From a virus, in the IMG/VR virus record IMGVR_UViG_3300027839_000070, positions 1-23,731 of that record: DNA of 23,731 nucleotides; one strand, 5' to 3'. The position numbers and the translations under genes were made by a program. Of this stretch, positions 1 through 23,731 are shown in pieces. The first letter of the stretch is position 1, and every line of letters begins with the position of its first letter. A model generated the notes under the pieces. The model was not told the DNA's origin. It saw only the letters and a list, made by a program, of their open reading frames with translations, and made no database searches.

Positions 1-411
1 GGGCACCAGTACATCCTTCTTATACCATCCATCTCGTGGTCCCACGTTAACCATCGAGGGCTCACCGAAGCGAAGCCCCTGCTGGCTTGTTACATCCCTA
101 AATACAATAGCCGCGAGGTCAGCATAATCATCCAAAGCGCCCTCACCGATATTCATCGGGACGAATATCTCTATGATAACCGTGCCGTCTATCCGGCGAA
201 GGTTGGCACCCGGCGCGCCCACGCTTGCAATCTCAGCGACCGGGAAGTGGTCTACGCTGAAGCGCACCCAAGCGGCATCGGTCGGCGTGAAGTTTGAGTT
301 GCCCCAAGCGACAGGCGTCCGAGCGGCTGACGGTGAGCCGTCTACCCAAAGTGTATTGAACCGACCACGCAAGAAATCACCCTCGGGGCCGAAGCCTTGC
401 AAGTATGCCAT
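1..411 (-). CDS. Tail terminator protein (DUF4128-like), 3' end outside window
   Basis: The frame is open from an ATG at 409-411 to the window edge, giving 137 codons without a stop. The upstream gene ends TAA and shares its last base with this ATG (TAATG), which fixes the start. The product opens MAYLQGFGPEGDFLRGRFN, continues with a segment around WVRFSVDHFP, then GTVIIEIFVPMNIGEGAL and DGWYKKDVLVP. This matches the pattern of phage tail-terminator/minor tail proteins of the DUF4128 type: a 'W.RFSV' strand, a 'G...I.IFVP...G' strand and a terminal 'GWY' strand. Such proteins cap the tail tube and join it to the neck. Position after a gp10-like gene agrees with this role. The C-terminus is missing because the window ends. 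Confidence 0.68.
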   Translation of the reverse strand, partial: MAYLQGFGPEGDFLRGRFNTLWVDGSPSAARTPVAWGNSNFTPTDAAWVRFSVDHFPVAEIASVGAPGANLRRIDGTVIIEIFVPMNIGEGALDDYADLAAIVFRDVTSQQGLRFGEPSMVNVGPRDGWYKKDVLVP

Positions 412-818
412 TAGCCGAACTTCCCGAACCGACTTTCTAGCCGGTTAACGGTCTGCTCTACCATATGCACAGCGGGCACCTTGGGCGTACCATCGTTTAC
501 GAAGACCGCATACTCAAGGCCGTCGTGGAGCCATACGGGCTCAAATGGGCGTTTCTTGGCCCCAGCAATCACAGCAGCACCCTTGGCAATCGTCGGCCCA
601 CCAGACTTGTCGGTGGCCTCGATTTCGCCGTCTGCGGGTGTGCCGATGGTCGTCTGCCAGTTCCCGCGAAGGCGTCCGGTATCTACAGGCGTGAGTAGCA
701 CGACACCGCGCAGGGCTTCCAGCGCGATAGCGTCACGGAAATTGCCCACGGCCTCGGGTACGTTCTTCTTGGCGAACGCCTCAAGACCTAGCGTGAACTC
801 GCGGATATTAGAACTCAT
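411..818 (-). CDS. HK97 gp10-like neck/tail-completion protein
   Basis: The 135-residue product starts at ATG 816-818, which overlaps the stop of the upstream gene as ATGA; a longer reading to 902 would run far into that gene and is not needed. The sequence holds the typical HK97 gp10/tail-completion signature: an N-terminal helix with EALRGVVLLTPVDTGRLRGNW, a central loop, and a C-terminal YAVFVNDGTPKVPAVHMVEQT segment. 'TPVDTGRLRGNW' plus 'Y..FVN.GT....' is the diagnostic pair of this family. The protein would act at the head-tail junction during assembly. Neighbours (connector upstream, tail terminator downstream) agree. Confidence 0.82.
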   Translation of the reverse strand: MSSNIREFTLGLEAFAKKNVPEAVGNFRDAIALEALRGVVLLTPVDTGRLRGNWQTTIGTPADGEIEATDKSGGPTIAKGAAVIAGAKKRPFEPVWLHDGLEYAVFVNDGTPKVPAVHMVEQTVNRLESRFGKFG

Positions 819-1195
819 CGGCGCACCTGCACTGTCCATGTCGCTGTCGCCGGGTCCGTCTGCACCCCGCTGGATACGGTGCCGTCGTTTACTATCTGCC
901 ACACGAGCGAATCCATGACAATGCTATCAGTCTCGGGGGCTGGCGTGACCGCGATGTCAGCGGCAGCGCCTAGCAACCTACGATCCCCGCGCATGATGCT
1001 CGACCCATTCACTAGGCCGTCCGTGTAATGGCTCACAACCACCGTCCACGAGTAGTCCGTGTTGGTCGGTGTGCTCACGCCCGTAGCTGGGTCATATACG
1101 GAAGACGCGCGGCGTAGCGTGACGGCCTTAGTAGCCCCCAACGACCCAGCGGCCTTCATCGCGGACTGAGCAGCCTTGAGCAGCGGGGAGCCCAT
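815..1195 (-). CDS. Putative head-closure / head-tail connector protein
   Basis: The 126-residue product starts at ATG 1193-1195, sharing one base with the stop of the upstream gene (TAATG). It has an N-terminal helix rich in Ala (KAAQSAMKAAGSLGA), then β-rich sequence with VTLRRASSVYDPATG and a C-terminal pair DSIVMDSLVWQIVNDGTV / ATWTVQVRR. Size, β-rich make-up and place between an adaptor and a gp10-like gene are those of head-closure (stopper) proteins that plug the portal after packaging. I see no single diagnostic motif, so the call rests mainly on order and fold type. Confidence 0.6.
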   Translation of the reverse strand: MGSPLLKAAQSAMKAAGSLGATKAVTLRRASSVYDPATGVSTPTNTDYSWTVVVSHYTDGLVNGSSIMRGDRRLLGAAADIAVTPAPETDSIVMDSLVWQIVNDGTVSSGVQTDPATATWTVQVRR

Positions 1196-1329
1196 TACTT
1201 GTCCTCGGTGTCCTTACGGCGGGGCTTCCGCTTATGCTCTACGACGGGTTCGGGCGTTTCGGTTTCGGCTTCCAACGCTTCCGCTTCCCGCTTCCTGCGT
1301 CTAATCAAAAGCTCTGTACTAACACCCAT
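1195..1329 (-). CDS. Small charged protein in head-tail connector region (44 aa)
   Basis: A short gene with an excellent ribosome binding site: AAGGAG lies seven bases before ATG 1327-1329. It encodes 44 residues, MGVSTELLIRRRKREAEALE followed by an acidic/Pro stretch and a basic end (HKRKPRRKDTEDK). Its TAA overlaps the next ATG by one base, so it fits the operon exactly and fills an otherwise empty 145-base gap. The product has no hydrophobic core apart from the first ten residues and is probably helical or disordered. Small charged proteins of this kind are common between the adaptor and stopper genes of phages. Function unknown. Confidence 0.72.
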   Translation of the reverse strand: MGVSTELLIRRRKREAEALEAETETPEPVVEHKRKPRRKDTEDK

Positions 1330-1340
1330 TTGGTTTCTCC

Positions 1341-1895
1341 TTAGCTGCGGCTGACGCGGAACGACATCGTGCCCGCACCGGATAGTACAGGGCGAAGTAG
1401 CCGGACAACGTGGTCCGGTAGATCCCCGGCGCTGAAGCCGGGCACGGGCGTTACATCTAGCGGCCCGACCTTCACGTTACGGAAACCTTTGAGGCCGGTA
1501 TCGGCTAGGGTGTCCGTCGTGCCTTCGTTGAGATAATGAAGCGCGAGCTCCATCGTGGCGCGCTGTACGATTAGCGGAATCTCCGCATCATCGAACGCCC
1601 AGCCAGCGTCGTCGAACGTAGACCACCTGGGCCACTTGAGCGCCTGTGTGGTCGTATCTGCACCGACTTCTACATCGGTGAGCGGGTTGACGGGTTCGCC
1701 CTTGAACTCCTCGGCGTCGATGCGGCGTGTAGCCATAATCAGCGCACGTTCGGGGCCTCCAACAGCAGCAGTCACCGCCGTATCCCATGCGGTGACGTTC
1801 AGGCGTTCGTTTAGGTAGGTAGCAGTCGTCGCAACGGTGACGTAGCTGTTGGCGGTTGCCGCGCCTACCGTCGCAACTAAAGTCGGAGCCGCCAT
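1341..1895 (-). CDS. Head-tail adaptor (DnaT-like family) protein
   Basis: The 184-residue product starts at ATG 1893-1895 behind a GAGGA site four bases upstream. Motifs include ANSYVTVATTATYLNERL near residue 15, a helix with GGPERALIMATRRIDA, then KWPRW near residue 88 and a helix with IPLIVQRATMELALHYLNE. 'SY.....A..Y' plus '..AL..AT..ID...F.G......Q...WPR' and 'P..I..A..E.A' is the pattern of a phage protein often labelled DnaT-like ssDNA-binding, which in structural modules acts as the head-tail adaptor below the portal. It directly follows the coat gene, the standard place for the adaptor. An adaptor role is inferred from context rather than DNA-binding evidence. Confidence 0.72.
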   Translation of the reverse strand: MAAPTLVATVGAATANSYVTVATTATYLNERLNVTAWDTAVTAAVGGPERALIMATRRIDAEEFKGEPVNPLTDVEVGADTTTQALKWPRWSTFDDAGWAFDDAEIPLIVQRATMELALHYLNEGTTDTLADTGLKGFRNVKVGPLDVTPVPGFSAGDLPDHVVRLLRPVLSGAGTMSFRVSRS

Positions 1896-1919
1896 ACTGT
1901 CCTCGGGTTGTGGGGGCGT

Positions 1920-1946
1920 GGGGTGGAGGCGTTATGCCCCCACCCC
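1920..1946 (-). terminator. Strong hairpin after the coat gene
   Basis: In the 73-base gap after the coat gene, 1920-1930 and 1936-1946 form an 11-pair stem with one G-U pair in minus-strand RNA and a 5-base loop. No U-run follows, so it may be a weak terminator or an mRNA-stabilising structure that lowers expression of the connector genes relative to coat. Confidence 0.5.
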
Positions 1947-1968
1947 TAGCGTCCCGCTGGTTGGTTGG

Positions 1969-3135
1969 TTACCCGAGAATCCGTGCGGCTTGGTTCGCCC
2001 GCACCAGCTTCGCACCGTACAGGACATCATACGAATACGTTGTCTGCTTATACTGGCGACTGATCTCAAGCCGCATCGCGAGCCCGGTGATCGGGTCCGT
2101 GATACTGCGGAAGTTCGCGCCGACGCCATCCAACTGGCTCTCAGCAAGTGGGCGAGACGCGAGCGCGAACGCATCGCGGTGGAATGTGACGTTGGCTTGA
2201 TGCGTAGCGGCCTTCGTCACCGTCGCTCCAACCGCGAAACTTGCAGCAGCGGCGGGGCTAAACGATACTGACAGCGTGGTGTTAGCTGCCGAGGCTACGG
2301 AAGCCGCTGCCGTCACGACATAAGTCTGCGCGGCAGATCCGACGGTGAACAAGTCCCCGACAACAAGCGTGCCGCCGAGCGTGTTAGTCGTGCTCGCAGC
2401 CGACCAGATCATAACATTGGCCGCAGCCGCCACACTCGCTTTGTTGACGATGGAGCCCACGCCGGTCACAGCATATGTGCCCGCCGTGTGGGTCTTGACG
2501 TTCTGGTTGAGGAACCAACGTGAACCGAGCTTCTCGCCAATCTGTCCACGGATAATCCCACCCTGGTCACCACGCGCGTCAGCACGAAGGAACACGTCGA
2601 GGATGAGCGCATTGGCTTCTGCATCGCTGTCCAGCACGACCGCACGGTCATCGAACGGGGCGAGGCTCTTGTTGAGCCATTTCCGCGCGTCCTTGAACGT
2701 GTTGAGGTTCGTTGCGAACGGCGTAGTGCCAGCCGTCCCGCCGTAGTTGTAAACGCCCGTGTAGAGCCCGAGGATGTAGGAGTCCACGCCGTTAGCGATG
2801 GCCTTTACTGCCTCTGCGGCCTGCATCGGGATCGTGCCGCTCATTACGCTGTCCACGTCCTTGTCGGACAACTGGAACGATGCTTCCTTCCACTGCGAAA
2901 GCGCGATCTGCACCTTCGTCGGGCTGAAGTCTTGGTTCGCGGCCTGGGCGGCTGCGGGCGTTACGTCACGCTGCGCGATAGCTGACGGGATGGGCACGTC
3001 GATAGTGTCGCCACGGTCGCGAGCCTCTGCGCCGATGCTCTTATTGACGAGACGCGGCATTACCGCCATCTCACGAAGGGTCGGAAGTCCGCCAACGAGT
3101 AGTTGGGGGACGATGTTAGAAATGGTGTTAGCCAC
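1969..3135 (-). CDS. Major capsid protein, P22 coat (gp5) type
   Basis: The 388-residue product starts at GTG 3133-3135 behind AAGGAG seven bases upstream, a strong site suited to an abundant protein. The start MANTISNIVPQLLVGGLPTL and the region around LVNKSIGAEARDRGDTIDVP match the P22-type coat family, as do ALSQWKEASFQLSDKDV near residue 80 and the late FHRDAFALASRPL (about 318-330) and ITGLAMRLEISRQYKQ. The fold is the HK97 fold; in P22 relatives an inserted domain lies in the middle. Here a Ser/Thr/Ala-rich segment of about 90 residues (about 225-310) occupies that place. It follows a scaffold gene, as expected. Hairpins on both sides of the gene suggest separate control of its mRNA level. 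Confidence 0.9.
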   Translation of the reverse strand: MANTISNIVPQLLVGGLPTLREMAVMPRLVNKSIGAEARDRGDTIDVPIPSAIAQRDVTPAAAQAANQDFSPTKVQIALSQWKEASFQLSDKDVDSVMSGTIPMQAAEAVKAIANGVDSYILGLYTGVYNYGGTAGTTPFATNLNTFKDARKWLNKSLAPFDDRAVVLDSDAEANALILDVFLRADARGDQGGIIRGQIGEKLGSRWFLNQNVKTHTAGTYAVTGVGSIVNKASVAAAANVMIWSAASTTNTLGGTLVVGDLFTVGSAAQTYVVTAAASVASAANTTLSVSFSPAAAASFAVGATVTKAATHQANVTFHRDAFALASRPLAESQLDGVGANFRSITDPITGLAMRLEISRQYKQTTYSYDVLYGAKLVRANQAARILG

Positions 3136-3154
3136 GGTCGTTCTCCTTGGTGTT

Positions 3155-3176
3155 CCCCGTGGCTTATAAGCCGGGG
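3155..3176. other. Palindromic hairpin upstream of the coat gene
   Basis: A perfect 12-base palindrome (GGCTTATAAGCC, 3161-3172) is flanked by CCCC and GGGG, giving a stable stem-loop 20 bases before the coat GTG. It lies between scaffold and coat and may be a processing or termination site, or protect the coat mRNA's 5' end. No U-run is present. Confidence 0.45.
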
Positions 3177-3191
3177 GAGGTTGGGTACGCT

Positions 3192-3911
3192 TTAGTCAGT
3201 GACTTGGAGTTGCCCGCTCTGGACGCCCGCCTTCAATTCGTCGGGTGGCATCCTCACAGAATCCTCTAAGCTTATCCGCCTTGGCGTCCCGGCTCCCCCG
3301 TTTCGCGTACTCGCAGTGGCTCCCCCACCGCTCGCTCCGGTGCCCGCGAAGGCTCCGGCGAACTTTCCTGCCCCTTTCCAACCGCTGACTAGATGCTCGA
3401 TACCCATGTAGTCGGTGGCTGTCTTTGCGTCTGGTGCGAGCCGTGGCTCACCCGCTTCGTCCAACACGACAGCGACGTGTTTGCCGTTTACTTCGATCAG
3501 CCGTGTATTCGCCTGGACATGGGGAAGCAATAGCTCCGCATCTCCGCTAAACTTGGCAATCGCTTTCGTGGCTGCGCTGTCGATCAACGCCCCTGCTAGA
3601 TCGCGCCTGAGCCCTTTTGTGCTCTCCTCCCGAGTAGCGAGCTCTTTCGCGAACTTGTCGCGTTCCTGCGTCAGCAGTTTCTCGAAATCTCCCTCGGCCC
3701 TGGCTTGGTCTTGCTCGGCCCTGGCCCTGTCGGCCAATACTTTCTTGACCTCGCTTGGGTCGATCCCGTCGAACTGCTTTACTTGTCCTTCTAGCCTCTT
3801 GCGGGCTTCTCGCTCACCTTCTAGGGCCTTGTGTAGTCCTGACCCCCTCATGTATTCCTCGGCGGCGAGTTTGAATGTCTCGCTTGAGGTGTCCAGTCCT
3901 TCGTCAGCCAT
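3192..3911 (-). CDS. Head scaffold protein
   Basis: The 239-residue product is mostly charged helix: residues about 25-105 (EGEREARKRLEGQVKQF, ARAEQDQARAEGDFEKLL, ELATREESTKGLRRDLA) form a long coiled coil. Next come a short globular part (AELLLPHVQANTRLIEVNG) and a Gly/Ala/Thr-rich linker (AGAFAGTGASGGGATA). The C-terminus contains RISLEDSVRMPPDELKAG. A coiled coil, a 'LLLPHV' segment with a following conserved β part, and position just before the coat gene are typical of phage scaffold proteins, which guide prohead assembly and leave before packaging. The gene has its own leader with two hairpins (3930-3969). I see no protease domain in it. Confidence 0.82.
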   Translation of the reverse strand: MADEGLDTSSETFKLAAEEYMRGSGLHKALEGEREARKRLEGQVKQFDGIDPSEVKKVLADRARAEQDQARAEGDFEKLLTQERDKFAKELATREESTKGLRRDLAGALIDSAATKAIAKFSGDAELLLPHVQANTRLIEVNGKHVAVVLDEAGEPRLAPDAKTATDYMGIEHLVSGWKGAGKFAGAFAGTGASGGGATASTRNGGAGTPRRISLEDSVRMPPDELKAGVQSGQLQVTD

Positions 3912-3929
3912 CCCGGCTCCGTTTCCAAT

Positions 3930-3969
3930 GGAGCGTCCCGCTCCGGTGGTCCCCTATGTATAGGGGTCC
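3930..3969 (-). promoter_or_regulatory. Two hairpins in the scaffold leader
   Basis: The 121-base gap 3912-4032 holds no gene. Two inverted repeats lie in it: 3930-3944 (six-pair stem, three-base loop) and 3948-3969 (CCCCTA/TAGGGG with flanking GG/CC and one mismatch). Upstream, a loose promoter-like pair TTGCAA ... TATTAA with 18-base spacing can be read on the minus strand at about 3974-4003. The gap may end the MuF/transferase transcript and start a capsid transcript; this is inference from layout. Confidence 0.4.
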
Positions 3970-4032
3970 GGTTAATATCGCGGGAGTTTCGCTAATTGCA
4001 ATAGGTGGGCTTGTATAGTTTCGTAAAAAGCG

Positions 4033-4248
4033 TTAGTTGCGGTTCTGGGTGCCCCTTAGCTGGCGTTCCCCGTGGTCTAGTGTCCGGTGGTGTAGGCGTT
4101 CTTCCCACCACAGGCGGCACCATGCTACCGCCTCCGGTGCGTCAATGAACGTCTGGGCGCTCGATGCTCTATCGAAGGCGTCGAGGTCCGATTGACTCTG
4201 GCGGTACTGGTTGCGGAAGGCGTTGAGGACGCGGTTCTCTGCTGTCAT
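4033..4248 (-). CDS. Hypothetical protein (71 aa) in head region
   Basis: Starting at ATG 4246-4248 gives an ATGA overlap with the upstream gene, so that start is preferred over the longer frame to 4326. The 71-residue product is charged and probably helical, with MTAENRVLNAFRNQYRQSQS at the N-terminus, a helix with AVAWCRLWWEERL near residue 40, and a polar tail ending in RGTQNRN. No family recognised. It is the last gene before the gap that precedes the scaffold and so belongs to the glycosyltransferase/MuF transcription block. Confidence 0.6.
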   Translation of the reverse strand: MTAENRVLNAFRNQYRQSQSDLDAFDRASSAQTFIDAPEAVAWCRLWWEERLHHRTLDHGERQLRGTQNRN

Positions 4249-4739
4249 TCTGCCAAGAAGTCCCGCGTCCACCCGCTCAACGCTTCCCACCCGGTCGTGT
4301 GGCCTTTCCGCTTGGCTTGTACCCACCGAATCCTATACTTGGAATACTTCCAGTAGCCATCACGCCAAGGGTTCGGCCCATCTTCTAGCGGGACGCCAGC
4401 GAACACCACCCGTTCGGCTCCTAGCACATAGCGGGCAACGCCACCGGCATACATCGCGGAGCTACCGCCGACCCACATACTGAGGTTGTCGGGTTTCCAG
4501 CCTATCGCCCCGCCCTGTGGGTCATGCGTGTAGAACGGGACCGGCTCGAACCCGGCAGCTTCGCGCTTGCCTATCCACTCCCCGACGAACTCAGGGTGAA
4601 GCGTGGCTACGGCGTCCAAGTGTTCGACGTTGTAGGCCGCGTGATTAATCCCGATGCGTATGCCGCCCCACGGGCCTAATGCCTCAAGGTCGGACGCTAG
4701 GCACTCGGCACTCCCAACGATTAGGGCCTCAGTCCTCAC
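4245..4739 (-). CDS. Small Rossmann/glycosyltransferase-like protein of phage head modules
   Basis: The 164-residue product starts at GTG 4737-4739, overlapping the upstream gene by 11 bases. It opens with ALIVGSAECLASDLEALG (a β strand, GxA loop and helix), then GINHAAY, DAVATLHPEF, and a second conserved block GGSSAMYAGGVARYVLG followed by VVFAGVPLED. It ends with WEALSGWTRDFL. 'TLHPE', 'GSS...A...A...G...V...GVP' and 'SGWTR' form a pattern I know from small phage proteins near coat genes, with the layout of DUF115/GT42-type transferases. Biochemical role is not established. Beside a larger DUF115-like protein it may be a partner or second transferase. Confidence 0.6.
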   Translation of the reverse strand: MRTEALIVGSAECLASDLEALGPWGGIRIGINHAAYNVEHLDAVATLHPEFVGEWIGKREAAGFEPVPFYTHDPQGGAIGWKPDNLSMWVGGSSAMYAGGVARYVLGAERVVFAGVPLEDGPNPWRDGYWKYSKYRIRWVQAKRKGHTTGWEALSGWTRDFLAE

Positions 4740-5664
4740 TCGCGAACCGGATCACGCGCTTCAGGAAGGACTCGCTTTTGCCGTCCAGCGCAGCGGGGAG
4801 GGTCTTGCCCAAGAACACCACGCGCTTGCCTGCTTTCTTGAAATCCCGCTTTGCCCTTACGAGCTCCGTGGCGCTCAGAAGCATATCGGCTTTCGTGTGG
4901 TACGTCTTGCCGTCCACCTCGCCGTGCAGCCATACGTCATCATCTGCCAGTTTGCCGCCGTCAGCATACATAGCGCCCGCTGGCCCAAGTGCGTTGTCAG
5001 CACCAGCCAGATAAACCTTCTTGAATCCCATATACAGGGCGAGGTCGAGCGCGCGGTTGACTACGTTCAATCCACGCCCAGCTAGTGCGGTGTCTGGGTA
5101 GAGCAGCCGGTAGAGGTACGGCTCGTCTTCGCCGCCCCGCAAGCTGTGGAAGTATCTGATCGGGTAGCCGCGTGCCTCAAGGTGCCAGACTAGGCCGGGA
5201 TTGACGCTTGTAGCTAGGTAGTATTCGGTGTTCGGCGGATCGGCCCAGACGGCCCCGAACATACTTGTGTGGGGGTCAATAGCCACGCCCTTCGCGTTGC
5301 TCACGCCCCACTCGTGTAGGTAATTCAAGGCTCTGTTCGCGCCCCACACTTCGCCTTTGAACTTCTTGATAAATGGCCGGAACTTGGAGAGCGACGGACC
5401 CGCGCCGCATATGATTAGCTCTTGGCCCTCGTACTCGTTCGCCGTCAGTACGGGATGCCTGCCGGGAAGGGTGCCGCACTCGCAAGGCTCCGGTGTTATG
5501 TCTGCGAGTACATCATTGCCGGGCGTCGGGCGTGAGCACACAGGACAAAGCGAGTTTGCGACGATGAAGCCTGAGACATTCTCGGCGCTCTCGGTCTTTA
5601 ATCGGATCTCCTGCCGTCCAGCGGGGCCGCGTGCAATCACTGCGATCTCGTTGGGTTCACTCAT
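4729..5664 (-). CDS. Maf/DUF115-like putative nonulosonic-acid glycosyltransferase with N-terminal zinc ribbon
   Basis: The 311-residue product has two parts. Residues about 40-63 carry C40, C43, C61 and C63, a likely zinc ribbon. Residues about 82-230 match the DUF115/MAF_flag10 pattern: LIICGAGPSLS (84-93), WGANRALNYL with AIDPH (128-132), then GRGLNVVNRALDLALYMGF and VYLAGADNA (217-225). In flagellated bacteria Maf proteins with this domain transfer pseudaminic or legionaminic acid to flagellin, while other DUF115 members have been assigned to pterin metabolism. Because CMP-sugar genes lie in the same operon, a transferase role is favoured here. The start ATG 5662-5664 overlaps the upstream gene by eight bases. 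The zinc ribbon is unusual for the family and may bind the acceptor. Confidence 0.6.
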   Translation of the reverse strand: MSEPNEIAVIARGPAGRQEIRLKTESAENVSGFIVANSLCPVCSRPTPGNDVLADITPEPCECGTLPGRHPVLTANEYEGQELIICGAGPSLSKFRPFIKKFKGEVWGANRALNYLHEWGVSNAKGVAIDPHTSMFGAVWADPPNTEYYLATSVNPGLVWHLEARGYPIRYFHSLRGGEDEPYLYRLLYPDTALAGRGLNVVNRALDLALYMGFKKVYLAGADNALGPAGAMYADGGKLADDDVWLHGEVDGKTYHTKADMLLSATELVRAKRDFKKAGKRVVFLGKTLPAALDGKSESFLKRVIRFASED

Positions 5665-5968
5665 CGTCGGTCCACTGCCCCGTGGCTTGTCGGTTGGCTG
5701 CGTGTTCGCTTTTCTGCATACTCTCCACCTCCACCGAGCGGCGGCGCGTCTCTGGGCTGCTCACGAACCACGCTACCACGAGAGACGCACGAATCCTCAG
5801 CGTCTCGTTTTCTATGGTCGTGAGGTCTAGCAGGGTGTCCGTCGTGCCGCCGCTGTCGAGGTAGCGCGATACCGCTGCGTCTACGCGGGGCTCATCGTCA
5901 ACGCCGACCGTCCATAGGCTATCCAGCGCGTCGTATATGCAGACCCACGAGCCCAGTTCATCGGTCAT
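5657..5968 (-). CDS. Hypothetical protein (103 aa), head region
   Basis: The start ATG 5966-5968 forms an ATGA overlap with the stop of the upstream small gene, and its own end overlaps the next gene by eight bases. The product has an acidic N-terminal half (GSWVCIYDALDSLWTVG, GGTTDTLLDLTTIENE) and a helix with TLRIRASLVVAWFVSSPETR, then a polar tail. 'TLLDLT......I.AS.V..WF.S.PE.R' resembles small conserved proteins of phage head modules. No enzymatic motif is seen. Function unknown; a minor structural or assembly role is possible from its place. Confidence 0.65.
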   Translation of the reverse strand: MTDELGSWVCIYDALDSLWTVGVDDEPRVDAAVSRYLDSGGTTDTLLDLTTIENETLRIRASLVVAWFVSSPETRRRSVEVESMQKSEHAANRQATGQWTDDE

Positions 5969-6144
5969 TGCTTCGCCGCTGGCTTCTCAGTTAGTGGCGT
6001 GAATCGGATTCCGTTGTCACCCTTGTATGGCTCGCGGTGGTCGTGGCTACCCTCTAGGATTTTCTGTGGGATTCTGGCCGGGTACGCATCACAGGAAAAC
6101 GAGCCCCGGTAGTGCTCGCATTTGATACACTGGTCGCTTGTCAT
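5965..6144 (-). CDS. Small Cys/His protein (59 aa) following MuF gene
   Basis: The gap after the MuF gene is filled by a 59-residue frame whose ATG (6142-6144) forms ATGA with the MuF stop and whose TGA forms ATGA with the next gene. Both ends fit the operon exactly. The product begins MTSDQCIKCEHYRGSFSCDA, continues with YPARIPQKILEGSHDHREPY and GDNGIRF. C6, C9, C18 and the SHDH histidines suggest a small metal site. 'C..C......C.A.P..IP..I..G...H...Y.GD.GI.F' is a recurrent pattern in small phage proteins next to minor head proteins. Its function is unknown. Confidence 0.8.
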   Translation of the reverse strand: MTSDQCIKCEHYRGSFSCDAYPARIPQKILEGSHDHREPYKGDNGIRFTPLTEKPAAKQ

Positions 6145-8060
6145 GCTCCCCCCGCTGCTAGTTGTTTCATCACCTTTTTGTACGCTTTAAGTATCCCCTC
6201 TGGCACCTCTGACCACCGCCCCGTGTGAACCAACGCGCCCACCTCTGCCCATAGTTCAGAGAAGCTAGACGCCCCGTATTCACTCACGCGGAACCAATCA
6301 AGGTGTGTTTGACGATACATACCCACACCGCTGCCACTAACATCGCTCTCCTTCAGTGCGGCCTTCCACAATTTATCTGTGGCCGGGTTGTCGAAATATA
6401 CAGCGTGGGATGCTTCGTGGGCTGATACCGTTTCTAGTCGCCCGACGCCCTCCACACTATCAACGCTCCACCGCTTAGACACGCCCGCCGCCGCTCGTCT
6501 GTGTTCTGCCAGTGCCCGGTGCTGGGCCACGGTGGCGTTCCTTAATACCCTTTCTTGGGTCGCAATCGTTCGGAGTTTTTGTGCCTCAAATGCCCGCCTT
6601 GTCGCCTCCTGGGATTTCGTTTGATTCTGCTTGATTGCCGTCTTTCGGTAGCTGATCTGGGTTATTTTTTTCCGCTCACCACTAACTCTAGAGACTAGCG
6701 TTCGCCGCTCGAACTGAGCAATACTAGAGCCGCGCTTGGCGACAAACCCCACCCGGTTCACCCGCACGCCCACGGGACTCAGGGTCGAATGTAGGCCCGC
6801 AAAAATATCTTGAAGTTTTGCTAACGGAGTCTTGGCTATAAAGTCAGCGTCAACGGTGTCGGCAAACTCACGCACCGCGAACGCTTCGGCCTCTGCCTTG
6901 GTTGCGAATGTCGGCGTGGTTAAAACCTCGCGTGGTGTTGGCAGGGTGGTCGCCACTGTCGCAGTTCTCGCACCCGCACCTCCAACCTTCTTCTCAAGTT
7001 CGGCCAGCGTCAGGATGCGTCTATCGGTGCCAACCATGCGGTCGAGGGGCATCTTGCGGTCCCGAAACAGTTTAGCCCTACCGGGTCCGAGGATATCGTT
7101 CTGGACGGCTGGCTTCTGGCCGCGTAGCCATGTCTCGTATGTCGTGTCTCCGGGAACTTGGGTGCGTTGCTTGCTCAAGCTCTCGCCCCTGAGTCTAGCG
7201 TCTTGGTCGCGGGCGAACCGCTCGCCTTCTTCGGGTGGCTTGAGTCCTAGCTTTTCCCAGTCCACAATAGGGACCAAGGCGCATCTGCATTGCATATGAG
7301 CGGGCGGGGTCAGGTCGGGGTTATCAGCCGACATCACCGTACCGTCCAACCCTGCACACTCAACGCATACAAGGCTATCCAGCGCGCTGATCCATTGCAC
7401 AGATGATACCACGTTGGGGTTCTGCTGATACGTCAACATCTGTGCGCGGCTCGCTATCTCCGTGACCGCTGTCCTGACGATGGCTTCTGCTTCCCTTCGT
7501 GATGCCTGCCACGCACCACGGACACCGTTACCGCCGCGCACCTGTCGCACGAGCCACCCGATGCCTTGTTCCTCCATCATGCCGCGCTGCACGATCTGCC
7601 GCACCCTGCGAACGGTGCCCGCTTGCTGCACCTTCGCCCATCCTGCCAGCGTCTCGCCTTGAAACGGGTTTGTGTCCAATATCGCCTTCACCATGTTCTG
7701 CGTTGGTGCGGCCATGTTCACGGCAGACGTGGCAACTCCTAGCGTAGCCACTAGATCGGCGGCGGTTTGTTGGCCGTGCGCCCTGCCGAGCCGCGCGAGA
7801 TCACTACGCACGGCTGTGTTCCACTCGGCGTATGCGTCACCGGACAGCCTTTCCACGCGGGTGACAAGTTTGGCAATCCTCGCCCGTTGGTAGCGGATCG
7901 CAGCCGGTCCCGTCGGGTCTATTCGTGCGATCTCGGCGGCGATGTCATCGAATAGGCTTTCGAGGATACCGGACGAATCGCGGGCAATGGCGTTGTTGAG
8001 CCGTTGGAGCGTGAACGTCTGGCGGATAACCGCCTCGATAGGGTCAGCGTGGCCGGGCAT
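6141..8060 (-). CDS. MuF / SPP1 gp7-type minor head protein with C-terminal HExxH domain
   Basis: The start ATG 8058-8060 has GAGG six bases upstream; a TTG six bases earlier is less likely. In the 639-residue product, residues about 140-265 form the MuF domain: GIGWLVRQVRG, REAEAIVRTAVTEIASRAQ, then WISALDSLVCVECAGLDG and PAHMQCRCALVP with C232, C235, H255, C258 and C260. This protein sits in the head near the portal and affects DNA delivery. Residues about 290-530 are a charged linker rich in Lys, Arg and Gln. The last 100 residues contain SAHEASHAVYF (HEASH at about 548-552) and FSELWAEVGAL, a zincin-like HExxH...E layout. This resembles MuF proteins that carry C-terminal effector domains ejected with DNA. 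The protease role is inferred. Confidence 0.82.
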   Translation of the reverse strand: MPGHADPIEAVIRQTFTLQRLNNAIARDSSGILESLFDDIAAEIARIDPTGPAAIRYQRARIAKLVTRVERLSGDAYAEWNTAVRSDLARLGRAHGQQTAADLVATLGVATSAVNMAAPTQNMVKAILDTNPFQGETLAGWAKVQQAGTVRRVRQIVQRGMMEEQGIGWLVRQVRGGNGVRGAWQASRREAEAIVRTAVTEIASRAQMLTYQQNPNVVSSVQWISALDSLVCVECAGLDGTVMSADNPDLTPPAHMQCRCALVPIVDWEKLGLKPPEEGERFARDQDARLRGESLSKQRTQVPGDTTYETWLRGQKPAVQNDILGPGRAKLFRDRKMPLDRMVGTDRRILTLAELEKKVGGAGARTATVATTLPTPREVLTTPTFATKAEAEAFAVREFADTVDADFIAKTPLAKLQDIFAGLHSTLSPVGVRVNRVGFVAKRGSSIAQFERRTLVSRVSGERKKITQISYRKTAIKQNQTKSQEATRRAFEAQKLRTIATQERVLRNATVAQHRALAEHRRAAAGVSKRWSVDSVEGVGRLETVSAHEASHAVYFDNPATDKLWKAALKESDVSGSGVGMYRQTHLDWFRVSEYGASSFSELWAEVGALVHTGRWSEVPEGILKAYKKVMKQLAAGGA

Positions 8061-8748
8061 AAGCAACCTCTAGGGCCTGGACAATGTTCCAATCAAGTTC
8101 GTCGTCTATGTCGAAGGACTCCACACGGTCGGCTTCGACGCCCCAGACGGGTCCGTCCCATATCGCTGTGCGAGCGAATAGCGCCGCGCGCGTCATACCG
8201 TAACACCCAGCGTGTACCCACGCCGGTGGTAACTGCTGGCGTGCGACGGCTTGACTATCGTCGTGGACCGTCAGGCCATCGCGTCCCCACCGGAGAATGT
8301 CAAACGCGGGATGTTTGTCGCCTTTCGCGACGGACATCACGACGGGGTGCGTATCTGATGGTCCTCTATCAATACCCCTAAGCGATGCAATCACTTGCCG
8401 CACTGTCTTCGCTGTTCGTAGCGGGCGCGTCACGTCCACGTCCACGATGCGCGAAGCTTCGGCCCCTAATGCCTCCCACGATGCGACCGCCCAGCGATAC
8501 ACTTCCCACTTTGAGACAAGCGGGCCAGCTAGTACGTCCGGCCTAGTGATCCAAGTGGCGTCACCGAGGTCGAAGTCCACGCCGGGTATGTAGTCGGTAG
8601 ACACCGCCACATTCTCGCACCCAGCCTCGAACGCTATGCGTATGGCTCGCTCTATCAGCCGCTCACCGCCCAACGTGAGCAGGTTCTTACCCGGCAACCC
8701 TTCTGAGCCAGCGCGGGCGCAAACTAAGCCAAGCGTCACGCCGTCCAT
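8044..8748 (-). CDS. neuA: CMP-nonulosonic acid (acylneuraminate) cytidylyltransferase, NeuA/PtmB type
   Basis: This enzyme would activate a nonulosonic acid with CTP to give CMP-sugar and pyrophosphate. The 234-residue product has the nucleotide-binding loop ARAGSEGLPGKNL (11-23), VSTD (49-52), TRPDVL, then VDVDVTRPLR (102-111), where classic NeuA has 'LQPTSPLR', ARQQLPPAWVHAGCYGM (169-185) for 'R.Q..P..Y..NG..Y', and DIDDELDW (213-220). Length is normal for a single-domain bacterial enzyme. The 'DVT.PLR' variant recalls PtmB-type enzymes of flagellin-modification clusters, which suggests a legionaminic-like rather than plain sialic substrate; that is inference. It overlaps the FmdB-like gene by 13 bases and the MuF gene by 17. 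Confidence 0.85.
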   Translation of the reverse strand: MDGVTLGLVCARAGSEGLPGKNLLTLGGERLIERAIRIAFEAGCENVAVSTDYIPGVDFDLGDATWITRPDVLAGPLVSKWEVYRWAVASWEALGAEASRIVDVDVTRPLRTAKTVRQVIASLRGIDRGPSDTHPVVMSVAKGDKHPAFDILRWGRDGLTVHDDSQAVARQQLPPAWVHAGCYGMTRAALFARTAIWDGPVWGVEADRVESFDIDDELDWNIVQALEVAYARPR

Positions 8749-8969
8749 GTTTTCGCCTTAATCTCCTCGTGCCGTCTGTCGAACTCCTGCGGGTCGCCGG
8801 TGTTTGGGTCGTATGAGTACACCCCAGACGGTGCGACGTGCGGCGCTGCGATCACACGTTCAGCAGGTTTCCCACACTTCGGGCACGGCCTCGACTCGTT
8901 ACGCTTGTCCATGTCAGCGAATTGGTCGGAGTCGTGGCCCTCTGAGCACTGGTATTGATAGAGGACCAT
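8736..8969 (-). CDS. FmdB-like zinc-ribbon protein (77 aa)
   Basis: The frame is open to 9098, but ATG 8967-8969 begins one base after the upstream stop and gives the family-type start MVLYQYQCSEGHDSDQF, so this start is chosen. The first metal pair is C8 and probably H12; the second is PCPKCGKPAERVI with C29 and C32. This is the layout of FmdB/putative regulatory zinc-ribbon proteins, which usually have two CxxC pairs. The tail is polar (DPQEFDRRHEEIKAKTWTA). The role of the family is unsettled. Such small ribbons occur in many phage structural modules, so it need not belong to the sugar pathway. Confidence 0.72.
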   Translation of the reverse strand: MVLYQYQCSEGHDSDQFADMDKRNESRPCPKCGKPAERVIAAPHVAPSGVYSYDPNTGDPQEFDRRHEEIKAKTWTA

Positions 8970-8970
8970 G

Positions 8971-9267
8971 CTACGCCACCCAATCAACGACGTTGATAGC
9001 CCGGTCGTCCACATAGATGTCGGCTGGGAGTTTAATCCCGACGCGGAGCTCGTGGTGGAGGACGCCCCACCTTGCAAGCTGTTCCGCCGTGCGTTCATGC
9101 CAATCCTCGCCTGACCCCGTGCCTCGGGCCGTGTCGATGATAATCGTATGTCCGATCTGGTATAGCTTATTCACCCGCCTTATGCGGCCCATAATAGGAA
9201 CCGAGCCCGCGTAGTCCTTCCCGCGTGTGTCGCACAACGTACCATCCAGATCGAAGCAATAGATCAT
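8971..9267 (-). CDS. HAD-superfamily phosphatase (sugar-cluster type)
   Basis: The start ATG 9265-9267 gives an ATGA overlap and puts the catalytic strand at once after it: MIYCFDLDGTLCDT, with nucleophile D6 and acid/base D8. Motif II is IIIDTARGTG (T46), K79 fits motif III, and IYVDDRA (84-90) is motif IV. At 98 residues it is a minimal capless HAD enzyme. The same short form, with 'D...P....I..VN.LY..GH.IIIDTARG', is found in bacterial surface-sugar clusters close to nucleotidyltransferases. It may remove phosphate from a sugar phosphate intermediate, such as a nonulosonic acid 9-phosphate; the substrate is inferred from neighbours. Confidence 0.78.
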   Translation of the reverse strand: MIYCFDLDGTLCDTRGKDYAGSVPIMGRIRRVNKLYQIGHTIIIDTARGTGSGEDWHERTAEQLARWGVLHHELRVGIKLPADIYVDDRAINVVDWVA

Positions 9268-9815
9268 CGGGGCTCCCCTGCGATAGCCCATGCCTGGATA
9301 GCTGGGCCGCTTGTGCTTTCGTAGTGCTCAACCTCTAACGATATGTCCATGAAATGCCGAAGCAGAAGCGAACGCAGTTCGGGCTGGGTCGGCTCGTGGA
9401 TGTGCCACGGGTTGACTGAGTTGGTTCCGTTGCCGATGGGACAAGATAGCACCAACACACCGCCCGCACTCAGCCGTCCGGCGATCTCAGCCACAAACCC
9501 ATCTTGGTTATAGCGGTCCAAGTGTTCGAGCGTTTCAATGCTCACCACCACGTCAGGATCGGGGGCCTCGCTCGACCATCCCGCCTGCGCGATGTCAGTG
9601 ACGAGGAAGTGAGTAAAACCAGCAACCACTCCGAAGTCACGGTCGAAGGCGTACACGTCATCACCGGGAAGCAACTCCGCGCCGTAGCCGGTCCCGCACG
9701 CTACGTCCCACCACACGCCACCAGTACGGCCCGCAAGCTCTACGGCCCTATCGTACCGGGCAACGTGGCGTGCAATCACGTCCGGGGGTTCGTCACCCAT
9801 AAGGCGCTCATTCAT
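9264..9815 (-). CDS. Class I SAM-dependent methyltransferase
   Basis: The 183-residue product has motif I WWDVACGTGYGAELL (35-49), an acidic strand end at VYAFDRDF (motif II), DVVVSIETLEHLDRY (motif IV and the following 'LEH'), and GGVLVLSCPIGNG (motif V/VI) followed by NPWHIHE. This is the Methyltransf_11/23 layout seen in small-molecule and sugar methyltransferases. The start ATG 9813-9815 overlaps the upstream gene by eight bases, and the end forms ATGA with the HAD gene. Position between NeuB and HAD genes suggests it may methylate the sugar product, but no acceptor-binding feature is visible. A DNA-methylase role is unlikely because no target recognition domain or DPPY motif is present. 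Confidence 0.78.
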   Translation of the reverse strand: MNERLMGDEPPDVIARHVARYDRAVELAGRTGGVWWDVACGTGYGAELLPGDDVYAFDRDFGVVAGFTHFLVTDIAQAGWSSEAPDPDVVVSIETLEHLDRYNQDGFVAEIAGRLSAGGVLVLSCPIGNGTNSVNPWHIHEPTQPELRSLLLRHFMDISLEVEHYESTSGPAIQAWAIAGEPR

Positions 9816-10308
9816 ATGTTACTGGCTCCACCCAACGCAGGGGACCGACGAAAGCATGGGGCGACTTCCAAGGGGCATCCAGACCCACGAAACGGGGCTT
9901 GCAAACACCGTCCTCGCGCAAAAATACGGCAGCGTCCCGGCTTCTATACAGCGCGCCCTCGCTCGCCCTCGCTCGGTGCAGTAATGAACCGCGGGCAATC
10001 CAGCGGCGGCGTGCAGGGAGGAGGCTCGCGTCCTTCATCCGTTCGATCCTGACACGGTACTCAATTGACAGCCGTGCGGCTTCCTTTTTCGCTTTCTTTT
10101 TCGCTTCATTCCTCTCCCACCAGCTAGGGCTCACCGGGTTGTAGCCCATGCGTATAGCCGCAGCGACCAGCGGCCCAAGGGTTCCGCGTCCGATCTCTAG
10201 GTCCACCCGGTCCAGCACATCGTCCTCAAAACACGGCACCACCTGTTCCGCCGCCAGTCGCGGATGGTGGGGCCGGGCGGTGTCGCCCCATTCGTTGAAG
10301 ACCCTCAT
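9808..10308 (-). CDS. Hypothetical protein (166 aa) in the sugar cassette
   Basis: The start ATG 10306-10308 forms ATGA with the NeuB-like gene. The product begins MRVFNEWGDTARPHHPRLAA, with an acidic patch around PCFEDDVLDRVDLEIG, an aromatic segment NPVSPSWWERNEAKKKAKKE, then a strongly basic helix (RVRIERMKD, ARRRWIARGSLLHRAR). The C-terminal part is FLREDGVCKPRFVGLDAPW, ending VGPLRWVEPVTYE. I recognise no family. It is not an obvious SAF/antifreeze-like domain that could replace the one missing from NeuB. Basic charge and tight coupling leave open a structural, nucleic-acid-binding or pathway-specific role. Confidence 0.6.
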   Translation of the reverse strand: MRVFNEWGDTARPHHPRLAAEQVVPCFEDDVLDRVDLEIGRGTLGPLVAAAIRMGYNPVSPSWWERNEAKKKAKKEAARLSIEYRVRIERMKDASLLPARRRWIARGSLLHRARASEGALYRSRDAAVFLREDGVCKPRFVGLDAPWKSPHAFVGPLRWVEPVTYE

Positions 10309-11198
10309 GCTGTCTCCGTGTGTTTCAGCTTGTCGCGCTGGACGCGCTCGGTATCGAGCAGGCCCGTGTCGCCTTTTGTGCCCCGTGCCCGATGAACCTC
10401 CTCGACGCCTCGGACCAGCTTGCGGATACCGTCAGGCTCTAGGCTCGCGGAGTGGTCCGTGCCGCGCCACGTCCGGTTGAGCGTGTAATGTCTTTCGATA
10501 TGGCTTACGCCCTTGGAAGCTGCCACCATGTCAACGGCTATCCCGTGGTGGTGTCCACTGAATCCGAACCCGGCAACATCGCCACCGTACCGGGCTTTCA
10601 GTGTGTCGATTTCGTCCATCCTCACGTCCTCTGTACGCACCGGGTAGTCAGATGTGCAGTGGTAGAGCGTGGTGCGCCTCGCTGCGCCCATTCGCGTCAG
10701 GAGCTCCACTAGCGTGTCGGCCTCAGAGCGTAGCGTCATGCCGAGGCTGATATGCAAAGGCCCGCCCCAATCAGCCAGCCATTCGATCAGCGGCCAGTCG
10801 AGGTTATGTGCAGACGGGACTTTGATCCACGCGGGGTCTAGTCTGGCGACTTCTTCGGCTGCTGGGATATCCCACACGCTGCACGCATAGGTCACCCCGA
10901 ACGCTTCCGCGCAATCCCTCAGATCGTCGTGCTGTGCGGCGTCGAACTCTAACGCCTCGCGGTGCGCTCCGTAGCTGTCGCCATAAGCGTAGTAGGGGTT
11001 AGGGTGCGGACGTTCGTAGTCGGACGGCTTGAGCGACACCGTGCGTTTTTGGAACTTGACCGCAACACCCGGACGGTCGCCGCCTAGCTGGAAATGCTCA
11101 GTACAATACAGGCCCGCGATCTCTATCATCCTGCGCGCGGTGTTGATATCGCCTCTGTGATTTCCTCCTACCTCTGCGACAACGAGCGGGGCGGTCAC
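10305..11198 (-). CDS. neuB: N-acetylneuraminate synthase family (NeuB/SpsE/PseI/LegI type), barrel only
   Basis: This family condenses a hexose (for example ManNAc) with phosphoenolpyruvate to a nine-carbon nonulosonic acid. The 297-residue product has the barrel motifs in order: VVAEVGGNHRGD (6-17), VAVKFQKR (45-52), REALEF (80-85), YACSVWD (104-110), IKVPSAHNLDWPLI (125-138), SLGMTLRS (151-158), LYHCTSDYPV (178-187), GFSGHHHGIAVD (211-223), IERHYTLNRTWRGTDHSASLEP (split around 234-255). It then stops near KHTETA without the usual C-terminal SAF domain of about 60-70 residues, whose Arg normally helps bind substrate across the dimer. An insert (about 30-44) lies before the KFQ strand. It starts at GTG 11196-11198, overlapping the portal stop (GTGA). 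Exact substrate cannot be told. Confidence 0.88.
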   Translation of the reverse strand: MTAPLVVAEVGGNHRGDINTARRMIEIAGLYCTEHFQLGGDRPGVAVKFQKRTVSLKPSDYERPHPNPYYAYGDSYGAHREALEFDAAQHDDLRDCAEAFGVTYACSVWDIPAAEEVARLDPAWIKVPSAHNLDWPLIEWLADWGGPLHISLGMTLRSEADTLVELLTRMGAARRTTLYHCTSDYPVRTEDVRMDEIDTLKARYGGDVAGFGFSGHHHGIAVDMVAASKGVSHIERHYTLNRTWRGTDHSASLEPDGIRKLVRGVEEVHRARGTKGDTGLLDTERVQRDKLKHTETA

Positions 11199-12643
11199 GC
11201 TTCCCCATTACTCACGACGCCGCGCATGACCTCTAGCGACTCGCCCGCAGCGGAGTCGATCCGGTCACGTTCGATATCAGCGTCAAAGTCCGACGGGTTG
11301 ATCCCGCCTTCTTGGAGCTTGTTCCAGAGCGTATCAATCGACCACTGACCCCTAAGCACAAGCTGGCTGTACTGATCCACCTCCGCGCTGGATAACGTCT
11401 GGTCCTCAAACTCACGATTGATAGCGATGGAACCGCCGGTCTTCAGTCTCATGAAGTTGGCGTGGAACTGTTGGGCCGCTTCCACGCAATCTTGAAGCGA
11501 ACGAGCGGCCGCGGCTAGTTGCGATTGCTCGACGTTCGAGTCCTGCCGGTTGGCTGTCGCTGTCTCCGCTGCTTTTCGCTCCTTTTGGAGCATCGTCAGC
11601 CCGCCGGTAGCCATATCCGCCTTGAACTCTTGCAACTGCTTTATGTTCGTCTCAAAGGCGTTGCCTTCTGGCTCTAGGTAATAAGCCTTCCCGCCTGGGT
11701 CTGGGATCTTAATGCCCGCGTTGGGGCCGAACACGATCTGCGAGTCCGCGTCCACGCCGCTGATTACTGGCGTCAGGACGTTGGAGATGTGCAGACAGTA
11801 CCGATGATCTGCGAGCGTCTGGTAGTGCGCTATGTTCGTATGTGCAACGTCTACGAGCGGGGGGCGGGACTGTAAGAACCCGGTCCTGCGTGAGTAGAAC
11901 ACCGAGAACGGGATCTCAGTCTGGTTCGTCACTACAAGCGGCCCGCTGTCTAGCACCGGCTCCGCGCCCCTCTCGCGTGCTTCCCACACCTCTACGGTGA
12001 CGATACCACCTTCGCGGCGGTAGACACGGTAACGGCTCACGGCTTTCTCACCGAACGCGCCATCTTCTACCGTCGTCGGCTCATAGAGCACCAGTTGGGA
12101 TAGCGCGGTTTTTCCGTTCTCGTTGACGGTGCGCCACCCGATAATCTGCTCCTTGGAGACGGCTATCCAATAGGGGCGAACGCCCAGCACCGACTCCTCG
12201 GCGTCGGTGAGCGTGCGCCCGTCCGCCGATTGCACACTCGGCGCGTCCACTAAGATTCCAGCGTGGCCGGTTTCTAGGCCGTCTTCGAACAGCGAGCGCG
12301 TGAACACGTCCAGATGTGCCCCGGCGTAATCGACATTCTCAAGGTGCTGCAGGATCACCTCCGGCACATCTGCGCTTGGTGTCGGGTCTTTACGGAACAC
12401 CATGCCAGCTAGTCCGGTCACCGTCCGTTCGACGGCGTTCACCGACAGCACGGCCATAGATAAGCGGCGGTTGTAATCGTCGCCCTCCTCGCTGGCGTGC
12501 TTAGGTAGGTAGCTCGTGGACTGGCTGCGAAGGTGCGACGTGCCTTTAGCAACGTCTCTGACGAGCTTGGCATCGTGTACCATGCCCGCAGCGGCACCGA
12601 TGAGGTAGTCGGGCCTGTTGGGATCTGCTGTTTGCGTGCTCAT
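11195..12643 (-). CDS. Portal protein (DUF4055 type)
   Basis: The 482-residue product matches the DUF4055 portal pattern: SYLPKHASEEGDDYNRRL (about 44-61), NAVERTVTGLAGMVFRKDP (69-87), then LFEDGLETGHAGILVDAP near 118-135 and RPYWIAVSKEQIIGWR. Later segments are PFSVFYSRRTGFLQSRPPLVDVAHTNIAHYQ and TMLQKERKAAETATANRQ. The acidic C-terminus (IERDRIDSAAGESLEVM) is typical. The portal forms the dodecameric ring at one capsid vertex through which DNA enters and leaves. It begins three bases after the terminase stop with ATG 12641-12643 and is followed by the sugar cassette rather than directly by the MuF gene, which is the usual neighbour. Confidence 0.9.
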   Translation of the reverse strand: MSTQTADPNRPDYLIGAAAGMVHDAKLVRDVAKGTSHLRSQSTSYLPKHASEEGDDYNRRLSMAVLSVNAVERTVTGLAGMVFRKDPTPSADVPEVILQHLENVDYAGAHLDVFTRSLFEDGLETGHAGILVDAPSVQSADGRTLTDAEESVLGVRPYWIAVSKEQIIGWRTVNENGKTALSQLVLYEPTTVEDGAFGEKAVSRYRVYRREGGIVTVEVWEARERGAEPVLDSGPLVVTNQTEIPFSVFYSRRTGFLQSRPPLVDVAHTNIAHYQTLADHRYCLHISNVLTPVISGVDADSQIVFGPNAGIKIPDPGGKAYYLEPEGNAFETNIKQLQEFKADMATGGLTMLQKERKAAETATANRQDSNVEQSQLAAAARSLQDCVEAAQQFHANFMRLKTGGSIAINREFEDQTLSSAEVDQYSQLVLRGQWSIDTLWNKLQEGGINPSDFDADIERDRIDSAAGESLEVMRGVVSNGEA

Positions 12644-12646
12644 GGC

Positions 12647-13903
12647 TTATACCCTAAATAAGAATGATGTCGGCTTCTTGTTTTCTAGCACGTTGAACTC
12701 CTGCCAAAGCAGATAGTCGAACGCATCCAGAATGTGGTCGAATCCGCTTTTCTTGTCGCGGACAGATGTGTCTTCTTTATACGTCAGGTTGGATGCCGCC
12801 GTGATGAGCGGCTTGGCGTCCGGGTGAATCCGCACCCGCCTACGTCCGTCGGCTTCATACATGGCGTTTGCGTTGTTCTCGCGGTCGCGCACCGCTGGCG
12901 CTGCCGAAGGTGCCCGCACTTGAAAACCGTATGACTGGATGATGCTGAAGTCGGTCTTGCCCGCTGCGCTGGTCTTCCGCGCCTTCCCACTGGGATCGGG
13001 GCACACAATGACGGTGCGCGTCGGGTAGCGGCGTTTCAGCTCCTCGCACATTTCGTCTGTGTTCGATGTCTGGAGCTCAATCGCGTCTAGGACGTGGCAC
13101 TCATCAGCCGCCTTGACTGCGATTACCGCACTCATCGGGTTCACGTTGAAGTCCATGCCCACATAGATTTCCGCCCCTGTATCTAAAACGCCTTCGTCTA
13201 TGTTGCCGTCTGGGTATGGCCTGTTGATGAACTTTTTGTAGACCCGGCCCTGACCACCGAGGAAGTAGCCGCCTTCCCATATGTGCTCATATGAATCAAT
13301 ATCGAAGCGGCGTAGGCGGTCGGCTTCTGTGTGCATGACGCTCGGACAGAACGGATTGTCCGTAAACGTGTTGTGGGTACGCACCGCGCCTTCTGGTTGA
13401 TCGTTAAAGAACACATCAACAGGGTCAGTCGGCTGGTCCGGGTTCCACGAGAACCAGATTTCGGAGCCCGGTGTGCGGATCGTCGGCAATAATAGAGCTA
13501 ATGACCGCTCGCTAATGCTGTGCGCTTCCTCGACCCATGCACGGCCAAAGCCCTCAAGCGACTTGATACTGTCGTTGGTGTGGTCTTGCATACCCTCGAA
13601 AATCATTAGGCCGTTGCCATCCCTTCGGCGTATCTCCGTCGCGAGGATCTCGAACAAGTGACTGACCCCGAGGGTGTGGATCTTGGACTCGATAAGACTT
13701 TTCGCGGAATATTTGAGCGCGCGTTGCACCTCACGGATACATACCACCCGCAAATCTGGATCGTAAACCATTTCCTCAACAGCGTACTCAGCGAAGAAGT
13801 GACTCTTGCCGCTCGCACGACCACCAGACGCGCCCTTGTAGCGTTTCGGCTCAAGTAGCGGGAGCGCCCATGCAGCCGTGTCAATTTCAAGGCTTCTTGA
13901 CAT
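12647..13903 (-). CDS. terL: Terminase large subunit (Terminase_3/PBSX-like)
   Basis: The packaging motor and nuclease. In the 418-residue product the Walker A-type loop is GGRASGKS (27-34), Walker B with catalytic Glu is RAWVEEAH (121-128), and the coupling motif is FSWNPDQP (151-158). The RNase H-like nuclease part shows YVGMDFNVNP (D251), VIVCPDPSGKAR (D303) and FDHILDAFDYLLW (D389/D393). Length and motif order are complete. It starts at ATG 13901-13903, overlapping the small-subunit gene by 17 bases. The large subunit docks on the portal encoded next and cuts concatemeric DNA. Confidence 0.94.
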   Translation of the reverse strand: MSRSLEIDTAAWALPLLEPKRYKGASGGRASGKSHFFAEYAVEEMVYDPDLRVVCIREVQRALKYSAKSLIESKIHTLGVSHLFEILATEIRRRDGNGLMIFEGMQDHTNDSIKSLEGFGRAWVEEAHSISERSLALLLPTIRTPGSEIWFSWNPDQPTDPVDVFFNDQPEGAVRTHNTFTDNPFCPSVMHTEADRLRRFDIDSYEHIWEGGYFLGGQGRVYKKFINRPYPDGNIDEGVLDTGAEIYVGMDFNVNPMSAVIAVKAADECHVLDAIELQTSNTDEMCEELKRRYPTRTVIVCPDPSGKARKTSAAGKTDFSIIQSYGFQVRAPSAAPAVRDRENNANAMYEADGRRRVRIHPDAKPLITAASNLTYKEDTSVRDKKSGFDHILDAFDYLLWQEFNVLENKKPTSFLFRV

Positions 13904-14294
13904 GAATAATGCGGCGGGTGATTTCAGTTATGATCGGGGCACCGTCAACGCCTGAGTGCTCCACTTGTTGCTTCTCGCCGTACACCTTCGGGAGCACCTT
14001 CGACAGCATCCACTTACGGGTATCCACTTGGAGTCGCGACCGCTGCACGTCCCCGTCAGTGTCCGCTATATCCATGATCTCCTCGGCCCACCGTAGGGCT
14101 TGGGATTGCCGGGCTCGCGCGTATTGGTTGGAAAACCCTTCGCGGTCGCTGATCACCCAGAGGTGTACGGTCGTCCGATTAGGTAACCGCTCGTCCTCGC
14201 AGATAGCGCGCAATGACTCACCGCCGGAGAGGCGTAGACATATCTCGCTAGCTATTTCCTCGGTGTACACCGATGGGCGTCCAGTCTCGGCCAC
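13887..14294 (-). CDS. terS: Terminase small subunit
   Basis: The 135-residue product starts at GTG 14292-14294 directly after the upstream TAG. The order RPSVYTEEIASEICLRLSGG (6-25), ESLRAICEDERLPNRTTVHLW (HTH, about 26-46), SNQYARARQSQALRWAEEI (about 55-73) and RSRLQVDTRKWMLSKVLPKVYG (about 85-106) is the classic small-subunit layout: N-terminal DNA-recognising HTH, a central helical oligomerisation part and 'D.RKW...K..P..YG'. It binds the packaging site and loads the large subunit. Overlap with terL supports joint expression. Confidence 0.92.
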   Translation of the reverse strand: MAETGRPSVYTEEIASEICLRLSGGESLRAICEDERLPNRTTVHLWVISDREGFSNQYARARQSQALRWAEEIMDIADTDGDVQRSRLQVDTRKWMLSKVLPKVYGEKQQVEHSGVDGAPIITEITRRIIHVKKP

Positions 14295-14708
14295 CTACTT
14301 ATTCTGCCCGTCGTCGATCAACCCCAACTCCATCAGAACCATGAGTGCTGCGGGGCTCACGTCTAGGGGGATTTTCTTGCCTGTCTCCGTGTCCTTCGCG
14401 TGTCCCTGCTCGATGCTGGCGATGGGGATGGCCTTAAACGTCGGCGTATCGCACTCCCCCGACATAACCACGCTCCAAGCTTGGAGGAATGGGCCTAGCG
14501 CCTTTCCTTTCACGCTAACGCCTTCCTTGCCCTTCGTTCCGTGTTCTTCTACGAGCTTGAGGCGTTCAGCCTCCGACGGTGCCCATGCGTCATTAAACGC
14601 TGTGTACGAGCGGGTGGCCTCGATTGAGTCCAGTACGGGTAGTCGGTTGGTGGGTCCGCACAATTCCGTGAGCGCGTCCAGTGCCGATTTGATATCGCCG
14701 TTCGTCAT
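14295..14708 (-). CDS. Hypothetical protein (137 aa) heading the packaging operon
   Basis: The start ATG 14706-14708 has AGGAG six bases upstream and is preceded by a promoter-like sequence. The product is soluble and mixed α/β, with DIKSALDALTELCGPTNRLPV at the N-terminus (split), SYTAFNDAWAPSEAERLKLVE near 35-54, KGKALGPFLQAWSVVMSG near 68-84, and a C-terminal helix with SPAALMVLMELGLIDD. No known family is recognised. As first gene of the likely packaging transcript, immediately before terS, it might be a regulator or packaging accessory factor; this is only position-based. Confidence 0.7.
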   Translation of the reverse strand: MTNGDIKSALDALTELCGPTNRLPVLDSIEATRSYTAFNDAWAPSEAERLKLVEEHGTKGKEGVSVKGKALGPFLQAWSVVMSGECDTPTFKAIPIASIEQGHAKDTETGKKIPLDVSPAALMVLMELGLIDDGQNK

Positions 14709-14750
14709 CCAATCTCCTGTTGACTTCCGCGCCCCTTTTGGGTAGCGGTA

Positions 14751-14779
14751 AATTTAGCCGTTGGTGTGGGTGTGGTCAA
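14751..14779 (-). promoter_or_regulatory. Candidate sigma-70-like promoter for packaging/head operon
   Basis: On the minus strand TTGACC (14774-14779) and TAAATT (14751-14756) are 17 bases apart, in an 81-base gap between a zinc-ribbon gene and the first packaging-operon gene. Five of six -35 bases and four of six -10 bases match consensus. It is one of few gaps in the array, and it separates replication from packaging genes. Confidence 0.5.
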
Positions 14780-14789
14780 TCTGCTATCG

Positions 14790-14975
14790 TTACCCCTTCT
14801 CAGGTGTCATTACCCCCTTTAGTGCTTCCTCGGCGTCCAGCCTAGCCTCACACTGCTTGCACTCATAGGCGTTTTGTAGGACGTGCCCCGGTAGTCCGTC
14901 CTCGTCTGCCCAATCGTCTACCGGCCCACAGTCGATGCCGCAGACGCAGCACTCTACCCTCCCTGAATACCTCAT
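14790..14975 (-). CDS. Small zinc-ribbon protein (61 aa)
   Basis: The start ATG 14973-14975 forms ATGA with the stop of the DUF1376 gene. The product carries CCVCGIDCG near residues 9-17 and YECKQCEARLDAEEALKG near 38-55, so two CxxC-type pairs separated by about 25 mostly acidic residues (DDWADEDGLPG). This is a treble-clef or rubredoxin-like metal site. Small proteins of this kind are common after phage replication genes; partner and role are unknown. It closes the replication block, after which a gap with a promoter candidate follows. Confidence 0.72.
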   Translation of the reverse strand: MRYSGRVECCVCGIDCGPVDDWADEDGLPGHVLQNAYECKQCEARLDAEEALKGVMTPEKG

Positions 14976-15961
14976 TCGCTCGCCCGCCTTGCTGTAAGTA
15001 GGTCAATGATCGCCTTCGTCTTTTTCCTTCCGTCGTGCCGTGTGTCAGCCACCGGCATCCTAGCAACGCTTACGTTGACGCTCGGGGCTCCATCGTCAAC
15101 CTTTGCGTTGACATTCAAAGCGGCCACGGCCCGTTTCTCGGCTTCGAGCGCCGACCGCTTCGTTGCTTCCCATTGGGGATCGCCGTCCTTCACGCTTGCC
15201 GCCTCGCTTGTCGGTGGTGGGCGTGATCGCAAACGTCTGACAAAACTGGCGAGGCTTGGCACGTCGAACTCCTCGGTGCGGCCTTTGCTCAACATCTCCA
15301 CGAACGCCTCTGCGACGATCTCCCTGCGTCTTCCGAAGTCTAGACCCTTCACGCTTGGATCGGGCATCGCATTACGGACATCGGCGTACAGGAAGCGCAT
15401 CCGCAGCGTTGCTTTGCTGGCGTGCTCGCTCCCGTGGTGCTTCATGCTGTTCAGTATACCCCTGACGGGTGGAAACTCTGAAAGCATTAAATCCAACCCG
15501 TCCGAGTTATCCACATCGACCGGCTGCTCGTTCTTTCTGTCTTGTTCTTTCTCTACTCTACTCTCCTCTATTGCCATTGGTATCGCATTGCGTTCGCTAT
15601 GCGGTCGTATGCGGTTGCCATTTTCCCCTTTGTTCCAGCGGCTTTCTGCACCCTTTCGACCTGCACGACTGCGGACATCTGCCTTGTTTTCCTGTTCGGC
15701 TCTGATTTCCTCTAGTGCGTGGTTTATCCACATTCCTTCTGCGTCTCGGTCGAAGCACTTGGCAAGCACTGCGCGGACAGTTTCTGGCGCAGCCCTCCCG
15801 ATGTCAGCCAGTTCGATATCATCGTCAGGGATTGAACCTTGCGACCATTCTTCAGTCATCAAAAGAATGTAAATGCCCACCTGCTCGGCAGTCATCCCCC
15901 TGACCTTCCGTGAGGCGTGGAAGCGGTCAACGTAGAACGGGAACCACGGCAGCCTAGCCAC
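14972..15961 (-). CDS. DUF1376 (YdaU-like) replication protein
   Basis: Residues 1-75 hold the DUF1376 domain: MARLPWFPFYVDRFHASRKV, then MTAEQVGIYILLMTEEWSQGSIPDD and ETVRAVLAKCF. This domain is a winged-helix-like module found in phage replication initiation proteins. Residues about 95-155 are a charged linker with RAGRKGAESRWNK, a sequence often following DUF1376. The rest (ILNSMKHHGSEHASKATLRM, REIVAEAFVEMLSKG, LASFVRRLRS) looks helical and basic. It starts at GTG 15959-15961, overlapping the ribbon-helix-helix gene by eight bases. It probably binds the phage origin or recruits host helicase; no helicase or primase motif is present in it. Confidence 0.8.
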   Translation of the reverse strand: MARLPWFPFYVDRFHASRKVRGMTAEQVGIYILLMTEEWSQGSIPDDDIELADIGRAAPETVRAVLAKCFDRDAEGMWINHALEEIRAEQENKADVRSRAGRKGAESRWNKGENGNRIRPHSERNAIPMAIEESRVEKEQDRKNEQPVDVDNSDGLDLMLSEFPPVRGILNSMKHHGSEHASKATLRMRFLYADVRNAMPDPSVKGLDFGRRREIVAEAFVEMLSKGRTEEFDVPSLASFVRRLRSRPPPTSEAASVKDGDPQWEATKRSALEAEKRAVAALNVNAKVDDGAPSVNVSVARMPVADTRHDGRKKTKAIIDLLTARRASE

Positions 15962-16109
15962 CTAACGCCTCCTCTAGCACCGCCCGAACGTATGCCGCGA
16001 CGGAGAGGGAACGGCCTTGTTCCTTGCACCACCGCCGCGCTGCCGTCTGCACCCGCTTCCATAGTGGCGGTTCAATCCAAATATTCCGGCGAAAGTTGAG
16101 CCTAGTCAT
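15954..16109 (-). CDS. Ribbon-helix-helix-like DNA-binding protein (51 aa)
   Basis: A 51-residue frame fills the gap between two genes: its ATG (16107-16109) overlaps the upstream TAG by eight bases and its TAG overlaps the GTG of the next gene by eight. The product MTRLNFRRNIWIEPPLWKRV continues into QTAARRWCKEQGRSLSVAAY and ends VRAVLEEALGG. A short basic strand (NFRRNIWI), a helix (LWKRVQTAARRWCKEQG), 'SLSVAAYVR' and a second helix (AVLEEAL) give the strand-helix-turn-helix order of ribbon-helix-helix (Arc/CopG-like) proteins. It is a plausible transcription regulator of the phage. Confidence 0.75.
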   Translation of the reverse strand: MTRLNFRRNIWIEPPLWKRVQTAARRWCKEQGRSLSVAAYVRAVLEEALGG

Positions 16110-16326
16110 TGCTCTGGCCCTCCATCTCAGCCTTCGCCTCTATAACCCGAAGGATGCCGACAGCATCAAGGGCAGCGTGTACCAGTCGGGTTGCGGTGGC
16201 TGAATCAAAAATGAGTATGGAAACCTCCCCCACACTAAGCGAGGCGAAGTTATCTCCCTCCGTAGCGGACACGTCGCGCACTCTTATTTCTGTGGCGTCC
16301 TTGGTGTGTACCGTTGCGCTCATCAT
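16102..16326 (-). CDS. Hypothetical protein (74 aa)
   Basis: Tightly placed: its ATG (16324-16326) forms ATGA with the stop of a 38-residue membrane-protein gene, and its TAG overlaps the next gene. The product has an N-terminal β part with TEIRVRDVSATEGDNFASLS and VSILIFDSATATRLVHAALD, followed by a helix with GILRVIEAKAEMEG. The β-then-helix layout with an LIFDSATATRLVHAAL core resembles small uncharacterised phage proteins, but no family is assigned. It is soluble with no metal site. Confidence 0.65.
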   Translation of the reverse strand: MMSATVHTKDATEIRVRDVSATEGDNFASLSVGEVSILIFDSATATRLVHAALDAVGILRVIEAKAEMEGQSND

Positions 16327-16439
16327 GGTCGGTTGCTCCGGTAGTACCGCTGAACGTCAGCGAGAATCCAAGCGACGAACACCCCTAGCGTGAACCCGAT
16401 GAATATTGTGATCCAGAAGTCGTATGCGTCACAAACCAT
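16323..16439 (-). CDS. Small single-pass membrane protein (38 aa)
   Basis: A 38-residue frame with a very strong ribosome binding site (AGGGGG, four to five bases before ATG 16437-16439). Its TGA forms ATGA with the next gene, so it fits the operon. The product begins MVCDAYDFWITIFIGFTLGV, continues FVAWILADV and ends RYYRSNRP. One membrane helix runs from about residue 7 to 27, with a basic C-terminal end that would stay in the cytoplasm by the positive-inside rule. It leads the transcript after a gap with a promoter-like sequence. Function unknown. Confidence 0.78.
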   Translation of the reverse strand: MVCDAYDFWITIFIGFTLGVFVAWILADVQRYYRSNRP

Positions 16440-16494
16440 GTTTCCCCCTTGCGTGAGTTACTGAATAGATAATGCGTGTGCGATGGTGGCGCAA
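16437..16494 (-). promoter_or_regulatory. Leader with promoter candidate and shared ACGCAAGGGGG element
   Basis: On the minus strand TTGCGC (16489-16494) and TATCTA (16466-16471) are 17 bases apart. The gap ends with ACGCAAGGGGGAAAC just before the ATG. TTGCGCCAC at its head (16486-16494) and ACGCAAGGGGG at its end recur before the gene starting at 20113. Confidence 0.5.
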
Positions 16495-16833
16495 CTACAG
16501 CGCCTCCAATGTGATTTCAATCCTGCGATTTTTGCGGTCAATCTCCTGGGTAGGCATCACCCATTCGAGGTAGGTAGGCGAGTCATCGACTAGGTATCCC
16601 CGCTTGACTAGCCAGTCCACAGGCCACTTCGCCCGCGACACAAGCCCATCGCCGTCCATCGTAGACCATGTGACTAGGTGTGCTTTGATGACGGCCCGCC
16701 CCGCGAATGGTTCGGGCTTCGGGTTCGGGTAGGTGTCGCACCGGAGCTCGTAATCCTGCCGCTTGCGGTTCTTCGTGCGCCAGTGCATCCGGCTGTTCGC
16801 CATGTTCGGCGGTAGCGGTAGCGTCAGTTTCAT
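16495..16833 (-). CDS. rusA: RusA-type Holliday junction resolvase
   Basis: RusA cuts Holliday junctions formed in phage recombination and replication. The 112-residue product, the usual length, opens MKLTLPLPPNMANSRMHWR, matching the 'LP.PPN.N..MHWR' start of the family. The acidic centre is TMDGDGLVSRAKWPVDWLVK (about 58-77) followed by RGYLVDDSPTYLEW (about 78-91), which corresponds to the 'D.DN....D.L......DD' metal site, though the canonical 'DxDN' is DGDG here. The end RKNRRIEITLEAL is a β strand typical of the fold. The start ATG 16831-16833 forms ATGA with the upstream gene. Confidence 0.85.
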   Translation of the reverse strand: MKLTLPLPPNMANSRMHWRTKNRKRQDYELRCDTYPNPKPEPFAGRAVIKAHLVTWSTMDGDGLVSRAKWPVDWLVKRGYLVDDSPTYLEWVMPTQEIDRKNRRIEITLEAL

Positions 16834-17507
16834 TTGCTCCCCTGGTTACGTCGGCCCGCGTTCCTGCAATCCGTCGAGCAGTAGTTTCGCTTCAAAAACT
16901 TTGACCGTGATTCGGTCTTGGTCCTGCGCCTCAACAATTTCCCGCAGAGACACTTTCGGCCATTCGGCCCACCATTTCGAATTTCAATACCGGCGTCGAT
17001 CAGCACTTGCCTTGTTTTTTGGTAGCCGCGCCGCATCGTGATACGGATTGTGTCAAGCCCCGCGCCCTCTGCATACATGGCGCAAATGTGTTCGCGTTCT
17101 TCGCTGGTGATAGGATTAGGGGCAGCGCCGAGGTTGCCGACGTAAGCCCATTTAGTACGGTGTGCTGCGGAGCAATAGCCCTTCTGACGCTTGCGAAGCA
17201 TGGCACCGCACGGGCATTTCCGGCCTTTTGTCTTATGCGCTGGAAGGGGCATTTGCGACACATTCAGCGCAACTTGGTTGTATAGCCGGTGCCAGCGGGC
17301 AACGTCGTCGGGATCGAACGGGAGCGTTTTGTAGAGCTTGCGCCCCTTCGGGCCAAAAGAGTCAAACACTTTTGTCGCCCCGTAGCGCGGCGACAGCGAG
17401 CTCAAGCACGCATCAGCCGTTAGGTGGTCGGGATCGTCGTGAGCGAGGTTGTGCATCGCGCTGTATAGGAGGTCAGCCGCCCTAACCACACATTCTGCTT
17501 CAGTCAT
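16830..17507 (-). CDS. Putative DNA-binding protein with two zinc fingers flanking an HTH-like segment
   Basis: ATG 17505-17507 is chosen; an ATG 12 bases earlier (17517-17519) is also possible. In the 225-residue product an N-terminal helical part (VVRAADLLYSAMHNLAHDD) precedes a first finger, GRKCPCGAMLRKRQKGYCS (about 94-112), ending AAHRTKW. Then comes ITSEEREHICAMYAEGAGLD with IRITMRRGYQKTRQVLIDAG, which reads as a resolvase-type HTH. A second finger follows, GRKCLCGKLLRRR ... NYCSTDCRNAGRR. The fingers are similar to each other, 'GRKC.CG..L..R....YCS...(H/C)R', and look duplicated. Role unknown; a DNA- or RNA-binding regulator or the binding part of a nuclease is possible. Confidence 0.65.
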   Translation of the reverse strand: MTEAECVVRAADLLYSAMHNLAHDDPDHLTADACLSSLSPRYGATKVFDSFGPKGRKLYKTLPFDPDDVARWHRLYNQVALNVSQMPLPAHKTKGRKCPCGAMLRKRQKGYCSAAHRTKWAYVGNLGAAPNPITSEEREHICAMYAEGAGLDTIRITMRRGYQKTRQVLIDAGIEIRNGGPNGRKCLCGKLLRRRTKTESRSKFLKRNYCSTDCRNAGRRNQGSK

Positions 17508-17607
17508 ACCACCGATCATGTTCTTCTACAGCTTCCCCGATGGCAAGTAAGGCAACTAGCGCGGCCACTACGCCCAATAATACGATGACGGCCAGAAGCA
17601 CCTTCAT
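17500..17607 (-). CDS. Small membrane protein (35 aa)
   Basis: A 35-residue frame, MKVLLAVIVLLGVVAALVAL then LAIGEAVEEHDRWYD, lies in a gap between two genes. Its ATG (17605-17607) forms ATGA with the upstream stop, GAGGTG lies four bases before it, and its TGA overlaps the next ATG (ATGACTGA). Residues 3-23 form one membrane helix, with an acidic tail. There is no Cys for a lipobox. It is the second tiny membrane protein in the replication block; such proteins in phages often target host membrane processes, but nothing in the sequence names a partner. Confidence 0.75.
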   Translation of the reverse strand: MKVLLAVIVLLGVVAALVALLAIGEAVEEHDRWYD

Positions 17608-17861
17608 GCCACACCTCGCCGGATAGCTGGCCGCTGCTTCATTAGCTGGGTAGCTATGTGGTCATCTAGGAACCCGGTGATCACACGCCCGCCCGGTGTG
17701 AACCAAGCCCCCTGCCAGTAGCGCGGGTTGCTTCCCTTCGGCAAGTGCAGCGGCCTCGGGATCGGTGTTGATGTAGTTACTAGCGCATCCTCTAGCATCT
17801 TAATGTGCGTTTCTGCATCCGTGATCGCCTGTTCGTAGCACTCACGTTGTAGGTCATCCAT
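17604..17861 (-). CDS. Hypothetical protein (85 aa)
   Basis: ATG 17859-17861 is chosen because AAGGG lies ten bases upstream; a GTG nine bases earlier (17868-17870) would be too close to that site. The product starts with a helix, MDDLQRECYEQAITDAETHI with KMLEDALVTT, followed by a Pro-rich turn (PIPRPLHLPKG), an aromatic β part (NPRYWQGAWFTPGGRVITGF) and a basic tail. No family is recognised. It begins a new cluster after a 94-base gap with a large inverted repeat and a leader-like element. Confidence 0.65.
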   Translation of the reverse strand: MDDLQRECYEQAITDAETHIKMLEDALVTTSTPIPRPLHLPKGSNPRYWQGAWFTPGGRVITGFLDDHIATQLMKQRPAIRRGVA

Positions 17862-17879
17862 AATTGTCACACCCTTGCG

Positions 17880-17957
17880 TTATGAGAATGTCGGCGGGCG
17901 GCCCCTTCGCGAGCCCAATCCCCTCCTCCTAAGAAGTGGAATTGTCTGCCGCCCGCC
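17880..17957 (-). promoter_or_regulatory. Leader with perfect inverted repeat and SD-led mini-ORF
   Basis: The arms 17893-17902 and 17948-17957 are a perfect 10-base G/C inverted repeat enclosing 45 bases. Inside lies a strong SD (AGGAGGAGGGG on the minus strand, about 17920-17930) that no annotated gene uses. It is followed by TTG 17916-17918, which opens a 12-codon frame (MGSRRGRPPTFS) ending at 17880. This could be an attenuator-type leader for the gene at 17861. A chance SD in a hairpin is the alternative. Confidence 0.35.
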
Positions 17958-17964
17958 AACTTGT

Positions 17965-18315
17965 TTATTTGCTCCACACTCGCACTGGGCGCGCGTGGCA
18001 CTCTGGCCTTGCGCTTTGCTGCCATGAGTCGGTTGGCTTGCAAATGCCCATTGCGCGAGCTCTCGTCATAGCCGCGCCCATTGCTCTTGGTTCCGGTGGC
18101 TTCCCAACCCTAGCCCATACGTCATCGGTCGTGAACAACCCCGAGGGTATAGATCCAATCGCTTCAATCGCGCCGTTGATCCACAACGGAACGGATTGTG
18201 CCACTTGTTCGATGGCCCTGTCGCGTGCTTCGCGGCCCGCATCCAAGTCGAACAGCCCGCCTTGCTTCGGGTCGGTCGAATCGGGCTGTTGCTCGCCTGG
18301 GTCTGAGTAGGTCAT
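17965..18315 (-). CDS. Winged-helix-like protein of phage replication modules (116 aa)
   Basis: ATG 18313-18315 gives an ATGA overlap and is preferred over a longer frame to 18345. The N-terminus is polar (MTYSDPGEQQPDSTD). Then come ARDRAIEQVAQSVPLWINGA, IPSGLFTTDDVWARVGKPPE, PRAMGAAMTRARAMGICKPT and SARPECHARPVRVWSK at the end. 'FTTDDVWA.....P.EPRA.GA.M..A...G...PT.....SARPECHARPV.VW' is a pattern I have seen in small, widespread phage proteins with a winged-helix-like reading. It probably binds DNA, but its role is not defined. Confidence 0.68.
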   Translation of the reverse strand: MTYSDPGEQQPDSTDPKQGGLFDLDAGREARDRAIEQVAQSVPLWINGAIEAIGSIPSGLFTTDDVWARVGKPPEPRAMGAAMTRARAMGICKPTDSWQQSARPECHARPVRVWSK

Positions 18316-18683
18316 GGGTTCGCCGCCTCCCCCCAATCTTGCCACGCTGATTCCACCTCGACAGCTCTGGCTATTGGGTCGAAGTCGTATTTAGCGGCGA
18401 ACGTCTTTTTGCCGCCGTCGTATTCGTCGTGATGCGTCCAGCAAAGCGGGATGATGGTGTCGGCGTCGGCCTTCCTGCTAGCGCCACCGCTTCGGGTGTG
18501 TGCGTTCTCTATCGAGTGCCGCTGACCGGGCCTAGCTTCTTTCGTGTCCCAGCCGCAGACGGCGCACCCCAGCGCCTTCACAAAGGCTACGCGCTCCCTA
18601 GATCCGTAACACCGCTTGAATGCTGCTGCCTTGCGGGACCGTTGCAGCGTGCGCGTCGATGGACCCTTGGCAATGAAGGCCAT
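18312..18683 (-). CDS. HNH/DUF968-like nuclease
   Basis: The 123-residue product has a basic N-terminus (STRTLQRSRKAAAFKRCYG), a zinc pair in LGCAVCGWDTK (C40, C43), a histidine segment HSIENAHTRSGGASRKADAD (about 56-75), and IIPLCWTHHDEYDGGKKTF (about 76-94) with Cys and two His. This is the DUF968/HNH ββα-metal layout: CxxC, 'H....GG...K..D....PLC..HH...H.G'. In phages such proteins sit with RusA and SSB genes and are thought to process recombination junctions. The start shares one base with the upstream stop (TGATG). Confidence 0.8.
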   Translation of the reverse strand: MAFIAKGPSTRTLQRSRKAAAFKRCYGSRERVAFVKALGCAVCGWDTKEARPGQRHSIENAHTRSGGASRKADADTIIPLCWTHHDEYDGGKKTFAAKYDFDPIARAVEVESAWQDWGEAANP

Positions 18684-19309
18684 CAGAAAGGAAGGTCGTT
18701 GCCGTTGTCATAACCGACAGACGAATCCGGTGTAGCGGCTTCTTTCGGCTCACGGTCTTTCACCCTGACGTAACCGGGAATAATCGTCGGGCTTTCGGCT
18801 CCCGGTGGCATCTTGGAACAAGCCAAAATGTTGCAATACGTTCGGTCATTCTTGGTCACTTGTCCGAGCGTCACCCATGCGTCCACGCCCACCAGCACCG
18901 CGACGTTGAAGCCTTCGAGCTCGCTGTCCGTGAACATCTTGCCGCGCCACGCCTCTAGGAACGGTCTCAGTGCGCCGTTCTCGTGTAGGGTCAAGGTCAT
19001 GTACTGATCTACCCACAGCGGGGCGTCGTGGCCTTCCTTGTCCGTATACGTCTGCCCGCCGTAGAACCGCAGACAGATACGGTGCTTTTTGCTGGTGACG
19101 CCCTGCCATGTCATGTCTTGCAACCCGTAGTCGATAAGGTCAATGCATTTCATAGCATACGCACCTGCTGGATGTGGCGGGATGCTCGACACGCCGCCGC
19201 CCACCTTCGCAATCACTTCTTCCATCTTTCCCCCTTGTTTGGGTGCTTCGTCTTCGGGCCACATCGGCGGTGGTCCCGTCATCGGTACTGCTGTCGCTGA
19301 GGTGTTCAT
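18683..19309 (-). CDS. SSB-like single-stranded DNA-binding protein
   Basis: ATG 19307-19309 forms ATGA with the upstream gene. The 208-residue product has a disordered start (TGPPPMWPEDEAPKQGG), then β-rich sequence: IPPHPAGAYAMKCIDLIDYG, HRICLRFYGGQTYTDKEG, LWVDQYMTLTLHENGALRPF and FNVAVLVGVDAWVTLGQVTK. It ends in a low-complexity acidic tail, YDNGNDLPF. A DLPF-type acidic end matches the C-terminal tip of SSB proteins that docks partner enzymes. The body looks like a phage single-stranded DNA-binding or recombination-associated β protein rather than classic SSB. Position among RusA and HNH genes supports this. Confidence 0.65.
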   Translation of the reverse strand: MNTSATAVPMTGPPPMWPEDEAPKQGGKMEEVIAKVGGGVSSIPPHPAGAYAMKCIDLIDYGLQDMTWQGVTSKKHRICLRFYGGQTYTDKEGHDAPLWVDQYMTLTLHENGALRPFLEAWRGKMFTDSELEGFNVAVLVGVDAWVTLGQVTKNDRTYCNILACSKMPPGAESPTIIPGYVRVKDREPKEAATPDSSVGYDNGNDLPF

Positions 19310-19605
19310 CTCTCGCCTCTTTGTTGCAATTTGAAATCGTCCCATGCGTGTTCTTCTGGCTCGCCAACGTCATCAAACCAATCGTGTACCTGAAGGATCT
19401 TCGGAAACGCTTTGACCTCTAGCGCCACCATGTCAGCGAATAGCAGGGTGCCGCGCTTGTCCATCCATCCAAGTTCCTCAAGCCTACGTTGCATTGTCTT
19501 GAGGAGGTCGGAGCCCTCATCTTCAACGGAGAACACCGGCACATCTTCGGACGCTGTATGTGCCTCGGCTGCGTGCCGGAAGCGGTGGGCCAATGTGTCC
19601 TTCAT
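19306..19605 (-). CDS. VRR-NUC/DUF-like or hypothetical acidic protein (99 aa)
   Basis: ATG 19603-19605 forms ATGA with the upstream gene. The product is acidic, with MKDTLAHRFRHAAEAHTASE, VFSVEDEGSDLLKTMQRRLE, LGWMDKRGTLLFADMVALEV and FPKILQVHDWFDDVGEPEEH. The mix of helix and a central LLFADMVALEV strand does not match a family I can name; a nuclease reading is weak because no conserved D...ExK triad is seen. It is soluble with no Cys. Treat as hypothetical. It belongs to the tight run of genes from 20113 down to 17965. Confidence 0.6.
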   Translation of the reverse strand: MKDTLAHRFRHAAEAHTASEDVPVFSVEDEGSDLLKTMQRRLEELGWMDKRGTLLFADMVALEVKAFPKILQVHDWFDDVGEPEEHAWDDFKLQQRGER

Positions 19606-19940
19606 GCGGGAACCCACTTGGTAGCGCGCCCGTGTTCCTTGGCCTCCTTGGTGGCTTCAGCGATATCGTCGGCGTAGGCAGTACGTTCGTCAGGGGTCAG
19701 GACGTAGAGGTTCGGGTTGATCCCATTGTTGGTAATGGACACGCTTGTGCGCCCCCGTCCTTTGCATACCCCACGGCACAGATAGGGACTGGCTAACGTG
19801 AAGGAATTGCACGGACCCATAGACCCCCAGCGTCGGCAATTGTCGCAACGTGCTTCGATGGTCACGTCGATTTCGCGCCACTTCCGTATCCGGTCGCGCC
19901 ACTCTTTGCGCGATTCGTCAGGCTGTTGTGCGGTCTTCAT
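19602..19940 (-). CDS. Cys-rich putative zinc-binding protein (112 aa)
   Basis: ATG 19938-19940 forms ATGA with the upstream stop. The product begins MKTAQQPDESRKEWRDRIRK, then has four to five Cys in a compact block: EARCDNCRRWGSMGPCNSF followed by SPYLCRGVCKGRG. This suggests one or two metal sites between about residues 30 and 65. A β part (SVSITNNGINPNLYVLTPDE) and a Lys/Glu-rich helix (ADDIAEATKEAKEHG) follow. Family not recognised. Together with its neighbour (CxxC) it is part of a striking set of small zinc proteins. Confidence 0.65.
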   Translation of the reverse strand: MKTAQQPDESRKEWRDRIRKWREIDVTIEARCDNCRRWGSMGPCNSFTLASPYLCRGVCKGRGRTSVSITNNGINPNLYVLTPDERTAYADDIAEATKEAKEHGRATKWVPA

Positions 19941-20113
19941 GCTGCACCGGCCCGTAGACATTTCTTGCAGGTCACCTTTTTGTCTGGCGACAGGAACGTG
20001 TCACCCGCTTGCGGAATTAGGGCGCAAAGCGTCTCGCGTCCCTGTATCGCATGAACCTTCGTGCCATACATCGTCTGGAACGTGGGCGGGTAGTAGTGGG
20101 TCGTGGTCCTCAT
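19937..20113 (-). CDS. Small protein with C-terminal CxxC (58 aa)
   Basis: ATG 20111-20113 is chosen because AGGGGG lies about five bases upstream; an earlier in-frame start at 20155 has no site. The product begins MRTTTHYYPPTFQTMYGTKV, continues HAIQGRETLCALIPQAGDTF and ends with KKVTCKKCLRAGAA. H21, C30, and the CxxC near 50-53 could form a zinc site of the 'H...C....C..C' kind seen in many small phage and actinobacterial proteins. It is the first gene of the replication block, downstream of a large gap with a hairpin. Confidence 0.68.
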   Translation of the reverse strand: MRTTTHYYPPTFQTMYGTKVHAIQGRETLCALIPQAGDTFLSPDKKVTCKKCLRAGAA

Positions 20114-20172
20114 GTTTACCCCCTTGCGTGGTTGGTATGGATCAATCTGGGGCAACGCGGCTAGTGGCGCAA
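20111..20172 (-). promoter_or_regulatory. Leader with shared TTGCGCCAC ... ACGCAAGGGGG elements
   Basis: On the minus strand TTGCGCCAC (20164-20172) and ACGCAAGGGGGTAAAC (ending at the ATG at 20113) repeat the layout found before the gene at 16439, with 34 and 31 bases between them. In the second copy the -10 is weak (CAGATT at 17-base spacing). The pair may mark promoters or translation enhancers of the same type. Confidence 0.45.
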
Positions 20173-20202
20173 GTCCCTATCAGACGGGCATGGCAGATAC
20201 AC

Positions 20203-20238
20203 GAAACCCGGTGGCGCTTTCAACGCACACCGGGCTTC
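20203..20238 (-). terminator. Strong hairpin in the 231-base gap 20114-20344
   Basis: Arms 20203-20213 and 20228-20238 pair over 11 bases (one G-U in minus-strand RNA), with GCG/CGC extending the stem across a bulged base and a loop of seven. No U-run follows. The gap 20114-20344 contains no frame with a plausible start; a small GCC-TTCG-GGC hairpin (about 20290-20299) lies closer to the metallophosphoesterase gene. Probably transcript end and new start between the two blocks. Confidence 0.5.
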
Positions 20239-20344
20239 GCTGGTCACTGACGGGTTAGCTATGGAAGGCGGGCGAGCGCGTCAGGACCGGCCCGAAGGCT
20301 GCAAGGGGCTCGCTTGCTTTAAGATAGGGCGGCGAGGCTTAGGG

Positions 20345-21601
20345 TCAACCAGTGTACCGCTTGCCACGGAAGTACCCTACGCCGTCATGGATGCGGATTT
20401 CTTCAACGCCGAACTGCTTACGGTCCGCGCTCCACGTCACCACGTTGAACCCCTGCTGCCAATCGGCATGGGCTACATAGTCTTCGCGGATCGTGCCGAG
20501 TAAGCCCATTTCCCACCACGCTTGCGTCCCGTTGTAATCCCTGTGCTCGTAGACGCCGCGCCTGTGGGTGTGGCCGCTCATGCCGCCTTTGTTGTACTTG
20601 GAATATTCAGCTTTTGCGCTGGCCCCACTGTGAGCTCGCACGATGTCGCCGTGTTTGAGAATGAGCCGGTCAAATAGCAGGTAATGATTAGAGCCGCCGC
20701 CGCCCGTGTAACTGACCGTCTCCCAATCGTCGCCAAGTCCGAGCAATGCTTCCCATTTCAAGACCTCGTGGACACTCGGCAGTGTCAGGATCTCGCCAGC
20801 TAACCGGCCTTCGCATAGTGCCCAGATCGACTTCCGCAGTCGCGCTTCATGGTTGCCCAGCAGATAGACGCGCTTCGCGTTAGGCGTCAGGCTTTTAATT
20901 ATGGCGAAGTGCTTTGCGCCCATTTCGATTTCCTCGGCCAGCCCGATTCGATTCATCGGATCTTTCGGCCACCGTCCTAGCTGCTCGCAGTCAAGCACGT
21001 CACCGTGGGCGCACACGAAGCCGGGGTTTAGCAGGTCAATGATCTGGTAGAGGATCGAAATGCAGCGATCACACTGATGAGGGAAATGTTCGTCGCCCCA
21101 ATGCACGGAAACGAAATCGCCTTCGGATGGCTTGACCTTCCTTGGGCGGCTGACCTTCACAATCAGCGGGCTCGGTAGCCCTGACTCTGCCCACTTCTTC
21201 CGTACCTTGATCGCGACGTAGAAGCACGGAACCACGACAGCCTCATCGTCAATCTTCATTGGCACGTCCCACTTCTTCATCTGCCCGCTATCGGGCACGA
21301 TTTCCCACACCTTCGGATCTAGGCCAGACTTTGCGAACAGCGTCTCGGGGTCTCGAATTGACTTGGAAGCTGCCACCCGCACATAACCGTCCCCGACTTC
21401 TATCTTTTCGTCGGGCTCAGTCGGGATGCTTTCCGCGCCTAGCCCTAGTTGGGATCGCCGCTTGATAATGGAGCTCGGGCCGCGCTTGCCTGGGAATCGC
21501 GCCTGAAACGCTTTGACGATAGATGGGTTGCTTGAGCCCGCCGCCACCATGTCCGCAATCAGCGCGTCTTCTTCTCGGGTCCACAGTGCGCCGCCTGCCA
21601 A
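20345..21601 (-). CDS. Metallophosphoesterase with N-terminal Myb/SANT-like domain
   Basis: Calcineurin-like phosphoesterase of unknown substrate. It starts at TTG 21599-21601, the only start after an in-frame stop; AGAGGGGG lies about eight bases upstream. Residues 5-55 (LWTREEDALIADMVAAGSSN ... IIKRRSQLGLG) are a Myb/SANT-like tri-helix DNA-binding part. Residues about 165-350 carry the metal motifs in order: HWGDEHFPHQ (GDEH in place of GD.H), CAHGDVLD, LGNHEARL, LKHGDIVR and MSGHTHRRG. Phage members of this type are proposed to act on nucleic acid or nucleotides. The two-domain make-up suggests targeting to DNA. A pair of hairpins and a gap follow its stop. Confidence 0.85.
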   Translation of the reverse strand: MAGGALWTREEDALIADMVAAGSSNPSIVKAFQARFPGKRGPSSIIKRRSQLGLGAESIPTEPDEKIEVGDGYVRVAASKSIRDPETLFAKSGLDPKVWEIVPDSGQMKKWDVPMKIDDEAVVVPCFYVAIKVRKKWAESGLPSPLIVKVSRPRKVKPSEGDFVSVHWGDEHFPHQCDRCISILYQIIDLLNPGFVCAHGDVLDCEQLGRWPKDPMNRIGLAEEIEMGAKHFAIIKSLTPNAKRVYLLGNHEARLRKSIWALCEGRLAGEILTLPSVHEVLKWEALLGLGDDWETVSYTGGGGSNHYLLFDRLILKHGDIVRAHSGASAKAEYSKYNKGGMSGHTHRRGVYEHRDYNGTQAWWEMGLLGTIREDYVAHADWQQGFNVVTWSADRKQFGVEEIRIHDGVGYFRGKRYTG

Positions 21602-21637
21602 ATCAGATACCCCCTCTAAAGTATTTCGCTACAAAAC

Positions 21638-21883
21638 TCATGTCTCGGAGTCCCGTTTCGGTATGCCGCAGTAGCAGCACGGATCATGGTGCCCGCCGTT
21701 GTGAGTCAGGCACTTATCGCACCACCATTCGACCTCCTTCTTCGGACATACCGCGATGAGCCAACCCCACTCGTCTGCGTCCTCGCGGGCGTGCCGCAAT
21801 CGGAAGTCGGGTTTCTCGCCCACTGTGTCACGACGCGGCGGGTTCGCGCCAAGTGTGCGCGGGGGGCTTGTCGGCTTTATCAC
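21638..21883 (-). CDS. Small protein with RanBP2-type zinc-finger signature (81 aa)
   Basis: The frame runs from GTG 21881-21883, overlapping the upstream gene by 56 bases; another in-frame GTG (21821-21823) would give 61 residues without overlap, so the start is uncertain. The finger is EWWCDKCLTHNGGHHDPCCYCG, written here as W-x-C-x2-C-x3-N-x6-C-x2-C, the exact RanBP2 zinc-ribbon spacing. The N-terminal part is Pro/Arg-rich (LGANPPRRDTVGEK). In eukaryotes such fingers bind single-stranded RNA or ubiquitin. The protein upstream has the same finger, so the pair looks duplicated. Confidence 0.65.
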   Translation of the reverse strand: MIKPTSPPRTLGANPPRRDTVGEKPDFRLRHAREDADEWGWLIAVCPKKEVEWWCDKCLTHNGGHHDPCCYCGIPKRDSET

Positions 21884-21998
21884 GCCACTCGTCGGGCATA
21901 CTGTCCGCGGCCTCTGCGTCCCAGCGGCAGAAGTAGCACCACCTATCGTTTTGGGAGTTGCGCTCTACGCAGCGCGGGCAGTGCCATTCGCGGCGCAT
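21828..21998 (-). CDS. Small protein with RanBP2-type zinc-finger signature (56 aa)
   Basis: ATG 21996-21998 shares one base with the upstream stop (TGATG) and is preferred over GTG 22014-22016. The product begins MRREWHCPRCVERNSQNDRW and continues CYFCRWDAEAADSM, so W4-x-C-x2-C-x3-N-x6-C-x2-C: the RanBP2-type spacing with its conserved Trp and Asn. The rest is a polar tail with KADKPPAHTWREPAAS. It precedes a second protein with the same finger. The function is unknown; a nucleic-acid or protein interaction is likely. Confidence 0.68.
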   Translation of the reverse strand: MRREWHCPRCVERNSQNDRWCYFCRWDAEAADSMPDEWRDKADKPPAHTWREPAAS

Positions 21999-22522
21999 CA
22001 CCGTACAACCATCCACGTCAGGAGTGCAACCGCGCTGAACTCTCCCACGCTCCTCAGTAGGGCCGTTCGCGGATACTTCACTTGCAATCCGTCACGCACC
22101 GCCCGTGCCGTGAATCCTGGCCGAACGTCGTAATCCATAGCCTTGAGGTCGCCAACATTAGTCAGGCCGGTCACCGTCAGCCGGTCCCGTTGCGTGAACC
22201 AGCCGGGGCTATGCGTGACGGACCGAAGGAGCAGCAGGGTATCAACCCGTATTATGGTATCTGTTCGCAAAGCCACCACAGGACGACAGAAGGCCGTCAC
22301 GTCGCTGTGGGCACCTTGGGGAGCGGTTGCGACCTGAGAGGGGCCTACCGCGACGTGACGCACCCTATCGACGAATGTACGCACCGTGTCGGGCTCCCTG
22401 CGCTCTATCCTAGCTGCTGGCACAATCACCTCGGGGTACAATATCGCCTCTTGCCCACCGAATAGCACATAGCCACCGAGCACGCCAGCCACCACCAGCG
22501 CGGGGTAGCCGAGCGCCTTCAT
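21998..22522 (-). CDS. Membrane-anchored protein in the lysis block (174 aa)
   Basis: ATG 22520-22522 forms ATGA with the peptidase stop. An N-terminal membrane helix (ALGYPALVVAGVLGGYVLFGG, about 3-23) is followed by a periplasm-type region with Arg/Asp-rich sequence (ERREPDTVRTFVDRVRHV) and β-like segments (LRTDTIIRVDTLLLLRSV). The last residues (EFSAVALLTWMVVR) are hydrophobic and may form a second helix. A place directly after the endolysin gene suggests a spanin- or holin-like role, but it lacks the coiled coil typical of inner-membrane spanins. Function is therefore open. Confidence 0.6.
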   Translation of the reverse strand: MKALGYPALVVAGVLGGYVLFGGQEAILYPEVIVPAARIERREPDTVRTFVDRVRHVAVGPSQVATAPQGAHSDVTAFCRPVVALRTDTIIRVDTLLLLRSVTHSPGWFTQRDRLTVTGLTNVGDLKAMDYDVRPGFTARAVRDGLQVKYPRTALLRSVGEFSAVALLTWMVVR

Positions 22523-22836
22523 TTACTCTTACCCCACCACATAACGATGTCAGGCAGCGACGGGTCACAATCAGCGTGCGCGTGGAGATCATATATTCCA
22601 ATACGCCGGAACCCTGCCTCAATCAAGCCGCGCACGATATGGAAGCGATTACGGGATGTCTTCGTTCTGATATCCACAGCGTATCCACGTCCGTGTGACT
22701 TGTCGTCACCTTCGCGGTGTGAGCTCGTGAGCACGAACGGCACGCCTGCAATATCCCGCGCATCATCTAGTCTGGTGAGTAGCTCGCGCTTCATCTTGCT
22801 GAAGTCGCTGAACTCGTCCTCGTTAAAGTTCCTCAT
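22519..22836 (-). CDS. M15-family peptidase, probable endolysin
   Basis: This family of D-Ala-D-Ala metallopeptidases cleaves peptidoglycan peptide bridges. The 105-residue product has the zinc motif SHGRGYAVDIR with H48 and D55, and near the end IYDLHAHADCD, where H85/H87 and D89 correspond to the third ligand and catalytic region ('H.D'). FVLTSSHREGDD is the conserved strand before the first ligand ('L.SGYR'). The length is that of compact Peptidase_M15_3 phage lysins without a wall-binding domain. GAGGAA lies before ATG 22834-22836. Membrane-protein genes on both sides are typical of a lysis cassette. Confidence 0.8.
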   Translation of the reverse strand: MRNFNEDEFSDFSKMKRELLTRLDDARDIAGVPFVLTSSHREGDDKSHGRGYAVDIRTKTSRNRFHIVRGLIEAGFRRIGIYDLHAHADCDPSLPDIVMWWGKSK

Positions 22837-22969
22837 TCCTGTTCCTCATTGTGTCGTGCGCGAACTTCCCAACCCCTGACGATACAGCCGTGGCCGTGAA
22901 CACGCCTCCGTCTTGCAGTAGCCATGCAAGTACACTAGCGAGCACCACTAGGAACACCGCGAACATCAT
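22823..22969 (-). CDS. Small membrane protein, holin candidate (48 aa)
   Basis: The frame extends to 23056, but a GAGAGG site 11 bases before ATG 22967-22969 and the upstream gene's stop at 22987 support the shorter form. The product begins MMFAVFLVVLASVLAWLLQD, a single membrane helix (about 2-19), then GGVFTATAVSSGVGKFAHDT and a charged end (RNRNEEL). Its end overlaps the M15 peptidase gene by 14 bases. A single-helix protein before a lysin gene suggests a small (class III-like) holin; a pinholin needs two helices and so does not fit well. Confidence 0.6.
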   Translation of the reverse strand: MMFAVFLVVLASVLAWLLQDGGVFTATAVSSGVGKFAHDTMRNRNEEL

Positions 22970-22986
22970 TGCCCGTGTGCCCTCTC

Positions 22987-23277
22987 TCAATGCGAACAGC
23001 CCGCGACCGCTGCGCCCGTCGCGGCTTCCCCGGTAAGCGTGAGCCCGATTAAGCACTTCAATTCGTCGAGGTGCTTATCGTGGTCCTTGCCTTCCAGAAC
23101 AATCGTCTGAATTGTGTCGTGGTGCCCTCGTAGCTCTGCTGCGTTCATCTCTACAGTCTCGGGTAGGTCCGTGTAGGCACCTGCCGCCGTGAGCCCGCCG
23201 CCCAGCAGGGCCAACGCACCGACGACCGCCGCAGCAGCCTTAACCGCCGTTGATAGGCCCTTCGCCCACTCTACCAT
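22987..23277 (-). CDS. Membrane protein of the lysis block (96 aa)
   Basis: ATG 23275-23277 has AAGGGGTG seven bases upstream; GTG 23284-23286 would sit on that site and is less likely. Residues about 10-33 (AVKAAAAVVGALALLGGGLTAAG) form one membrane helix. Behind it are helical polar residues (AAELRGHHDTIQTIVLEGKD, KHLDELKCLIGLTLTGEA) and a C-terminal GAAVAGCSH. It resembles short phage proteins with one membrane anchor and a coiled-coil-like tail found before lysins. Possible roles are holin or lysis regulator; no clear family motif is seen. Confidence 0.62.
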   Translation of the reverse strand: MVEWAKGLSTAVKAAAAVVGALALLGGGLTAAGAYTDLPETVEMNAAELRGHHDTIQTIVLEGKDHDKHLDELKCLIGLTLTGEAATGAAVAGCSH

Positions 23278-23304
23278 CCGGTGCACCCCTTCGTTCGTTT
23301 AAAG

Positions 23305-23706
23305 TTAGACCGCCGCCGCCGCTGCTGCTGCTTCTTCTGCTGCTGCTGCTGCCGCTGCTTCTGCTGCTGCTTCTTCTGCTGCTTTCGCTGCTGCGGCGGC
23401 TGCTGCCCGAGCTTCTCTGGCAAGCATCAGCGTTGGCAGAAACTCAATAACGTCCCCCGTCCTGAACTCATAGGCGGGGAGATCCGCTGGGCGTCCTGTC
23501 GTGGCATCTCGGAGGTCTGTCATGTCATCCACGCTCATCGTCAGCGACCCACCATTCCCGAGAGATGAGGGGATGAAGTCCTTCCCGTCCATCGTGCCGT
23601 AGTGAAATGCCACTACCAGCATCCCGGCAGAATGTTCTCGTTTCTCATCGTAAACCTCGCCGTGCGTGTATCCGTCAACGGGGGCGTCTAGCTCGAAAAT
23701 CCTCAT
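23305..23706 (-). CDS. Hypothetical protein with long Ala/Glu tail (133 aa)
   Basis: ATG 23704-23706 has AAGGACAGGA in front. Residues 1-95 are a β-like domain (VDGYTHGEVYDEKREHSAGM, SLTMSVDDMTDLRDATTGRP, EFRTGDVIEFLPTLM). Residues 96-133 are almost only Ala, Glu and Lys (AREARAAAAAAAKAAEEAAA ...), an extended helix. The tail is coded by an imperfect GCN repeat. Gene order would place it at the end of the tail module or start of the lysis block. Family not recognised; the Ala tail may be an assembly or oligomerisation helix. Confidence 0.62.
   Translation of the reverse strand: MRIFELDAPVDGYTHGEVYDEKREHSAGMLVVAFHYGTMDGKDFIPSSLGNGGSLTMSVDDMTDLRDATTGRPADLPAYEFRTGDVIEFLPTLMLAREARAAAAAAAKAAEEAAAEAAAAAAAEEAAAAAAAV
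23308..23421 (-). repeat. Imperfect GCN triplet repeat coding for Ala tail
   Basis: About 110 bases consist of GCA/GCT/GCC/GAA triplets on the coding strand (plus strand reads runs of tgc, cgc and ttc). It lies wholly inside the C-terminal coding part of the 23305-23706 gene, is in frame, and is a likely slippage-prone, length-variable site. Confidence 0.8.
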
Positions 23707-23731
23707 CGGTCCTGTCCTTGGAAATTGGGTT

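Follow-up and report, generated by a model that had tools for sequence, protein, structure and literature searches.

RESULTS

A NeuB-family gene lies among the head genes of a tailed phage

We analyzed a linear virus record of 23,731 bases (IMGVR_UViG_3300027839_000070; here called the window), which is probably a fragment. PHROGs matches to head, packaging, and connector families mark it as a tailed phage, and its head region encodes the small and large terminase subunits, a portal protein, a MuF-type protein, a scaffold, a major head protein, and a neck protein. Between the portal and MuF genes, and like them on the minus strand, lie in order genes for a NeuB-family synthase, an open reading frame (ORF) of 166 amino acids (aa), a methyltransferase, a short HAD protein, an FmdB zinc ribbon, and a NeuA-like enzyme. 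From the portal gene through MuF, each gene overlaps the next by 4 to 128 bases; the NeuB ORF begins with GTG and has a 4-base overlap with the portal stop. Beyond MuF, a 172-base gap is followed by a 103-aa ORF, a gene for an MptE-like protein with a Maf domain, and a 164-aa ORF. The cassette and the whole record are similar in GC content (0.607 and 0.59). The main features are as follows.

11195..12643 (-): portal protein (phrog_145), whose gene immediately precedes NeuB
10305..11198 (-): SAF-less NeuB-family synthase, 297 aa (PF03102), with K51-R52, an insert at about residues 36-45, and a conserved C-terminal helix
9808..10308 (-): 166-aa ORF without a family match, found only in the window and L005; not SAF by profile search
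9264..9815 (-): SAM methyltransferase (PF13489/PF08241); the cassettes of L002 and L009 contain one as well
8971..9291 (-): short HAD-type phosphatase (phrog_1238, 6.7e-23; TIGR01689, 28 bits, below the cutoff of 162)
8736..9098 (-): FmdB-type zinc-ribbon protein, of which the L009 cassette also has one
8044..8748 (-): NeuA-like CMP-sugar cytidylyltransferase (PF02348, 1.8e-9; PDB 1eyr, 3.2e-9)
6141..8066 (-): MuF-type head morphogenesis protein (phrog_241), immediately following the cassette
4729..5664 (-): MptE-like/Maf-central-domain protein, candidate transferase (PF01973, 2.2e-14; weak CstII/CstI fold matches)
4245..4739 (-): 164-aa protein without a family match, downstream of the MptE-like gene with an 11-base overlap

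The window shares the placement of NeuB, NeuA, and methyltransferase genes between portal and MuF with two other phages, L002 and L009. The interval holds a HAD, NeuB (56% identical to that of the window), NeuA, and a methyltransferase in L002, and NeuB (58% identical), FmdB, NeuA, and a methyltransferase in L009, where an MptE-like gene follows farther on. L009 is the nearest relative with the full cassette, and no HAD match was found in the 14.6 kb of it that were searched. In the more distant phage L012, a NeuA-HAD fusion and NeuB immediately precede the terminase, portal, and minor head genes.

The barrel is intact and the SAF domain is absent

The window NeuB belongs to Pfam family PF03102 (4.3e-53; residues 46-275; 180.7 bits against a gathering score of 22.1). 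It scored 156.3 bits with the N-acetylneuraminate synthase equivalog TIGR03569 (cutoff, 399.65) and 112.3 bits with the pseudaminic acid synthase equivalog TIGR03586 (cutoff, 340.25), below both thresholds. Pfam profile search found no SAF match in the protein, PF08666 had no match in six frames of the entire 23,731-base record, and a purpose-built SAF profile had none in 727 six-frame segments of the window. With SAF missing from both protein and record, the enzyme is not a two-domain (barrel plus SAF) sialic acid synthase. A previous reading of the DNA made from its letters only (the sequence-only reading) had proposed this absence, and the searches agree with it: at profile-search sensitivity, the linear record has no SAF domain in a shifted frame or a neighboring ORF, the two places where that reading thought one might yet turn up. 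The chain does stop, as had been stated, soon after the DHSASLEP motif (about 42 residues past it).

The same reading described the catalytic barrel motifs as intact, and so they are. Residues E9, N13, K48, Q50, K126, S129, S151, Y185, S214, H216, E235, H237, and D248 (numbered from M1), which we take to be the catalytic and ligand positions, are all in place, and each is identical in at least 173 of 174 SAF-less and at least 57 of 58 SAF-bearing aligned rows. Part of this assignment is borne out by passages of PMC7591256. The first codon was left out of the alignments and the model, so that model residue n is residue n+1 in M1 numbering.

An AlphaFold2 model built from 51 aligned sequences had a pLDDT of 95.3 and a pTM of 0.91. 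A fold search with it ranked first Neisseria meningitidis NeuB, at Z 33.2-33.5 with an rmsd of 2.4-2.6, and Leptospira 6ncs, at Z 33.1 with an rmsd of 3.1, followed by SpsE-type and PseI enzymes (Z 27-32) and KDO8P and DAHP synthases (Z 22-23.5); the leading Foldseek entries were identical. The N. meningitidis enzyme (1xuu, 2wqp, 4ipi, and 4ipj) shares the barrel over 274-276 residues with the conserved positions aligned, but it is only 27-28% identical, has no KR after K-x-Q, and carries a SAF domain with R314. This arginine is named in the titles of the PDB entries, and we presume that it is located in the SAF domain. The Leptospira borgpetersenii enzyme (6ncs) resembles the window NeuB in that its deposited chain (290 aa), from which alone its length is known, ends after the barrel, but it lacks KR after KFQ. 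KDO8P synthase is a SAF-less barrel fold that acts on a phosphorylated sugar; its resemblance to the window NeuB is one of fold (Z of about 22), with an identity of only 10-17% in the fold-search rows.

Insert and C-terminal tail

The sequence-only reading was right that there are extra residues before KFQ, but they number 10 or 11 rather than about 13. The spacing from N13 to K48 is 35 in the window NeuB versus 24-25 in most rows, and all 58 SAF-bearing rows are gapped at window positions 36-45. Among 84 viral rows (3 of them unmeasurable), a long spacing is confined to the group to which the window belongs (L001/L008, L002, L003, L004, and L009). Among 80 bacterial rows (the best 80 of the matches), six have a spacing of 31, and by the same pattern two genome rows have 36 and 43. 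Judged by these alignments, the insert looks specific to the window's phage group and is the sole trait of which this can be said. The AlphaFold2 model puts it between helix 1 and strand 2, and this side of a TIM barrel points away from the active site. Since it faces away and is missing from most SAF-less relatives, it is unlikely, going by the model, to substitute for SAF.

The tail had been described as charged and without SAF-like sequence. The latter holds, but the tail is a conserved C-terminal helix and not featureless. In the 174 SAF-less rows, E284, K290, and L291 are each conserved in 164-171 rows and R288 in 148; the segment is modeled as a helix at model residues 281-290 (282-291 from M1).

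The SAF-less form is widespread in bacteria and phages

We collected relatives from a viral profile scan (at least 80 loci), a bacterial profile scan (the best 80 of the matches), and PF03102 searches of genomes (72 usable loci out of 76; 4 without a usable match were dropped). The 72-locus set consists of best-scoring matches, some of them taken from genomes in which the SAF-less form was already known, and is not a frequency estimate. Five duplicate or partial viral loci (L001, L003, L004, L005, and L008) were removed before the family counts, leaving 79 viral rows. By our SAF profile, the domain was absent from 77 of these 79 rows among the matches listed and from all 80 bacterial loci (the best 80 of the matches), and it was present in 56 of the 72 genome loci. 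As for the check proposed in the sequence-only reading, whether all phage NeuB homologs lack SAF, nearly all of the listed matches do, with L041 and L062 as SAF-bearing exceptions. By origin, 33 of the 80 bacterial loci (again the best 80 of the matches) belong to Bacteroidota, 22 to Bacillota, and 11 to Pseudomonadota; the others represent eight more phyla or candidate groups, except for 2 that were unassigned.

In a tree of 90 rows, built by a quick method with SH-aLRT as the only support measure and with the root not known, the SAF label changed 2 times, compared with a mean of 27 after shuffling, and one of the two changes is the single long-branch row L178. The window is joined by L009 (95) and L002 (99), and all three fall within a SAF-less clade of 32 rows (98) that includes bacteria. 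As the alignments and tree portray it, the SAF-less state is an old, widespread, and stable class; the unrooted tree gives no direction of gain or loss. A form so widespread and stable in bacteria and phages is not a phage reduction, and the suggestion of a derived phage form finds no support in a window that nests with bacteria and shares its lack of SAF with many bacterial phyla. The missing SAF domain is ordinary for a large class of enzymes, for which we found no name; open-licence literature yielded no report of SAF-less NeuB as a family or of a phage NeuB/NeuA/Maf cassette.

A KR signature after KFQ marks most SAF-less NeuB rows

K at aligned position 51 and R at position 52 each occur in 172 of 174 SAF-less rows, whereas the 58 SAF-bearing rows have T in 49 and F or Y in 53, respectively. 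KR and ERH belonged to the seed patterns of the viral and bacterial scans, which inflates the KR frequency; the six SAF-less rows L205-L210, which came from the PF03102 profile, carry KR as well (KRWAGR). Positions W109, A130, G215, and R236 and a C-terminal E...R.KL motif also differ between SAF-less and SAF-bearing rows. KR and SAF occur together in L179, L204, L041, and L062. L202 bears SAF yet has most of the SAF-less signature (M-R-W-A-G-R), and L178, inside the SAF-bearing clade on a long branch, has neither KR nor SAF. The existence of enzymes with both KR and SAF means that KR, or phosphate use, and SAF loss were not one event. A likeness of K51-R52 to the sugar-phosphate loop of KDO8P synthase was considered and dropped (profile comparison with the KdsA-like protein of L010: probability, 1.5; strand uncovered).

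Most bacterial KR genes have a HAD phosphatase nearby

In bacteria (including the best 80 of the matches), KR, rather than SAF, tracks the phosphatase: a HAD lies within 4 kb of 86 of 100 KR genes versus 2 of 43 others. By class, it accompanies 82 of 96 SAF-less KR genes, 4 of 4 with SAF and KR, 0 of 39 with SAF and no KR, and 2 of 4 with neither, both of which sit in KR loci. The corresponding viral counts, among the matches listed, are 31/75, 0/3, 3/15, and 2/4. Many viral contigs are short, and the rows are related, so these neighbor counts are not independent; two of 80 bacterial and one of 79 viral loci without NeuB among the called ORFs were left out.

Because the HAD profiles were seeded from SAF-less loci, we rescanned neighbors with Pfam. 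The 143 immediate neighbors of 77 SAF-less loci included 45 Hydrolase_3, 52 CTP_transf_3, 3 MannoseP_isomer, and 2 DegT proteins, and Epimerase_2 was not among the 25 families listed. The 132 neighbors of 34 ordinary SAF-bearing loci included 16 DegT, 11 Epimerase_2, and 13 CTP_transf_3 proteins; of 89 families, the 25 listed (the last with 3 members) include none of the HAD type. The rescan reached two genes on each side of SAF-bearing genes and one on each side of SAF-less genes. It dropped 20 of 152 SAF-bearing neighbors (all 16 of L285, L288, L289, and L294 and one each of L260, L291, L292, and L295) and SAF-less neighbors of at least 560 aa.

The phosphatase comes in several arrangements. 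It lies within the NeuA-matching ORF in 57 of 80 bacterial SAF-less loci (the best 80 of the matches), stands apart from NeuA in 16 of the 18 loci that make up another SAF-less group and in all 4 SAF-bearing KR loci, and is of the short type in 38 of 83 viral loci among the matches listed. This variety suggests that the link between NeuB and HAD arose more than once, though the rows are related and a Fisher value computed on them does not count as a true probability.

The 166-aa ORF and stand-alone SAF genes

PF08666 matched 18 of 72 viral records, always in open frames of at least 329 aa; 2 of these were below the family cutoff, and 2 were the records of the SAF-bearing NeuBs L041 and L062. 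No stand-alone SAF gene was seen in the 72 records. This search left out 12 of 84 loci, mostly near-duplicates (L001, L003, L005, L008, L011, L015, L027, L031, L033, L038, L054, and L081). By tblastn among 164 loci, the 166-aa ORF was found only in L005 and not in L002 or L009. The L005 contig is 99-100% identical to the window and possibly represents the same phage.

NeuA-like enzyme and candidate transferase

The protein encoded at 8044-8748 is a NeuA-type cytidylyltransferase by PF02348 (38.1 bits; gathering score, 22.6) and lies below the PseF equivalog cutoff (39 versus 205.7). The protein at 4729-5664 matches PF01973 with 54.1 bits (cutoff, 34.6). This domain forms the center of Maf flagellin glycosyltransferases and resembles CstII, according to passages of PMC11339370. 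PF01973 is also named for MptE pterin enzymes. The model of the MptE-like protein was poor (pLDDT, 65); its nine fold matches at E values of ≤0.001 (TM, 0.26-0.50) include HPPK 8sd5, SteA, and CstII/CstI, with which a pterin enzyme would be compatible as well. The Magnetospirillum Maf structure mentioned in PMC11339370 was not among the 50 fold matches listed, to which we attach no evidential weight. We regard the protein as a candidate transferase that may move a nonulosonate from a CMP-sugar to Ser/Thr. With a Maf profile grown from two seeds over three rounds, a match lay within 4 kb in 33 of 78 viral SAF-less loci (among the matches listed), 12 of 78 bacterial SAF-less loci (from the best 80 of the matches), and 0 of 38 ordinary SAF-bearing loci.

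The Clostridiales locus L107 has the same four functional parts as the window, with Maf, HAD, SAF-less NeuB (48-49% identical to that of the window), and NeuA in a row; its Maf protein has 610 aa and a weak N-terminal Maf match. Unlike the window, L107 is a bacterial contig, and the presumable acceptor is a flagellin (recognized by eye) encoded beside the row. By analogy, it would be the clearest precedent for these four functional parts working together.

DISCUSSION

The sequence-only reading had offered a different hexose as one explanation of the missing domain. The KR signature and the HAD neighbors point, indirectly, to a phosphorylated one. In N. meningitidis NeuB, R314 contacts the N-acetyl group of the substrate. 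A hexose-6-phosphate, with no need for this contact, would explain the missing SAF domain and the phosphatase together. The Bacteroides loci L281-L284 (L281 contains row L179, and L282 contains row L204) share KR with the window and have a KdsC-type HAD nearby in 4 of 4 cases, but they retain SAF and lie far from the window clade on the tree. For L281, the only one of these four SAF-bearing KR loci so compared, the best PDB match of the HAD is 3e81/3e8m (176 bits), presumably the Kdn-9-phosphate phosphatase BT1713 of Bacteroides thetaiotaomicron. This bacterium's own synthase uses mannose-6-phosphate (Man-6-P), and L281-L284 would be of the Kdn-9-phosphate synthase type. The Prymnesium enzyme converts Man-6-P and PEP to Kdn-9-P, which the B. 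thetaiotaomicron phosphatase accepts; the phosphorylated steps exist in B. thetaiotaomicron, Prymnesium, and humans, and many bacteria do without them (PMC6200933). The HAD parts of two NeuA fusions scored 171.7 bits (bacterial L144) and 145.9 bits (phage L012) with the Kdn-9-phosphatase model, below its cutoff of 180. The window locus contains no Kdn-9-P/KdsC-type phosphatase gene, the usual though not strictly defining companion. KdsC-type HADs occur in bacterial relatives and phage L012; the window HAD is of the other, short type, and the KdsC/Kdn-9-phosphatase profile misses it. A NeuB-fused cupin in L045 was also considered as a possible Man-6-P isomerase and rejected (Cupin_2 just under the cutoff; weak L-ribose isomerase matches). 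A paper on a cyanophage mannose-6-phosphate isomerase gives no support here, its passages making no mention of sialic acid (PMC9602691).

The explanation that we favor, with moderate confidence, is that the SAF-free NeuB is a hexose-6-phosphate-using nonulosonate-9-phosphate synthase in a CMP-nonulosonate cassette that decorates a phage or host product. NeuB would condense PEP with a hexose-6-phosphate, the best single guess being Man-6-P, to give a product like Kdn-9-phosphate. The barrel would need no SAF arginine, the substrate probably being held by its phosphate and the N-acetyl group being absent or its contact unneeded. The HAD protein or a host phosphatase would take off the phosphate, the NeuA-like enzyme would form the CMP-sugar, and the methyltransferase may cap the sugar. 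The Maf/CstII-like protein would then transfer it, most plausibly to a virion protein or another phage-modified protein, because the genes are embedded among head genes; the MuF protein is a possible acceptor. We infer the phosphorylated substrate (from the signature and the neighbors), the product, the donor and acceptor of the transferase, the time of expression, and the purpose of the cassette.

Several other explanations deserve weight. The enzyme could be an ordinary sialic, legionaminic, or pseudaminic acid synthase that takes an unphosphorylated N-acetylhexosamine from the host and has lost SAF with its substrate unchanged. The nearest curated models are of this kind (NeuB_NnaB, 156 bits; PseI, 112 bits), and L178, without SAF or KR in a SAF-bearing clade, indicates that SAF loss without a signature change may happen. 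We nevertheless find this improbable, given that both curated cutoffs (399.65 and 340.25) are missed by far and that a 2-epimerase and an aminotransferase, both seen beside ordinary SAF-bearing genes, were not found among the ten cassette ORFs scanned; beside SAF-less genes, DegT accounts for just 2 of 143 neighbors, and Epimerase_2 is missing from the 25 families listed. That NeuB needs a separate partner for a complete active site, such as the 166-aa ORF or a stand-alone SAF protein, is very improbable. The idea draws on SAF-bearing NeuB, in which the active site of one subunit receives residues from the second domain of its partner (passages of PMC7591256), but the record has no SAF and the 72 viral records no stand-alone SAF ORF, which leads us to reject such a protein. 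We likewise reject the 166-aa ORF as the completing subunit, on its restriction to the window and L005, its absence from L002 and L009, and its lack of a family match. The suggestion of a separate partner in the sequence-only reading is therefore not supported.

Two further alternatives concern the neighbors. The cassette might alter the host surface, for example, to block superinfection, and not the virion. Some bacterial relatives do adjoin polysialyltransferase, pyruvyltransferase, and polysaccharide-export genes, as in surface glycans; however, no flippase or lipid-carrier glycosyltransferase was recognized among the ten ORFs scanned, and the genes overlap head genes in a portal-MuF placement that recurs in L002 and L009, all of which makes this reading rather unlikely. 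It is a little less likely still that the window HAD belongs to another pathway and is near NeuB by accident. Its matches to phrog_1238 (6.7e-23; labeled phosphoheptose isomerase), to TIGR01689 (28 bits), and to PDB entry 9iqw, a capsule biosynthesis protein, together with its resemblance to EcbF/BcbF capsule phosphatases, would fit such an origin, but the same short type occurs near NeuB in L002, L006, and L107 (with NeuA also in L002 and L107) and within 4 kb of NeuB in 29 of 78 viral loci among the matches listed.

Beyond the favored reading of a hexose-6-phosphate-using synthase, we tentatively propose, as possible rather than probable, that NeuB enzymes fall into two classes recognizable by sequence. 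Those with SAF and T-F/Y would use unphosphorylated N-acetylated hexoses made by genes of the locus. Those with KR, mostly SAF-less, would use hexose-6-phosphates from central metabolism, followed by a HAD, and many tailed phages would carry the KR class with NeuA and a Maf- or GT29-like transferase as a self-contained system for decorating their own virions with sialic-acid-like sugars. Phage virion glycosylation as such is reportedly already known (Freeman et al., in 2023); the interest here lies in the KR/HAD rule and in finding, among head genes, a cassette to make nonulosonates and perhaps to transfer them. If the proposal is true, the substrate class of many genes that score best with the curated N-acetylneuraminate synthase model could be predicted from KR after KFQ, irrespective of SAF, which would correct annotations in bacteria and phages of the gut and the sea. 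It would also provide a concrete gene set, beside head genes, for nonulosonate decoration of the virion or the host, with consequences for how phage particles encounter hosts and immune systems.

NeuB fusions, extended frames and SAF matches

The C-terminal second domain usual in NeuB (SAF) has its place taken by a putative cupin domain in one SAF-less NeuB (L045, 6989-8245). In the Epulopiscium locus L134, the open frame of the SAF-less NeuB extends about 340 residues further. Long ORFs matching both the NeuA and NeuB profiles occur in SAF-bearing loci with the K51-R52 pair after KFQ, as follows.

L282, 4170-5915: NeuA/NeuB-matching ORF
L283, 5804-7483: NeuA/NeuB-matching ORF
L284, 3241-4917: NeuA/NeuB-matching ORF

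A second NeuB adjoins this ORF in two of the three loci.

Beyond the records of L041 and L062, two loci with SAF-bearing viral NeuBs, 16 viral records combine a phage SAF-less NeuB with a SAF match (for example, G047:C1:25276-25452) in an open frame of 329 to 633 aa. These frames are perhaps a second, full-length NeuB.

Genes neighboring NeuB

Within the sugar-gene cassette of the window, an FmdB-type zinc-ribbon gene lies at 8736-9098 and is also present in the close phage relative L009. Elsewhere, a protein of 570 to 690 aa, at most 1 kb upstream of NeuB, matched the Maf profile in L037 (5034-6989), with similar ORFs in L024, L035, L051, L053, L054, L056, L059, L061, L065, L069, L074, and L077. 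The L037 protein, the one tested of this set, has a GT1 domain and a partial MptE-like match below the cutoff.

Two viral loci carry matches to GT29, the sialyltransferase family of eukaryote type. In the huge phage LR756508.1 (L007), four ORFs (7247-12068) near the SAF-less NeuB looked similar to one another by eye; the one tested of the four (9978-10658) matched GT29 at 7.9e-32. On a 131-kb viral contig (L040), the gene at 5512-6267 matched at 1.4e-12 and adjoins NeuA and a SAF-less NeuB. A cupin and a short HAD gene lie about 4 kb beyond it.

On a 395-kb viral contig (L010, 8526-10746), NeuB and NeuA are followed by a KDO8P-synthase-like gene (PF00793) and a second cytidylyltransferase. A SIS-domain ORF, recognized by eye, also lies downstream of NeuB and NeuA. 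The gene set looks as if this phage had a KDO pathway in addition.
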